A stretch of 64,000 nt of DNA from an uncultured Pelagibacteraceae bacterium (GTDB lineage Bacteria; Pseudomonadota; Alphaproteobacteria; Pelagibacterales; Pelagibacteraceae): positions 38,518-102,517 of the forward strand of contig CACJMW010000002.1 of assembly GCA_902594655.1 (NCBI GenBank). The letters are read 5' to 3'. The first letter of the stretch is position 1, and every line of letters starts with the position of its first letter. Positions 1 to 64,000 of this stretch are shown piece after piece. The position numbers were made by a program, and so were the translations under genes. Below the pieces are notes generated by a model. It worked only from the letters and a program-made list of their open reading frames with translations, had not been told where the DNA came from and did no database searches.

Positions 1-495
1 TTCAGTTAAATGTAAAAATATTCCACTTAAATAATGTCTTGTCTCATCATTAGAAACCGAAAACTTACATTTATTTAGAAGTTTAAGTATTGTTTTGGAG
101 TTAAGTTTAAATTCGTTTTCACTAAAGTTCTCCTCTGTGATAGGAAATTCTGATGCTTTAAGGCAATTCAAATTAAATGAAGATTTATCTGACTCTAAAT
201 TTATTTTATTCTCGTTTATTAAATTAAAATTTATTTTTTTTTCGTTACTAAATTTTCTAACTATATCATACAGTGTTGAGCAAGAAGTTGTGGTTTCGCC
301 CTCTTCTATTATTTCAATATTCGAGATATTTTGTATAAAAATTAAATCTAAATCTGTTGCAGTGATTTTAAGACTTTTGTCTTTGGACTCAATTAAAACA
401 TTAGATAAAATAGGCAAAGTACTTCTTTTCTCTATCACACCTTGACAGTAATTTAATGAGTTCTGCAAATCCTTTTGATTTACACTAAATTTCAT
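1..495 (-). CDS. dnaN: DNA polymerase III sliding clamp (beta subunit), N-terminal part, cut by window edge
   Basis: This gene is absent from the ORF track because it runs off the left edge. Reading the minus strand from ATG at 493-495 gives an open frame of 165 residues starting MKFSVNQKDLQNSLNY. It contains RSTLPILSNVLIE, the hallmark first-domain segment of the beta clamp, then ATDLDLI. The clamp encircles DNA and tethers polymerase III. Its start overlaps the dnaA stop by 11 bases, so dnaA-dnaN form one transcript and dnaN is probably translationally coupled. Only about 45% of the usual length of roughly 370 residues is visible. The identification is firm; the rest lies outside the window. 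Confidence 0.93.
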   Translation of the reverse strand, partial: MKFSVNQKDLQNSLNYCQGVIEKRSTLPILSNVLIESKDKSLKITATDLDLIFIQNISNIEIIEEGETTTSCSTLYDIVRKFSNEKKINFNLINENKINLESDKSSFNLNCLKASEFPITEENFSENEFKLNSKTILKLLNKCKFSVSNDETRHYLSGIFLHLTE

Positions 496-1912
496 CGCCG
501 TTTTTGTATAAAATTTTATTTTTAAGGTTATCTATTTTTATATTTAATTCATTATCTTGTTTTCTTAATTTTTCGATCGTTTTTACAGAATGTATAACTG
601 TTGTATGATCTCTATTCGAAAAACATCTACCAATTTCAGGTAGGGACTTTGATGTCAGCATTTTAGCTAGGTATATTGCTGTTTGTCTAGGCCTAACTAA
701 ATATCTTGATCTTCTTGATGAAAGCATTTCGTTCTTACTTATTTTAAAACTTTGACAAACCATTGTCTGAATATCGTCAATGGTTACTTTATTTTCATTA
801 ATGTTTAATAAATCTTTTAATATAATCCTTGTTTCAGATAAATTAGGAACTCTATTATATATTCTAGAAAAGGATACAATTCGATTTAATGCACCTACTA
901 GTTCCCTCACACTTGATTTTATTTCTAAACATATAAAATTTTGTACATCTTCGGAAATATCTATTTTATTACTATTTAAAATACTTAGATCTGATATTTT
1001 TTTCTTCACTATTTCTGCCCTCAAATTTAAATCTGGATTTTGAATATCAACAACTAAGCCCCCTGAAAATCTTGATCTAATTCTTTCTTGGATTCTGCTT
1101 AATTTATTCGGAGGTCGGTCTGCAGTTAAAACTATTTGAGACCCTTTATCTAATAAAGTACTGAATGTGTGAAAAAATTCCTCTTGCAAGGCTTCTTTTC
1201 CATTCATGAATTGAATATCATCAATCAATAATACATCTGTATTTCTAAAGTAATCTTTGAATTTAATCATTTCATTTGATTTGATTGATTTTACAAAATG
1301 ATACATGAATCTTTCTGCAGAAATAAACATAACTTTTTTATCTTTTTTAAGACTAAAACCAATAGAATTTAATAGATGAGTTTTGCCCATACCTACACCT
1401 GAATATAAATAGAGAGGATTATAGTTAGAAATACTTTCTGTAACTTTTTTAGAAGCTTCGTAAGCAAGGTTATTACTTGAGCCAACTACAAAATTATCAA
1501 AATTTTTGTTTGGATCAATTCTATTATATTGACCAAAAGAATCTTTGGTAAAAGCTAAATTTGCATCAATAACATTACCAGTGTTATTTATTACATTAGA
1601 AGTATTATTTTCATCGAGTGTAATTTTTGAAACAGTATTTATTTTAAATTCAATTCTATTAATGTTTTTATTATGAGATTTAATAATCTGAATAACATTA
1701 TCTAAATATCTTGAGGTAATCCAATCCCTAATAAATCTTGTAGGAACAGAAATCAACAAATTGTCTAAGTTAATTTCTAGAAGATTCATTTTTTTTAACC
1801 AGCTTTCGAAAACATCATTTCCAAATTTTGTTTTAAAATCTTCTTGAACTAGGTCCCAATTTAAAGTTTCATCTTTTTTTTGATTTAAATTTTGATTAAG
1901 TGAATTTTTCAT
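485..1912 (-). CDS. dnaA: Chromosomal replication initiator DnaA
   Basis: DnaA is the AAA+ initiator that binds DnaA boxes and opens oriC. The 475-residue product has the short domain I (WDLVQEDFKTKFG near residue 20), a variable Asn-rich linker around residues 95-125, Walker A GVGMGKTHLL near 172, Walker B VLLIDDIQF near 230, and the domain IV helix-turn-helix signature NRDHTTVIHSV near 435. Length is normal for the family. It lies downstream of rpsT and overlaps dnaN, an arrangement common in alphaproteobacteria. Upstream is a 237-bp AT-rich gap that must carry its promoter. The likely weak ribosome site is AAGG about 7 bases before ATG. Confidence 0.98.
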   Translation of the reverse strand: MKNSLNQNLNQKKDETLNWDLVQEDFKTKFGNDVFESWLKKMNLLEINLDNLLISVPTRFIRDWITSRYLDNVIQIIKSHNKNINRIEFKINTVSKITLDENNTSNVINNTGNVIDANLAFTKDSFGQYNRIDPNKNFDNFVVGSSNNLAYEASKKVTESISNYNPLYLYSGVGMGKTHLLNSIGFSLKKDKKVMFISAERFMYHFVKSIKSNEMIKFKDYFRNTDVLLIDDIQFMNGKEALQEEFFHTFSTLLDKGSQIVLTADRPPNKLSRIQERIRSRFSGGLVVDIQNPDLNLRAEIVKKKISDLSILNSNKIDISEDVQNFICLEIKSSVRELVGALNRIVSFSRIYNRVPNLSETRIILKDLLNINENKVTIDDIQTMVCQSFKISKNEMLSSRRSRYLVRPRQTAIYLAKMLTSKSLPEIGRCFSNRDHTTVIHSVKTIEKLRKQDNELNIKIDNLKNKILYKNGDEI

Positions 1913-2149
1913 TCAAACCTTTTAAATCTTAAATAATTATTTTATGCAAATGATAAATTTTATTTTATAAAAAAAAATGTAATCCTTAATTGAAAATTTT
2001 TTTTTAAAAATAAAATCTTAGATTGAATTGGTTTTTAAAAAAAATAGAGGTTGTAAATTTTATTATTAAAAGTTATATCAAATTTGTTTACTTAATATTT
2101 TATATATTTAGTATTTAGAGATACAAATAAATACAACTAGTTGATTCAA
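1913..2149. promoter_or_regulatory. dnaA upstream intergenic region
   Basis: These 237 bases between rpsT and dnaA are the largest gap on the left side and are extremely AT-rich with long A and T runs. I see no 9-mer matching the DnaA-box consensus TTWTNCACA on either strand, so neither oriC nor classical DnaA-box autoregulation is supported here. A 10-bp palindrome CAACTAGTTG lies at about 2135-2144. Many TATAAT-like words occur but base composition makes them uninformative, so I do not place a specific dnaA promoter. Confidence 0.4.
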
Positions 2150-2410
2150 TTAAAGAGCGTTAACTCTTTTTGTGATCCTTGAGACATTTCTTGACGCATT
2201 TTGTTTTTTAATTACGCCAGTTTTGGCAATTTTCATCAACTCAGAATTTAGTTTTGGTAGAAATACCAAGGCCGCTTTTTTATCTTTTTTTTCAATTAAA
2301 AGGTTAATTTGCTTAATTGCATTTCTATATCTGCTTTTTCTAGACTTATTAACCAAAGTCTGTCTTTGGATTCTTCTGTTTGTTTTAATTGCTGATTTAG
2401 TATTCGCCAT
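2150..2410 (-). CDS. rpsT: 30S ribosomal protein S20 (bS20)
   Basis: This 86-residue, Lys/Arg-rich protein starts with MANTKSA, the characteristic N-terminus of bS20, and continues with KTNRRIQRQTLVNKSRKSR and the C-terminal KQNASRNVSRITKRV. S20 binds 16S rRNA early in 30S assembly. Length matches the family. It sits between mutM and dnaA, the usual alphaproteobacterial place. The start is certain from homology, yet there is no Shine-Dalgarno sequence and a good promoter lies only about 10 bases upstream, so the message may have almost no leader. Confidence 0.97.
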   Translation of the reverse strand: MANTKSAIKTNRRIQRQTLVNKSRKSRYRNAIKQINLLIEKKDKKAALVFLPKLNSELMKIAKTGVIKKQNASRNVSRITKRVNAL

Positions 2411-2419
2411 CTGCGCGAT

Positions 2420-2448
2420 TGTATAGCTTGCTTATTTTATATGGTCAA
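2420..2448 (-). promoter_or_regulatory. Sigma-70 type promoter of rpsT
   Basis: On the minus strand TTGACC (2443-2448) is followed after exactly 17 bases by TATACA (2420-2425). Only nine bases separate the -10 box from the rpsT ATG at 2410, so transcription should begin within a few bases of the start codon. Spacing and -35 quality make this the most convincing housekeeping promoter in the window; the consequence (a nearly leaderless mRNA) is inference. Confidence 0.6.
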
Positions 2449-2461
2449 TTAATTTTTTTAA

Positions 2462-3325
2462 TCATTTTTGGCAATTATTACACATGTAAGTAGACCTATT
2501 TGAAATATTTAACTTTATAATTGTGCCTGAGCATAATTTATTTTTACACTTTTCATTTTCTCTGTCATACGCTCGAAATTCTTTCTGATATGTGCCTTGA
2601 CTACCTTTTATAGAATAAAAGTTATTTATCGTCGACCCTCCCTTTTGAATTGCATGTTTAAGTACTTTTTTTGAATAGAATATAATCTTATTTATTTCTT
2701 TATCAATTAGTTTGCCAGACAATTTAAGTGGGTTTACTTTTGAAAAATTTAAAATTTCATTTGCGTATATATTGCCAATTCCAGATACAAAACTTTGATC
2801 AATTAAAGTATTTTTAATGTTTTTTGTTTTTTTATAAAAGTAATTTCTTACATACTTTAAATTAAAATTCTTTCCAAATGGTTCAGGGCCAAATCTTCTA
2901 AAATAATTTTTTAAATTTTTTTGCCCTTTGATAAGTTTAATAAACCCAAACTTTCGAGGATCATTAAAAATGATTGAAAAACTTTTAAAATTAAAAAAAA
3001 TATGATTATGTTTTTTTGGAAGATTTTTTGAATGATAAAAACTTAAATTTGTATTTTGAGGATTGTATTTATTTTTTACTATATGTAATGTACCTGACAT
3101 TCCTAGATGAACTATTAAAAACAAATTATTTTTAAACTCAATGACAACATATTTTGATATTCTATTGACATTTAAAATTTTAAGATGAGACAATTTTTTT
3201 GATAGGTTTTCAGGAACTGGAAATCTTAGTTTTTTATTTTTAACTATTATTTTTGATAAACTTTTATTTAGTATATATTTTTCTAGTGACTGTTTTACTA
3301 CTTCTACTTCTGGTAATTCTGGCAT
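2462..3325 (-). CDS. mutM: Formamidopyrimidine-DNA glycosylase (Fpg/MutM)
   Basis: MutM removes 8-oxoguanine and other oxidised purines and cleaves the abasic site. The 287-residue protein begins MPELPEVE; after Met removal the catalytic proline and glutamate are the first two residues. VHLGMSGTL near 95 is the conserved DNA-binding loop, and the C-terminus carries a four-cysteine zinc finger (CKNKLC ... CNNC). GGSTINNFYSIKGSQGTYQ near 230 is the H2TH-linked lesion-recognition segment. It is divergent from ubiE with a 35-bp gap. A TATAGT box lies five bases before the ATG, and no ribosome binding site is seen. Confidence 0.97.
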   Translation of the reverse strand: MPELPEVEVVKQSLEKYILNKSLSKIIVKNKKLRFPVPENLSKKLSHLKILNVNRISKYVVIEFKNNLFLIVHLGMSGTLHIVKNKYNPQNTNLSFYHSKNLPKKHNHIFFNFKSFSIIFNDPRKFGFIKLIKGQKNLKNYFRRFGPEPFGKNFNLKYVRNYFYKKTKNIKNTLIDQSFVSGIGNIYANEILNFSKVNPLKLSGKLIDKEINKIIFYSKKVLKHAIQKGGSTINNFYSIKGSQGTYQKEFRAYDRENEKCKNKLCSGTIIKLNISNRSTYMCNNCQK

Positions 3326-3360
3326 ATCAGACTATATTAATAAAAAATTTAAAAATAAAT

Positions 3361-4065
3361 ATGCAACAAAAGCTACAAAATACAAAAAATCTAGTATCTG
3401 ACGTATTTGATAAAGTTTATGATAAATATGATCTAATGAACAATTTAATGTCTTTGGGTGTTCATAATTCTTGGAAAAAACAATTGATATATTCTATGAA
3501 ACCAAAAAGGAATAAAAAATTAATAGATGTTGCATGTGGTACTGGTGATATTGCAAAATTATTTTCTGATGCAACATACAGTAAATCAAAAGTACAATGT
3601 GTTGATCCAAATAAAAAAATGGTTTCGCTTGGAAAAAGAAAACTAAGAAATTATAAAAATATAAATTGGAAAATTGCATCAGCTGAGAAGTTGCCGTTTG
3701 AGGACTCACAATTTGACTATTATGTCATCAGTTTTGGTTTAAGAAATACAAAAAATTTAAATAAAGCTTTATCGGAAGCATTTAGGGTATTAAAAAGGGG
3801 AGGAAGATTTTTTTGTCTAGAATTTTCTAAAATTAACAACGATTATTTAGATTTTATTTATAAGAATTATTCAAAGTTAATACCAGTAATTGGTGAATTA
3901 ATTGTTGGGGATAAAAAACCATATGAGTATTTAATACAAAGTATTAATGAATTTGTTGATCAAGAACAGCTACTTCAATTAATGAAGAAAAGTAGATTTG
4001 ATAAATGCACTTATTTAAATTTAAATGGTGGTATTGTAGCATTGCATAGTGCTTGGAAAATATAA
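3361..4065 (+). CDS. ubiE: Ubiquinone/menaquinone biosynthesis C-methyltransferase UbiE
   Basis: UbiE is the SAM-dependent C-methyltransferase of ubiquinone synthesis. The ORF track extends it to 3253, but that part lies antisense inside mutM and encodes only a meaningless hydrophobic stretch. The ATG at 3361 gives a 234-residue protein beginning MQQKLQNTKNLVSDVF, of normal family length. Visible motifs are VFDKVYDKYDLMNNLMS, the SAM-binding loop DVACGTGDIA near 58, YYVISFGLRN near 120 and the post-motif GGRFFCLEFSK. It opens the run ubiE-ubiB-coaBC-dut and its stop overlaps the ubiB start as TAATG. Confidence 0.96.
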   Translation: MQQKLQNTKNLVSDVFDKVYDKYDLMNNLMSLGVHNSWKKQLIYSMKPKRNKKLIDVACGTGDIAKLFSDATYSKSKVQCVDPNKKMVSLGKRKLRNYKNINWKIASAEKLPFEDSQFDYYVISFGLRNTKNLNKALSEAFRVLKRGGRFFCLEFSKINNDYLDFIYKNYSKLIPVIGELIVGDKKPYEYLIQSINEFVDQEQLLQLMKKSRFDKCTYLNLNGGIVALHSAWKI

Positions 4066-5627
4066 TGATAAGAAAAATAATAACTTTATTTAAAATTGGA
4101 AGAAAACTAGCTTTATCTGATGCTTTAAATATAGTTTCAAAAGTTTATAAAGTCCCAATCTTAATAAAAATTTTTTTTAGTGTTTTAGGCCTTTTTGGAA
4201 AAAAAAGCTTTAATCAAAATTATAACGAAGAGGAGAGACTATGCAGATCAATGGAGTCTATGGGAATTACATTCATAAAACTTGGTCAATTTTTAGCAAC
4301 AAGACCCGATATTATTGGAGAAAAATTATCAGAACAATTACAAACACTACAAGATAAAGTGCCAGCATTTTCAAGAGATCTTGCTTTAAATGAAATTAAA
4401 TATGGAGTCGGTATTGATAATTATAAAGATTATTTAAATATTTCTGAACCAATCGCTGCTGCTTCTATTGCACAAGTACATAAAGCTCAAATAAAACATG
4501 ATGGAATTTTAAAAGAAGTAGCTATTAAAGTTTTAAGACCAAATATTAAAAAAGTCTTTAATGAAGAAATAGAGGCATTAATGCTACTTGCTTATTTGAT
4601 TGAGTCATTAATAAAAAAAACAAAAAGGCTAAAGCTTTTAGAAGTTGTTTTTTTATTAAAAGAAATAACAAATCATGAAATGGATTTGAGATTTGAAGCT
4701 GCGGCAGCAAATGAATTTTATGAAAATACAAGAAACGATGTTGGTTTTAAAATTCCAAAAATATACTGGAAGCTTACAAGCGATAATGTTTTAACCTTAG
4801 ATTGGGTTGATGCTATTTCGATTAGAGAGGTAAAAAAAATTAGTACTCTTGGTGTTAATCTAAAAAAGTTGGCAAGAGATATTATTCAACACTTTCTAAG
4901 ACATGCAGTTAGAGATGGATACTTTCATGCAGATATGCATCAAGGAAATTTACTTGTAGATAATAGTGGACAATTAATTTTTATTGATTTTGGTATTATG
5001 GGTAGAATTGATAAAATAAATCGGAGATTTTTAGCAGAAATATTATATGGATTTATTAAAAGAGATTATAAAAAAGTAGCTCAGGTGCATATAGCTGCAG
5101 GCCTAGTGCCTCAAAATGTTAATTCTGAGGAGTTAGCACAAGCTTTAAGATCAATTGGTGAACCAATATTTGGTCAATCAGTAAAGGATATTTCTGGGGG
5201 GAAATTACTTAAACAATTATTTGATATAACGGAAAAGTTTAATATGCAGACACAACCACAATTACTTTTACTTCAAAAAACAATGGTAGTTGTGGAAGGT
5301 GTTGCAAGAAAACTAGATCCTGATGCAAATATATGGGAAATATCTCAGCCAGTTTTGGAAAAATGGCTTAAAGATACAAAAGACCCAATAAATGAAATTG
5401 GAAATATTTTAAAAAATACCTCTGAAGTTTTAAAAAAGCTACCTGACTTACCTCAAGTGATGGATAAAGCAAATCAAGCCTTGACCTTTTTCGCAAGTGG
5501 ACAAATTCCGCAAAACTCTAATACTTACTCATCTTTAAATGAAAAAAAAAACGAACTAAAATCTTTCAAAAATCAAAGTATTATTGGTTTAATATTTCTT
5601 GTAATTTTATCGATCATAGTATTTTAA
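4065..5627 (+). CDS. ubiB: ABC1/UbiB-family atypical kinase required for ubiquinone synthesis
   Basis: UbiB is a membrane-associated protein-kinase-like ATPase needed for the ubiquinone complex. I prefer the ATG at 4065, overlapping the ubiE stop by one base, to the TTG at 4053 used by the ORF track; this gives 520 residues. The diagnostic KxGQ motif (IKLGQFLATRPD, near 80) and the Ala-rich nucleotide loop (EPIAAASIAQVHKA, near 130) are present, as are the catalytic HADMHQGNLL and IDFGIMGRI segments near 280. A C-terminal hydrophobic helix (IIGLIFLVILSIIVF) is the expected membrane anchor. Confidence 0.96.
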   Translation: MIRKIITLFKIGRKLALSDALNIVSKVYKVPILIKIFFSVLGLFGKKSFNQNYNEEERLCRSMESMGITFIKLGQFLATRPDIIGEKLSEQLQTLQDKVPAFSRDLALNEIKYGVGIDNYKDYLNISEPIAAASIAQVHKAQIKHDGILKEVAIKVLRPNIKKVFNEEIEALMLLAYLIESLIKKTKRLKLLEVVFLLKEITNHEMDLRFEAAAANEFYENTRNDVGFKIPKIYWKLTSDNVLTLDWVDAISIREVKKISTLGVNLKKLARDIIQHFLRHAVRDGYFHADMHQGNLLVDNSGQLIFIDFGIMGRIDKINRRFLAEILYGFIKRDYKKVAQVHIAAGLVPQNVNSEELAQALRSIGEPIFGQSVKDISGGKLLKQLFDITEKFNMQTQPQLLLLQKTMVVVEGVARKLDPDANIWEISQPVLEKWLKDTKDPINEIGNILKNTSEVLKKLPDLPQVMDKANQALTFFASGQIPQNSNTYSSLNEKKNELKSFKNQSIIGLIFLVILSIIVF

Positions 5628-5634
5628 TTTCAAA

Positions 5635-6846
5635 ATGGAAAATTTGATAAACAAAAAAATACTGTTAGTAATTTGTGGAGGAATAGCTGCATATAAGTCT
5701 TTAGAATTAATTAGAATCTTTAAAAAAAATAAATGCCAAGTTAAAACTATTCTTACTAGAGGAGCTTTGGAATTTATAACTCCTCTATCAGTTAGTTCTC
5801 TTTCTAATGAAAAAGTTTATACAAATTTATTTGATTTCAAAAATGAAGCAGAAATGGATCATATATCTTTGTCAAGATGGGCGGATTTAGTATTATTCGC
5901 TCCCGTTACAGCAAATAAAATTGCTCAATTAAGTAATGGTTTAGCTGAAGATTTAGCTACTACTATTGCTTTAGCTTCAGATAAGGATATTTTCCTTGTG
6001 CCAGCAATGAATGTAAGAATGTGGGAGAACACCATAACAAAAACTAATATAAAGAAACTTGTTAATTCGAACTATAAAATTATAGGTCCAGACATTGGTG
6101 AAATGGCTTGTGGAGAATATGGCTCTGGAAAATTTTCTGATCCTGTCAAAATTTCAAATGTATTAAATGATTATTTTAAAAGTATTCAAGGGAACAAAAA
6201 ATTCAAAGCACTTGTAACTGCAGGACCAACTAGAGAGTATATTGATCCAGTAAGATTTATAACAAATAGATCATCTGGAAAGCAAGGTTATGCAATTGCA
6301 AAAGAGCTACAAAAAAATGGTTTTCAAACTACACTTATCTCTGGACCAACGAATCTTGTATCGCCAGATGGCCTTAAATTAGTTAACGTTAACAGTGCGA
6401 ATGAAATGTATGAAAAAACTATTGAACACCTTCCAGTGGATGTAGCCATATTTGCAGCTGCGGTTGCAGACTTTAAAATGAAAGAAATAAGTAATTTTAA
6501 AATCAAAAAAGAAAATCTGTCAAATCTAGAAATAGAAAAAACTAAAGATATTCTTGGTCATACTTCAAAACATAACAGTATAAGACCTAAACTTGTTATA
6601 GGATTTGCCGCAGAAACAAATAATTTGAATGAAAACTCAAGAAAAAAATTGATTGAAAAGAATTGTGATTGGGTTGTTGCCAATAATGTATCAAATAAAG
6701 AAATAGGATTTGATAGCGACTACAATGAAATTAAAATATTTAACAAAAATAATCAAAATATTGATAATATTTCTTTTAATACTAAGGAAATGATTGCTAA
6801 AAGGTTAGTAGAAAAAATTTCTAACGAACTTAAAGCAAATGGTTAA
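5635..6846 (+). CDS. coaBC: Bifunctional phosphopantothenoylcysteine decarboxylase / phosphopantothenate-cysteine ligase
   Basis: CoaBC performs two consecutive steps of coenzyme A synthesis: joining cysteine to 4'-phosphopantothenate and decarboxylating the product. The N-terminal flavoprotein half has ICGGIAAYKSLELIR (residues about 12-26) and the PAMNVRMW signature near 124. The C-terminal ligase half starts near residue 188 with VTAGPTREYIDPVRFITN and includes KTKDIL and GFAAET. At 403 residues it is full length. It starts seven bases after ubiB and overlaps dut by eight bases, so the genes are co-transcribed. Confidence 0.96.
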   Translation: MENLINKKILLVICGGIAAYKSLELIRIFKKNKCQVKTILTRGALEFITPLSVSSLSNEKVYTNLFDFKNEAEMDHISLSRWADLVLFAPVTANKIAQLSNGLAEDLATTIALASDKDIFLVPAMNVRMWENTITKTNIKKLVNSNYKIIGPDIGEMACGEYGSGKFSDPVKISNVLNDYFKSIQGNKKFKALVTAGPTREYIDPVRFITNRSSGKQGYAIAKELQKNGFQTTLISGPTNLVSPDGLKLVNVNSANEMYEKTIEHLPVDVAIFAAAVADFKMKEISNFKIKKENLSNLEIEKTKDILGHTSKHNSIRPKLVIGFAAETNNLNENSRKKLIEKNCDWVVANNVSNKEIGFDSDYNEIKIFNKNNQNIDNISFNTKEMIAKRLVEKISNELKANG

Positions 6847-7276
6847 AATCCTTTTTAAAAAATTAAATTCAAAAGTTAAGCTACCAAAATATAAAACTGA
6901 TGGCTCTTCTGGAATGGATCTAATGGCTTTTATAAACAAACCTATTTCAATAATGCCGCAAAAATCTGAACTAATACCAACTGGTATATCTATTGCAATC
7001 CCAGAAAATACAGAAGTCCAGATTAGACCAAGATCTGGATTAGCGGCTAAAAATTATATTTCTGTTTTAAATACCCCTGGCACAATTGATAGTGACTATC
7101 GTGGAGAATTAAAAGTTATTCTCTATAATTATGGAACTAAAGAATTTATAGTTAATAATGAGGATAGAATAGCTCAAATGGTGTTAGTTCCAGTAATCAA
7201 AGCTACTTTTGAAGAAGTTGAACAATTACCAGATACAATTAGAGGTGATGGTGGTTTTGGATCTACAGGAAAATGA
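6839..7276 (+). CDS. dut: dUTP diphosphatase
   Basis: Dut hydrolyses dUTP to dUMP, keeping uracil out of DNA and feeding thymidylate synthesis. All five motifs of trimeric dUTPases are visible in the 145-residue protein: SGMDLMA, PRSGLAAK, NTPGTIDSDYRGE (containing the catalytic Asp), RIAQMVL and the P-loop-like RGDGGFGSTGK at the C-terminus. It overlaps the end of coaBC by eight bases and the next gene by four (ATGA). The coaBC-dut pairing is widespread in proteobacteria. Confidence 0.97.
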   Translation: MVKILFKKLNSKVKLPKYKTDGSSGMDLMAFINKPISIMPQKSELIPTGISIAIPENTEVQIRPRSGLAAKNYISVLNTPGTIDSDYRGELKVILYNYGTKEFIVNNEDRIAQMVLVPVIKATFEEVEQLPDTIRGDGGFGSTGK

Positions 7277-8025
7277 GTAGATTAAACAAAAATTATCTTG
7301 ATAGATATTCTAGACAAATTGTTTTAAAAAATATTGGTATATCTGGCCAAAAAAAAATTAGTTCATCAAAGGTTTTTATTGTTGGTGCAGGAGGACTTGG
7401 ATGTCCAATTGCTAATTTGTTATGTCGAGCAGGTGTAGGTGAAATTGGCGTAATAGATCATGATAAAGTTTCTTTATCAAATTTAAACAGACAAACTTTG
7501 TATAATACAAGTGATATTAACAAATTTAAAGTTTTAGTATTGAAGCAAAAACTTAAAAAAATTAATCCTTTAGTTAAAATTAACATATATAAAAAAAAAA
7601 TTAACGAAAAAAATATAGATAATTTAATTTCAAAATATCAAATTATTGTTGATGCTTCTGATAACTTTAATACTAAATTCTTACTAAATAAAAAATCTAT
7701 TAAGTACAAAAAAAAACTAATTGTAGGTGCAATTAGTAAATTTGACGGGCATATTTTCGTATTCAATTTTATGAATAAAAAAAGTACATGCTTGAAATGT
7801 TTTTACCAAGAAAAGCCTTCTGATGAAATTTTAAACTGCGACCAAGAAGGAATACTTGGAACGAGTGCAAGTGTGGTTGGATCTTTGCAAGCTAACGAAA
7901 TTTTAAAAGCAATTATTGGATCAAAAAATGTTTTGGAAAATTCAATATTGATTTTAAATACATTTAATTTAAAGATAAGAATTGTTAAATTCAGGAAAAT
8001 TAAAAATTGTATATGCGACCTATAA
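7273..8025 (+). CDS. ThiF/MoeB/HesA family adenylyltransferase
   Basis: This E1-like enzyme adenylates the C-terminal Gly-Gly of a sulfur-carrier protein such as MoaD or ThiS. Visible features in the 250 residues are the nucleotide-binding GAGGLGCPIANLLCRAGVGE near 38, DHDKVSLSNLNRQ near 62 and DASDNFNTK near 130. The first zinc pair is CLKC; the final pair is a compressed CIC at the extreme C-terminus rather than the usual CxxC. No moaD or thiS neighbour is present, so MoeB versus ThiF cannot be decided. It overlaps dut by four bases and the SH3 gene by 13. Confidence 0.85.
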   Translation: MSRLNKNYLDRYSRQIVLKNIGISGQKKISSSKVFIVGAGGLGCPIANLLCRAGVGEIGVIDHDKVSLSNLNRQTLYNTSDINKFKVLVLKQKLKKINPLVKINIYKKKINEKNIDNLISKYQIIVDASDNFNTKFLLNKKSIKYKKKLIVGAISKFDGHIFVFNFMNKKSTCLKCFYQEKPSDEILNCDQEGILGTSASVVGSLQANEILKAIIGSKNVLENSILILNTFNLKIRIVKFRKIKNCICDL

Positions 8026-8462
8026 TTATTTCCATTACTTTTTTTTTAGTGATTTTTTTAACACAAATTAGTTTTGCTGAAGAATTTTTAATGTTAAAAA
8101 ATAACAAAGTAAATGTCAGATACGGTCCAAGTTTTGAACATCCAATTAAATATGTTTATTTAAAAAAATATTTGCCTATAAAAATTATTGATAAAAAAGA
8201 AAATTTTAGAAGAATAATTGATCATAAACATAACAGTGGATGGATACACACTTCTCAGTTAAAAAAATCCTCCTCAGTTATTTTAACAGAAAATCAGTTT
8301 ATATTTAATAAACCTACTCAATTTTCAAAACCAATTGCTGTTGCTAAAAAGGGTAAACTTATTTTAATTTCAAAATGCAAAGATAATTGGTGTAAAACCA
8401 AAAATGAAAGTATCTCGGGATGGCTTTTATTTAATAATTTTTGGGGAAAATTGCCTAATTAA
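8013..8462 (+). CDS. Secreted bacterial SH3-domain protein
   Basis: The product has an N-terminal signal peptide (hydrophobic IIISITFFLVIFLTQ, cleavage likely after SFA) and then two SH3b-like units: VNVRYGPSFEHPIKYVY ... SGWIHTSQL and the weaker KPTQFSKPIAVAKKG ... SGWLLFNNFWG. Such proteins are periplasmic and probably bind peptidoglycan or partner proteins. ATG at 8013 gives 149 residues and is preferred to the TTG at 8007. It overlaps the upstream gene by 13 bases and its end overlaps the convergent oxygenase gene by eight. Its exact function is unknown. Confidence 0.8.
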   Translation: MRPIIISITFFLVIFLTQISFAEEFLMLKNNKVNVRYGPSFEHPIKYVYLKKYLPIKIIDKKENFRRIIDHKHNSGWIHTSQLKKSSSVILTENQFIFNKPTQFSKPIAVAKKGKLILISKCKDNWCKTKNESISGWLLFNNFWGKLPN

Positions 8463-9048
8463 AAGGATCCTCTAAAACACAAGCCACAAGATGAACTCTT
8501 GCTTGCTCACCGCCATTAAAAAAATTATGAAATTTTTTGTTATTTGTGATTGTTGCTGTTCCATCAGCAGGCATATGTTTAGCAACGTTTTCGATTACCA
8601 TCATGCATCCTTTGTTAGTGACAATTGGTATATGTAATCTGGGTTCTGGATCTTTATGCCAACTCAAGGTGGATCTAGGTTCTTTTAACAAAAGTCTTAC
8701 TCTGCCAAGTTTGAACTTGGCTTTTAAAGTCTCATAAACTTCTTTAAAATAGGTGTTCTCAAACTCTGGAACAAGCTCAGTATATTTTGACTCATCTATA
8801 TCTATATCTCTTGAAACTTCTTTTCCTGTCTCATCAGCTATTGTCCAGTATTTTCCTCTTACATTATTGCCCTCAACAGAGCTTTTGTCATTTGGAACTC
8901 TATTGAGCGAGATAGCACCAAAATGCGTTACACCAGGAGACTTAAATTTTTTTATCTCCAAAACTTTTTCAAGATCTTTTCTTAGTTTTGAAATATCAAA
9001 TTTTAAATCTGGTACTTGATAAAAATCTTCAAAACTCATTTCCGCCAT
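8455..9048 (-). CDS. Putative 2-oxoglutarate/Fe(II)-dependent oxygenase, aspartyl hydroxylase-like
   Basis: Near residue 130 is WHKDPEPRLHIPIVTNKGC, and about 45 residues later KFHNFFNGGEQARVHLV. Together these resemble the HxD...H iron triad and the 2OG-binding Arg of aspartyl/asparaginyl beta-hydroxylase-like oxygenases. The 197-residue protein is one compact domain with no signal peptide. Its ATG has a good AAGGA ribosome site and follows katG by 14 bases, so it probably shares the irr-katG transcript and iron/peroxide control. The substrate is unknown, and the family call rests on the motif pattern alone. Confidence 0.65.
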   Translation of the reverse strand: MAEMSFEDFYQVPDLKFDISKLRKDLEKVLEIKKFKSPGVTHFGAISLNRVPNDKSSVEGNNVRGKYWTIADETGKEVSRDIDIDESKYTELVPEFENTYFKEVYETLKAKFKLGRVRLLLKEPRSTLSWHKDPEPRLHIPIVTNKGCMMVIENVAKHMPADGTATITNNKKFHNFFNGGEQARVHLVACVLEDPFN

Positions 9049-9062
9049 AAGTTTATTCCTTG

Positions 9063-11285
<2,223 letters not shown>

Positions 11286-11327
11286 CTATTTATTAAAAAT
11301 ATATGATTTAAAATAATCAAAGTCAAG

Positions 11328-11350
11328 TAGTTTAGAATGATTATAAACTA
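11328..11350. promoter_or_regulatory. Irr/Fur-family operator in front of katG
   Basis: TAGTTTAGAA (11328-11337), a TGA spacer, then TTATAAACTA (11341-11350) form a 23-bp inverted repeat with one mismatch per arm. Half-sites TTTAGAA/TTATAAA resemble the alphaproteobacterial Irr box (TTTAGAA...TTCTAAA). It covers the last bases of irr and lies upstream of katG. Its reverse complement is almost identical to the element at 11767-11789. Confidence 0.65.
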
Positions 11351-11767
11351 GATATTCTTAGAAATTTTGAATGTTACTTCTATATCCTCAATTTTTTTTC
11401 CACTTGGAGGCGTTGGTATTTTCTTCAATTCAACTTCTTCACTATTTATATCAATAAGTTCTTTTGTTTGCTCATCATAAAAGTGGTGATGCAAAGAGGT
11501 ATTTGTATCATAGAATGAATTTTCATTTCCTAAATTAATTTCTTTTAAGTAACCTTTTTTTTGAAATGCATGTATTGTATTATAGACAGTTGCTAATGAA
11601 ATTTTTTCATTGTGGAGATTTTTAATAATTTTCATTAGATCACTAATTGAAAAATGAAAAGTTTTATCTCTATCAAAAAGGGCTTCGCAAATTTTAATTC
11701 TTTGTTTTGTAGGTCTTAACCCAGAATTTCTTAGTTTTTTTATATAATTTGCTTCACGGTTAGACAT
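11348..11767 (-). CDS. irr: Iron response regulator Irr (Fur superfamily)
   Basis: This 139-residue protein has the Fur-family winged helix (LRPTKQRIKICEALF, then KISLATVYNTIHAFQKKGYL as recognition helix) and a dimerisation domain. SLHHHFYDEQTKELIDI carries the consecutive histidines typical of Irr, the heme-responsive iron regulator of alphaproteobacteria, rather than the metal sites of Fur. Its place directly upstream of and divergent from fabA is the conserved irr-fabA neighbourhood. A perfect-looking operator overlaps its start codon, suggesting autoregulation, and a second precedes katG. PerR is the alternative, because the gene controls a catalase. Confidence 0.8.
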   Translation of the reverse strand: MSNREANYIKKLRNSGLRPTKQRIKICEALFDRDKTFHFSISDLMKIIKNLHNEKISLATVYNTIHAFQKKGYLKEINLGNENSFYDTNTSLHHHFYDEQTKELIDINSEEVELKKIPTPPSGKKIEDIEVTFKISKNI

Positions 11768-11789
11768 AGTTTATAATAGTTCTAAACTA
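11767..11789. promoter_or_regulatory. Irr/Fur-family operator overlapping the irr start
   Basis: TAGTTTATAA (11767-11776), a TAG spacer, and TTCTAAACTA (11780-11789) form a 23-bp inverted repeat in which nine of ten arm positions pair. It begins at the irr start codon and lies 47 bases upstream of fabA on the other strand, so it could govern irr alone or both genes. Confidence 0.65.
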
Positions 11790-11836
11790 TAGTAATGTTA
11801 TATTTGCTCTAAATCAAGTATTAAGGTTACACTTTT

Positions 11837-12337
11837 ATGAAAAAAAACTCCTATTCTTACGCTGAATTAATAAACTGCGGGGAAGGCAAACTATTTGGGG
11901 CAGGAAATGCAAAATTACCGCTCCCTCCGATGCTGATGTTTGACAGAATAACTGAAATTAGTGAAAATAAAGGTGCTTATAAAAAAGGAATAATTAAAGC
12001 TGCATTGGATATTAAAGATGATTTATGGTTTTTTAATTGCCATTTTAAAGAGGATCCTGTTATGCCAGGATGCTTGGGTTTAGATGCTATGTGGCAATTG
12101 GTTGGTTTTTACCTTGGTTGGTTAGGAAACCCCGGAAGAGGAAGAGCGCTTGGTGTTAGTAATGTAAAATTCACTGGTGAAGTTCTTAAAAATGTCAAAA
12201 TCGCTACATATGAGATTGATATGAAAAGAATACTTATTAAAGGAGAAACTACTGTTGGTCTAGCAAATGGTATATTGTCTGCTGATGGAAAAAAAATTTA
12301 TTCAGCAGAAAACTTAAAAGTAGGTTTGTTTAAATAA
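11837..12337 (+). CDS. fabA: 3-hydroxyacyl-ACP dehydratase/isomerase FabA
   Basis: FabA dehydrates 3-hydroxydecanoyl-ACP and isomerises the trans-2 product to cis-3, the branch point of anaerobic unsaturated fatty acid synthesis. The catalytic His is in [21 protein letters not shown] (residues about 69-89, with the partner Asp in GLDAMWQ) and [15 protein letters not shown] follows. At 166 residues it has FabA rather than FabZ length. The gene overlaps fabB by one base (TAATG), and FabA always works with FabB, supporting the call. An Irr-like operator lies in the promoter region. Confidence 0.96.
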
Positions 12338-13548
12338 TGAGAAGAGTGGTAATTACAGGACTGGGTATAGTTTCGTGCCTTGGAAATAATCAGGAAGAGG
12401 TAAAACAATCATTATTTACTTCGAAATCTGGAATTTCTTTTTCTGAGGAATATAAAGAACATAATCTTAAAAGTCACGTTCATGGAAAACCAAAGATAAA
12501 ACTTGAAGATCATATTGATAGAAAAACAATTAGATTTATGGGATCTGGATCTGCATATAATTATATTGCAATGAAAGAGGCAATCGAAGACTCTGGTTTA
12601 GAACAAAAAGATGTAAGTAATTTTAAGACTGGAATCGTCATGGGATCTGGGGGTCCTTCAATTGAAAATGTGATTTTAGCAGCCGATAAAACAAGAGCCA
12701 AAACTCCAAAATTGATGGGTCCATTTATAGTGCCAAGAACAATGGCAAGTACAGCGTCAGCAACTCTTGCTGTTCCTTTTAAAATTAAAGGAACAAATTA
12801 TACTATGAGTTCAGCATGTGCTACTAGTGGTCACTGTATAGGAAATTCAATGGAGCTAATTCAAATGGGTAAACAAGATATAGTTTTCGCTGGTGGCAGT
12901 GAAGAAATTCATTGGGCAATGACAGCTATGTTTGATGCTATGACTGCTTTATCATCAAAATATAATGATACCCCAGAAAAAGCATCAAGAGCATACGACA
13001 AAACAAGAGACGGATTTGTAATTGCTGGTGGAGCTGGTGTATTAGTGCTTGAAGAGTACGAAAGAGCTAAGTCTAGAGGAGCAAAAATTTATGCAGAATT
13101 AACAGGCTATGGAGCAACTTCAGATGGTTATGATATGGTAGCTCCATCAGGTGAAGGTGCAATTAGATGTATGAAAATGGCACTTGCAACATCAAAAAAT
13201 AAAATTGATTATTTAAATACACATGGAACTTCAACACCAGTTGGAGATATTACAGAATTAAATGCTGTTGGAGAAACATTTGGAACAGAAGTTCCAAAAA
13301 TTAGTTCAACAAAATCTTTATCTGGACATCCTTTAGGAGCAGCTTCTGTGCATGAAGCAATATATAGCTTAATAATGATGAAAAATAATTTTATTACAGC
13401 ATCAGCAAATATAAGTGATATGGACGAAGATGCTAAGAAATTCCCAATTGTTACACAAACAGAAAAAAATGTTGAACTAAATTCAGTTATGTCAAATAGT
13501 TTTGGCTTTGGTGGTACTAACGCAACTTTAATTTTTGAAAAGGTATAA
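12337..13548 (+). CDS. fabB: 3-oxoacyl-ACP synthase I FabB
   Basis: FabB is the condensing enzyme that elongates cis-3-decenoyl-ACP made by FabA. The thiolase-fold protein has the active-site Cys in [13 protein letters not shown] near 162, the two catalytic histidines in [11 protein letters not shown] near 295 and [14 protein letters not shown] near 330, and the C-terminal [14 protein letters not shown]. FabB rather than FabF is favoured by the adjacency to fabA and by the 403-residue length. It is translationally coupled to fabA, and fabI starts immediately after its stop. Confidence 0.95.
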
Positions 13549-14337
13549 ATGATGAACTTGATGAAAGGTAAAAAAGGTTTAATCATGGGGGTAGCAAACG
13601 AAAGATCTATTGCCTGGGGTATTTCTCAAAAATTAGCAGAAGCTGGTGCGGAACTTGCATTCACATATTTAGGTGATGCTTTAAAAAAGAGGGTTGTCCC
13701 ATTAGCAGAAAAATTGAATTCAAAAGTTACATTTAGTTGTGATGTAGAAAAAAAAGAGGATGTAGTTAAATTATTTGAAGATATAAAGTCTAGCTGGGGT
13801 GAAATAGATTTTGTTGTTCATGCAATTGCGTTTTCAGATAAATCTGAACTTTCAGGAGAATATTTAAATACTACAAGGGAAAACTTTTTAAGAAGTATGT
13901 TAATTTCTTGCTTTTCATTTACAGAAGTTGCAAGGGAAGCAGCAAAAATAATGAGGAAAAATGGGAGTATGATTACTCTTACGTATGAATCTACGAAAGC
14001 AATTCCAAACTATAATGTTATGGGAGTTTGCAAATCTGCATTAGAAGCGAGTGTGAAATATCTTGCGAGAGACTTGGGCACTAATCAAATCAGAGTTAAT
14101 GCTATAAGTGCAGGACCAATAAAAACATTAGCTGCATCAGCTATTGGAGACGCAAAATTTTTATATAAATGGAATGAAGATCACTCTTTCTTAAAAAGAA
14201 ATGTAGATATCCACGACGTTGGAAATTCTGCTTTGTACCTATTAAGTGACCTTGCGGGTGGAGTTACCGGGGAAATTCACTACGTGGACGCAGGTTACAA
14301 TAAAGTAGGTATGCCAGATCCAAAAAATATCACTTAA
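13549..14337 (+). CDS. fabI: Enoyl-ACP reductase (NADH) FabI
   Basis: FabI performs the last reduction of each fatty acid elongation cycle and is the triclosan target. The 262-residue short-chain dehydrogenase has the family N-terminus GKKGLIMGVANERSIAWGI, the SLVCH-like FVVHAIAF, and the catalytic Tyr and Lys in YNVMGVCK (Y-x6-K, diagnostic of FabI) preceded by TLTYESTKAIP. SAGPIKTLAASAI is the substrate-loop region. The start codon abuts the fabB stop; MMNLMKGKKG offers two further ATGs within 12 bases. Confidence 0.96.
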   Translation: MMNLMKGKKGLIMGVANERSIAWGISQKLAEAGAELAFTYLGDALKKRVVPLAEKLNSKVTFSCDVEKKEDVVKLFEDIKSSWGEIDFVVHAIAFSDKSELSGEYLNTTRENFLRSMLISCFSFTEVAREAAKIMRKNGSMITLTYESTKAIPNYNVMGVCKSALEASVKYLARDLGTNQIRVNAISAGPIKTLAASAIGDAKFLYKWNEDHSFLKRNVDIHDVGNSALYLLSDLAGGVTGEIHYVDAGYNKVGMPDPKNIT

Positions 14338-14339
14338 AT

Positions 14340-14450
14340 ATGTCTAAAAGATATAGCGGTAAATCATTTAAAGATTCTAGCGTAATGAAAAAAGCTAAAC
14401 TTTCTTTAAAGGAAAAAAGGAAATTAAAGAGAGAAAAGAGAAAAAAATAA
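14340..14450 (+). CDS. Small basic protein, 36 residues, unknown
   Basis: An ATG two bases after the fabI stop opens a 36-residue frame missed by the ORF track. It starts MSKRYSGKSFKDSS and ends in a very basic tail, KEKRKLKREKRKK, so nearly half of the residues are Lys or Arg. Tight linkage to fabI suggests co-transcription and a real gene. There is no Shine-Dalgarno site, which is common here. Such basic tails are seen in nucleic-acid or ribosome-binding peptides, but I recognise no family. A chance ORF in A-rich DNA remains possible. Confidence 0.5.
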   Translation: MSKRYSGKSFKDSSVMKKAKLSLKEKRKLKREKRKK

Positions 14451-14462
14451 GGGGCGTTCTGT
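14446..14462. repeat. 17-bp direct repeat, left copy (possible insertion boundary)
   Basis: AATAAGGGGCGTTCTGT occurs here and again, exactly, at 15584-15600. The two copies flank the MORN gene at a distance of 1138 bases. Here the GGGG can pair with the following CCCC (14464-14468 region) to form a short hairpin. On the minus strand the element reads into a T-run and could act as a weak terminator. Confidence 0.75.
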
Positions 14463-14509
14463 GTCCCCCGAGAACCAAATCATACCAAAATACCTAGGTT
14501 ATTGGAATA

Positions 14510-14574
14510 CTTCATTGAAGACTTCATTGAGAGTTTGACCTTTTTTCAAAAACCCTGTTTCTAGACTTCATTGA
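14510..14574. repeat. CTTCATTGA units, left cluster (three copies)
   Basis: CTTCATTGA occurs at 14510-14518, 14522-14530 and 14566-14574, between the 17-bp repeat and the MORN start codon. The core TTCA-T-TGAA is an inverted repeat around one base. The first two are 12 bases apart. Three more copies lie on the other side of the MORN gene. Confidence 0.75.
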
Positions 14575-14595
14575 GAATTGGGGTAAAATTTGAAT

Positions 14596-15441
14596 ATGAA
14601 AAAAATAATAAGAATTAGTGAGCATGAGCACTATGAGGGTGAAGTCAAAGATGGAGACATACCTCATGGTCAAGGCATTCTTATAGATGAAAAAAGAAAA
14701 GTTAAGCATGAAGGAACTTTTAAAGATGGTTTTCGTGATGGACTTGCTACAGCAACCACTATTGATAAACAAGGAAACGAGATAAGACTTACAGGTATTT
14801 TTAACAAAGATAAATTCGGACCAGATTATGGTTTTTACGAATTACCAAATAATGAATTATATGAAGGTGAATTAAAAGATATGAATTTCCATGGAAAAGG
14901 AAAATATAGATTTTCAAATGGAATGATAAAGGAGGGAATATTTGAAAAAGGTGAAATTAAAAATGTAACTAAAGAATATCCCTTCATAGAATTTGCAGAA
15001 AAATATTTCAATATATTTTTAAAAGAAACTAAACCAAAATTAAAAAATGATGGCGAGTGGATTTTTACTAGTCACCCCTCTAACGAATATCAAAAACTAG
15101 TTAGAGAAAATTATTTTTTAAAAGATTTTATAAGGGAAATAATCCAAGATAACTGTAAGTCCTTATTAGTTGCATTAGAAAAATTTAACATAAAATATGA
15201 TTACAGTTTTGACACAAATCAATCTACAAATATTAATAAAATAACTTATGAAGATGGATCAAAATATAGTGGTGGAATGATCGATAATAAAAAGCATGGT
15301 CAAGGAACCATAATATTTGCGAATGGAGATAAATTTGTAGGTGAGTGGAAAAATGACAAAATGAATGGTAGAGGAACTTTAATATTATCAAATGGAGAAG
15401 AAAAAGTTGGTCTTTGGAAAGATGGCGAACTTGTTGAGTAA
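14596..15441 (+). CDS. MORN-repeat protein
   Basis: The product is built from MORN repeats (about 23 residues, YxGxxxxGxxHGxGxxxxxxG): HYEGEVKDGDIPHGQGIL at the N-terminus, then YEGELKDMNFHGKGKYRFSNG near 95, and YSGGMIDNKKHGQGTI and FVGEWKNDKMNGRGTLILSNG near the C-terminus, with a non-repeat insert of about 90 residues between. There is no signal peptide. ATG at 14596 is preferred to TTG at 14590. MORN arrays form elongated beta surfaces that contact lipids or proteins; the role here is unknown. The gene stands alone between repeats, suggesting an inserted cassette. Confidence 0.85.
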   Translation: MKKIIRISEHEHYEGEVKDGDIPHGQGILIDEKRKVKHEGTFKDGFRDGLATATTIDKQGNEIRLTGIFNKDKFGPDYGFYELPNNELYEGELKDMNFHGKGKYRFSNGMIKEGIFEKGEIKNVTKEYPFIEFAEKYFNIFLKETKPKLKNDGEWIFTSHPSNEYQKLVRENYFLKDFIREIIQDNCKSLLVALEKFNIKYDYSFDTNQSTNINKITYEDGSKYSGGMIDNKKHGQGTIIFANGDKFVGEWKNDKMNGRGTLILSNGEEKVGLWKDGELVE

Positions 15442-15511
15442 ATATTAATTTACTTTTTTATAAATCTTATAGATGCATCTACGCGTATAACGGTCAAATA
15501 TTGTTTTCAAA

Positions 15512-15542
15512 CTTCATTGAAACTTCATTGAACCTTCATTGA
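15512..15542. repeat. CTTCATTGA units, right cluster (three tandem copies)
   Basis: CTTCATTGA occurs at 15512-15520, 15523-15531 and 15534-15542, exactly 11 bases apart, so the units face the same side of the helix. Each extends to the symmetric core TTCATTGAA. They lie downstream of the MORN gene in the same orientation as the left cluster, which suggests a binding array rather than coding sequence. Confidence 0.8.
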
Positions 15543-15583
15543 ATTTTATTTTTAGAAAATTAGTGTGGATAAGGGAATCCTTT

Positions 15584-15600
15584 AATAAGGGGCGTTCTGT
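15584..15600. repeat. 17-bp direct repeat, right copy
   Basis: This is an exact copy of 14446-14462. It lies just downstream of pnp on the minus strand, inside the hairpin annotated as the pnp terminator. Confidence 0.75.
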
Positions 15601-15616
15601 TGCCAGGTGCCCCTCC
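15586..15616 (-). terminator. Hairpin downstream of pnp, probable terminator
   Basis: On the minus strand AGGGGC and GCCCCT pair around a 15-base loop and are followed by TTATT. It lies 11 bases after the pnp stop and would end the long nusA-pnp transcript. The T-run is short, so efficiency is uncertain. Confidence 0.5.
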
Positions 15617-15626
15617 TAAATTTTGA

Positions 15627-17699
15627 TTATACTGCTGCTTGTTTAATTGAGAGTTTAACTTTTCCTCTGTCAAATCCGATAACTTTCACTTTAACTTCGT
15701 CACCTTCTTTAACAACATCAGTTACTTTGGCCACTCTTTTATCAGCAAGTTCAGAAATGTGAACAAGCCCATCCTGCTTTCCTAAGAAATTTACAAATGC
15801 TCCAAACTCCATAATTTTCATTACTTTACCATTATAAATTTTGTTCATTTCTGGTTTTGCAGTTAAATCTTTGATCATTTGCATTGCTTTATTTCTAGCC
15901 TCTTCATCAGGTGCAGCAACAGTCACTACTCCTTCATCATTGATATCAACTTTGGCTCCAGAAAGTTCAACAATTTCTCTAATTGTTGCTCCTCCTTTTC
16001 CAATAACAGTCGCAATATCCTTTTTATCTACTGATATTTTTTCCATTTTTGGAGTATGTTTACCAACGCTATCTCTAGATTTCGCAAGAGCTTTGTTCAT
16101 TTCACCTAAAATATGAATTCTTCCATCCTTAGCTTGATTTAATGCCTGTTCCATAATTTCAAATGTAATACCTGTTATTTTAATATCCATTTGAAGAGAT
16201 GTTATTCCATCTTTAGTTCCAGCAACTTTAAAGTCCATATCGCCTAAATGATCTTCATCTCCAAGGATATCTGATAAAACACTGAAATCATCACCTTCTT
16301 TAATCAAACCCATCGCAATACCTGCAACAGGTTCTTTTATTGGAACACCTGCATCCATTAATGCTAGTGATGTTCCACAAACTGTTGCCATTGATGAAGA
16401 ACCATTTGATTCAGTAATTTCTGAAACTATTCTAAATGTATAAGGAAATGTTTCTTTTGATGGCAAAGATGAGTTTATTGCTCTCCATGCAAGCTTTCCA
16501 TGTCCTATTTCTCTTCTACCAGTTCCAATTCTCCCAGTTTCCCCTACTGAAAAAGGTGGAAAATTATAATGAAGCATGAATCTTTCTTTCTGTAAACCGT
16601 CTAAACTTTCAATTTTTTGTTCATCATCTGAAGTTCCAAGAGTAGTTGTTACAATTGCTTGTGTTTCTCCTCTTGTAAATAATGCCGAGCCATGAACTCT
16701 AGGTAGAATTCCAACTTCACACATAATTGGCCTTACATCTAACAGTCCTCTTCCATCTATACGTTTTTTGTTCTTAAGAATATCAGTTCTTACAATTGTT
16801 TTTTCTAATTTTTTTAATTCAGAATTAACATCTAAATCTGTAATTTCCTGATTCTCCTCATAAAGTTTTTTAGCTTTATCTGTAATCTCTGAGATCATGT
16901 TTGATCTTTCTTGTTTATCTATTGTCGAGAAAGCTTTCTTAAGATCTGATGTAAACTCAGTTTCTAATTTCTTTTTTACTTCAGAAACATCTTTTTTTTC
17001 AATAATCCATTCAGATTTTTTACATTCTTTTGCTAAATCCTCTATCATTTTTATCACAGGAACAAATCCTTCATGACCAAATTTCACTGCATTAAGCATT
17101 TCCTCTTCGGTCAAACCATTTGCTTCAGACTCTACCATAAGAACTGCATCTTTAGTTCCTGCCACTACTAGGTCTAATTTTGAATTTTTAAGCTCTACTT
17201 TAGAAGGGTTTAAAACATACTTTCCATCAATAAATCCAACTCTTGATGCTCCTACAGGTCCAAGGAATGGCATTCCTGAGATTGCCAAAGCTGCTGATGA
17301 AGCAATAATTGATAAAATATCTGCCTCATTTTCTTTGTCATAAGAAATTACTGTTGGAAGTACTTGCACTTCATTTTTAAATTCATCTGGAAACAAGGGT
17401 CTAATAGGTCTATCAATCAATCTAGAGATTAATGTTTCGCTCTCAGTTGGTCTTGCTTCTCTTTTAAAATAACCTCCAGGAATTTTTCCTGCAGCATAAT
17501 ATTTTTCTTGATAATTTACTGACAAAGGAAAGTAATCCACATCTGGATTTACTTTTTTTGCTCCTACAGCAGTAGCCAATACTACTGTTTCACCACACTG
17601 TGCAATAATCGCACCATCGGCCTGTCTCGCAATTTTTCCTGTTTCTAAACTTATCTTTTTTCCAGCTACTTCAATTTCTTTCTTTACTATTTTAAACAT
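15627..17699 (-). CDS. pnp: Polyribonucleotide nucleotidyltransferase (PNPase)
   Basis: PNPase degrades RNA 3' to 5' phosphorolytically and is a degradosome component. The 690-residue protein has two RNase PH domains ([30 protein letters not shown] near 80; catalytic [16 protein letters not shown] near 485), then a KH domain ([11 protein letters not shown] near 565) and a C-terminal S1 domain ([30 protein letters not shown]). The rpsO stop lies immediately upstream of its ATG. The rpsO-pnp pair is nearly universal and PNPase typically represses its own mRNA. The C-terminus ends shortly after S1, a compact form. Confidence 0.98.
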
Positions 17700-17948
17700 T
17701 TATTTCCTTAAATTTAATTTCGAAATTACTTCTTTATATGTTTCCATCTTATTTTTTTTCAAATAATCTAATAATTTCTTACGTTTATTTACTGCTTTAA
17801 TCAATCCAACTGATGAGTGTTTATCTTTTTTAAATTTTTTTATATGTTCTGATAAATTCTCAATTTTAGCTGTTAATTGTGATATCTGCATCTCTGATGA
17901 TCCAGTATCCTTACTATGTCTTGCTATATCTTTCATTTTTTTCTCCAT
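17700..17948 (-). CDS. rpsO: 30S ribosomal protein S15 (uS15)
   Basis: S15 binds the central domain of 16S rRNA. DTGSSEMQISQLTAKIENLSEH and HSSVGLIKAVNKRKKLLDYLKK are the conserved family segments. With ATG at 17948 it has 82 residues, shorter at the N-terminus than the usual 88-89. A GGAG Shine-Dalgarno site stands instead before the second ATG at 17936, which would give 78 residues and an even shorter first helix. I keep the upstream start for length reasons but the ribosome site argues for the inner one. It lies between rbfA and pnp with no truB. Confidence 0.95.
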   Translation of the reverse strand: MEKKMKDIARHSKDTGSSEMQISQLTAKIENLSEHIKKFKKDKHSSVGLIKAVNKRKKLLDYLKKNKMETYKEVISKLNLRK

Positions 17949-17954
17949 ATTTTT

Positions 17955-18320
17955 TTATTTTTGTGTTTGCCTAATTAAATTTTCAATTTTTTCAGCATAA
18001 TCAAATGAATCATCATTAACAAAAATTAACTTTGGTAGAAATTTAACCATTATTTTTTTTGATAATACTTTTCTGATAACAAATGAAAATTCTTTTAATT
18101 TTTCAATAATTATTTCTTTATCTTTTCCTCCAAGTGGAATTACATAAATTTTTGCAGTCTTTAGATCTGGGCTCATTCTTACTTCAGTTACAGTAATAGA
18201 TTTAGTATCTAAATCAGAAATTTTAGTTTCTTCCTTTAAAAAAACCATACTTAATGCTTGTTTAAGCATTTCTCCTACTCTTAATTGTCTTTGTGATACC
18301 GGTTTTCCTAATTTACTCAT
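17955..18320 (-). CDS. rbfA: 30S ribosome-binding factor A
   Basis: RbfA is a KH-like assembly factor that binds the immature 30S subunit and is needed for 16S 5'-end maturation. The 121-residue protein shows RQLRVGEMLKQALSMVFLKE, the central ITVTEVRMSPDLKTAKIYVIPLGG (the conserved VxxSPDLxxAxVYV region) and LPKLIFVNDDSFDYAEKIENLI. Its ATG overlaps the infB stop (ATGA). Its place between infB and rpsO is conserved, although truB usually intervenes. Confidence 0.95.
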   Translation of the reverse strand: MSKLGKPVSQRQLRVGEMLKQALSMVFLKEETKISDLDTKSITVTEVRMSPDLKTAKIYVIPLGGKDKEIIIEKLKEFSFVIRKVLSKKIMVKFLPKLIFVNDDSFDYAEKIENLIRQTQK

Positions 18321-20536
18321 GAAGTTATTTGTCTTTCTATAGTTTTTGATTTATAGACTTCAATAATATCTTTAATTTGAAAATCATTAAAGTCTTTAAC
18401 TGATATTCCGCATTCTAAGCCTGCATTAACTTGTTTAACCTGATTTTTTTCCCTAAATATTGAACCAACCTTTCCGTTAAATACTATTGATCCATCTCTA
18501 ATTATTCTAGCATTTGAGTCTTGGTTTATCTCGCCGTTTAAAACCTTAGATCCTGCAACTTTGCCTACTTTAGAAACTTTGAATATATCTAATACTTCAG
18601 CTGTACCTGTAATTTCCTCGTTGATTTCTGGGGCTAATAATCCAGACATTCTTTTTTTTATATAATCAATTAATTCATAAATTATATTAAATGACTCTAT
18701 CTTTATGCTTTCTTTTTCTGCCAATTTTTTGGCTTCCTTACTGGGTTTTACATTAAAAGCAATTACCAAAGCATCTGAAGCTTTTGCAAGGGTTATGTCT
18801 GTTTCGGTCACCATTCCAATATCAGCAAGTAGTATTTTTGTTTTTACTTCGTCGTGTTTTATGTTTGTTATCGCAAATTTGATTGCTTCTGAAGACCCGT
18901 GAACATCAGATTTAATAATAATATTTAATTCCTCAGAAGTTTTTTGACTGAATGCATCATCTTTTTTTGCAAAACTTAAAGTTTTTGTCCCCTCTTTAGC
19001 CTCATTTACTCTCGCTTCAGACAAATTTTTTGCTTCTTTTTCCGATGATAGTACTAAAAAATCATCTCCTGCATTTGATGCTCCATTTATACCTAATACC
19101 TCAATTGGAGTAGCTGGATCAGCAACCTCTATACTCTTTCCTTGATCATTAATTATTGCTCTAACTTTTCCCCATTTTTTTCCACTTACAAAATAATCTC
19201 CTTTTTTTAAATTGCCCGAGGTAACTACAATATTTACAACAGGACCTCTGCCAATATCAATTTTAGACTCTAGAACTATACCTTTTGCCTCAGATTCAAA
19301 TTCTGTTTTTAGATCTAAAAGTTCTGCCTGAAGGAGAATTGACTCTATTAATTTATTCAAATTTTCTTTTGTTTTTGTTGAAATTTCTATCATTAATGTA
19401 TCACCAGATAAATCTTCAGCAATTAATTCGTGTTCTAATAATTGATTTTTTATTTTTTGAGGATCCGCCTCTGGAAGATCACATTTATTTATAGCTACTA
19501 CAATTGGTACCTTTGCTGCTTTTGCATGTTTAATTGACTCAATTGTTTGAGGTTTAACCCCATCATCTGCTGCAACAACCAATACTACTATATCTGTTAG
19601 TTTTGATCCTCTTGCCCTCATTTCAGTAAATGCAGCATGACCCGGTGTATCGATAAAAGTTATTTTTTTTTCATCTTTAGTTATTTGATAAGCTCCAACA
19701 TGTTGTGTAATGCCTCCATGTTCACCTTCTACAACATTTGCTTTTCTTAAAACATCTAGTAAGGAAGTTTTTCCATGATCTACGTGCCCCATCACTGTAA
19801 CTATAGGTGGCCTTGATTTTAAGTTCTCGTTCTTTGTCTCTTTAATTTTTTTGATTATGTCTTCTGCTTTCTCTTCCTTAATAGGATTATGTCCAAATTC
19901 TTTAACTAAATACTCTGCGATATCACTATCTATTGCATGATTTATTGTAGCTTTAACACCCATTGATAATAGGTGTTTAATTAGATTACTTGATTGCTCA
20001 CTCATCCTATTTGCTAATTCTCTGATTGTGATAGTTTCCGGTATCGAAACTTCTCTTTTAACAGGTTTATATTCTTGTTTATCAACCTTTATTTGTTCTC
20101 TGCTCTCTTTTTGTCTTGCTCTCCGTATCGAAGCTAAACTTCTACCTCTTATTTCTACCCCATCTTCATCGCTGAGGGCTCTTGAAATTGTAAGTTTAAG
20201 TTCTCTTTTTTTTATATTACCTTTATCTTTATTTTCCTTTGGTGCTTCACCTTTCAATCTTTTTGTTGCTCTTTGTTCAGCAAGTTTCCTTTTTTCAAAA
20301 TCAGAGATGTCTTTTTTTGGAAAGAAAGATGCAGAAGTTTTCTTTATTAAAATATTTGACCCTGGTTTATTAAAGCTATCCCTTGAAGAAGATGATTTAA
20401 AAAATTTTTTCTTTTGAAAAGATTTATTATTTTTAATTATAACTGTGTTTTTTGCTTTTGATTTTGCTTGCTCTATATTAGTTATAGTTTTTTTTGCGTT
20501 TCCAGATATTGAAAGTTTTAATTTTTTTTTGTCCAT
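18317..20536 (-). CDS. infB: Translation initiation factor IF-2
   Basis: IF-2 is the GTPase that brings initiator tRNA to the 30S subunit and promotes subunit joining. The 739-residue product has a basic, low-complexity N-terminal region (residues 1-160), an IF2_N-like segment (TIRELANRMSEQSSNLIKHLLSMGV), and the G domain with G1 GHVDHGKTSLL near 250, DTPGHAAFTEMRARG and NKCDLPEADP, then the four C-terminal domains. It is shorter than gammaproteobacterial IF-2 because the N-terminal extension is small. It follows nusA by ten bases without the usual ylxR gene. Confidence 0.97.
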   Translation of the reverse strand: MDKKKLKLSISGNAKKTITNIEQAKSKAKNTVIIKNNKSFQKKKFFKSSSSRDSFNKPGSNILIKKTSASFFPKKDISDFEKRKLAEQRATKRLKGEAPKENKDKGNIKKRELKLTISRALSDEDGVEIRGRSLASIRRARQKESREQIKVDKQEYKPVKREVSIPETITIRELANRMSEQSSNLIKHLLSMGVKATINHAIDSDIAEYLVKEFGHNPIKEEKAEDIIKKIKETKNENLKSRPPIVTVMGHVDHGKTSLLDVLRKANVVEGEHGGITQHVGAYQITKDEKKITFIDTPGHAAFTEMRARGSKLTDIVVLVVAADDGVKPQTIESIKHAKAAKVPIVVAINKCDLPEADPQKIKNQLLEHELIAEDLSGDTLMIEISTKTKENLNKLIESILLQAELLDLKTEFESEAKGIVLESKIDIGRGPVVNIVVTSGNLKKGDYFVSGKKWGKVRAIINDQGKSIEVADPATPIEVLGINGASNAGDDFLVLSSEKEAKNLSEARVNEAKEGTKTLSFAKKDDAFSQKTSEELNIIIKSDVHGSSEAIKFAITNIKHDEVKTKILLADIGMVTETDITLAKASDALVIAFNVKPSKEAKKLAEKESIKIESFNIIYELIDYIKKRMSGLLAPEINEEITGTAEVLDIFKVSKVGKVAGSKVLNGEINQDSNARIIRDGSIVFNGKVGSIFREKNQVKQVNAGLECGISVKDFNDFQIKDIIEVYKSKTIERQITS

Positions 20537-20546
20537 AAGTCATCTC

Positions 20547-22100
20547 TCAATCTTTGTAAACTATGTTTCTTGCTTGCATAATTAAATTATCTGCTTCCTC
20601 TCTAGTCAGAGCAAAGTCCTCTAAAAAACCTTTTATTTTTACTTTTTCGCCATTTACAACATCATAAGTTCCAGTTAACTCATCAGATGCAAGATCTGCA
20701 AAGTCAACTAAAGTTAAAATTTTTTGTTCTCCTAAGGTCACCAGCATACCAGGCGTTAATCCTGGAAGATTTATTAGATCACTATCAAGACCTAAACTCT
20801 TAACTCTATTTGAAATTTCCTCCTGATCCTTTTGATAAAACTCCTCTGCTCTTTCAATTAATTCCTTTGCGGTTTCCTCTTCTATACCTTCAATTTTAGT
20901 TAAACTTTCCGTTTTACTATCCTTAATATCTTCTATCGAAGAAAAACCTTCAGCGACAAGTAGTTGGCCTAGAGTTTCATCTAATTCTAAATTTTTGACA
21001 AAATTATCTGTCTTTTCTTTAAATTCTATTTGCCTTCTTTCGGAATCCTCTTGATCTGTTAGAATGTTAATTTCATGACTTAACAATTTTGTTGCTAATC
21101 TGACGTTTTGTCCTCTTCTTCCAATTGCTTTACTTAAATTTTCATCTGTTAATATAACATCTATCTTTTTTTGGTTGTTATCAATATTCACTCTAAGTAT
21201 TTCTGCAGGTGACAAAGCGCTCGCTGCTACAATAGCTAAATCCTCTGACCAGTTTACTATATCAATTTTTTCTCCCTGAAGCTCATTTACTACAGCCTGA
21301 ACCCTACTACCACGCATACCTACACATGCACCTACTGGGTCTAAGGAATTATCTTTAGCTTTTACACATATTTTTGCTCTGCTACCTGGATCTCTTGCAG
21401 ACGAAATTATTTCTATTAAACCATCATAAATTTCTGGAACTTCTAATATAAATAATTTTTCCATAAATTTGGGGTGGGCTCTTGAAAGGAAAATTTGTTG
21501 TCCTCTTTGTTCTCTTCTTACATCTAAACAATATGCTTTTACTCTATCTCCCGCTTTAATATTTTCTCTAGGTATCATTTCATTTTTCTGTATGATCCCT
21601 TCTGCTTTACCAAGATCTACAATTACATTCCCAAATTCTAATCTTTTTACAATACCACTTAAAATAGTATCTTTTTTTTCAATAAAATCGTTAAATTGTC
21701 TATCTCTTTCTGCCTCTCGAACATTAAAACTAATAACTTGTTTGGCTGTTTGTGCAGCAATTCTTCCAAAATCGAATGATGGCAATACTTGAAGTATTTC
21801 CTCACCAACTTTTTTTTCTTTATTCTTTTCATCTATGTTAACAGCTTGCTCTTGGCTAATTTCGGTATTTGGATTCTCTGGATTTTCTGCAATTATCAAT
21901 TTTCTAAAAATTTCAATATCACCGTTGTCTCGATTGATATTTACAACAATTTCATTTTCTGATCCAAACTTGGATCTTGCAGCTTTTGCTATACCTGTTT
22001 CCATAGAATTAATTATTAGTTCTTTATCTATTGATTTTTCTAAAGCTACAGCTTCAGCTATTCTAAGTAATTCTAATTTATCCGCTCTTCTATTTAACAT
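20547..22100 (-). CDS. nusA: Transcription termination/antitermination protein NusA
   Basis: NusA binds RNA polymerase, stimulates pausing and hairpin-dependent termination, and takes part in antitermination. The ORF track starts at 22151, but the first 17 residues translate a terminator hairpin. ATG at 22100 has a GGAG ribosome site and gives MLNRRADKLELLRIAEAVALEK, the true NusA N-terminus, and 517 residues. The S1 domain (GIVKRLEFGNVIVDLGKAEGI), KH domains (DPVGACVGMRGSRVQAVVNEL; AIGRRGQNVRLATKL) and a C-terminal helix-hairpin-helix region (GFSSIEDIKD, LTPGMLVTLGEQ) are visible. The expected upstream rimP is missing. Confidence 0.96.
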   Translation of the reverse strand: MLNRRADKLELLRIAEAVALEKSIDKELIINSMETGIAKAARSKFGSENEIVVNINRDNGDIEIFRKLIIAENPENPNTEISQEQAVNIDEKNKEKKVGEEILQVLPSFDFGRIAAQTAKQVISFNVREAERDRQFNDFIEKKDTILSGIVKRLEFGNVIVDLGKAEGIIQKNEMIPRENIKAGDRVKAYCLDVRREQRGQQIFLSRAHPKFMEKLFILEVPEIYDGLIEIISSARDPGSRAKICVKAKDNSLDPVGACVGMRGSRVQAVVNELQGEKIDIVNWSEDLAIVAASALSPAEILRVNIDNNQKKIDVILTDENLSKAIGRRGQNVRLATKLLSHEINILTDQEDSERRQIEFKEKTDNFVKNLELDETLGQLLVAEGFSSIEDIKDSKTESLTKIEGIEEETAKELIERAEEFYQKDQEEISNRVKSLGLDSDLINLPGLTPGMLVTLGEQKILTLVDFADLASDELTGTYDVVNGEKVKIKGFLEDFALTREEADNLIMQARNIVYKD

Positions 22101-22110
22101 TTGATTTCTC

Positions 22111-22136
22111 CAAAAAAAAATGGGCCGAGGCCCATT
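22111..22136 (-). terminator. Rho-independent terminator between metK and nusA
   Basis: On the minus strand TGGGC-CTCG-GCCCA, extended by A-T pairs, is followed by nine T residues, a textbook intrinsic terminator. It lies after metK and only 11 bases before the nusA ATG; the nusA ribosome site GGAG follows the T-run directly. It should attenuate read-through from metK into nusA. Confidence 0.85.
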
Positions 22137-22194
22137 TTGAAATTTCAACAATGTGAGGCAAATATAGATATTTTTTTTATATTTTCAACTTTAT

Positions 22195-23364
22195 TTACTT
22201 ATTGAAAATATCAGCTTTATCTGTTTTTTCCCAAGAAAATTCACCATTTTTCTCTGGATCTCTTCCAAAATGACCGTAGGCTGCTGTTTTTTCGTAGATT
22301 GCCTTATTTAGACCAAGCATTTCTCTAATTCCTCTGGGGCTTAAATCAAAGTTTTCTTTTATTAATTTTTCAACATGTCTATTTTTTTCTTCATCATTTT
22401 CAAAGAGGTCTACATAAATAGATAGAGGTTTTGATACTCCTATTGCATAAGCCAATTGAATTAAACATTTTTCTGAAATTTTAGATGCAACAATATTTTT
22501 TGCTAGATACCTAGAGGCATACGCTGCTGATCTATCAACCTTCGTGGGATCTTTTCCTGAAAATGCTCCTCCTCCATGCGGTGCCGCACCACCATAAGTA
22601 TCTACAATAATTTTTCTTCCAGTTAATCCACTGTCTCCATCTGGACCTCCAATTACAAAATTGCCAGTAGGATTTACATAAATTTCTTTTTCATCTAATC
22701 CATTCAAAAGTGATTTTGGAATTGCTTTTTCTATATAGGGCTTAACTAATTCTCTTACTTGAGTTTGATTAACGTCAGCAGAATGCTGCGTTGAAATAAC
22801 TACAGATTTTACATTCGCGGGAACTCCTTCTTTATATTCAATGGTTATTTGGCTTTTTGAGTCTGGTTCAATATTTTTAAGTTTCCCTGATTTTCTATCT
22901 TCAGCCATTAATCTTAGAATTTTATGAGAATAATGTATCGGCGCAGGCATTAAAACTTCAGTTTCGCGGCAGGCATAACCAAACATAATTCCTTGATCAC
23001 CAGCTCCTTCATCTTTATTTCCAGAAGCATCGACCCCCATTGCAATATCTGCAGATTGAGAATGAAGATGACTTTCTATCTTTGTAGCGTCCTTCCATGT
23101 AAAGCCTTCTTGGTCGTATCCAATATCTTTAATGCATTCTCGAACTTTTTGTATTAATTCATCTTTTTTTATTTCTGGTCCTCTTACCTCGCCTGCAAGA
23201 ACAACTTTATTTGTAGTAGTCAATGTTTCACAAGCAACCCTGGAGTTTGGATCTGCACCCAAATACGAGTCAACTACCATATCTGATATTCTGTCACATA
23301 CTTTATCCGGATGACCTTCGGATACTGACTCGCTAGTAAAAAGATAGTTTTTTAAATTATTCAT
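22195..23364 (-). CDS. metK: S-adenosylmethionine synthetase
   Basis: MetK makes SAM from methionine and ATP. The 389-residue enzyme has the ATP-binding [14 protein letters not shown] at 14-27, the methionine-loop segment [22 protein letters not shown] near 122 and the P-loop-like [25 protein letters not shown] near 260. The start lies within the last codons of lnt (overlap of eight bases), so they share a transcript. No SAM riboswitch leader can fit upstream because of this overlap. An intrinsic terminator follows the gene. Confidence 0.98.
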
Positions 23365-24907
23365 TTTTTATTTTTTTAAATGAAAATATAAAAAAAATAT
23401 ATAACAAAATAATCAAAAAATAGATTTTATTTCCATATGTGGAAAAAATGGTCTTATCAACATTTACAATTTCTTTTATTGATATAACACCCTCATTACC
23501 AATATTTACCATATCTAATATTGCGCCGGAAGGGTCGATAATTGCAGAAATTCCGTTATTTGCAGACCTTAGAGTGTACTTTCCGTATTCTATAGATCTG
23601 AAGATGCTATGAGCAAAATGTTGATATGGTCCAACTGAACTTCCAAACCATCCATCTTCAGATATATTTACTATAATATTATAATCATTATCATCGGATA
23701 ATTTGCCTGAATAAATAATTTCATAACAAATTAATGGTAACATTTTTATTGTTTTTTTTTCATTTAACTCAAATAATTTCCTCTCTGTGCTAGCTGAATA
23801 AGATTGATAATTATTAGTCAAAGATCTCAGTCCAATTTTAGATAGAATATTCTCTAATGGGAGAAATTCACCAAAAGGTACTAGTTTATTTTTATAATAT
23901 TGGTAAATAAGATTTGCTTCATTATCAATTATAGAAAAAGAATTATAAAATTTTTTTTCACCATTTTCAAAAATATCATCATTAATTCCTAAAATAATTC
24001 TGTGATTTTTTGAAAATGATTTTTTTAATAAATAATCATATTCAAATTTTAGAGATCTTAAATTTATATTTGGTATAACGCCCTCTGGCCAAATAAAAAT
24101 TGTATCATCTTGAGAATTTGGGTTGCTCAAATTAATTAATTTAATTAAAATTTTTTCATCATCTAAATTTGAATAAAATCTCTCAATTGGAATATTTGTT
24201 GATAAAATTTTTATTTCAGCTGGAAGTAAATCCGATTCAATTTTTCTAAAGTCATTTATTTTAAGACTTCCATATAAGTACGTAAATATGAAAATTACTA
24301 TTACAAAGGAAAACCCTAATATCTCATGTTTTTTTCTGCTTAAGTATAAAATTGATGGCACAGAAAAAAATGTAATTAAAATTGTATTAAATGCATAAAT
24401 ACCAACTACGGAAGTAATTTGAATAATTTTAATGTTTTCTAGAAAAGAATATGCAAAAAGGTTCCACGGAAAACCAGATAAAATTAATCCTCTTATAAAC
24501 TCAAAAAATCCTAATATTAATGAAAATGTTAAAATATTTGTAAATATTCCTTTTGGAAAAAATAAAAACTTAAATATCAAAAAAGCCATAGCGAAGAACA
24601 GGCTTATAAAAGCTGGTATAAGAATAATTGCGAAAGGAATTAAAAAAATAAAATTCTTATCATATAAAAGTGAGAGGGGTATCCAGTACAGGTTTGATAC
24701 AAAATATCCAAACCCGAAGAAGTATCCATAAAAGAAAAAATTTTTTAAATTTTTATCCTTATTTTTGAATAAAAATATAAATAACAAACTAAATGTTAAA
24801 AAGTTTATTAACCAATAATTATATGGTGGTAGGCTGAAAGAAGAAAAGACCCCAAGAAGGAAAATATATGAGTTTTCAAAAAAGTTTTTGTATTTTTTAA
24901 AAATCAA
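23357..24907 (-). CDS. lnt: Apolipoprotein N-acyltransferase
   Basis: Lnt adds the third acyl chain to bacterial lipoproteins at the inner membrane. The 516-residue product has about seven N-terminal transmembrane helices (from [19 protein letters not shown]), then a periplasmic nitrilase-like domain with the catalytic Glu in [10 protein letters not shown] near 275, the Lys in [11 protein letters not shown] near 342, and the Cys in [12 protein letters not shown] near 394, and a final membrane helix. In most alphaproteobacteria corC lies between ybeY and lnt; here lnt directly follows ybeY. Lipoprotein substrates are present in this window. Confidence 0.95.
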
Positions 24908-24908
24908 A

Positions 24909-25367
24909 CTAACCCTTTACCTTTTTAAAGATTTTATTTTCTATAGAATTCATTGCCCTATATTCCTTATCAGTTCTATGGTCAAAATTAAGTAGATGTA
25001 AAAATCCGTGAATGAATATTTTAATAAACCCATTTCTATAGTTACTTTTGTTATTTTTTGAAAATTCCTCAAAACTTATGACAATATCGCCTAAATAAAA
25101 TTTTTTATTTTTCATATTTTTTTTCAAATTTTTATTGTTGAAAAATGGAAATGAAAGTATATCTGTTGGTTTATTTTTTTTTCTAAATTTCTTATTTAAA
25201 AACTTTATTCTGCTATTGTTTGTCAATAATACAGTAATATATACTTTCCTATATGTAAATTTATAACGACCTGGTAATTTTGATAGAATTTTTTTTATTT
25301 GATCTTTTGGATTTTTAATTATCTTTTTCCAGTTCTTGGCCTCAACTAGAACATCAGCTTCAATCAT
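24909..25367 (-). CDS. ybeY: Endoribonuclease YbeY
   Basis: YbeY is a metal-dependent RNase acting in 16S rRNA maturation and ribosome quality control. The 152-residue protein has TDILSFPF near 85, GDIVISFEEF near 105 and the zinc-binding IHGFLHLLNFDHRTDKEYRAM near 128, matching the HGxLHLxGyDH signature. Its start overlaps phoH by eight bases and lnt begins one base after it, within the conserved miaB-phoH-ybeY block. Confidence 0.96.
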   Translation of the reverse strand: MIEADVLVEAKNWKKIIKNPKDQIKKILSKLPGRYKFTYRKVYITVLLTNNSRIKFLNKKFRKKNKPTDILSFPFFNNKNLKKNMKNKKFYLGDIVISFEEFSKNNKSNYRNGFIKIFIHGFLHLLNFDHRTDKEYRAMNSIENKIFKKVKG

Positions 25368-26367
25368 TATCTTGTTTTTTGGAATAAGCTTTTACAATTT
25401 TTGAAACTAATGGATGTCTAACCACATCTCTATGATCAAAATCTACAATTGAAATCTCATCTAAATGGCCAAGTATTTTTTTTGACCTATCCAAACCAGA
25501 AAAATTTTTATTAGGCAAATCAATCTGCGTGGGATCACCATTTATTACAATCTTTGAGTTTTCTCCGATTCTAGTTAAAAACATTTTAATCTGTGTATCA
25601 GTTGCATTTTGTGCTTCATCTAAAATAGCAAAAGAGTTTTTTAAAGTTCTACCTCTCATAAAAGCTAGTGGAGCAATTTCAATATCTCCTACTTCAATTT
25701 TTTTTTGAATTTTCTCAAAATCTAACAAGTCATATAAAGAATCATATAAAGGCCTTAAGTATGGATCAACTTTCTCTCTCATGTCTCCGGGCAAGAAACC
25801 AAGCCTTTCACCTGCTTCAACAGCCGGTCTAGATAAAATTATTCTTTCTATCTTTTTGTCTAACAACATTGTTAGAGCCACTGCAACTGCTAAAAAAGTT
25901 TTACCTGTTCCTGCTGGCCCTGAAGATATTACTACATCGCTATTTCTTAGTGCTTTTACATAACTCTTTTGTTTTTCAGATCTTGGAATTACTGATTTTT
26001 TGGGTGTTTTAATTATGTAATTTATATTTACTTTTGTTTTATTATTTTCGTCTATCATAAATTTATTAATTGACGAAATTATATCTTTTTTTTCTACTGT
26101 TCCATTAATAATATATTGATCATACAAAAAAGTGATTGCATTTTTAACAACCTCATTTTTATTTTGATCATTTTTTAAAATTATTGAGTTACCTCTAGAA
26201 TAAATTGATGTATTCGTTATTTTTTCTAACTCTTTAATATTATTATTAAACTCACCTGACACCCCAAGTAAATCCTCATTATTTGAGAAAATTATACTAA
26301 TTGTATTATTTTCTGAATAGACAAACTTTAAATCTGATTTTTTTTCTTTAGAAATAGTATTATTCAA
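25360..26367 (-). CDS. phoH: PhoH-like ATPase
   Basis: This P-loop ATPase of the PhoH family is genetically linked to YbeY and thought to act as an RNA helicase-like partner. In the 335 residues the Walker A motif SGPAGTGKTFLAVAVALTML is near 155, followed by RPAVEAGERLGFLPGDMREKVDPYLRPLYD and Walker B NSFAILDEAQNAT near 245, then RIGENSKIVINGDPTQID. The N-terminal about 110 residues resemble the KH-like part of YbeZ. It lies between miaB and ybeY. Confidence 0.94.
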   Translation of the reverse strand: MNNTISKEKKSDLKFVYSENNTISIIFSNNEDLLGVSGEFNNNIKELEKITNTSIYSRGNSIILKNDQNKNEVVKNAITFLYDQYIINGTVEKKDIISSINKFMIDENNKTKVNINYIIKTPKKSVIPRSEKQKSYVKALRNSDVVISSGPAGTGKTFLAVAVALTMLLDKKIERIILSRPAVEAGERLGFLPGDMREKVDPYLRPLYDSLYDLLDFEKIQKKIEVGDIEIAPLAFMRGRTLKNSFAILDEAQNATDTQIKMFLTRIGENSKIVINGDPTQIDLPNKNFSGLDRSKKILGHLDEISIVDFDHRDVVRHPLVSKIVKAYSKKQDND

Positions 26368-26368
26368 A

Positions 26369-27700
26369 TTATGCGGCCTTCATGTTATTATTAATTTTTC
26401 CAAAAAGCGTATTTTGGTTACTATTTTCTATTTTAACTTTTACTATTTTTCCAATATCCCGTTTATCTGCTTCTAATATAACTGAATTTAAATACTCATT
26501 TCTACCAAAGAATTTCCCTTGATGCTCTATTTTATTCTCCACAAGTACATCTATTTCTTTATGCTCTAAAAATTTATTATGGTTGATTTGATTTTTGAAC
26601 AACAAAGATTGTAGTTCAATTAATCTTTCTTTTGAAATATTATTGTCTACCTCTTTTAATTTTGATGCTTTAGTACCTGGACGAGAACTAAAGATAAATG
26701 AAAATGAATTTATAAATTTTATTTCTTTGACAAGTCTTATAGTTTGTTCAAAATCAGATTTCTCTTCTCCAGGATAACCTATTATAAAATCACTAGATAA
26801 TTTAATTAAAGGATTGATTTTAATTAATTTTTTATAAATATTTATATAGTCTTCTACCTTATGTTTTCTGTTCATAAGTTTTAAAACTTTGTCAGAACCA
26901 GATTGGATTGGCAAATGAATAAAGGGCATCAATTTCTTATTAGTTTTGTAACATTCAATTAAATCTTCTGACATGTCTACAGGGTGTGAAGTTGTATATC
27001 TAATCCTTTTTAATTCATCAAACTTTTCAAGTTCGTTTAATAAATTTGAAATTTTTAATTCATTATTATTTTCATAAAAACTATACGCATTTACATTTTG
27101 ACCTAATAATGTAATTTCTTTTGCTCCGTTCTTAATTAAATCCTCCGCTTCTTTTAAAATAGTTTTAAATGGTCTTGAGCACTCTGGACCTCTTGTATAT
27201 GGAACAACACAAAAATGGCAGAATTTATCACATCCTTCTTGAATTGTTAAAAATGAGGATATATTACTATCTGAATTTTTTATTTTGTCTAGAAAATCAA
27301 ATTTGGAAATTGTATCAAATTCTGTTTCAGTCTCTTTTTTATTTTTCTGAAAATTATTCAAAATTTTATTAATCTTGTGATATGATTGAGGTCCAATGAC
27401 TACATCAATGAAGGGTTCTCTTTTTAACATTTCCTCATTTTCTGCCTGAGCAACACATCCTGCGACAATCATTATAGGTTTTTTTTTATTTAAATATATT
27501 TGTTTAATTCTTCCAACTTCATGAAAAACTTTTTCTTTTGCTTTATCTCTAATATGACACGTATTAATAACATAACAATCTACATTGTTTTGGTCTTTAG
27601 ATTTTTCGTAACCAATATCTTTAACTAGATCTGTTATTCTATTGCTGTCATACACATTCATTTGACAGCCGAAGGTTTTAATAAATATTTTTTTATTCAC
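26369..27700 (-). CDS. miaB: tRNA-2-methylthio-N6-dimethylallyladenosine synthase MiaB
   Basis: MiaB is a radical-SAM methylthiotransferase that modifies A37 of tRNAs reading UNN codons. The 443-residue protein has the N-terminal UPF0004 domain (KTFGCQMNVYDS, with Cys residues for the auxiliary cluster, further NTCHIRDKA and VAGCVAQ), the radical-SAM CDKFCHFCVVPYTRGPE near 155 and the C-terminal TRAM domain. Its start overlaps the fur stop by four bases. Confidence 0.97.
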   Translation of the reverse strand: MNKKIFIKTFGCQMNVYDSNRITDLVKDIGYEKSKDQNNVDCYVINTCHIRDKAKEKVFHEVGRIKQIYLNKKKPIMIVAGCVAQAENEEMLKREPFIDVVIGPQSYHKINKILNNFQKNKKETETEFDTISKFDFLDKIKNSDSNISSFLTIQEGCDKFCHFCVVPYTRGPECSRPFKTILKEAEDLIKNGAKEITLLGQNVNAYSFYENNNELKISNLLNELEKFDELKRIRYTTSHPVDMSEDLIECYKTNKKLMPFIHLPIQSGSDKVLKLMNRKHKVEDYINIYKKLIKINPLIKLSSDFIIGYPGEEKSDFEQTIRLVKEIKFINSFSFIFSSRPGTKASKLKEVDNNISKERLIELQSLLFKNQINHNKFLEHKEIDVLVENKIEHQGKFFGRNEYLNSVILEADKRDIGKIVKVKIENSNQNTLFGKINNNMKAA

Positions 27701-28107
27701 TTATTTTTTTTTACACCATAAAGTTCTAACTTATGATCTACAAGTTCGTAGCCATATTTTTCAGCAACTTTTTTCTGTAACTTTTCAATTTCTTCATCTA
27801 CAAATTCAATTATTTCACCTGTTTTGACATCAATTAAGTGATCATGATGACTTTCGCTCAATTCTTCGTACCTGGCTTTACCTCCTTTAAATTCATGTTT
27901 AGCTACAATGCCTGACTCCTCAAAAAGTTTTACAGTTCTATAAACAGTTGCAATACTTATTTTAGAATCTATTTTTGAAACCCGAGTATATAATTCATCC
28001 ACATCAGGATGATCGGTTGCTTCAGACATAACTTTAGCAATTATTTTTCTTTGCTCAGTAAGCTTTACCCCTTTTGTTAAACATTTTTGCTCTATCGTTT
28101 CAGTCAT
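27697..28107 (-). CDS. fur: Ferric uptake regulator family protein
   Basis: This 136-residue regulator has the winged-helix segment VKLTEQRKIIAKVMSEATDHPDVDELYTRVSKID and the recognition helix ISIATVYRTVKLFEESGI. The metal-binding ESHHDHLIDVKTGEIIEFVDEEIEKLQ follows the Fur/Mur pattern, unlike the Irr paralogue at 11.5 kb. In alphaproteobacteria this locus (between tsaB/rimI and miaB) carries the Fur orthologue, which often responds to manganese (Mur). The C-terminal cysteine pairs of enterobacterial Fur are missing. Confidence 0.88.
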   Translation of the reverse strand: MTETIEQKCLTKGVKLTEQRKIIAKVMSEATDHPDVDELYTRVSKIDSKISIATVYRTVKLFEESGIVAKHEFKGGKARYEELSESHHDHLIDVKTGEIIEFVDEEIEKLQKKVAEKYGYELVDHKLELYGVKKNK

Positions 28108-28116
28108 AATAAAAAA

Positions 28117-28494
28117 TTAATTTAAATATTTTGGTTGAATAAAAGCTTTTGTCAACCTTCCTTCTTTTAATAATTCAATCAAAATATTGTGGTTATTATT
28201 AGTTATTTGGTCTGAGTAATAACCATACAAATTAATATTTTTAACAGTCTTAATTGCTTTCGCAAGACTGATTGCTGATCTGATACTGGTATATTTACCT
28301 GGTCCCTGATTTACAAAAACATTATCAATTGTGGATAAATCAATATTTTTTTCTGAAAGAAAGTTAAAAACTAAATTTACCAATTCGTCAAAGTTTTTTC
28401 TACAGTTATCATGCTTAATATTATATTCTTTATCATTATACATGATTTTTAAAAAAATTATTTCCCCAGCAGTATCTATAATCAAATTATTCAT
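28117..28494 (-). CDS. tsaB: Short TsaB-like protein (tRNA t6A synthesis), C-terminal half missing
   Basis: TsaB is the scaffold partner of TsaD in making threonylcarbamoyl-adenosine in tRNA. The product begins MNNLIIDTAGE, the start of the actin-like fold (normally ILAIDTS), and contains FVNQGPGKYTSIRSAISLAKAI, the conserved TsaB GPGSFTGLRIG segment. It is only 125 residues against roughly 210-230, so the second subdomain is gone. The frame is clean and ends nine bases before fur, suggesting a shortened gene. Its first 53 bases overlap the start of the divergent deacetylase gene. No rimI follows. Confidence 0.75.
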   Translation of the reverse strand: MNNLIIDTAGEIIFLKIMYNDKEYNIKHDNCRKNFDELVNLVFNFLSEKNIDLSTIDNVFVNQGPGKYTSIRSAISLAKAIKTVKNINLYGYYSDQITNNNHNILIELLKEGRLTKAFIQPKYLN

Positions 28495-29506
28495 ATTATT
28501 TTTAATTCATATTGAAATAGCATATTCAAATGAAAGTTATAATAAATATTTTGCAAATGAGAAAGGAATTGTTTCTATAATGTATCATAGATTTAACGAG
28601 ACTAAGTATCCATCTACTAATATTCAGATGGATATTTTTAAAGAACACATAAATATTATTAAGGAAGGCGGCTATGAATTTTTAAATCCGAATTCACTTT
28701 CTGAAATATTTTTTGTTGAAAAGAAAGAAAAAAAATTTTTATTGACCATAGATGATGGTTATGTGTCTTTTTATAAAAATGCTTGGCCTTATCTTTTAGA
28801 AAATGAAATACCTTTTTTAATTTTTATATCAACAGAAGCTGTTGGAAAAAATGGCTATATGAATTGGGATCAAATAAAAGAGATTGAAAAATATGATTTT
28901 GTTTCTATTGGAAATCATTCACATTCACATGATTATTTAGTAAATTTTGATTTCAATGATTTTAAAAATGATATTAAAAAATCTATAAATATATTTAAAA
29001 ATAATTTAGGTTATAATCCTATTTTTTTTTCATATCCATTTGGAGAATGGAGTTCAGATCAGAAAAAGATTATAAGTGAAAATTTTGATTTTGCGTTTGG
29101 TCAACATTCTGGAGTAATTGATCTTAATAAAGATCAATATGAATTACCAAGATTTCCAATAAATGAAAAATATGGAAACCTAGAGAGATTCAAATTTATA
29201 GTAAACCTTTTACCCTTCCAATATAAAAAAGTTTTCCCTGAAGAAAAAATAATAGATGAAGATAACCCTCCTGAAATGAAAGTAGAATTTTTTAAGGATC
29301 AAGAAATTAATAATATTAACTGTTTTTCAAATGAAGGTACCGGTTGGGATAACTCAAAGTTGCAGATCGAAAACAATGTTTTAAAAATTAATTTTCGTGA
29401 CAAATTTAAACAAAGGAGAGGAAGAATTAATTGCTCTATAAAAGATAAAGATGGATGGAGATGGTTTGGTGTTCAATTTATTCTAAAAAATATAAAAGAA
29501 AATTAA
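28442..29506 (+). CDS. Secreted polysaccharide deacetylase family protein
   Basis: The catalytic NodB-homology domain has LLTIDDGYVSFYKNAWPYL (Asp pair), the metal-binding IGNHSHSHDYL (HSHSH for HxxxH) and FFSYPFGEW. YHRF near the start is typical of PgaB/IcaB-like deacetylases. A signal sequence (FKKIISPAVSIIKLFILFLI) precedes it, so the enzyme is exported. ATG at 28442 gives 354 residues; the ORF track start at 28331 lies deeper inside tsaB and spoils the signal peptide. About 90 C-terminal residues are outside the NodB domain and unassigned. The substrate is unknown. Confidence 0.82.
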   Translation: MIFKKIISPAVSIIKLFILFLIHIEIAYSNESYNKYFANEKGIVSIMYHRFNETKYPSTNIQMDIFKEHINIIKEGGYEFLNPNSLSEIFFVEKKEKKFLLTIDDGYVSFYKNAWPYLLENEIPFLIFISTEAVGKNGYMNWDQIKEIEKYDFVSIGNHSHSHDYLVNFDFNDFKNDIKKSINIFKNNLGYNPIFFSYPFGEWSSDQKKIISENFDFAFGQHSGVIDLNKDQYELPRFPINEKYGNLERFKFIVNLLPFQYKKVFPEEKIIDEDNPPEMKVEFFKDQEINNINCFSNEGTGWDNSKLQIENNVLKINFRDKFKQRRGRINCSIKDKDGWRWFGVQFILKNIKEN

Positions 29507-30651
29507 ATCAGATTTTTAATAGCTTCGCTACTTGGTAGAATTTTAACATCGTCAAAATCAGTTAATGAGTTTTGTTCAATAATTTTTTTTAAAGTTTCTG
29601 TATATTTTTTCCCAGTTTCAGCATAATTATCTAAATAATTTACTAACTCCAAACTATTTAAATTACCTTCATTATCTCTTTGAATTGCTCTAGCGTATCG
29701 CATTTTTTTATAAGAGTTATGAGTATTTAGGTTTCTTGCATATGCTCTAACAGATGATTTTAATACATTAAACATCATTACTTTGTGGGTTGTTCCCGCC
29801 TCAGCAGCGGCTGGCTTAATACCTTTATCGGTATATGTCCACTGTCCAAATAAAGCGTTGCCCTCAAGTGCAAATCTTGATGTACCCCATCCGGTCTCTT
29901 TTGCGGCTTGAGCAATTGCCATGGATACTGGGATTATATCCATTCGTCTTTTTAAAGTTGGTATATCTTTTTTCAAAACACCGTATTGTTTAAATTTCTT
30001 ATTTAACCATTCATTATCTGAATTAGAATTATTGTTTTTATTTAAAATAGCAAAAAGTTTTTTTCTATCTAAAAGTATTTTATTATTCTCCTCTAGTATA
30101 AGTGGCAAAACTATTTGGATAAATAATTCTTTTCTTTTTTTAACATTTTGAATTTCCTTCAACTCATATGGAAGCTTGCCTATTTCCACGGGTTTTGCAA
30201 TTTTATTTAATCTAACATCTCTTAAATTATAATTTGTATCTTCAAAAAGTTGATATAGGACTGAAGCATTCAATCTTACTCCACTTTCAAGCGAATCCTC
30301 CTCGGTGACTTCACCATATAACTCCTGATAAACTAAATCTTGATCACTATCATTTTCATCATTTAAATCTAAATCTAATGATTTACCCTCTAAAACTAGA
30401 GATAATTTTTTATTTGATGCATTTTCAATTTCGGGGTTAGGTGTAAATATTTTGCTTAAGTATGTATGTGTTGGAGGTAGTAAATAAAAAAATAAAATAA
30501 TTAATAATGAGGCAAACGAAATTTTATATAAATTTATTAAACTATTTTTTTTATTTAAAACTGATTTTCTCGATATTAAAAAACCTTTTTTTAAAAGAAT
30601 TTTCCTTAAAGATTTAATGTCTATAGATTTTAATGAAACACCTTTAAGCAT
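29503..30651 (-). CDS. Bax-like glucosaminidase-domain membrane protein
   Basis: The protein has one N-terminal membrane anchor (YKISFASLLIILFFYLL near 45-61), an acidic linker and a C-terminal glucosaminidase domain: IPVSMAIAQAAKETGWGTSRFALEGNALFGQWTY, with the catalytic Glu in KETGWG near 260, as in Bax and FlgJ-type hydrolases. It should face the periplasm and cut peptidoglycan glycan strands. It follows nfu by four bases and its end overlaps the convergent deacetylase gene by four bases. Confidence 0.85.
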   Translation of the reverse strand: MLKGVSLKSIDIKSLRKILLKKGFLISRKSVLNKKNSLINLYKISFASLLIILFFYLLPPTHTYLSKIFTPNPEIENASNKKLSLVLEGKSLDLDLNDENDSDQDLVYQELYGEVTEEDSLESGVRLNASVLYQLFEDTNYNLRDVRLNKIAKPVEIGKLPYELKEIQNVKKRKELFIQIVLPLILEENNKILLDRKKLFAILNKNNNSNSDNEWLNKKFKQYGVLKKDIPTLKRRMDIIPVSMAIAQAAKETGWGTSRFALEGNALFGQWTYTDKGIKPAAAEAGTTHKVMMFNVLKSSVRAYARNLNTHNSYKKMRYARAIQRDNEGNLNSLELVNYLDNYAETGKKYTETLKKIIEQNSLTDFDDVKILPSSEAIKNLI

Positions 30652-30655
30652 AATA

Positions 30656-31204
30656 TTAATTATTAATTGGAATAACTTCAGTAACCTCAGGAATATAATG
30701 TTTTAGTAAGTTTTCAACACCTTGTTTTAAGGTCATAGTAGAGCTTGGGCATCCTGAGCAGCTTCCTTGCATTTCAACTTTTACTTTGCCATCTTTATAT
30801 TCTTTAAATTTAATATCTCCCCCATCCCTTGCAACAGCGGGTCTTATTTTTGTTTCCAATATTTTTATTATTTTTTCTTCAATTTCATCCAAATTTTCTG
30901 TTTTATTTTTTTCTTTTGAACTTTCATAAACATGTTTTTTTCCACTTGAATAATATTCGTTTATAAATGAAATAATAATATGTTTTATTTCATTCCAGTC
31001 TTTATCAGAATTTTTGTTGACAGATAAAAATTCATCTGAAAGAAAAATTCCTGTAACTCCATTTACCGATAATATGTTTCTGATAAGTTCGTTTGAAGTC
31101 TGAGACTTTTCTGTAAATTCTACAGGTCCTGATAAGGAAACTTTCTCGCCAGGTAAAAATTTAAGTGAATTTGGATTTGGTGTATTTAAAGTTTGTACGA
31201 ACAT
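30656..31204 (-). CDS. NifU-like Fe-S scaffold/carrier protein (Nfu)
   Basis: The 182-residue protein has the Nfu N-terminal domain (TLNTPNPNSLKFLPGE ... GVTGIFLSDEFLSVNK) and a C-terminal NifU domain with GDIKFKEYKDGKVKVEMQGSCSGCPSSTMTLKQGVENLL, in which CSGC holds the Fe-S cluster at the dimer interface. It delivers clusters to client proteins; MiaB and the Nth protein in this window are plausible clients. The eukaryotic-type domain order is usual in alphaproteobacteria. It lies between trpS and the Bax-like gene. Confidence 0.93.
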   Translation of the reverse strand: MFVQTLNTPNPNSLKFLPGEKVSLSGPVEFTEKSQTSNELIRNILSVNGVTGIFLSDEFLSVNKNSDKDWNEIKHIIISFINEYYSSGKKHVYESSKEKNKTENLDEIEEKIIKILETKIRPAVARDGGDIKFKEYKDGKVKVEMQGSCSGCPSSTMTLKQGVENLLKHYIPEVTEVIPINN

Positions 31205-31251
31205 ATAATGTATATAAATACAAAATTTTTTTTTTAAAGAATTAATTATTA

Positions 31252-32253
31252 TTAAAAACCGATGATTTTTTTAATATTTATAATTTTTTTGTATGCAATT
31301 TCATTTGCTTTGTCTGCGCCATCTTTTAAAATTTTATCTATGAATGTTTCATCCTTTAATAATTTATTTGTTTCATAGGAAATTGGTGAGATTTTTTCTA
31401 CAACTAAGTTTGCTAATTTCTCTTTTAAATCTGAAAAATTTTTTCCAGAAAACTCATTAATTGTTTTGGTTAGTGGCTGATCACTAAGACTTGAATAAAT
31501 ACCTAACAAATTTTCTGCTTCTGGTCTTTTTGATAATCCATTTTCATTATCAGGTAATGTTTGGGTATCTGTTTTTGCCTTTTTGATTTTGTTTGAAATT
31601 TGGTCGCTACTGTCTGTTAAATTAATTCTACTTAATTCTGACGGATCTGATTTACTCATTTTCTTATTTCCATCTTTTAAACTCATTATTCTCGCAAAAT
31701 TTTTTTGTATTAATGGTTCGGGCGCAACAAAAAAATTGGGTGATTTGAAATCTAAATTGAACTTGTTTGCAATATCTCTAGATAACTCTAAGTGTTGTTT
31801 CTGATCCTCTCCGACTGGTACATGAGTTGCATCATAAAGCAAAATGTCAGCAGCCATTAGAATAGGATAAACGTAAAGACCAACGCTGGCTTTTTCTTTA
31901 TCTTTACCAGCTTTTTCTTTAAATTGAGTCATTCTATTTAACCATCCCATCCTTGCAACACAACTAAGAATCCATGAAGCCTCTGAGTGAGCTGGGACTA
32001 AAGATTGATTAAAAATTATACTTTTTTTGTAATCTAGACCACTAGCAATAAATGTTGCTGCTGTTTCTCGAATATTTTTTTTTAACTGAATTGGATCTTG
32101 ATTAATCGTAATTGCGTGAAGATCAACTACACAATAGATACATGAATTATTATTATCATTTTGTAAATTTACAAAGTTTTTTATTGCACCTATATAATTT
32201 CCAAGATGAAGGTTGCCTGTAGGCTGAACTCCAGAAAATATTTTTTTACTCAT
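31252..32253 (-). CDS. trpS: Tryptophanyl-tRNA synthetase
   Basis: TrpS charges tRNA-Trp. The 333-residue class Ic synthetase has the HIGH-equivalent [12 protein letters not shown] (residues about 13-24), [15 protein letters not shown] near 145 and KMSKSDPSE near 200. Length is normal. It lies four bases downstream of murJ on the same strand, a pairing common in alphaproteobacteria. Confidence 0.97.
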
Positions 32254-32257
32254 ATAT

Positions 32258-33787
32258 TTAATACTTTAATTTAATATCTGAATATTTAAAAGTTTTTGTT
32301 ATTAATGATATTGAGATATAAACTATGATAGTAATCACAACTAACAAAAATATAGTAAATAATTTAAATTCGCTACTGAATATTAAATATTCATAACATA
32401 AATTTATAAGAACTTTGAATAAATATATTGAGATTGTAGATACCAAGATTATTTTTAAATTTATAATATTAAAAATATTTTCGACACCAAAATACCTATT
32501 TGAATATAATTTTAAAAACAGCAAAAGAGCATTTATCCATGAAGATATAGTTGTTGCAATAGGTATAATAATAAATCCAACTTCATCAAAAAATGATATG
32601 CTTATTGAAATATTAATTACAACAGATATTAGAGAATAATGAAATGGAGTTTTTGTGTTATCTCTAGCAAATAAAAAAGTAGAAAAAACTTTAATAATTG
32701 CAAATGCAGGAAGGCCTAAGGCAAAATAATATAGCGCCCTTGCAGAATTTGATACACTTACTTCATCAAATGCTCCATAACCAAATAATGCAGATGTAAT
32801 TTCTTTTGAACCCACAACTAAAGCCATCGATGCTGGCAAACTTAAAAAAAGACATAATTCAAAAGCTTTATTTTGAATAAAGTCTACTTTGCTATTGTCG
32901 CTCATTTTTATATGCTTGCTTAAATTTGGCAAAATAACTGTACCAATTGCAATACCAGCAATTGCAAGATTAATTTGATAAATTCTATCTGCGTAATAAA
33001 GGTAAGATACTGCGCTTGCTTGAAAAGATGCAATAATCGTTCCAACAAGAATATTAATTTGTGTAACTCCAGATGAAAAAATTCCAGGTAAAAATTTGCT
33101 GAAGAATTTTTTTATTTTCTTTGTTATTTTTAATCTAAAACTTATGTTCGGTAAAAAATATTTTCTCGCATAGAAATAAACAAAAACTAATTGAATTAAC
33201 CCCGCAAATGATACTCCATACGACAAGTATATAACAAGTTTATCACTTGAATTTTTTTCGAAAAAAATAATTAAAATCAAAATTAAATTTAATATAATTG
33301 GTGCAGCTGCAGCTACACCAAACCTATTATGAGAATTTAAAATTGCTGAAAAAAATGATGCTAGACTTATAAAAAGTAAAAAAGGAAATGTTATACGAGT
33401 TAATAAAGTTGTCAGTTCTAATTTACTTGTGTCATCATAAAATCCTGGGGCAATAAGATATATAAAGCCAGGCATGAATATTTCGATAATTATTACTAAA
33501 AATAAAAGTGCTAACATTAAAAAATTGAAGGCATCATTGGCAAATTTTTTAGCTTTTACTTTTCCTTTTGTTAGCTCTGATGAATAACTGGGGACAAATG
33601 CAGCATTAAATGAGCCCTCTGCAAAAAGTCTCCTAAATGTATTGGGTATTCTAAAAGCAACAAAGAAGGCATCTGCAACTGGTCCTGATCCAAGATAAAT
33701 TGCAATTAAAACATCTCTTAAATAACCCAGAAGTCTGCTGATAATGACAAAGAAGCTGAATGTACCTGTTGACTTAATTAAGTTCAT
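32258..33787 (-). CDS. murJ: Lipid II flippase MurJ (MviN)
   Basis: MurJ flips lipid II across the inner membrane for peptidoglycan synthesis. The 509-residue protein is almost entirely transmembrane (about 14 helices) and has the MOP-family N-terminus [50 protein letters not shown], including the conserved RDV and RLF-AEG motifs. It is divergent from maeB with 50 bases between the start codons and heads murJ-trpS-nfu-bax-like. Confidence 0.96.
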
Positions 33788-33837
33788 AAATCATATTAGT
33801 CTTAATTTAGCTCTATTTGTATATCTAATTAAATCAA

Positions 33838-36123
33838 ATGAAAAAAAATAAGGTTGAACATTACACTATTAAAGAGGCTTTAGATTTCCATTCCTTAGGA
33901 AAACCTGGAAAAATTGAGATTACACCCTCAAAACCTATGACAACTAAAAGAGATCTAGCGCTTGCCTACTCACCAGGTGTTGCTTCTCCAGTTTTAGAGA
34001 TTAGTAAAAACGCCAACTTAGCTTACGATTATACCTCTAAAGGAAATTTAGTGGCTGTTATAAGCAATGGATCTGCAATTTTAGGTTTGGGTAATCTTGG
34101 TGCGGCTGCTTCTAAACCTGTCATGGAAGGTAAAGCAGTACTATTTAAAAGATTTGCAGATATCGATTCGATAGATATTGAAGTTGATAGTAAAAATAAT
34201 GATGAAATAATTAATACGATTAAAAATATATCATCTACATTTGGAGGAATTAATTTAGAAGATATTGCTGCACCAGATTGTTTTATTATTGAACAAAAAT
34301 TGAAAAAAATAGTAGATGTACCTATTTTTCATGATGATCAACATGGAACAGCAATTATTACAACTGCAGCTTTAATCAATGCTTTAGATATTAATGGTAA
34401 ATCAATTAAAAAAGTTAAAGTAGTCGTTAATGGAGCTGGAGCATCTGCTTTGGCATGCACAGAACTGTTTAAAAAAACAGGTGTTAAACATGAGAATTTA
34501 ATTATGTGTGATCGAAAAGGTGTGATCTATAAAGGTAGGGATAATGTAGATCAATGGAAATCAAAACATGCTGTAAAAACAAAATTTAGATCTCTAAAGG
34601 AAGCAATTAATGGGGCAGACGTATTTTTAGGACTTTCAGCAAAAGACGCTCTTACCAAAGATATGGTAAAATCAATGGCAAAAAATCCTATTATATTTGC
34701 TTGTGCAAATCCTGATCCTGAAATTACACCAGAAAAAGTTGAGGAGGTTAGGAAGGATGCTATAGTTGCGACTGGTAGATCTGATTACCCAAATCAGGTT
34801 AACAATCTTATAGGATTTCCTTATATTTTTAGAGGAGCCTTAGATGTTAGAGCACAAACAATAAACGAAGAAATGAAAATAGCTGCTGCACACGCTATAG
34901 CCGATTTAGCAAAAAAGAGAGTTCCGGATGAGGTAGCCTCAGTAATGGGAGGGGTAAGACCAACCTATGGTAAAGAATATATTATTCCCTCAACTTTTGA
35001 TCCAAGGCTTATAAGTGTAATCCCTGTCGCCGTAGCTAAAGCAGCAATTAAGACAGGTGTTGCTAGAAAAAAAATAAAGGATTTTGATCTTTATGCTGAA
35101 CAGTTAAAAAATAGATTAGATCCATCTGTTACAGTTATGCAAGGAATAAACTCATTAATAAGAAAAAAACAAAAAAAAGTTGTATTTGCTGATGGGGAAG
35201 ATGAAAATAATTTGAAGGCTGCTATAGCCTTTAAAAATAGTGGATTAGGAATACCGATATTAGTTGCAAAAAAAGAATTGGTTAAAAAAAAATTAAAAGA
35301 AATTGGTTACAATGAAAACCTTGATATAGAAATTGTTAACTCTACTGATGCTAAAAAAAGAGATAAATACACAAAATTTTTATTTAAAAAATTACAAAGA
35401 GAACAAGGATTATTGGAAAGAGATTGTGATAAGCTAGTTAGAAATGATAGAGTTATATGGTCTACATGCATGGTATCATGTGGAGACGCAGATGCAATGG
35501 TAACTGGAAATACTAGGAGATATTCAGCCTCACTAGAAAAAGTCTCAACTGTAGTTAACGCAAGACCTGGAGAAATGGTTTTTGGTCTAAACTTAGTTGT
35601 AAATAGAGGAAAGACTGTTTTAATTGCTGATACAGCAGTTAATGAATGGCCAAATTCTGAACAATTAGCTAGTATTGCTATTTCTTCCTCCAGAATTGCA
35701 AGACTATTTGGTATGGATCCTAAAGTTGCATTCTTATCTCATTCAACATTTGGTCAACCGACAACTGAGAGAACTCTTAAAGTTAAAGAGGCTGTAGAAA
35801 TTTTAGATAAAAAGAAAGTAGATTTTAAATATGATGGGGAGATGCAACCTGATGTAGCTCTCGAAGAAATTTTCAAAGAACTGTATCCTTTTTCTGAAAT
35901 AGTTGGAAATGCTAATATATTAATTATGCCAGGCCTACATGCATCTGCAATTTCATTTAAGCTAATTAAAGCAATGAGTAGAGCAAAAGTAATAGGACCA
36001 TTGCTTATAGGATTAGCAGAACCAATAGAAATTGCACCACTTAGAACTTCAACATCTGAAATATTAAACCTTGCTTCTGTTGCAGCATACTCATCTGAAA
36101 TTATTGACTACAATAAAAAATAA
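33838..36123 (+). CDS. maeB: NADP-dependent malic enzyme with C-terminal phosphotransacetylase-like domain
   Basis: MaeB oxidatively decarboxylates malate to pyruvate, giving NADPH. The N-terminal domain (about residues 1-425) has AYSPGVASPVLEI, GLGNLGAAASKPVMEGKAVLFKRFADID, the metal-binding EDIAAPDCF, and the NAD(P)-binding VVNGAGASALACTELF. The C-terminal 320 residues are a phosphotransacetylase-like domain (MVSCGDADAMVTGN, FLSHSTFGQP), regulatory rather than catalytic in this family. At 761 residues it is full length. It has its own promoter region opposite murJ. Confidence 0.95.
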   Translation: MKKNKVEHYTIKEALDFHSLGKPGKIEITPSKPMTTKRDLALAYSPGVASPVLEISKNANLAYDYTSKGNLVAVISNGSAILGLGNLGAAASKPVMEGKAVLFKRFADIDSIDIEVDSKNNDEIINTIKNISSTFGGINLEDIAAPDCFIIEQKLKKIVDVPIFHDDQHGTAIITTAALINALDINGKSIKKVKVVVNGAGASALACTELFKKTGVKHENLIMCDRKGVIYKGRDNVDQWKSKHAVKTKFRSLKEAINGADVFLGLSAKDALTKDMVKSMAKNPIIFACANPDPEITPEKVEEVRKDAIVATGRSDYPNQVNNLIGFPYIFRGALDVRAQTINEEMKIAAAHAIADLAKKRVPDEVASVMGGVRPTYGKEYIIPSTFDPRLISVIPVAVAKAAIKTGVARKKIKDFDLYAEQLKNRLDPSVTVMQGINSLIRKKQKKVVFADGEDENNLKAAIAFKNSGLGIPILVAKKELVKKKLKEIGYNENLDIEIVNSTDAKKRDKYTKFLFKKLQREQGLLERDCDKLVRNDRVIWSTCMVSCGDADAMVTGNTRRYSASLEKVSTVVNARPGEMVFGLNLVVNRGKTVLIADTAVNEWPNSEQLASIAISSSRIARLFGMDPKVAFLSHSTFGQPTTERTLKVKEAVEILDKKKVDFKYDGEMQPDVALEEIFKELYPFSEIVGNANILIMPGLHASAISFKLIKAMSRAKVIGPLLIGLAEPIEIAPLRTSTSEILNLASVAAYSSEIIDYNKK

Positions 36124-36124
36124 A

Positions 36125-36718
36125 TTAATTCTTTTGAATTCTCAAATCATCAACTAACAATATACTTGCGATTACATCTTCAACATCAAGTATCTGTTTT
36201 GCTTCATTTATAACTTCATCCTTTTCCTCTGAAGTTTCGGCTATTCCATAGATATAGATTTTTTTTTTGTAAGTATCTATGTTATAATTCACTGCTTTTG
36301 TATTTTTGTTGAATATTAAAGCAGATCTTAATTGAGATGTTATAAGTATATCTTTTGCTGATTGCTTAAAATTAAATTCATCTTTAATCTTTAAATCGTT
36401 TTTGACTGATCGTGCTCCTTTTATTTCCCAAGCCATTTTGGTTATATTTAACTTCTCCTCCACAGTGTCTACTTTCCCTGTAATAAAAATTCTTCCATCC
36501 AATATTTTGGTTTTAACATTAAGTAAATAACTTTTGTTCATTGATAATAGTTTAGCATCAAGACTTTTATCCATAATAGAGTCATCAATTTGAGTTCCCA
36601 GAGTTCGTGGATCCATTGCAACTGTCACACCAGTGCCAAATATTCCTGTTGAGGAGGTTCCAACACATGAGGATAGTAGTACTAATAATAACAAAGATGT
36701 TAATAATTTATTTTTCAT
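36125..36718 (-). CDS. BON-domain outer-membrane lipoprotein
   Basis: The first ATG of the ORF (36790) lies deep in rsmI. ATG at 36718 gives MKNKLLTSLLLLVLLSSC, a textbook lipoprotein signal with lipobox LLSSC, and 197 residues. Two BON domains follow (LSMNKSYLLNVKTKILDGRIFITGKVDT and SQLRSALIFNKNTKAVNYNIDTYKKKIYIYGIA). Dual-BON lipoproteins such as DolP/YraP maintain outer-membrane integrity. The start overlaps the rsmI stop by 11 bases and Lnt above can process it. Confidence 0.88.
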   Translation of the reverse strand: MKNKLLTSLLLLVLLSSCVGTSSTGIFGTGVTVAMDPRTLGTQIDDSIMDKSLDAKLLSMNKSYLLNVKTKILDGRIFITGKVDTVEEKLNITKMAWEIKGARSVKNDLKIKDEFNFKQSAKDILITSQLRSALIFNKNTKAVNYNIDTYKKKIYIYGIAETSEEKDEVINEAKQILDVEDVIASILLVDDLRIQKN

Positions 36719-37559
36719 TTTTGATTTCAAGACAATAATTATAAATTTTTGATTTTGATATATTTTTTTCTTGAGATAATATGCGAACAATATCTTTTAC
36801 CGATTTATTTTGAATTAATTTTTTTATCTTTTTTTTATCCGATTCGTTCAAATTTTCCTTTTCCTGATGTTTTTTTTCTGAAATTACAACAGTAACTTCC
36901 CCTTTGGGATTAAATCCAAAATCATTAATTTCCGCAACTTTTCCCCTATAAAAACTTTCGTGAAGCTTGGTTAATTCTCTACAAATTAAGATTTCCCTTT
37001 CTGAAAAATATTCTTTCAGTAATTCGAATTTACCTTTCAATTTTTTAGCAGATATAAAAAAAATAATTGAACACTCAAAATTTTTAAATAATTCAAAATC
37101 TTTTTTAACTAGATTATCGGAGTTAGATAAAAAACCATGAAAGTAAAACTGGTTTGAAAAGCCTGAAATTGATAGTGATGTAATAACAGCTGAAGGACCA
37201 GGTATGGGAGTGACTTTGATGTTATCTTTTATACACTGATTTATTAATATTTTTCCCGGATCAGAAATTGTAGGAGTACCAGCATCACAAATTAAAGATA
37301 CTATTTTACCATCTTTTAAAATTTCAATTATTTTTTCTAAATTTTTTTTTTCATTAAATTTATGATATGAAATAATTTTATTACTTATTTTATAATGGGT
37401 TAATAATGTTTTAGATACTCTAGTATCTTCACAGAGCAGAATGTCGGATTGGCTCAGTATATCTATTGCTCGCAAAGTTATATCTTTAAGATTTCCAATA
37501 GGAGTTGAAACAATATAAAGACCATTAATAATCTTATTTTTGTCTTCTTTAAGTGCCAT
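36708..37559 (-). CDS. rsmI: 16S rRNA 2'-O-ribose C1402 methyltransferase RsmI
   Basis: RsmI methylates C1402 in the 16S decoding centre. The 283-residue protein has GLYIVSTPIGNLKDITLRAIDIL at the N-terminus, LLCEDTRVSKTLLTHY near 40, SLICDAGTPTISDPG near 88 and VTPIPGPSAVITSLSISGF near 115, all diagnostic. It is divergent from the LpoA-like gene with 27 bases between start codons; TATA-like boxes on both strands overlap in that gap. The rsmI/LpoA-like pairing is common in proteobacteria. Confidence 0.96.
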   Translation of the reverse strand: MALKEDKNKIINGLYIVSTPIGNLKDITLRAIDILSQSDILLCEDTRVSKTLLTHYKISNKIISYHKFNEKKNLEKIIEILKDGKIVSLICDAGTPTISDPGKILINQCIKDNIKVTPIPGPSAVITSLSISGFSNQFYFHGFLSNSDNLVKKDFELFKNFECSIIFFISAKKLKGKFELLKEYFSEREILICRELTKLHESFYRGKVAEINDFGFNPKGEVTVVISEKKHQEKENLNESDKKKIKKLIQNKSVKDIVRILSQEKNISKSKIYNYCLEIKNEK

Positions 37560-37586
37560 ATCGTAGGCTATAATATTTAAAATAAA

Positions 37587-38738
37587 ATGAAATACTTAAT
37601 AAAATTTTATACAATACTAATATTTTCTATTTTTTTTAATTTGAACACATTTGCTGCTGATAAAATTAAAATCGGTTTAATAATTCCTTTATCCGGTGAA
37701 AGTAAAGAGCTTGGGGAGAGTGTCTTAAAATCAGTAAGACTTGCTATAAATGATATAAACGACAAAAAAATTATTATTGTACCAAAAGATAATAAAAATG
37801 ATCCAGAAAAAACTTTGGAAATTTCTAAAGAGCTATATGAACAAGGAATAAAAATAGTAATCGGACCAATATTTAAAAAAAATACAATAAAACTCAATCA
37901 ATTAAATAATGATATGATATTTTTATCTTTTACAAATAAAGTCTATGATTCAAAAGAAAATATAATAAGTGCGGGTGTTAACTCGATTTCGCAATTTAAA
38001 GCTATAAAAAAATTTCAAAACTTAAATGGAATTGAGAGGAGTTATTTATTCGCGCCCAATACAAATATTTTAGAAGAAATAGAAATTGGCATAAAAAAAT
38101 CAAAAATAAAACTAAAAGACAAATTTTTTTACGATCCAGATCCAACACTAATTACAAAACAAATTGAGGATGTGACAAGATATAGAATAAGAAAACAAAA
38201 TTTGGCAGATGAAATCAAAAGAGTGGAAAATTCAAATGAAGAAAACAAAGAAAAAAAAATATCTCAACTTGAAAAGCTTGATACTATAGGAGGAATTAAT
38301 TTTGATTCAGTTATCATAGCTGATTTTGAAGAGTCATTAAAAAGTGTCGCTACTTCTTTAATTTATACTGACATACCTCCTACAAGGGTTACCTACATAA
38401 CTCTAAACCAATGGTTTGATAAAAGTTTAATAAATGAAAACATGATTCAGCCTATATATTTTCCATCAGTTAACTATGAAAACTATTTAAATTATTTGGA
38501 TAAATATAATAAAAATTATGCAGGTAATTCGAATCAAATTGCTTTTTTAAGTTATGATTTAACTGGATTAGTTTATTATTTACTTTTCAAAAATAATTTT
38601 ACTATAAACAACGATATTTTTTATAAGAAAAATTCATTTAAAGGAAAAATAGGCATTTTTGAAATTAATAAGAATATAATCACTCATCAATTGAATTTTT
38701 ATACTATCGAAAATAAAAAAATTAAAAAAATTTTTTAA
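37587..38738 (+). CDS. LpoA-like periplasmic binding-protein (putative penicillin-binding protein activator)
   Basis: The product has a signal peptide (LIKFYTILIFSIFFNLN, cleavage near TFA-A) and a type 1 periplasmic-binding fold: DKIKIGLIIPLSGESKELGESVLKSVRLAIND, then IVIGPIFKKNTIKLNQ and TIGGINFDSVIIADFEE. By synteny with rsmI it corresponds to the C-terminal domain of LpoA, which activates PBP1A. No lipobox cysteine is present, so it seems soluble. A free-standing amino-acid-binding protein is the alternative. A TATAAT box lies 12 bases before the ATG. Its 3' end overlaps rdgB by 17 bases. Confidence 0.78.
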   Translation: MKYLIKFYTILIFSIFFNLNTFAADKIKIGLIIPLSGESKELGESVLKSVRLAINDINDKKIIIVPKDNKNDPEKTLEISKELYEQGIKIVIGPIFKKNTIKLNQLNNDMIFLSFTNKVYDSKENIISAGVNSISQFKAIKKFQNLNGIERSYLFAPNTNILEEIEIGIKKSKIKLKDKFFYDPDPTLITKQIEDVTRYRIRKQNLADEIKRVENSNEENKEKKISQLEKLDTIGGINFDSVIIADFEESLKSVATSLIYTDIPPTRVTYITLNQWFDKSLINENMIQPIYFPSVNYENYLNYLDKYNKNYAGNSNQIAFLSYDLTGLVYYLLFKNNFTINNDIFYKKNSFKGKIGIFEINKNIITHQLNFYTIENKKIKKIF

Positions 38739-39321
38739 TTTTTTTAAATGCTTTGTATCTATGATCTATTTTTGTTTTCTTAGAAAATGACATTTGCCCG
38801 AAAGTAATTTTGTAACCGTTAGGAATAAATATAGGATCATAACCAAATCCGTTTTTACCTTTTGGTTTTCTTGACAATTGGCCTTCTACAATTCCTTGAG
38901 ACTGATAATATTTTTTATCTGGCCAATACATTGTTAGAGCGCAAACAAATCTACATTTAATTTTTTTATTAAATTTAATATTCTTTTTTTTTAATTCTTT
39001 ATAAACTTTTTCAATAGCTATTTTAAAATCAGACTTATTTCCCGCCCATCTAGCTGAATAAATTCCTGGCCTTTTACCTATTATGTCTATCTCTAAACCC
39101 GAGTCATCTGCTAAACAAATTTCGTTTGATTTTTTAGCAAAGTAACGAGCTTTGATGAGTGAATTTTCTAAGAATGATCTTCCATTTTCTTTTGGACTCC
39201 TAATTTTAAGTCCTTTTGGCGTATCTAATGTTATCTTGCTAGGTAATAATCTCCTAATTTCCCTTACTTTTCCATGATTATTAGTGCCAATAAATAATTT
39301 ATTAATTTTTTTTTTATACAT
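38722..39321 (-). CDS. rdgB: Non-canonical purine NTP pyrophosphatase (RdgB/HAM1)
   Basis: RdgB hydrolyses dITP, XTP and related damaged nucleotides. The 199-residue protein has LFIGTNNHGKVREIRRLLP at the N-terminus, ICLADDSGLEIDIIGKRPGIYSARWAG near 68, and GKNGFGYDPIFIP ... QMSFSKKTKIDHRYKAF near 155, all signature blocks of the HAM1 family. Together with dut and mutM it belongs to the nucleotide sanitation set in this window. It is divergent from grpE across 35 bases. Confidence 0.96.
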   Translation of the reverse strand: MYKKKINKLFIGTNNHGKVREIRRLLPSKITLDTPKGLKIRSPKENGRSFLENSLIKARYFAKKSNEICLADDSGLEIDIIGKRPGIYSARWAGNKSDFKIAIEKVYKELKKKNIKFNKKIKCRFVCALTMYWPDKKYYQSQGIVEGQLSRKPKGKNGFGYDPIFIPNGYKITFGQMSFSKKTKIDHRYKAFKKIKKFF

Positions 39322-39350
39322 CTAGAAATTATGAATTTCCTTACCATATA
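39322..39350 (+). promoter_or_regulatory. Possible heat-shock (RpoH-type) promoter of grpE
   Basis: CTAG (39322-39325) and CCATATA (39344-39350), 18 bases apart, resemble the alphaproteobacterial RpoH pattern CTTG-N17-CCATAT with one -35 mismatch. Six bases separate the -10 box from the grpE ATG, and there is no Shine-Dalgarno site. No CIRCE inverted repeat is present. Confidence 0.35.
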
Positions 39351-39356
39351 CCGATC

Positions 39357-39977
39357 ATGGAAAAAGAAAAGACTGAAGAGCAAAATATTAACACCACTGA
39401 AGACAGCTCCAATAAAGATGGGGACATACAAGAAACTTTAAATAAAGAACAAGAGGACGTGGTTAATAAGAGTCCTGAAGAAAAGATTTTAGAATTGGAA
39501 GAAAAAATTGTTAGACAATATGCTGAGATGGAAAACCAGAGAAGACGTTATGAAAAAGAAAAAGATGACGCCTTTGAATATGGTGGCTTCTCCTTTGCTA
39601 AAGAAACATTAAATTTAATTGATAATTTAGACAGATCGAAGGAAACTTTAGAAAATGATGAAAGTATTAAAAATACTGAGGCATTAAAAAAAATAATTAA
39701 TCACTTAGATATTATTTATAATGATATGATTTCAATCCTGAAAAAAAATAATATTCACCAGATTGAGTCGATTGGTAAAAAACTTGATCCAAACCTACAT
39801 CAGGCAATGATGGAAATTGAAGATGACACAAAAGAGAATGGAATAATTTTAAAAGAAATTCAAAAAGGATTTATGATGAAAGATAGGCTTTTAAGGCCCT
39901 CATTGGTTGGGGTATCAAAAAAAATTGAGAAAAAGGATCAAAATCCGAGTGAAAACAAGGAAAAAAAAAGTGGATAA
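39357..39977 (+). CDS. grpE: Nucleotide exchange factor GrpE
   Basis: GrpE releases ADP from DnaK. The 206-residue protein has a charged, disordered N-terminus, a long coiled coil (EKILELEEKIVRQYAEMENQRRRYEKEKDDA, about residues 40-72) and the C-terminal beta domain with SIGKKLDPNLHQAMMEIED ... GIILKEIQKGFMMKDRLLRPSLVGVS. It heads grpE-dnaK-dnaJ. The usual alphaproteobacterial hrcA repressor is not beside it, so control is probably by sigma-32 rather than HrcA. Confidence 0.96.
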   Translation: MEKEKTEEQNINTTEDSSNKDGDIQETLNKEQEDVVNKSPEEKILELEEKIVRQYAEMENQRRRYEKEKDDAFEYGGFSFAKETLNLIDNLDRSKETLENDESIKNTEALKKIINHLDIIYNDMISILKKNNIHQIESIGKKLDPNLHQAMMEIEDDTKENGIILKEIQKGFMMKDRLLRPSLVGVSKKIEKKDQNPSENKEKKSG

Positions 39978-39981
39978 ATCC

Positions 39982-40008
39982 CTTGTAGATGGAAAAATTG
40001 AACATATA
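39982..40008 (+). promoter_or_regulatory. Possible RpoH-type promoter of dnaK
   Basis: CTTG (39982-39985), a 17-base spacer and CATATA (40003-40008) fit the alphaproteobacterial heat-shock pattern CTTG-N17-CCATAT well. They lie in the 49-base gap between grpE and dnaK, ahead of a GGAG ribosome site. This would allow dnaK to be expressed above grpE. Confidence 0.45.
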
Positions 40009-40026
40009 TGAAATGGAGAAAAAAAT

Positions 40027-41946
40027 ATGAGTAAAGTTATTGGAATAGACCTTGGTACAACAAACTCTTGTGTAGCTATTATGGATGGTGCACAGGCTAA
40101 AGTATTAGAGAATGCTGAAGGAGCAAGAACTACACCATCAGTTGTAGCTTTTACAGATGAAGATGAAAAATTAGTTGGTCAACCAGCAAAAAGACAGGCT
40201 GTAACTAATCCAGAAAATACAATTTTTGCAGTTAAAAGATTAATAGGTAGAAACTTCGAGGACCCTACAGTAAAAAAAGATATTGAGACTGCTCCATATA
40301 AAATAATTAAAGCAGATAATAATGATGCTTGGATTGAGGCTAAAGGAAATAAATATTCGCCATCTCAGATATCAGCTTTTGTTCTTCAAAAAATGAAAGA
40401 AACAGCTGAAAAATATTTAGGTCAGGCAGTTAACAAGGCAGTAATTACAGTGCCCGCATACTTCAATGACGCGCAAAGACAAGCAACAAAAGATGCAGGC
40501 AAAATTGCTGGTCTGGAAGTTTTAAGAATTATTAACGAACCAACAGCAGCTTCGCTAGCTTATGGTTTAGATAAAAAAACAAACAAAAAAATAGCTGTGT
40601 ATGATTTAGGTGGCGGTACATTCGACGTATCTATTTTAGAGTTAGGTGATGGTGTTTTTGAGGTTAAATCTACAAATGGAGATACATTTTTAGGTGGAGA
40701 AGATTTTGACAACGCAATTGTAAATTATTTGTTAAGCGAATTTAAAAAAGAAAGCGGTATTGATTTAAAATCCGATAAACTTGCATTACAAAGACTTAAG
40801 GAAGCTGCAGAGAAAGCGAAGATAGAATTATCATCTGCAACTCAAACTGAAATAAATCTTCCATTTATTACAGCTGATAAAACGGGGCCAAAACATATAA
40901 ATTTAAAAATGACTCGAGCTAAACTTGAGGCATTAGTTGAGGATTTGATTTCAAGAACATTACCTCCATGTAAAACAGCTTTAAAAGACGCTGGACTATC
41001 AGCAAGTGAAATTGATGAGATTGTTCTTGTTGGTGGTATGACTAGAATGCCAAAAGTAATCGAGGAAGTAAAAAGTTTTTTTGGAAAAGATCCGAACAAA
41101 TCTGTAAACCCTGATGAAGTTGTTGCTATGGGTGCTGCCATACAAGCAGGTGTTTTGCAGGGTGATGTAAAAGATGTACTTTTACTAGATGTAACTCCTC
41201 TATCTTTAGGTATTGAAACATTAGGTGGCATTTCTACAAAACTCATTGATAAAAACACGACAATACCAACAAAAAAAAGCCAAGTATTTTCAACTGCAGA
41301 AGATAATCAGCCAGCTGTATCAATTAGAGTTTTACAAGGTGAAAGAGAAATGGCTACAGACAATAAATTGTTAGGAAATTTTGAACTAGTTGGAATTGCT
41401 CCAGCGCCTAGAGGAGTTCCACAAATAGAAGTCACGTTTGATATAGATGCGAATGGAATTGTTAATGTTTCAGCTAAAGACAAAGGAACTGGAAAAGAAC
41501 AAAAAATCCAAATTCAAGCTTCAGGTGGACTAAGCGATGAAGAAATTAATAAAATGGTTAAAGAAGCTGAGGCTAATAAAGATGCAGATAAGAAAAAAAG
41601 AGAAGCAGTTGATGCAAGAAATCAAGCTGATACTCTTGTTCATTCTACTGAAAAAAATCTTAAAGAACATGGATCTAAAGTTTCAGATGCTGATAAGAAA
41701 GTAATTGAAGATGCATCAGCTAACTTAAGAAATGCTTTAAAAGGAACTGACATAGAAGAAATTAAAAAGAAAACTCAAGATCTTGTTCAAGCATCAATGA
41801 AACTGGGTGAGGCAATATATAAATCACAACAAGGTGCTAAACCTGAAGATAAGAAAGATACAAATAAAGAGGATAAAAAAGACGATAATGTTGTTGATGC
41901 TGATTTTGAGGAAGTAAAAGACGAGAATAAAGAAAAAAGCGCTTAA
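40027..41946 (+). CDS. dnaK: Chaperone DnaK (Hsp70)
   Basis: DnaK is the ATP-dependent Hsp70 that binds exposed hydrophobic segments, with DnaJ and GrpE as co-chaperones. The 639-residue protein has the ATPase N-terminus [46 protein letters not shown] near 195 and [12 protein letters not shown] near 335, the linker [19 protein letters not shown] near 385, and a disordered acidic tail ending near [15 protein letters not shown] ribosome site precedes the ATG. Confidence 0.99.
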
Positions 41947-41972
41947 AACAACTATTTGTCTATAATTAACTT

Positions 41973-43100
41973 ATGGCAAAAAGAGATTACTACGAAGTTT
42001 TAGGTGTTAATAAATCAGCTTCAGCAGATCAAATTAAATCGGCCTACAGAAAATTAGCAGTAAAATATCATCCAGATAAAAATCCAGATGATAAGGCAGC
42101 AGAGGATAAGTTTAAAGAGGCTTCTGAAGCCTATCATGTTTTATCAAATTCAGAGAGAAAACAAAGTTATGATAATTTTGGTCATGCCGCCTTTGAAAAT
42201 GGAGGCAGAGGTCAAGGAGGTTTTTCTAATTTTGATTTCTCAGAACACTTTTCAGATATTTTTGAGGATTTTTTTGGAGAAGGTTTTGGTGGAGGACGTA
42301 GAAGAGGAAGAAGAGCGAACTATAGAGGTTCTGATTTAAGATATGATTTATCAATTACTTTAGAAGAAGCCTATAAAGGCAAAAAACAAGACATTAAATT
42401 TTCTACATCTGAAAAATGTAATACCTGTAGTGGCAGCGGATCTAAACCGGGCCATGACGCAGGATCATGCTCAATGTGTGGAGGACGGGGCCAAGTAAGG
42501 TCAAGCCAGGGGTTTTTTACAGTTCAACAAACCTGTCCTCAATGCGGAGGAGCTGGTGAGGAAATAACTAATCCATGCACAAGTTGTGGAGGACAAGGAA
42601 AAAAACAAGCAACTAAAAGATTATCTGTTACAATTCCAAAAGGTGTTGATGATGGGACACGAATCAGGCTTTCTGGAAAAGGAGAAGCTGGCTCAAGAGG
42701 AGCGGGTAGTGGAGATTTATATTTATTTATAAATGTTCATTCTCATGAATTGTTTAAAAGATCAGATGAAAACTTATTCTTTGAATTCCCTATATCAATA
42801 GCTGATGCGGCACTTGGAACCTCGATTGAAATTCCAACAATCGATGGGAGTAAAGCAAAAATTAAAATACCAGCAGGTACTCAAACAGGAAAACAATTTA
42901 GATTAAGAGAAAAAGGAATGCCACATATGAGAGGTGGTGGATATGGGGATCTTTATGTTCAGGTAAATACAGAAGTTCCGGTTAGTTTAAATAGTGAACA
43001 AAAAGAATTACTTGAAAAGTTCAGAGAAATCGAAAACGATAAATCTAATCCAAGTATTAAAAAATTCTTTCAAAAAGCTAAAAGTTTCTGGAAAAACTAG
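41973..43100 (+). CDS. dnaJ: Chaperone DnaJ (Hsp40)
   Basis: DnaJ delivers substrates to DnaK and stimulates its ATPase. In 375 residues the order is J domain with HPD ([10 protein letters not shown] near 32), Gly/Phe-rich region ([21 protein letters not shown]), four CxxCxGxG zinc repeats between about 148 and 210 ([32 protein letters not shown]) and the two C-terminal beta domains. It is a canonical type I Hsp40. A perfect TATAAT (41961-41966) lies exactly six bases before the ATG and no ribosome site is visible. Confidence 0.98.
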
Positions 43101-43118
43101 ACTAATTTATATAGTCTA
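43098..43118 (+). terminator. Weak hairpin after dnaJ
   Basis: TAGACTA (43098-43104, including the dnaJ stop codon) and TAGTCTA (43112-43118) form a perfect 7-bp inverted repeat around a 7-base loop. The stem is AT-rich and the following sequence has only short T-runs, so it is at best a weak terminator or a processing site between dnaJ and dapB. Confidence 0.3.
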
Positions 43119-43137
43119 TTCATATTAATTCTATTGC

Positions 43138-43914
43138 ATGAAAAAAATAAAATTAGCAATCACTGGATGTATGGGAAGAATGGGTAAGCAGATAATTAAA
43201 TCTTCTAAATCCAACAAGGATTTTGTAGTTACTGTTCTTACTGAAAATAGATTAATTAAAAGAAAAATTGATGGAATAAATATTAGCTTAAATGATGAAA
43301 AAGCTTTTAAAAAAGCTGATGTTATAATTGATTTTACAATTCCTAAATGCACATTCGAAGTTTTAAAAATAGCAGCTAAATTGAGGAAAAGAGTGGTTAT
43401 AGGAACAACTGGTTTTACTAAAAAGGAAGAAAATTTGATTAAAAAATACTCAAGAAAAATACCTATTTTAAAAGCAGGAAACATGAGCATGGGTATTAAT
43501 CTATTAATGTATTTAACAGAGATTGCGTCTGCTTCACTTGGGAATAATTACCTAAGTAAAGTTTTTGAGGTCCATCATAGACATAAAAAAGATCATCCAT
43601 CAGGTACCGCCCTAATGTTAGGAAGAGGTATTGCAGTTGGTAAAAATAAAGATTTTTACAAATTAATAGGAAAAAAATTTTTAAATAAAAAATCTTTTCC
43701 TTATGGAAAAAAAATTAATTTTAATTCAATAAGAAAAGGAGAGATAATTGGAGAGCATGAAGTAAGGTTCTCTAGTGGAAAAGAGATTATTACTCTTAAT
43801 CATGAGGCATTTGACAGAGCTCTTTACTCTGAAGGCGCATTAACAGCTGCTAAATGGTTAAATAATAAGAAACCTGGTCTTTATTCAATGAGAAATCTAT
43901 TAAATTTTAAGTAA
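43138..43914 (+). CDS. dapB: 4-hydroxy-tetrahydrodipicolinate reductase
   Basis: DapB reduces dihydrodipicolinate in lysine and diaminopimelate synthesis. The 258-residue enzyme has the N-terminal nucleotide-binding LAITGCMGRMGKQII, VIIDFTIPKCTFEVL, VIGTTGFTKKEE near 90, and the catalytic FEVHHRHKKDHPSGTALMLG near 145. FSSGKEIITLNHEAFDRALYSEGALTAAKWL closes the fold. The stop overlaps the nth start by one base (TAATG). Confidence 0.97.
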   Translation: MKKIKLAITGCMGRMGKQIIKSSKSNKDFVVTVLTENRLIKRKIDGINISLNDEKAFKKADVIIDFTIPKCTFEVLKIAAKLRKRVVIGTTGFTKKEENLIKKYSRKIPILKAGNMSMGINLLMYLTEIASASLGNNYLSKVFEVHHRHKKDHPSGTALMLGRGIAVGKNKDFYKLIGKKFLNKKSFPYGKKINFNSIRKGEIIGEHEVRFSSGKEIITLNHEAFDRALYSEGALTAAKWLNNKKPGLYSMRNLLNFK

Positions 43915-44567
43915 TGAATGAATTTCAAAGAGCAAAAATTGTTCTTAAAATTTTAAATAAAACTTATCCAAAAACCCCTATCCCTTTAAAACATAGAAAT
44001 ATATTTACTTTATTAATTTCTGTTCTTTTATCCGCCCAATGTACTGACCTGAATGTTAATAACGTAACAAAAAGTATTTATCCAAAATACAATAAACCTG
44101 AGCATTTTGTTAAGCTTGGTAGAAAAAAGATTGAAAAATTAATTCGAAGCATAGGAATATTTAGAATTAAAGCCAAAAGTGTTTTTAATTTATCAAAGAC
44201 TTTAGTGGAAAAATATAAAGGCAAAGTTCCGAAAACTTTTGAACAGTTGGAAGAATTGCCAGGTGTGGGGCATAAAACTGCGAGTGTAGTTATGTCTCAG
44301 GGATTTGGTTATCCAGCATTTCCAGTGGATACACATATCCATAGACTTGCTCAAAGATGGGGGCTTACTAATGGAAAAGATGTAGTTCAAACAGAAAAAG
44401 ATTTAAAACGTTTATTTCCAAAAAGAAATTGGAATAAACTTCACTTGCAAATTATTTATTATGGCAGAGAATTTTGTAAGGCAAGAGAATGTTATGGAAT
44501 ATCTTGTAAAATTTGTACTAGTTGTTATCCTAATAGAAAAAAACCAATAAAAACTAAGAAAGCTTAA
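43914..44567 (+). CDS. nth: Endonuclease III
   Basis: Nth is the base-excision glycosylase/AP-lyase for oxidised pyrimidines. The 217-residue product has LISVLLSAQCTDLNVNNVTK near 36, the helix-hairpin-helix LPGVGHKTASVVMSQGFG with the catalytic Lys, and the catalytic Asp in FPVDTHIHRLAQRWGL near 140. The C-terminus is Cys-rich (CKARECYGISCKICTSC), but spacing differs from the usual C-x6-C-x2-C-x5-C Fe-S loop, so cluster binding is uncertain. It is coupled to dapB and followed by a PfkB kinase after one base. Confidence 0.94.
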   Translation: MNEFQRAKIVLKILNKTYPKTPIPLKHRNIFTLLISVLLSAQCTDLNVNNVTKSIYPKYNKPEHFVKLGRKKIEKLIRSIGIFRIKAKSVFNLSKTLVEKYKGKVPKTFEQLEELPGVGHKTASVVMSQGFGYPAFPVDTHIHRLAQRWGLTNGKDVVQTEKDLKRLFPKRNWNKLHLQIIYYGREFCKARECYGISCKICTSCYPNRKKPIKTKKA

Positions 44568-44568
44568 T

Positions 44569-45498
44569 ATGAAAATTTTAGGAATAGGTAACGCGATAGT
44601 TGACGTTATTTGTAAAGTAGATGATAGTTTCATCACTAAAAATGGATTAACAAAAAGTACAATGAAATTAATTTTTGATGAAAATGAATTTAAAAAATTT
44701 TTAATTAATTTAAAAATTGAAAAAACTGTTTCTGGGGGTTCAGTTGCAAACTCTATAGTTGGCATGTCTCAGCTTGGTAGCAAAGTTGGTTTTATAGGTA
44801 AAGTTTCCGATGATGAGTTTGGAAGCAAATATGAAGAAGGTCTAAAAAAAGAAAATGTTGAATATTTTTATTCAAAAAAGAAAGAGAAGTTACCGACTGG
44901 AACATGTTTGATATTAGTTACTCCAGACTCTGAAAGGACTATGTGTACTTTTTTGGGGACTGCAGGAAAAATTAACGAAAATGACGTCAGATCTGATGCT
45001 ATTAAACAAAGTGATATAATATTCTTAGAGGGTTATCTTTGGGATGAAGGAGAACCTAAAAAAGCATTTGATAAAGCTATAAGCAACGCAAATAAAGTTG
45101 CTATGTCGCTTTCTGATCAATTTTGTGTGGACAGACACAAACCTCACTTTCTAGAATTAGTTAAAAATAAGTTGGATATAACATTTGCCAATGAGCAAGA
45201 AATTACATCATTAATTGAGGCTAAAAATTTTAATGAGGTTATCGACTTTTCAAAACAACTTGGCAAATTATTAGTTATTACAAGAGGAGAAAAAGGGGCT
45301 ATCGCAATAAATGGGGAAGAGGTTGTTGAATGTGATATTAAAAGAAACCTTAAAATTGTAGACCTTACAGGTGCTGGAGATCTTTTCGCTGCTGGATTTT
45401 TACACAGTTATGTAAATAATATGTCTATAAAAGAAAGTCTTGAAAAAGGTACTGAGATGTCGTCAAAAGTTATTCAACAAATTGGAGCGAGACTTTAG
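44569..45498 (+). CDS. PfkB-family sugar/nucleoside kinase (adenosine kinase-like)
   Basis: The 309-residue protein has the PfkB fold: N-terminal ILGIGNAIVDVICKVDDSFI, TVSGGSVANSIVGMSQLGSKVGFIGKVSDDEFG near 52-85, and the anion-hole/catalytic LKIVDLTGAGDLFAAGFLHSY near 265 with the GAGD motif. GTCLILVTPDSERTMCTFLGTAG is typical of the alphaproteobacterial group annotated as adenosine kinase. The substrate cannot be proven from motifs; ribokinase-like sugar kinases are the alternative. Its last 36 bases overlap, antisense, the ArfA-like gene. Confidence 0.88.
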   Translation: MKILGIGNAIVDVICKVDDSFITKNGLTKSTMKLIFDENEFKKFLINLKIEKTVSGGSVANSIVGMSQLGSKVGFIGKVSDDEFGSKYEEGLKKENVEYFYSKKKEKLPTGTCLILVTPDSERTMCTFLGTAGKINENDVRSDAIKQSDIIFLEGYLWDEGEPKKAFDKAISNANKVAMSLSDQFCVDRHKPHFLELVKNKLDITFANEQEITSLIEAKNFNEVIDFSKQLGKLLVITRGEKGAIAINGEEVVECDIKRNLKIVDLTGAGDLFAAGFLHSYVNNMSIKESLEKGTEMSSKVIQQIGARL

Positions 45499-45600
45499 TT
45501 TTTTTCTTTTAAAGCTTCCTTTTCCTTTTTTAGGTTTAACTTTTTTTTGACTAAATTTTTTTGACAACAAATCTTTAGCAATGAAATTTCTTTTTTTCAT
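45463..45600 (-). CDS. arfA: ArfA-like alternative ribosome-rescue factor
   Basis: This 45-residue ORF is missing from the ORF track. It contains FIAKDLLSKKFSQKKVKPKK followed by KGKGSFKRKK. This matches the core of E. coli ArfA as I recall it (hydrophobic ALL/DLL, F-x-Q-x-V, then KKGKGSYxRK). ArfA recruits RF2 to ribosomes stalled on non-stop mRNA. The ATG overlaps the stop of the OmpR-type gene as ATGA, so it should be translationally coupled. The extra C-terminal residues (KSRSNLLNNF) run antisense into the PfkB gene. The length and motif position fit; function is inferred. Confidence 0.72.
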   Translation of the reverse strand: MKKRNFIAKDLLSKKFSQKKVKPKKGKGSFKRKKLKSRSNLLNNF

Positions 45601-46163
45601 TCTGAAAGTTTATACCCATTTTTCGTATTTATAATTAATTTATCGTCATCGAATTTATCTAATATTTTTTTTCTAAGACGATAGATATGGGTCTCTACAG
45701 TATGAGTTTCTAAATTTGCAGAGTGTTTCCAAACATTTTTTTGTAAATCCAATCTATTATTTTCATCTTTTGAATTATTAAGATAAACTAATAAATCAAT
45801 TTCTCTTTCTGTAAGTTTTAACGATAAATTTCCCTTTGAAATAATTCTAGAATTTGTATCAATTTTATAATTTGCTAAACTTATACTGGACTTAATTTCA
45901 TAATTACTTTTAGATAAATTAACATTAATTAACTGGAGTAAATTTTTGATATTTAATGCCCGTGAAAAGTAGATACAATTTTTGAATTGTTTATTCTTTT
46001 CAGAAGATATAATTAAAATTTGAGGATTTTTAGAAACCAAAGTATTAAATTCATCATTAAATTCGTTAAAATAAAAATAATTAAAACTTAATTCTGATTT
46101 AATCTCATTAAAAATTTCATATAATGCAGGTAGCTTAAATATAACTAAATCAAATTTGTTCAT
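45597..46163 (-). CDS. OmpR-type winged-helix regulator with degenerate receiver
   Basis: The C-terminal 95 residues are an OmpR/PhoB DNA-binding domain (LSLKLTEREIDLLVYLNNSKD, LQKNVWKHSANLETHTVETHIYRLRKKI, LIINTKNGYKL). The N-terminal about 85 residues have the size of a receiver, but where the phospho-acceptor Asp is expected, QILIISSEK carries Ser. It is therefore probably phosphorylation-independent. No histidine kinase is nearby. It starts five bases from the divergent YkuD gene and ends coupled to the ArfA-like gene. Its targets are unknown. Confidence 0.8.
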   Translation of the reverse strand: MNKFDLVIFKLPALYEIFNEIKSELSFNYFYFNEFNDEFNTLVSKNPQILIISSEKNKQFKNCIYFSRALNIKNLLQLINVNLSKSNYEIKSSISLANYKIDTNSRIISKGNLSLKLTEREIDLLVYLNNSKDENNRLDLQKNVWKHSANLETHTVETHIYRLRKKILDKFDDDKLIINTKNGYKLSE

Positions 46164-46168
46164 ATGTT

Positions 46169-46663
46169 ATGATAATGAAGTTAAAACAAAACACAATTTA
46201 CATTGATGAGTTTAAACTAAAATGCGCTATAGGAAAAGGAGGAATAAAAAAAAAAATTAAAGAAGGAGATAAAATAACGCCTAAGGGCTTATTTAGTATT
46301 GGAGATTTATTTTATAGAGCAGATAGAATTGATAATTTTACAACAAAATTAACAAAAAAAAAAATTAAAAAAAATATGGGTTGGTGTGATGATCCTAACT
46401 CAAAAAATTATAACCGTTTGATTAAATTAAAGAAATATGATGAACACTCTTTTGAAAAATTATTTAAAAAAAGTGGAATATATGATTTTATTGTTCCAAT
46501 AAAATACAATTATTACAAACAAAAAAAAAATAAAGGGAGTGCAATATTCATTCATTTAACAAAAGATTATAAACCTACTTTAGGATGTGTAGCTTTAAAA
46601 AAAAAAGATTTTCTTATAATGCTTAATTTAATTGATAGAAAAACAAAAATTAAAATTTACTGA
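46169..46663 (+). CDS. L,D-transpeptidase (YkuD) family protein
   Basis: The YkuD catalytic signature is at the C-terminal side: AIFIHLTKDYKPTLGCVALKKKD, with His near 131 and the nucleophilic Cys near 144, matching HxxxxxxxTxGC. GKGGIKKKIKEGDKITPKGLFSIGD is the conserved first block. Such proteins cross-link peptidoglycan or attach ligands to it. No signal peptide is visible, which is odd for a periplasmic enzyme, but this DUF-like clade often lacks one. MIMK offers a second ATG at 46175. Its end overlaps yggS by seven bases. Confidence 0.85.
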   Translation: MIMKLKQNTIYIDEFKLKCAIGKGGIKKKIKEGDKITPKGLFSIGDLFYRADRIDNFTTKLTKKKIKKNMGWCDDPNSKNYNRLIKLKKYDEHSFEKLFKKSGIYDFIVPIKYNYYKQKKNKGSAIFIHLTKDYKPTLGCVALKKKDFLIMLNLIDRKTKIKIY

Positions 46664-47322
46664 TTTCTTTTACCAAAAATTTTTGTCCCTATTCTAATGA
46701 ATGTTGTTTTATAATTTAATGCATCTAAATAATCATGAGACATACCAAGACTTATTTCTTTTAAACCCAACTCATCATTTTTACTTTTAAGTAGTGAAAA
46801 ATACTTTGATGCAGGTTGTCCAATCGGTGGAAGGCACATTAATCCTATTACATCTAAATTAATTTTTTTACATTCACTAACCAATTTACTTGTATCGGAT
46901 AACAATACTCCACTTTTTTGATGCTCCTCACCAATATTTACTTGTATAAATACTTTTATTTTTTTATTTTGTTTTTGTTGCTCGTCAGCAATTTTTTTAG
47001 CTAATTTTAGACTATCTACTGAGTGTATATAATCGAATATATTTGTGGCAAGTTTTACTTTGTTTGATTGTAGTTTTCCAATCATATGAAGTTTAATTTC
47101 TTTATTTTTATTTTTTATTTCTGTCCATTTAATTGCTGCTTCTTGAACTTTATTTTCACCAAAGTGTTTATGTCCATATTCTATTAAAGGGGCAATTACT
47201 TCTATAGGAAAAGTTTTAGATACCGCAATTATATTCGGTGAATAATTAGAATAATTCATTTCTTTAATCTTTTGCTTAACATTATTGTTTAAATCTATTA
47301 TGTTTTTAATGGTTACATGCAT
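46657..47322 (-). CDS. yggS: PLP homeostasis protein YggS (PLPBP)
   Basis: YggS-family proteins bind pyridoxal phosphate and buffer free PLP. The 221-residue barrel has PNIIAVSKTFPIEVIAPLIEYGHKHFGENKVQEA, with the PLP lysine in AVSKTF near 34, LHMIGKLQSNKVK near 78, IQVNIGEEHQKSGV near 130, LMCLPPIG and LGMSHDYLDAL, then FIRIGTKIFG. Its start codon shares the palindrome ATGCAT with the start of the ThiE-like gene on the other strand, so there is no intergenic DNA. Confidence 0.95.
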   Translation of the reverse strand: MHVTIKNIIDLNNNVKQKIKEMNYSNYSPNIIAVSKTFPIEVIAPLIEYGHKHFGENKVQEAAIKWTEIKNKNKEIKLHMIGKLQSNKVKLATNIFDYIHSVDSLKLAKKIADEQQKQNKKIKVFIQVNIGEEHQKSGVLLSDTSKLVSECKKINLDVIGLMCLPPIGQPASKYFSLLKSKNDELGLKEISLGMSHDYLDALNYKTTFIRIGTKIFGKRNQ

Positions 47323-47883
47323 ATATCAAAATATAAAAAGTATTACTTTATCGATGAATTTAATCCTATTCATTTAAAGAAATTAGACAAAAATATAACT
47401 TTAATATGGAGAAGTAAATACAAACAAGATAACCTTAAAGTTATAAGCAAACTGGCCAATTTTTGTAAGTTGAATAAAAGAAATTTATTCATAGCAAATA
47501 ACATAAAACTAGCGCTTAGATTAAATTTAAAGGGTGTATATATTTCTGCTTATAATAAAAGTTTTGAATTTAGCTCATGTAAATTTAAAAAAAATTTTAA
47601 AATTATTGGCTCAGCCCATAACTTATATGAAATTAATATTAAATTATTACAAAAGGCAAGTGAGATATTTATTGCACCTATTTTTAAAGATAAAAATAGA
47701 TCTGCTATAGGAATTCACAAGTGTAAGTATTTAAGAGAAAATAAAAAATTTCAATCTATTGCGCTAGGTGGGGTTAGTGAAAGAAACTTTAAGTTATTGA
47801 AACTAACTAATTTTATAGGATTTGCTGGAATTGATTTATTCAAAAAAAAAGGCCCCAAACATAATTCGGGGCCTCAATTTTAA
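47317..47883 (+). CDS. ThiE/TenI-like thiamine-phosphate synthase family protein
   Basis: The 188-residue product resembles a shortened TIM barrel of the thiamine-phosphate synthase/TenI family: LANFCKLNKRNLFIANNIKLALRLNLKGVYIS, IIGSAHNLYEI near 98, IFIAPIFKDKNRSAIGI near 118 and SIALGGVSERN near 148, then IGFAGIDLF. Many ThiE active-site residues are not evident, and 188 residues is at the short end, so it may be TenI-like or have drifted. The last 12 codons encode the porin terminator hairpin. The alphaproteobacterial neighbour yggS supports a real gene. Confidence 0.7.
   Translation: MHISKYKKYYFIDEFNPIHLKKLDKNITLIWRSKYKQDNLKVISKLANFCKLNKRNLFIANNIKLALRLNLKGVYISAYNKSFEFSSCKFKKNFKIIGSAHNLYEINIKLLQKASEIFIAPIFKDKNRSAIGIHKCKYLRENKKFQSIALGGVSERNFKLLKLTNFIGFAGIDLFKKKGPKHNSGPQF
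47842..47873 (-). terminator. Intrinsic terminator of the porin gene, overlapping the ThiE-like 3' end
   Basis: On the minus strand GGCCCC and GGGGCC pair around an 11-base loop (47851-47873) and are followed by nine T residues. This is a strong terminator 24 bases after the porin stop codon. The same bases are translated as the C-terminus of the ThiE-like protein. Confidence 0.88.
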
Positions 47884-47896
47884 TACTCTTAACTAA

Positions 47897-48835
47897 TTAG
47901 AATGAGAATGAAACTGCAAGAGCTTTATTTTCATCTGTAGCTGTTGAAGAATATCCTACGTTGTCAGCTTTTGTTAAATGAGCTTTAATACTCATAGAAC
48001 CCATTGTGTAAGCTACTTGGTAAGAAGTTGTTTCTTCATCAACTGACTGAGTGTCTCTGTCAGAAGTTGATCTGTCAACTGATACTGAAAGATCATCATT
48101 TACTGCAAAAGATGCACCGATGTGTGTACCTTCTGTGTCAGCAGATCCTGCAGCTGAATACTCAGATTGGTAACTTGTATAACCAAGTGTTAAACCACCA
48201 ACTGCATATGAAGCTGACATAGTCAACTCAGTTTGCTCGTTAGTTGGGTCACTAGGGTTAATATCACCTCTTGAAAGTGCAACAGTTAGACCGTCGATCA
48301 AGTCAGCTTTTTTAAGCTTAAGAACTACGTCTGTACCACCAGTTGCTCCTGGAGATGCGTTAACTACTACACCAAGACCAGCGATGTCAGCGTTGTGATA
48401 AGAGATATCAGTTGTACCTGTACCACCATCCGCAACGTGTTTACCAGTTTCAGATCCAACACCATTTGATAGCGAGTAAGACGCTGATCCGTACGTATTA
48501 GGTACTAAATCGTGGTGTCCACCGCTTGATGCTGCTGTTTGTATTTTGAATGTACCGTTTCCAGTATCAATAGCTACTGTTTGGTCATCAAATGGAGAGC
48601 TACCATCATCTAATTCGTAAGATGCAGTTACTGTCCATCCCATGTCAGTTTCGCCTGATCCACTTAGAGTAATACTGTCACCAAATGAAAATCTTTCACC
48701 AGTTACTTCATCACTATCTTTTGAAGAATAAGTGAATCCAGCACTACCAGAAGCAGACATTTCTAAAGCTTGAGCAGATCCAATTGCAAAAGTTCCTGCA
48801 AGAGCTGTCAAACCTACTTTTCTTAGTTTGTCCAT
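47897..48835 (-). CDS. Outer-membrane porin
   Basis: The 312-residue protein has a signal peptide (VGLTALAGTFAIGSAQA, cleavage before LEMSAS), a beta-rich Gly/Ser/Asp/Thr body with alternating hydrophobic strands, and ends ALAVSFSF with the terminal Phe required for barrel assembly. Composition resembles alphaproteobacterial gram-negative porins, and SAR11 cells carry such a porin as an abundant protein. Base and codon use is visibly less AT-rich than in neighbours, consistent with high expression. GGAG lies eight bases before the ATG, and a strong terminator follows. The pore specificity is unknown. Confidence 0.88.
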   Translation of the reverse strand: MDKLRKVGLTALAGTFAIGSAQALEMSASGSAGFTYSSKDSDEVTGERFSFGDSITLSGSGETDMGWTVTASYELDDGSSPFDDQTVAIDTGNGTFKIQTAASSGGHHDLVPNTYGSASYSLSNGVGSETGKHVADGGTGTTDISYHNADIAGLGVVVNASPGATGGTDVVLKLKKADLIDGLTVALSRGDINPSDPTNEQTELTMSASYAVGGLTLGYTSYQSEYSAAGSADTEGTHIGASFAVNDDLSVSVDRSTSDRDTQSVDEETTSYQVAYTMGSMSIKAHLTKADNVGYSSTATDENKALAVSFSF

Positions 48836-49072
48836 GTTTATACTCCTTTTTTATAATTAATTATAAACAGTGTACTTCTAGCAAATTATATTAAATTATC
48901 CCTGGATTTTGTTGAGTTTTGAATTAATTTTTAAAAAGTGTTGTATTTTTACATCATCCAAAAAGCTCTATTTTACTAGTTTTTACATTTTTAACAAATT
49001 TATACGAATTAATAGATTTTATTATAATAAACCCTATAAATTAATATAAAACTCTTGAGGGTATTTATAACA
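48836..49072. promoter_or_regulatory. Divergent promoter region, porin / DUF3576 lipoprotein
   Basis: These 237 AT-rich bases separate the porin and the lipoprotein genes. TATAAT occurs on the plus strand at 49023-49028, 44 bases before the lipoprotein ATG, and GAGGG near 49057 is its ribosome site. On the minus strand TATAAT lies about 25 bases ahead of the porin ATG with GGAG between. A partly symmetric ATAATTAATTAT occurs there. No operator is identifiable. Confidence 0.4.
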
Positions 49073-49657
49073 ATGAAATCAAGTCATTTACTTCACCAAA
49101 TTAAAAAAAATTTAATTACTATAACTACAATTTTTGTTCTTTCTGTTTTTCTACAATCTTGCGGTCCACTAAAATATAAGCCTGTTGATGCAAGAAAAGT
49201 CTCTCCGAATGCTGACGAAAGAGTTAAACGGAATATCGAAGAAGGAAGAGGATTTAGACTAATGAATAGAAAAGATAAGGATACTGCTTTTGCTAGTTCA
49301 AATTATTTATGGAGAGCAACTTTAGATACAATAGATTTCATGCCATTGGTTTCGGCAAATTATGGGGGTGGTATTATTATTACAGATTGGTATGCGGAAA
49401 ATAATAACCAAAATGAGTCTATAAAAATTTCAATAAGATTTTTAAGTAATGAGATAAGATCTGACGCAGTCAATATTAAAGTTTTTTTAAAACAGTGTGA
49501 TCAAAAATTAAATTGTGTAATTAATGAAAATAAGGGTGAGTTATCTGGTGAATTACTAGCAAGTATACTAAGAAAAGCAGCTATTTATGAAAAAGAAGGA
49601 ATTGAAAAAAATAAGAAAGATAAGCCGTATATAAACACTGATCTAAAAACAGATTAA
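49073..49657 (+). CDS. DUF3576 family lipoprotein
   Basis: ATG at 49073, with GAGGG upstream, gives a 194-residue protein with a lipoprotein signal ([22 protein letters not shown]; lipobox LQSC). The mature part contains [54 protein letters not shown] and [14 protein letters not shown], which I associate with the alphaproteobacterial DUF3576 family found upstream of leuS. Its function is unknown; linkage to lptE suggests an envelope role. The ORF track start at 49055 is a TTG upstream of the ribosome site. Confidence 0.82.
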
Positions 49658-49671
49658 TTTTATCAAAACAG

Positions 49672-52206
49672 GTGGAAAGATATAATTTCAAAACAATTGA
49701 AGAAAAATGGCAAAAGTTTTGGGATCTCAATAAAACTTTTAAAACACAGAGAAATATTAACAAAAAAAAATTCTATTGTTTAGAAATGTTTCCTTATCCT
49801 TCGGGAAAGATCCATATGGGACATGTTAGAAATTATACAATAGGAGATGTACTTTCTAGATTTAAGACTTTGAAGGGTTTTAATGTACTGCATCCAATGG
49901 GGTGGGATTCGTTTGGAATGCCAGCTGAAAATGCTGCAAAACAAAATAATCAAGATCCAAGAACATGGACTGAAAATAATATTAAAACAATGAAGAACCA
50001 ATTAAAGCAACTTGGGCTTTCTATAGATTGGGATAGGGAAATTTCTACATGTTCAGAAGATTATTACAAACATCAACAAAAATTCTTTATAGAAATGTTT
50101 AATAAAGGTCTAGTGTATAAAAAAGAAAACTATGTCAACTGGGACCCAGTTGATGAAACGGTACTAGCAAATGAGCAAGTAATTGATGGAAAAGGGTGGA
50201 GATCAGGTGCGGTTGTTGAGAGAAAAAAATTAAGTCAGTGGTTTTTTAATATATCAAAATTTGCTGATGAACTTCAAAATGAACTAGATAATTTAGATGG
50301 ATGGCCTAATAAAGTTAAAACTATGCAGCAAAACTGGATAGGAAAATCTTTTGGTTGCGAAATTGAATTTGAGGTAATTGGTGATAGTAAAATAGACAAA
50401 ATCAAATGTTTTACAACAAGACCTGATACGTTATTTGGATTTTCTTTTCTAGCTCTTTCAATAGATCACCCGGTATCAAAATTGTACGAAAATGATCAAA
50501 ATTTCTTAGAATTTAAGGAGAAGTGTTCAAAGACAGGCACCACAGAGGAATCTATTGCAAATGCTGAAAAAATTGGTTTTAAAACAAAACTCAAGGCTAA
50601 AAACCCGTTTGATGAAAAACAAACTGTACCTGTTTATTTTGCAAATTTTGTTTTGATGGATTATGGATTTGGTGCAGTTTTTGGATGTCCGGCTCATGAC
50701 CAAAGGGATTTTGATTTTGCAAAAAAATATAATTTAAATATTAAAACAGTTGTAAAACCTATAAATGAAAAAGACTCATTTAAAGTAACCGATGAAGCTT
50801 ATTCAGGTCAAGGAACTATAATTAATTCTAAATTTTTAAGTGGTCTAAAGGCCCCGGGTGAGTCTGTTATTGAAACAATAAAAATCCTAGAAGAAAAAAA
50901 AATAGGAAGAAAAAAAATCAATTTTCGATTGAAAGATTGGGGGGTTTCTAGACAAAGATACTGGGGGTGTCCAATACCAATTGTTTATGATGAAAAAGGT
51001 TCATATAAAGCTATACCTGAAAAATATCTGCCTGTTAAATTACCTGAAAATATTAACCTTAACATAAAAGGTAACCCACTTAGTAGTGTTGATAAATGGT
51101 GCAAAATTGAAATAGATGGAAAATCATATTTTAAAGAAACTGATACTCTAGATACTTTTGTTGACTCTTCCTGGTATTTTTTAAGATTTTGTTCACCAAA
51201 AAATGAAATTGAACCATTTAATTTAGACGATGTTAAATATTGGATGCCTGTGGATCAATATATTGGAGGGGTTGAGCATGCAATTTTACATCTTTTATAC
51301 TCTAGGTTTTTTATGAGAGCTATAGGGTACCAAAATGATAATTTTAACCTTAAAGAACCTTTTAAAGGATTGTTTACACAAGGAATGGTTTGTCATGAAA
51401 CATATAAAGATAAAGATAATAAATGGAGAAATCCTGATGAGGTTGAAACAGCAGATGGTAAAAATTACTTTTTAAAATCTGATGACTCACATAAAATATT
51501 AGTAGGACCATCGGAGTCGATGTCGAAATCAAAGAAAAACACTATAGATCCAGAAAAAATGATAAATCATTATGGTGCCGACTCAGTAAGACTATTTATA
51601 CTTTCAGACAGCCCACCAGAAAAAGATGTTCAGTGGTCAGATCAAGGGATGCTGGCATCTTATAAATTTGTTCAGAAATTATATTTGTTGAATGAAAAGA
51701 TGTTAAAGTTGATAGAGAAAGAAAAAAAAGAAGACTCTTTAAAACTTTCAAAATTTATAAATCAATACTTAAACAAAATTGAAAAAAATTTGGCAAATTT
51801 TAACTATAATGTCATAATTGCAAATATCCATGAAGCGTATAGTTTTTTTTATAAATTAAGTAATGATGAAATTAATTTTACAAATTTAAAAAATGATTAT
51901 TCCAAATTTTTAATTACAATAATGCCAGTTATGCCACATTTAGCTAGTGAATGTCTTGAAAGGTTAAATATGGATAGTAAGTCGTGGCCCAATTTAAATA
52001 AAAAATACTTAATTGAGGAAAATGTCACTATAGTTGTCCAATTTAATGGGAAAAAGAGAGGAACGATTGAAGCTATAAAAAATGTTTCAGAGCAAAATCT
52101 TATAAAAGATATTCAAAATAGTAAACTCTTTGATAAATTTCTAAAAGAGAATAAAATAAAGAAATATTTTTACGTTAAAGACAGACTTATTAATATTTTA
52201 ATATAA
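49672..52206 (+). CDS. leuS: Leucyl-tRNA synthetase
   Basis: LeuRS charges tRNA-Leu and edits mischarged products. The 844-residue class Ia enzyme has the HIGH-type [21 protein letters not shown] near 38, an editing domain ([16 protein letters not shown] near 245), and the catalytic loop [14 protein letters not shown] near 620. The first Lys of KMSKS is replaced by Ser; the second is kept. The start is GTG, the only sensible one for [17 protein letters not shown]. It follows the DUF3576 gene by 14 bases and precedes lptE by two. Confidence 0.97.
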
Positions 52207-52208
52207 TT

Positions 52209-52670
52209 ATGAATAAAACTCAAAATATCATCATAATATTTTTTTTTATATTAATAACTAACTGTGGTTACACACCAATGCTAGCCACGAATGAAGAAAA
52301 TTTTTATATTAAAAACCTAATTCTAGAAGGCGATAGAAATATAAATATATCTATATCGAATAAATTAAAAAAATTTAAAATACCAAAAAAAAATTCCAAA
52401 GAATATAATTTAAATATCAATTCATTTTATAATAAAGAAATTGGAAATAAAGATGATAAGGGAAACCCCAAAAATTATAACCTTAAATTAAAAACTGAAA
52501 TTTTAGTTCAAACAAAAGATGGAAAGGAATTTAGTAAAAGTTTTAATAAAAGTATTTCTTTATCGGTGGAAGATAGCAAAAATAAAGAGAGAGAGAATGA
52601 AAAAAAATTTAAGAAAAGTCTTTCAAACATAATAGCAAAAGAAATATTATTCTATATTTCTAATATTTAA
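52209..52670 (+). CDS. lptE: LPS-assembly lipoprotein LptE
   Basis: LptE plugs the LptD barrel that inserts LPS into the outer membrane. The 153-residue product has a lipoprotein signal with lipobox ITNCGYTPM; C-G-Y/F-x-P-x is the characteristic mature N-terminus of LptE. The body is low-complexity and Lys/Asn-rich, but length and position between leuS and holA fit the family exactly. Identification rests mainly on the N-terminus and synteny. Confidence 0.85.
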   Translation: MNKTQNIIIIFFFILITNCGYTPMLATNEENFYIKNLILEGDRNINISISNKLKKFKIPKKNSKEYNLNINSFYNKEIGNKDDKGNPKNYNLKLKTEILVQTKDGKEFSKSFNKSISLSVEDSKNKERENEKKFKKSLSNIIAKEILFYISNI

Positions 52671-52673
52671 ATT

Positions 52674-53660
52674 ATGATTATCAAATCATTTAATCTAAAT
52701 GATCTAAAAAATACTCAATCAAATATGTTTCTTTTTTATGGAGAAAATGAGGGATTAAAAGATGAGATAATTAGAAATTGTTTTCTAAAAAATTTTAATG
52801 GAGAAATAATAAAATATGATGAAAATCAAATCTTAGAAAATAGAAATAATTTTTACGAAGTTTGTTTGAATGAATCACTTTTTGGAGACAAAAAAATTAT
52901 TTTAGTTTCTAGAGTAACTTCAAAAATATCTGATATAGCCATAGAACTATCTGAAATAGAAATTCATAATAAAAAAATTATATTTAATTCAGGGAATCTG
53001 GAGAAAAAATCTAAATTAAGACAGTTTTTTGAAAAAGAAAAAAAATTAGTATGTACACCATTCTACCAAGATAATGCTGCCTCATTATATAAAATTGCTA
53101 ACGATTTTTTTAAGTCTAACAAAATTTTAATATCCAGTGAAAATATAAATTTAATTGTTGAGAGTTGCTCTGGTGACAGAAAGAATCTTAATAATGAAAT
53201 GGATAAGATTTTAAATTTTTCTTTTGGAAGAAAAAAAATAAACAGAAACGAAATTCTGAAATTAGTAAACTTATTTGAAGACGAAAACTATTTTGAATTG
53301 ATAGACAGTTGTCTTTCCAAAAACAATAAAAAAGTTTGCAAAATAATTAATAACAAGACTTTTAATAAAAACGAGTCTATCATTTTAATAAGAACGTTTC
53401 TCTCTAGATTGAAAAGGTTGATAGAACTAAAAAAATTAGAAGTACAACTAGGCAATGCAAAAGCTACAATTGATAATTTTAAACCTCCAATATTTTGGAA
53501 AGAAAGGCCTATTGTAGAGAAACAAATTGAAATTTGGTCAACAGAAATGGTTTATGATTTATTGGAAAAGGTTAATACTTTAGAGATAGGTTTTAAAAGA
53601 AATTCAAATTTATCAAACAATTTGGTTTATGACCTAATACTAGATACTTCTAATAATTAG
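52674..53660 (+). CDS. holA: DNA polymerase III delta subunit
   Basis: HolA is the wrench of the clamp loader that opens the beta clamp. The 328-residue protein has LFYGENEGLKDEIIRNCF near 22, ESLFGDKKIILVSRVTSK near 70, and the C-terminal collar region SIILIRTFLSRLKRLIELKK ... PPIFWKERPIVEKQIEIWS near 240-285, all typical of alphaproteobacterial delta. Its 3' end overlaps the convergent parB by 11 bases. The partner DnaN lies at the far left of the window. Confidence 0.92.
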   Translation: MIIKSFNLNDLKNTQSNMFLFYGENEGLKDEIIRNCFLKNFNGEIIKYDENQILENRNNFYEVCLNESLFGDKKIILVSRVTSKISDIAIELSEIEIHNKKIIFNSGNLEKKSKLRQFFEKEKKLVCTPFYQDNAASLYKIANDFFKSNKILISSENINLIVESCSGDRKNLNNEMDKILNFSFGRKKINRNEILKLVNLFEDENYFELIDSCLSKNNKKVCKIINNKTFNKNESIILIRTFLSRLKRLIELKKLEVQLGNAKATIDNFKPPIFWKERPIVEKQIEIWSTEMVYDLLEKVNTLEIGFKRNSNLSNNLVYDLILDTSNN

Positions 53661-54492
53661 CTTTTACTACCATTACTATCCTATCTAATTGATCTGTATT
53701 GTTGTATTCAAATGATAATGTTCCTTTGTTATTTTTTTTGTGAAGTATCTTTGCAACTAAACCTGTCTTTTCCACCAGGCTTTTCTCCAGAGCTTTAATG
53801 TTACTATCATTTGTAATTATCTTAAATTTTTTCGGTGATTTATATATCCTAACTAAATTCTCAGCTTGTCGAACTGATAATTTTTTATCAATTATTTTCT
53901 TTGCTATTTGATATCCATTATTCAATCCAACTAATATTTTAGCATGACCCTGGGATAACTTTTGATCCTCTATTAGTTTTATAATGTCAGTTGGAAGACT
54001 TAATAACCTTAAACAATTTGTTATATGGGCTCTGCTTTTTCCTATAAATTTCGCTACTTTATCTTGATCATACTGAAATTCATCAATTAATCGTTTGTAA
54101 CCATTAGCTTCTTCAATAGGGTTTAAGTCATCTCTCTGAACATTTTCTACGATAGCAAATTCTAATGACTTTAAATCATCTGCTTGTATTTCAACAATAG
54201 GCACATCGTGAAGTCCTGCGTTCTGAGCTGCTTGCCACCTTCTCTCGCCTGCAATAATTTCGTACTTATCATTTTGTTTTCTAACTACAATTGGTTGGAT
54301 TATTCCTCTCTGTCTGATTGAATTTGTGAGCTCATCCATCTGTTCTTTATTAAAATTTTTTCTAGGTTGAAACTTATTTCTTATAATCGAACTTATTGGA
54401 ACCCTATTTGATTTAACTGAAGATGTTGTATCACCGATTAAAGATGATAAGCCTCTACCTAATCCTTTTTTTAATTTAATTGTATTTGTCAT
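53650..54492 (-). CDS. parB: Chromosome partitioning protein ParB
   Basis: ParB is the CTP-dependent clamp that loads at parS and spreads to organise the origin region. The 280-residue product has KKGLGRGLSSLIGD at the N-terminus, QPRKNFNKEQMDELTNSIRQRGIIQPIVVR, the CTP-binding YEIIAGERRWQAAQNAGL near 75, NVQRDDLNPIEEA, and the helix-turn-helix QDKVAKFIGKSRAHITNCLRLLSLP near 135. The start overlaps parA (ATGA). A perfect parS site lies 1.4 kb away inside rsmG. Confidence 0.97.
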   Translation of the reverse strand: MTNTIKLKKGLGRGLSSLIGDTTSSVKSNRVPISSIIRNKFQPRKNFNKEQMDELTNSIRQRGIIQPIVVRKQNDKYEIIAGERRWQAAQNAGLHDVPIVEIQADDLKSLEFAIVENVQRDDLNPIEEANGYKRLIDEFQYDQDKVAKFIGKSRAHITNCLRLLSLPTDIIKLIEDQKLSQGHAKILVGLNNGYQIAKKIIDKKLSVRQAENLVRIYKSPKKFKIITNDSNIKALEKSLVEKTGLVAKILHKKNNKGTLSFEYNNTDQLDRIVMVVKANY

Positions 54493-55289
54493 GCGGCACT
54501 CTCCATTATTTTTTCTTGGTTTATAAATTCATCAGTAAAACTAAAGTAGGATTTACTTCCAGGACAAGATTTATCATAAAGCAAAACAGGCATACCGTGG
54601 GAAGGTGCTTCGGATAATCTTACATTTCTTGGTACAACAGTTTCATATACTTTTTCTTTAAAATACTCTCGTGCTTCTTTTTCAACTTCACCTGAAAGTT
54701 TATTTCTTTTGTCATACATAGTTAAAAGGATTCCCCTTATTGAAAGATCTGGATTAAGATTATTTTTTATTCTGTCGATTGTTTTCATTAATTGTGTAAC
54801 TCCTTCTAAAGCGAAGAATTCTGTTTGAAGTGGTACTAGCAATGATTCGGAGCTTACTAATGCCATAATAGTTAAGAGGCTTAATGATGGTGGACAATCA
54901 ATCAATATATGGCTGTATTCTCCTCTAGAATTGTTTAAATACGCCATTATTTGCTCCTTTAGAATGAAGGCTCTTCTATTATCTCCAGCCGTTTCCACCT
55001 CTAAACCTGACAAATCTACATTGGAAGTTATCAAATCTAAATTTTCAAATTTTGTTTTTTCAATAACCTCCGAAAACTGTTTTGTTCCATTTAAAACACT
55101 GTAGATAGATTTTTCAGAGTTTTCTAAATTAGATAATCCTAGTCCCGTAGTTGCATTACCTTGTGGATCTAAATCAATTACTAAGACTTTTTTGTTTAAT
55201 AAGCTGAGTCCAGCTGCAAGATTAATCACTGTAGTAGTTTTTCCTACTCCTCCCTTTTGATTAATTATAGAAATTATTTTTTCTTTCAT
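54489..55289 (-). CDS. parA: Chromosome partitioning ATPase ParA
   Basis: ParA is the Walker-type ATPase whose gradient moves ParB-parS complexes. The 266-residue protein has the deviant Walker A IINQKGGVGKTTTVINLAAGL (residues about 8-28), DLDPQGNATTGLG near 40, and ILIDCPPSLSLLTIMAL near 123. Length and motifs match chromosomal Soj/ParA without an N-terminal regulator domain. It overlaps rsmG and parB by four bases each. Confidence 0.97.
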   Translation of the reverse strand: MKEKIISIINQKGGVGKTTTVINLAAGLSLLNKKVLVIDLDPQGNATTGLGLSNLENSEKSIYSVLNGTKQFSEVIEKTKFENLDLITSNVDLSGLEVETAGDNRRAFILKEQIMAYLNNSRGEYSHILIDCPPSLSLLTIMALVSSESLLVPLQTEFFALEGVTQLMKTIDRIKNNLNPDLSIRGILLTMYDKRNKLSGEVEKEAREYFKEKVYETVVPRNVRLSEAPSHGMPVLLYDKSCPGSKSYFSFTDEFINQEKIMESAA

Positions 55290-55921
55290 ACTTTCTGTAA
55301 ATTTTTAATTTTTAATATCGTCGATTCTGAATTTGTTATGCTTTTTTTTTCATCGTATTCAAAATTCCAGTCTTTTAAAACGTCCTGCAAAAGTTTCTTT
55401 CCATTTTTTCCTAAGAATAAAATAACCTCTTTAAAATATTTAAAATTGTTATGTAGAAGATTAAAAATTACTGGAATAGGTTTGAATGCTCTTGCTACAA
55501 TTATGTCTGAACTTAAATTTTTTTCTTTAAAGATGTCCCTGTGCAATACTTCTACATTCAAATTGAATTTATTTGATACTTCTTTTAAAAAATTACTCTT
55601 ATGAAAACTTTTTTCGTAAAGTTTAAACTTCATTTTAGAATTTTTATGTTTCATTATAATTGCTAAAACTATTCCGGGCAAACCGGACCCCGATCCAATA
55701 TCAGTACAAATTGTTCTATTTAAATCAATTAAATCAACTATTTGTGCACTATCTATTATGTGTCTTTCTTTACAAATTTTTTCTGTATTTTTGCTAATTA
55801 GATTGATGCTTTTGTTTTTTTTTATTATAATTTTTCGAAACTCCTCTAAATCAGGAAATGTTTCACGTGAAACATCCAGAGGTTCTAAACAGGAATAATT
55901 TAAAATATTCGAATCAATCAA
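55286..55921 (-). CDS. rsmG: 16S rRNA (guanine-527-N7)-methyltransferase RsmG
   Basis: RsmG methylates G527 of 16S rRNA using SAM. The 211-residue protein has LDVSRETFPDLEEF near the start (the codons VSRET are the parS site), NLISKNTEKICKERHIIDSAQI near 42 and the SAM loop CTDIGSGSGLPGIVLAI near 72. It overlaps both mnmG and parA by four bases within the classical mnmG-rsmG-parA-parB operon. Confidence 0.96.
   Translation of the reverse strand: MIDSNILNYSCLEPLDVSRETFPDLEEFRKIIIKKNKSINLISKNTEKICKERHIIDSAQIVDLIDLNRTICTDIGSGSGLPGIVLAIIMKHKNSKMKFKLYEKSFHKSNFLKEVSNKFNLNVEVLHRDIFKEKNLSSDIIVARAFKPIPVIFNLLHNNFKYFKEVILFLGKNGKKLLQDVLKDWNFEYDEKKSITNSESTILKIKNLQKV
55859..55874. promoter_or_regulatory. 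parS centromere site
   Basis: TGTTTCACGTGAAACA at 55859-55874 is a perfect 16-bp palindrome identical to the bacterial consensus parS. It lies in the 5' coding region of rsmG, a classical place, 1.4 kb from parB and about 8 kb from the candidate origin at the right edge. I found no second exact copy in the window. Confidence 0.97.
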
Positions 55922-57789
55922 GCTATATGCTTAATAGACTTTCTTTTGACATGAGACAACAAAATATATACTGCTGCAGGTGTAATTCCATCTATTCTAA
56001 GGGCCTGACCAAGAGTTTTTGGCCTAATTTCATTAAACTTAGACTTAACTTCGTTAGATAATCCAGATAAATTGCTATAATTGATATTATCTGGTATTTT
56101 TAAATTTTCATCCCTTTTAAATGCTAGAATATCAGCATTTTGCTTGTTTAAATATCCTTTATAATGAGAGTTTATTTCTATTTGATCATCGATTTCACTT
56201 GAATATTTTGGTATTTCTGGCCAAATTTCCCTAATTTTATCAATATTAACCCCTTTTTGACTTAAAATTTGACTAGCATTTCTTAAGACACCGTCTTTCG
56301 CAACAATAATTCCATGTTTTGAAGCTTTAGATGGGCTTATTTTCAAATTAACCATCATTTTATCCATTTTTTTTAAATTAGATGATTTTTCAGCAAAAAT
56401 TAAAGATCTTTTTTTACTTACTAGGCCTATTTCGATTCCTCTCTTTGTTAAACGTAGATCTGCGTTATCAGCTCTTAAACTTAATCTGTATTCAGCTCTA
56501 GAAGTAAACATTCTATATGGTTCAGCTACACCTTTTGTAACTAGGTCATCTATCATTACACCAATATAAGCTTCTGATCTTTGTAATATGAACGGTTCGT
56601 CACCTTTAATTGACAAGGCTGCATTAACACCAGCAATTAGACCTTGCGCAGCAGCCTCCTCATAGCCAGTTGTTCCATTAATTTGACCTGCCATATAAAG
56701 ATTATTAATCTTTTTGGTCTCTAGAGTTAGAGAAAGCTCCCTTGGGTCTACAAAGTCGTATTCAATGGCATATCCAGCCCTAATTATTTTAACATTTTCT
56801 AAACCCTTGATTTTACTACATATTTCCTGCTGTATTTCGAACGGTAATGAAGTTGATATCCCGTTAGGATAAACTGTGTAATCGTCTAAGCCTTCGGGTT
56901 CCAGGAATATCTGATGTCTATGTTTATCAGAGAATTTAACGATTTTGTCCTCTATTGATGGACAGTACCGTGGTCCAACGCTTTTTATATTACCAGAATA
57001 CATAGCGCTTCTCTTAAGATTACTGGAGATTAACTTATGGACAGCTTCATTCGTGTAAGTCATACGACATGAGATTTGTTTATTTAAATTTTTTTTAGTT
57101 AGAAAAGAAAAGAAATAAGGAACCTCATCAGCATACTGTTCCTCTAAATTATGATAGTCTATAGTTCTAGAATCTAGTCTAGGAGGAGTACCAGTTTTCA
57201 ACCTTCCCATTTTAAAATTAAATTTTTTCAATTGGTCACTTAAACCTGCTGTAGGTTTTTCGTTATATCTACCAGCAGGGGTCTGGGTTTCGCCGATGTG
57301 AATAATACCATTCAAAAATGTGCCCGTTGTTAATATTAGCTTAGATGAAATAATTTTTTTACCTTGTTGTGTTATAAATCCTTTTACAGAGTTTTTTTCA
57401 AAAATAAACTCTATTACGGGATCAGAAAAAATCGTTAAATTACAGTAGTTTACAAGCTTTTGTTGCATATATTTTTTATATAATGATCTGTCGCTCTGTG
57501 TTCGGGGTCCTCTCACAGCCGGCCCCCTGCTTCTGTTAAGTAACCTAAACTGGATACCTGATTTATCTGCTACATCGCCCATAATTCCATCTAGAGCATC
57601 TATTTCTCTTACGAGATGACCTTTCCCTAATCCACCAATAGCAGGATTACATGACATTTCACCAATCGTTTCAAACTTATGAGTAAATAGCGCAGTATTA
57701 ACACCTAATCTTGCTGATGCAGCCGCAGCTTCACATCCAGCGTGGCCACCACCTATAATTACAACATCAAACTTAAATTCTTTTATCAT
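55918..57789 (-). CDS. mnmG: tRNA uridine-5-carboxymethylaminomethyl modification enzyme MnmG (GidA)
   Basis: MnmG, with MnmE, modifies U34 of several tRNAs using FAD. The 623-residue protein has the dinucleotide-binding DVVIIGGGHAGCEAAAASARLG at the N-terminus, MSCNPAIGGLGKGHLVREIDALDG near 45, RLKTGTPPRLDSRTID near 195 with the catalytic Cys-bearing PRYCPSIEDKI near 270, and GQINGTTGYEEAAAQGLIAG near 360. Full length for the family. It follows mnmE by 47 bases and overlaps rsmG. Confidence 0.98.
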   Translation of the reverse strand: MIKEFKFDVVIIGGGHAGCEAAAASARLGVNTALFTHKFETIGEMSCNPAIGGLGKGHLVREIDALDGIMGDVADKSGIQFRLLNRSRGPAVRGPRTQSDRSLYKKYMQQKLVNYCNLTIFSDPVIEFIFEKNSVKGFITQQGKKIISSKLILTTGTFLNGIIHIGETQTPAGRYNEKPTAGLSDQLKKFNFKMGRLKTGTPPRLDSRTIDYHNLEEQYADEVPYFFSFLTKKNLNKQISCRMTYTNEAVHKLISSNLKRSAMYSGNIKSVGPRYCPSIEDKIVKFSDKHRHQIFLEPEGLDDYTVYPNGISTSLPFEIQQEICSKIKGLENVKIIRAGYAIEYDFVDPRELSLTLETKKINNLYMAGQINGTTGYEEAAAQGLIAGVNAALSIKGDEPFILQRSEAYIGVMIDDLVTKGVAEPYRMFTSRAEYRLSLRADNADLRLTKRGIEIGLVSKKRSLIFAEKSSNLKKMDKMMVNLKISPSKASKHGIIVAKDGVLRNASQILSQKGVNIDKIREIWPEIPKYSSEIDDQIEINSHYKGYLNKQNADILAFKRDENLKIPDNINYSNLSGLSNEVKSKFNEIRPKTLGQALRIDGITPAAVYILLSHVKRKSIKHIA

Positions 57790-57836
57790 ATGTTTAATTT
57801 ATTACTGATTCCAATTTTTACAAGCAAGGAGATGTA

Positions 57837-59168
57837 TTATTTTCCAATACAAAATTTTTCAAAAATCGATCCTAGAATCTCTTCAACATCAACTCTTCCA
57901 ACTATAGTCCCGATATGTCTTATTGATAATCTTAGGTCTTCTGCAGCTTTATCATAATCTTCACTATCTTTCTTTTTCAAAAAACTATTTATATGCTTGT
58001 GACACTCTTTTAGATGATGCCTGTGTCTCGATCTAGTAATTAGAATATCTTCGTTTCTTAAAAATTGTTTTTTAAGTTTTGATTTGATTTCATCAATTAC
58101 CTTATCAATATTTTTATTTTCTTTTATCGAAATTGTAATAGGAACTTTATTAGCTTTTAAGCTAACTGAATTAGATAATCCTAAATCAGATTTATTTATG
58201 ACTATAATAGATTTATCCGCAATCTTACTGTTAAAAAACCCTTTAAAATCAAGGTTTTTAGGGTCTAGTAAGACTATATTTAGATCTGCGTCCTCTGCTC
58301 TACTGATTGCTAAATTAACCCCCCTAGCTTCTATTTCATCATTAGATTCTCTAATACCAGCTGTGTCTGAGATTATGATTGGAAAACCGGCAATATCTAA
58401 GTGTACTTCAACTACATCCCTCGTGGTCCCAGCCTTCTCAGACACAATTGCTGCTTCTCTCTTTGAGAGATAATTTAATAAACTAGATTTACCTACATTT
58501 GGAGGTCCTATAATTGAAACTTTAAAACCCTCTCTAATTATCTCACCTGTTTTTTCATCATTTAGAGTTTCCTCTATTTCTTTTTTTATTTTTTCAACGT
58601 TTTGTTTTAGCTTTCTAGAAATATCAGCTGGTAGGTCTTCATCTGGAAAATCAATTTTTGCTTCGATTTCACCAAGTGCTTTGATTAATTCCTTCCTCCA
58701 TGAATTAAACCTATTAGAAGCAATACCCGACATTATTCTTAGAGCCTGTTTTCTTTGCAATTCAGTTTCTGCAGCTATTAAATCCCCAATACTCTCTGCC
58801 TTTAATAGGTTGATTTTTTTATTTTGAAATGCCAACTTAGTAAATTCTCCAGGCTCAGCAATTCTACAATTTTCAAAATTTTCTAAAATATTATGTAACT
58901 TAAGAACTACAGCTTTGCTGCCATGCGTATGTAGTTCTATCATGTCTTCTCCTGTATAGCTGTTTGGTCCTTTGAACCATAAAACTATTGCTTCATCGAC
59001 AAATTCATTTGTTTTTGGATCAATTATTTTTTTTAAAGTTGCTTGCCTTTCTTTTGGAAATTTTCCTTCTGTAATTTCCGTTAAAATGTGTTTTGATTTT
59101 ATGCCGGAAATTCTTATTACAGCTATTCCTGAAACTCCTGGGCCTGAAGACAAAGCATATATAGTCAT
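57837..59168 (-). CDS. mnmE: tRNA modification GTPase MnmE (TrmE)
   Basis: MnmE is the GTPase partner of MnmG. The 443-residue protein has the folate-binding N-terminal domain (IYALSSGPGVSGIAVIRISG), an inserted G domain with GPPNVGKSSLLNYLSKREAAIVSEKAGTTRDVVE near 220 and DTAGIRESNDEIEARG near 268, and the terminal CIGK whose Cys is the conserved C-terminal motif. NKSD is the G4 motif. It is divergent from the sulfotransferase gene across 42 bases. Confidence 0.98.
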   Translation of the reverse strand: MTIYALSSGPGVSGIAVIRISGIKSKHILTEITEGKFPKERQATLKKIIDPKTNEFVDEAIVLWFKGPNSYTGEDMIELHTHGSKAVVLKLHNILENFENCRIAEPGEFTKLAFQNKKINLLKAESIGDLIAAETELQRKQALRIMSGIASNRFNSWRKELIKALGEIEAKIDFPDEDLPADISRKLKQNVEKIKKEIEETLNDEKTGEIIREGFKVSIIGPPNVGKSSLLNYLSKREAAIVSEKAGTTRDVVEVHLDIAGFPIIISDTAGIRESNDEIEARGVNLAISRAEDADLNIVLLDPKNLDFKGFFNSKIADKSIIVINKSDLGLSNSVSLKANKVPITISIKENKNIDKVIDEIKSKLKKQFLRNEDILITRSRHRHHLKECHKHINSFLKKKDSEDYDKAAEDLRLSIRHIGTIVGRVDVEEILGSIFEKFCIGK

Positions 59169-59210
59169 AATTAGTTACTTTTAATTTTAAAAATATTATA
59201 TAATTTTTTT

Positions 59211-60047
59211 ATGATTATTTGGATAGCATCGTATCCTAAAAGTGGAAATACTTATATTCGCTCCTTTTTAAGTGCTTATTATTTTAGTAATAATGGAGTG
59301 TTCAGTTTTGACTTATTGAAGAAAATAGAACAATTCCCTGATATTCAGTTTTTTGATGGATTCATATCAAATAAAGAGGACGCAGCTAAAAATTGGTTAC
59401 CTATGCAAAAAAAGCTACTTTTCAATAAAAATGTCAAATTTCTCAAAACGCATTCTGCCTATGGCGCATTTGATAATTATCCTTTTACTAGCTCTGAGGT
59501 TACACTTGGAGCTATTTATATAGTTCGAGATCCCAGAAATATTATTTTATCTTTAATGAATCATTTTTCACTAAATGAGGATAAGGCTTTAGAAATGCTA
59601 TTTGATCAAAACCGAGGGATAAAATCTGAGGATAGTAATTATGCGTCTTATTCCTTTTTAAGTACATGGGCAAATCATGTAAAATCTTGGTCTAACATTA
59701 AAAGTTTTAAAACAATATTCTTAAAATATGAAGATTTAAAAGATGACCAAAATAAAATTTTACAAAATTTAATACATTTTATTAATACACTTCTTAATAA
59801 TAATAAAGGAATAGATTTTCAAAAATTTGAAAAAGCTTTGGAAACAACTAAATTTGATATTTTGAAGAAAAAGGAAAGTGAAAGCGGATTTCCTGAGGCT
59901 GTGATCTCAAAAAATCAAAAAAAGAATATACCATTTTTTAATATAGGTTTTCATAATGATTGGAAAAAAAATTTAAGTGACGTTACGGTTAAAAAAATAG
60001 AAAACAAATTTGAAAAGGAAATGAAGTTATTAGGATATATTAAATAA
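59211..60047 (+). CDS. PAPS-dependent sulfotransferase family protein
   Basis: The 278-residue cytosolic protein has the 5'-phosphosulfate-binding loop IASYPKSGNTYIRSFLSAYY (residues about 5-24), LKTHSAYG near 83 with the likely catalytic base His, and the 3'-phosphate-binding AIYIVRDPRNIILSLMNHF near 105. These are the three signatures of the Sulfotransfer_1 family. It is the only plus-strand gene among the surrounding minus-strand run and looks like an inserted accessory gene. A TATAAT box lies exactly six bases before the ATG. The acceptor (lipid, sugar or peptide) is unknown. Confidence 0.85.
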   Translation: MIIWIASYPKSGNTYIRSFLSAYYFSNNGVFSFDLLKKIEQFPDIQFFDGFISNKEDAAKNWLPMQKKLLFNKNVKFLKTHSAYGAFDNYPFTSSEVTLGAIYIVRDPRNIILSLMNHFSLNEDKALEMLFDQNRGIKSEDSNYASYSFLSTWANHVKSWSNIKSFKTIFLKYEDLKDDQNKILQNLIHFINTLLNNNKGIDFQKFEKALETTKFDILKKKESESGFPEAVISKNQKKNIPFFNIGFHNDWKKNLSDVTVKKIENKFEKEMKLLGYIK

Positions 60048-60056
60048 AGATTTTAA

Positions 60057-61328
60057 TTAACCTGGTTTATTCATCGAATTAAAGAAGTCAGCATTGCTTT
60101 TTGTATTTTTTAATTTCGAATTTATAAATTCAATTGCATCCATGGATCCCATTGGGGCTATTATACGTCTGAGAACATTCATCTTTTGTAGATCACTCTT
60201 ATCAAATAAGAGCTCTTCTCTCCTTGTGCCAGATTTTGTAATATCTATTGCTGGGTATATTCTTTTTTCTGAAATTTTTCTATCTAATATAGTTTCACTA
60301 TTTCCTGTTCCCTTAAACTCTTCAAATATTACCTCATCCATTCTGCTACCAGTATCTATAAGTGCAGTGGCAATAATTGTAAGGGATCCACCTTCTTCTA
60401 TGTTTCTGGCGGCACCAAAAAACCTTTTTGGTCTTTGTAAAGCATTTGCATCTACTCCACCTGTTAAAACTTTTCCAGAGCTTGGAACGACTGCATTATA
60501 TGCTCTCCCCAATCTGGTTATGGAGTCTAGTAGTATAACTACATCCTTTTTATGCTCAGTTAATCTTTTTGCTTTTTCTATAACCATCTCTGCTACAGCA
60601 ACGTGCCTTTGGGCAGGTTCATCAAATGTTGAACTTATAACTTCGCCCTTTACAGTTCGTTGCATGTCAGTAACTTCTTCTGGTCTTTCATCAATTAATA
60701 ATACCATTAGGTAGCACTCTGGATGATTTGCTGTAATAGAGTTTGCAATACTTTGTAAAATCATTGTTTTTCCAGCTTTGGGAGGAGAAATAATTAATGA
60801 TCTTTGGCCTTTTCCAATTGGACTTACTAGGTCTATAAGACGTGGTGTTAAATCAGGACTTTTTTCTACTTTTGTTTTTTCTGACTCCATTATCAACTGG
60901 CTGTTTGGATATAAAGGAGTAAGGTTATCAAAAGCTATTTTGTGTCTAACCTTCTCTGGTTCTTCAAAATTGATTTTACTTACTTGTAAAAGAGCAAAAT
61001 ATCTTTCTCCATCTTTTGGAGCTCTTACGGGTCCTTCGACTGTATCGCCTGTTCTCAGACCAAATCTTCTAATCTGACTTGGGCTAACATATATGTCATC
61101 AGGCCCTGGTAAGTAATTTGACTCCATGGCTCTTAGGAATCCAAAACCATCTTGAAGAAGTTGCAATACTCCACCTCCAGTAATTTCTTCACCTTTTTCT
61201 GCGTGTTTTTTTAAAATTGCAAAAAGAATTTCTTGCCTTCTTAGGGTGCTGGCATTTTCAATACCTAGTTTTTCAGCCTCGTCAATAAGCTGCTCTGATG
61301 TTTTTCCTTTTAATTCTTGAATGTTCAT
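60057..61328 (-). CDS. rho: Transcription termination factor Rho
   Basis: Rho is the hexameric RNA helicase that ends non-intrinsic transcription units. The 423-residue protein has the Rho N-terminal domain ([23 protein letters not shown]), the RNA-binding [37 protein letters not shown] near 55, Walker [20 protein letters not shown] near 175, and the R-loop/Q-loop region [18 protein letters not shown] near 285. Few intrinsic terminators are visible in the window, so Rho is probably important in this genome. Confidence 0.98.
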
Positions 61329-61381
61329 GGGAGTTTTGTTTAGATGAGATTAATATAGTGTGATATTTTAAAATTACAAGC

Positions 61382-61816
61382 CTATAAAGGTTTAATTATT
61401 ACAATAAATACAATTAATATTAGCAATAAAGTTGGAACCTCGTTTATATATCTATAAAATTTAGCTGTTTTTGTGTTAGTTCTATTCTTGAGGTGTATTA
61501 AACATTTTCCTAAATATTCATGGTATCCTGATAAAATTATTACCAAAAAAAGTTTAATTTGCATCCACAAATTTGTTAAAACATCAAATCCATTTAAATA
61601 AATTAACACAATTCCAAATATCCAAGAAAAGAGCATTGCTGGCCTCATTATGTAATTGTACAGTCTTTGTTCCATGGTCTCAAAAATATCAGTAGTTTCT
61701 GTTTTTTCAAAGTTTTCTACATGGTATACAAAAATCCTAGGTAAATATAAGAGACCTGCCATCCACGAAATAACTGCTATTAAATGTAGAGACTTTATAA
61801 TTAAATATAAATTCAT
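61382..61816 (-). CDS. hemJ: Protoporphyrinogen oxidase HemJ
   Basis: HemJ is the membrane protoporphyrinogen IX oxidase used by many proteobacteria without HemG or HemY. The 144-residue protein has about four transmembrane helices and the family blocks LHLIAVISWMAGLLYLPRIFVYH (with a conserved His) and MEQRLYNYIMRPAMLFSWIFG. It lies next to hemH and hemE, completing the last three steps of heme synthesis except coproporphyrinogen oxidase. The hemH stop overlaps its start by one base. Confidence 0.93.
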   Translation of the reverse strand: MNLYLIIKSLHLIAVISWMAGLLYLPRIFVYHVENFEKTETTDIFETMEQRLYNYIMRPAMLFSWIFGIVLIYLNGFDVLTNLWMQIKLFLVIILSGYHEYLGKCLIHLKNRTNTKTAKFYRYINEVPTLLLILIVFIVIIKPL

Positions 61817-62811
61817 TAGTTTAAATTTTTCTTAACAAGATGCTCTAATAATTTAATATGATCATCACTATCATTTAGACAAGATATAAATTCAAATTTA
61901 TCTCCACCAGATTTTTCGAAGCTCTCTTTTCCTTGAATCGATATTTCTTCAAGTGTTTCGACACAATCTGATGCAAACCCTGGTGATATTACTAAAACCT
62001 TTTTATTTCCTTCTTGTGGTAGTTTTTCCAAAGTCTTGTCAGTATAGGGCTGGAGCCATTCTTGGGGTCCAAATCGTGACTGAAAAGTTGTAATAATTTT
62101 AATTTCTTTAAATCTTTCAGAAATTAACCTCGTAGTTTTGTGACAATAGCAATGATATGGATCACCTTTTTCAAAATATTTCTTTGGAATGCCATGATAA
62201 GATGCAACTATTAAATCTGGTATCCAATTTATTTCACTTAATTTTTTATTAATGCTATTTACCAGAGCATCAATATATAAGGGTTCGGACTCATAGTGTG
62301 GCACTATTTGAATTGCTGGTTGCCACCTCATCTTCATTAATACTCTAAATACCTCATCACACACTGTTGCAGTAGTTGGTGATGCATATTGAGGGTATAA
62401 AGGAAAAATGATTAAGTTTTCACAACCTTTTTTTTGCATATCTTCTATCTTGCGACTAATACTTGGGTTTCCATATCTCATTGCAAAATCAACAATTAAA
62501 TTTTCATTTTTTATTCTTTGACTTAGTTTGTTTGCTTGCATTTCGGTATAAAATCTTAATGGTGATTTGTTTATGTCATTCATCCATATTTCCTTGTAAG
62601 CTTTGGCTGTTTTAGAAGGTCTAAAAGTTAATATAAATAAGTTTAGTATTACCTGCCAAATTATTGGATTTACTTCAATTACTCTTCTGTCAGATAAAAA
62701 CTCTTTTAAATATCTTCTGATATCCCACCAGCTGGTAGAGTCTGGGGTTCCTAAATTAATTAAGAGAACACCTGTTTTTCCGAAGCTTATTTTTGGATGA
62801 TCTTCATTCAT
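61816..62811 (-). CDS. hemH: Ferrochelatase
   Basis: HemH inserts ferrous iron into protoporphyrin IX. The 331-residue protein has GVLLINLGTPDSTSWWDIRRYLKEFLSDRRVIEVNP at the N-terminus, FPLYPQYASPTTATV near 135, the catalytic His in LIVASYHGIPKKYFEKGDPYHCYCHKT near 205, and the C-terminal FASDCVETLEEI near 285. Cysteines in YHCYCHKT are notable but no C-terminal Fe-S cluster motif is evident. It overlaps hemE by four bases. Confidence 0.97.
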   Translation of the reverse strand: MNEDHPKISFGKTGVLLINLGTPDSTSWWDIRRYLKEFLSDRRVIEVNPIIWQVILNLFILTFRPSKTAKAYKEIWMNDINKSPLRFYTEMQANKLSQRIKNENLIVDFAMRYGNPSISRKIEDMQKKGCENLIIFPLYPQYASPTTATVCDEVFRVLMKMRWQPAIQIVPHYESEPLYIDALVNSINKKLSEINWIPDLIVASYHGIPKKYFEKGDPYHCYCHKTTRLISERFKEIKIITTFQSRFGPQEWLQPYTDKTLEKLPQEGNKKVLVISPGFASDCVETLEEISIQGKESFEKSGGDKFEFISCLNDSDDHIKLLEHLVKKNLN

Positions 62812-63809
62812 TTAAAATCTTTCACATAATCAACCAATATCTTAACATTTTCTGGTTTTGTTTCGGGCAAAACACCATGTCCTAAATTAAAGATATATTT
62901 ATGATTTTTAAATATCTCTAAATATTTTTTTGCATTTTTTAACATGTCATTTTTATCTAACAACAGGTATTTTGGATCCATGCCACCTTGAATGGGTAAA
63001 TTTATACTTTCAGCAATTTTTTTTGGATCTATTGTATAATCAATACTGATTGCGCTAGGATTGACTATTTCGCAATATTTTCTATAGTTTTTAATATTTC
63101 TTGGAAAACAAATTACTTCTACGCCTAACTTTTTTGTAAATTGAACAATTTCTTTTGTTGGTTGGTATATATATTTCTCAATTTTATCCTCATCTAATAA
63201 GCCAGCCCAACTATCAAAAATCTGTATAAGAGAAGCTCCACTTTCGACTTGATTTTTAATATGAATTTTTTGAGCTTGTATAATTTTCCTTATCAAGTCA
63301 TCTTGGTGTGGATAATTGAATATATTTTCATCTATCTTTTTTTTTGGTGATTTTTTATTCAACATATAAACCATAATTGTCCATGTGGCTCCTGTAAATC
63401 CAATTAGGTCCTTGTTATTTAAGATGGCATCTTTAGATATTAACTTAATGAGTTCATAAATAGGATTTAGTTTTAGTGATATTTCTTCATCTGATTTAGT
63501 TAAAATATTTTTATAATTTAATTCTCCAAGTTTTGGCCCGAAATTTTTTTCAAATTCAACAAATTGACCTAAAGCATAAGGAATAAAAAGGATGTCAGAA
63601 AATATTATTAAAGCATCTAAATTAAACCTTTTTAATGGTTGAATGCTTATCTCTTTAGAAAGACTTGGGTTTAAACATAAATTAATAAAGTTACTATTCT
63701 TAGATCTAATTTCTCTAAATTCAGGTAAATATCTTCCAGCTTGCCGCATGAACCAGATAGGAGTACTATCTATTTTTTTACCTCTAATATAGTCTTTAAT
63801 AGTACCCAT
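62808..63809 (-). CDS. hemE: Uroporphyrinogen decarboxylase
   Basis: HemE decarboxylates uroporphyrinogen III to coproporphyrinogen III. The 333-residue enzyme has PIWFMRQAGRYLPEFREIR at the N-terminus (signature with the substrate-binding Arg), ALIIFSDILFIPYALG near 72, GFTGATWTIMVYML near 133, IFDSWAGLL near 200, and FNLGHGVLPETKPENVK near 308. It heads hemE-hemH-hemJ. In several alphaproteobacteria hemE borders the replication origin, which agrees with the DnaA-box-like words just upstream. Confidence 0.98.
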   Translation of the reverse strand: MGTIKDYIRGKKIDSTPIWFMRQAGRYLPEFREIRSKNSNFINLCLNPSLSKEISIQPLKRFNLDALIIFSDILFIPYALGQFVEFEKNFGPKLGELNYKNILTKSDEEISLKLNPIYELIKLISKDAILNNKDLIGFTGATWTIMVYMLNKKSPKKKIDENIFNYPHQDDLIRKIIQAQKIHIKNQVESGASLIQIFDSWAGLLDEDKIEKYIYQPTKEIVQFTKKLGVEVICFPRNIKNYRKYCEIVNPSAISIDYTIDPKKIAESINLPIQGGMDPKYLLLDKNDMLKNAKKYLEIFKNHKYIFNLGHGVLPETKPENVKILVDYVKDFK

Positions 63810-64000
63810 AAATAAATTAATAATAGTTTTATTGTTTTATATTATTATCCTGTGAATTAGTTTAATTAAATTTCATACACTTTTTTTCACATTTTTACCC
63901 ACAATAATAGCCACTCAAATTTCTATATTTACTCAATTTTTAAATAAAATTAACGATATTATTAAACATTAATATATTTTTTTCACTTGTTTAAATGTGT
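63810..64000. other. Candidate replication origin (oriC), partial
   Basis: The 191 bases upstream of hemE are almost pure A/T and non-coding to the window end. TTTTTCACA (63883-63891) fits the relaxed DnaA-box consensus TTWTNCACA; TTACCCACA (63895-63903) and, on the minus strand, TAATTCACA (63851-63859) each have one mismatch. The clustering beside hemE, with rho, mnmE, mnmG, parA, parB and parS nearby, matches the known alphaproteobacterial origin neighbourhood. The region is truncated by the edge, and short boxes arise easily in such AT-rich DNA. Confidence 0.45.

Follow-up and report, generated by a model that had tools for sequence, protein, structure and literature searches.

Sunlit surface ocean water combines photochemically formed H2O2 with scarce iron, and many of its bacteria have no catalase. 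The window analysed here, a 64,000-nucleotide stretch from an uncultured Pelagibacteraceae bacterium, carries katG, encoding a heme catalase-peroxidase, directly behind the gene of a Fur-superfamily regulator.

The regulator gene, irr (11348..11767, minus strand), is bracketed exactly by two 23-bp palindromes with identical arms and opposite orientations. Box A, on the katG side (11328..11350, minus strand), reads TAGTTTAGAA-TGA-TTATAAACTA and starts with the irr stop codon TAG (11350-11348). The irr-side box (11767..11789, minus strand) reads TAGTTTATAA-TAG-TTCTAAACTA, and its final base is the A of the irr ATG (11767). The reverse complement of the irr-side box is TAGTTTAGAA-CTA-TTATAAACTA, in which all 20 arm bases equal those of box A and the spacer alone differs; the original prediction of two near-identical palindromes, one close to the reverse complement of the other, is thereby borne out. 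Its assignment of the pair as Irr-type boxes also stands, since each site lies at a promoter and follows the palindrome TTTAGAA-N3-TTCTAAA with one substitution in one arm. Within the window, the pattern TAGTTTANAANNNTTNTAAACTA fits these two sites perfectly and no other site with fewer than three mismatches; when up to three are allowed, four matches are seen compared with 0.75 expected by shuffling. A scan of the draft genome (0.90 Mb, 71% complete), as the original prediction had proposed, returned the irr/katG pair as the sole matches with 0-2 mismatches. Matches with three mismatches are no commoner there than those of a control pattern. A large Irr regulon was considered and rejected, since, outside the irr-katG locus, the core motif does not occur more often than the control, and no further target is proposed.

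The predicted regulator is a protein of 139 residues with a Fur superfamily domain (PF01475, 74 bits, cut-off 23.1). It scores 127 and 118 bits against the Irr/IrrA models and 63 or less against the PerR and Fur models. The curated NCBIfam cut-offs, 150 bits for Irr and 170 bits for IrrA, are missed, although these models are still the best of all; the PerR family models are not passed either (63 of 200 bits and lower). Orthologs at the same locus reach 123 bits in another species of the genus and, against the IrrA model, 146 bits in the sister family and 212-213 bits in more distant families of the class. The window irr adjoins fabA-fabB-fabI, a pairing that recurs in the sister family and in most of the distant class members examined. 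The protein is called a diverged Irr and an ortholog of Irr because of this synteny and the ranking of the models, not because of a cut-off. The histidine cluster of Irr (HHH or HxH) is heme-related, and the residues H93, H94 and H95 that form it here are unchanged in 10 aligned orthologs. The Cys-Pro heme regulatory motif of Bradyrhizobium Irr was not found in the window protein, whose single cysteine (KICEAL) is not followed by proline. Heme-triggered degradation in the Bradyrhizobium style is therefore not assumed, and the signal to the window Irr may differ.

In its layout, the locus resembles the Irr/ICE box (iron control element) regulon of Bradyrhizobium, Rhizobium, Brucella and Rhodobacter, which has a Fur-superfamily regulator beside fabA-fabB-fabI, the TTTAGAA-N3-TTCTAAA palindrome, and targets that include rubrerythrin-like and peroxide-related genes, with the effect set by the position of the box. 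Irr boxes were reportedly predicted across Alphaproteobacteria in the 2006 survey by Rodionov. The window differs in that one arm of each box reads TTATAAA, in that its genome has two boxes only, and in that katG itself is a direct candidate target, whereas in R. sphaeroides, where an irr mutant has increased peroxide resistance, katE lacks an Irr box and is not bound (PMC3413700). The Irr-controlled mbfA (rubrerythrin-like) and ccpA genes of R. sphaeroides offer a further parallel, with Irr boxes at peroxide and iron-stress promoters and a regulon likewise predicted to have two targets. There, however, the enzymes are MbfA and CcpA, whereas in the window the peroxidase gene adjoins irr and is exchanged among species.

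The katG gene (9063..11273, minus strand; 1251 bits against the catalase/peroxidase model) occupies what is predicted to be an Irr-controlled slot. Box A is followed, after a single nucleotide, by the -35 hexamer TTGACT (11321..11326, minus strand), of which TTGAC is invariant in relatives, and then, after a 17-nt spacer, by the -10 hexamer TATATT (11298..11303, minus strand). Both are good hexamers (10/12). With a start site estimated 7 nt after the -10 hexamer, the centre of box A lies at about -48. A co-directional gene of the Asp/Arg beta-hydroxylase type, a 2OG-Fe(II) oxygenase (8455..9048, minus strand), starts 14 bp past the end of katG and is probably cotranscribed with it. Its match to the Asp_Arg_Hydrox model is weak but over threshold, and some of the katG genomes lack it. 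Where it is absent, a gene for a small DUF2061 membrane protein is often found 3' of katG (L052, L059, L188, L190 and L196).

Most other katG genomes have a different geometry, in which the box begins 1-3 nt after TTGACA, lies within the -35/-10 spacer and supplies the -10 element with its right arm; -10-like motifs (TATAAT or TATAAA) are present within the boxes. Two boxes that flank the -35 element, their starts separated by about 32 bp, are found in G042, G034, G075, G025, G032 and G035, and further in G008, G049, G069, G016 and G105. The clade of the window has kept only the box upstream of the -35 element, having lost the one in the spacer. In seven genomes (G101, G020, G109, G066, G084, G079 and G037), the box that supplies the -10 element ends only some 3-9 nt before the katG ATG, which suggests leaderless katG transcripts.

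The genus of the window, represented by more than 100 sampled species, the most complete genomes of which measure about 1.3-1.4 Mb, is the sole genus of its family among the genomes sampled. The named records nearest to its KatG are from single cells labelled uncultured Pelagibacteraceae, and the genus appears to correspond to the HIMB59/AEGEAN-169 lineage, once classed as subclade V of SAR11 (PMC10308909). It was compared with a sister family of the same order. When a box is defined by agreement at 15 or more of 20 positions, it is present in the slot behind irr in every one of the genus's 57 katG genomes whose irr-katG interval can be read, with a mean of 17.5 of 20 positions compared with 12.8 in shuffles, and it scores above the best of 60 shuffles in 50 of the 57. 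It is also present in 33 of 33 rubrerythrin genomes of the genus and in 11 of 11 genomes of the sister family, and the canonical TTTAGAA-N3-TTCTAAA occurs in sister-family slots. Loss of the repeats in relatives with the same gene order would have spoken against an operator role; they are instead conserved there, and irr and katG are supported as targets of Irr, whose binding is predicted. In the closest relatives, the box and the CTTGAC that follows it are invariant within variable flanks, except for one box base in one species.

Members of the sister family, and some of the window's genus, have rubrerythrin (PF02915) after irr, and there too a box abuts a TTGAC -35 element. A recognisable box abutting TTGAC also follows irr in distant families (G174, G176, G177, G182 and G184), and in G189, a box and TTGACA are found after irr with other genes next and rubrerythrin further on. 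The occurrence of this arrangement at rubrerythrin loci and in distant families indicates that the box upstream of the -35 element is ancestral and older than katG at the locus. In three genomes of the group, irr is missing from the assembly, so that katG and fabA are immediate neighbours, and one of the three retains a Fur-like paralog only. The cores of the boxes in these genomes deviate at 1-2 positions. In this small sample (n = 3), the decay of the boxes agrees with a dependence on Irr. Elsewhere, in G160 (L136) and G166 (L138), rubrerythrin has been lost behind irr, and an Irr box and TTGAC promoter persist before a short unrelated ORF. In G122 (L133, L167) of the sister family, an irr-katG-2OG cassette of the window's type is present at another genome location, and beside fabA, where irr and rubrerythrin have been lost, a near-perfect box and TTGACA are kept, followed by a small ORF and a gene with a DUF2061 domain.

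In the genus, katG is found in 61 genomes and rubrerythrin in 34, and none has both, with about 17 expected (Fisher 5e-14). The sister family has 4 genomes with katG and about 39 with rubrerythrin, once more without any overlap (p 0.003). Incomplete genomes inflate the class that has neither gene, but are an unlikely source of an exclusion this complete. Both genes do occur together in G177 and G182, which are distant and have larger genomes. On a DnaK tree, a minimum of about nine changes between the two states is required, four of them forced by supported branches, and one katG genome (G004) is nested in a rubrerythrin clade. A single replacement of rubrerythrin by katG was rejected on this account, the FabAB and Irr trees giving 12 and 7 changes, respectively. 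A test of the exchange on independent pairs, of which only four are supported, gave p 0.125. The KatG proteins of the genus form one clade, within which the G122 cassette is nested, with the exception of G015, where a different KatG sits in the same slot behind the box. A third type, unlinked to irr, is found in one genus of the sister family with a box in three of three genomes (G134, G160 and G166), and paired Irr-like boxes precede katG in G177 and G182, the G182 pair being more degenerate. With boxes at unrelated types of katG, the Irr-katG wiring thus seems to have had more than one origin. The boxes, the promoter geometry, their conservation and the exchange of genes are direct observations on these genomes. 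The conserved slot box, together with the repeated exchange, indicates that katG took over an old, putatively Irr-controlled rubrerythrin promoter and inherited its operator, a point that the original prediction had missed.

Most species of the genus have the irr-side box, in the majority at -22 from the start codon, with a conserved TATAATATA element just upstream of it. Its placement fits autorepression of irr, for which it is a candidate operator. Neither the sister family nor those Alphaproteobacteria examined that retain the irr/fabA pair have it at this site, and it was therefore probably gained later, within the window's genus. The divergent fabA gene (11837..12337, plus strand), followed by fabB and fabI, is a synteny marker of Irr. 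The suggestion that the irr operator also affects fabA is weak, since the box is missing outside the genus and no good fabA promoter overlapping it was identified. The conserved pair of predicted Irr-type operators is real, and the original prediction was mostly right about their targets, with Irr regulation of fabA unproven.

The likely explanation is that apo-Irr represses katG, the co-directional 2OG oxygenase gene and itself, and that heme or iron sufficiency, or peroxide, relieves this repression. By analogy with characterised Irr proteins, both palindromes would be operators of the Irr encoded between them. Heme-free Irr would bind both; at the irr-side box, it would cover the transcript start and shut off its own gene, and at box A, set against the katG -35 element, it would exclude RNA polymerase. 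When heme or iron is short, no heme would then be spent on KatG and the Fe(II) oxygenase would not be made; abundant heme, or inactivation of Irr by peroxide, would lift the repression and let katG be expressed. Irr is described as an apo-protein active under iron shortage, which represses at low iron and is relieved by heme (PMC7762939, PMC4902296, PMC4700492), and in Bradyrhizobium, H2O2 promotes its degradation, the protein being oxidised or degraded with peroxide (PMC4700492, PMC4902296).

The sign of the regulation at katG has to be weighed with care. A dimer bound in the -35/-10 spacer must block polymerase, and the position of the box in most relatives accordingly favours repression. 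Box A, just upstream of the -35 element, is not in a position that proves repression, and activation is possible from there. It is conceivable, if doubtful, that Irr activates katG from this box at low iron while repressing itself. The window and its closest relatives have retained solely the upstream box, its geometry with the -35 element is conserved identically at rubrerythrin, and Irr is reviewed as activating or repressing by box position (PMC7762939). In Ca. P. ubique, moreover, rubrerythrin is modestly raised, by 1.57-fold, under iron limitation (PMC2864753), which runs opposite to simple Irr repression if the gene is Irr-controlled there. A centre at about -48, however, falls between the sites that class I and class II activators usually occupy, and the katG promoter, with its good hexamers, does not look dependent on an activator. 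The promoters are homologous, and since the spacer box is in a repressor position, the upstream box is most simply read as a repressor site too.

A second doubt concerns the signal. As in PerR-katG systems, a Fur-superfamily regulator and putative repressor stands over katG, and the regulator might be mainly a PerR-like, metal-based peroxide sensor for which heme and iron status are secondary. Its targets, katG and rubrerythrin, are peroxide-defence genes, the PerR models rank next after those of Irr, and the peroxide response of Bradyrhizobium Irr points the same way. Peroxide-linked control of katG would also be reminiscent of OxyR; in favour of the PerR-like reading, no match above the OxyR cut-off was found in 27 genomes, but the search was weak, with the cut-off passed by only 1 of 14 control genomes. 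Model scores and neighbouring genes nonetheless place the window regulator nearer to Irr: its scores with the Irr models are double those with PerR, the PerR cut-offs are missed by more than 100 bits, and the HHH cluster of Irr is invariant. A mainly PerR-like sensor is accordingly unlikely. Finally, in an AT-rich genome with -10-like motifs inside the boxes, the palindromes might be promoter parts or products of chance with no operator role. They are unique in the genome, lie far above shuffles and have persisted in different families and while genes were exchanged repeatedly; this conservation largely refutes such a reading, which is very improbable.

The same switch is found before katG or before rubrerythrin, never before both, so peroxide defence in the window's group is probably coupled to the supply of heme and iron. 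We consider it somewhat probable that, order-wide, Irr owns a fixed peroxide-defence slot behind its own gene, occupied mostly by rubrerythrin or KatG, which are repeatedly exchanged and never found together, with an Irr box beside the same -35 element in front of them. Irr would then be a dedicated link between heme/iron status and peroxide defence in abundant, streamlined ocean bacteria, and whether a genome has the heme or the non-heme peroxidase would be a matter of ecological choice. The locus also gives a rule, open to direct testing, for the conditions under which this group produces KatG, and the roughly nine promoter-preserving exchanges form a natural series. Through operator inheritance, an incoming gene would gain an existing regulator by replacing the old target. 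The new element is the presence of katG in an inherited, predicted Irr-controlled place, alternating with rubrerythrin; no statement of this alternation under Irr was found in the literature searched, a scope outside which the Rodionov survey lay.

Heme auxotrophy was considered as the basis of the choice between the two enzymes and rejected, as HemB and ferrochelatase are found in genomes of both types. In Bradyrhizobium, Irr interacts with ferrochelatase, and the window has its own hemH gene for this enzyme at about 61825-62778 on the minus strand. A contig labelled Gammaproteobacteria (L209, PBCF01000002.1, 3834-6598) encodes a KatG 77% identical to that of the window, with an Irr-type gene tail-to-tail with katG and two Irr-like boxes upstream. 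The label is doubtful and may be wrong, because most close relatives of this record also carry an Irr-type protein. The KatG of this contig is sister to all KatGs of the window's clade.
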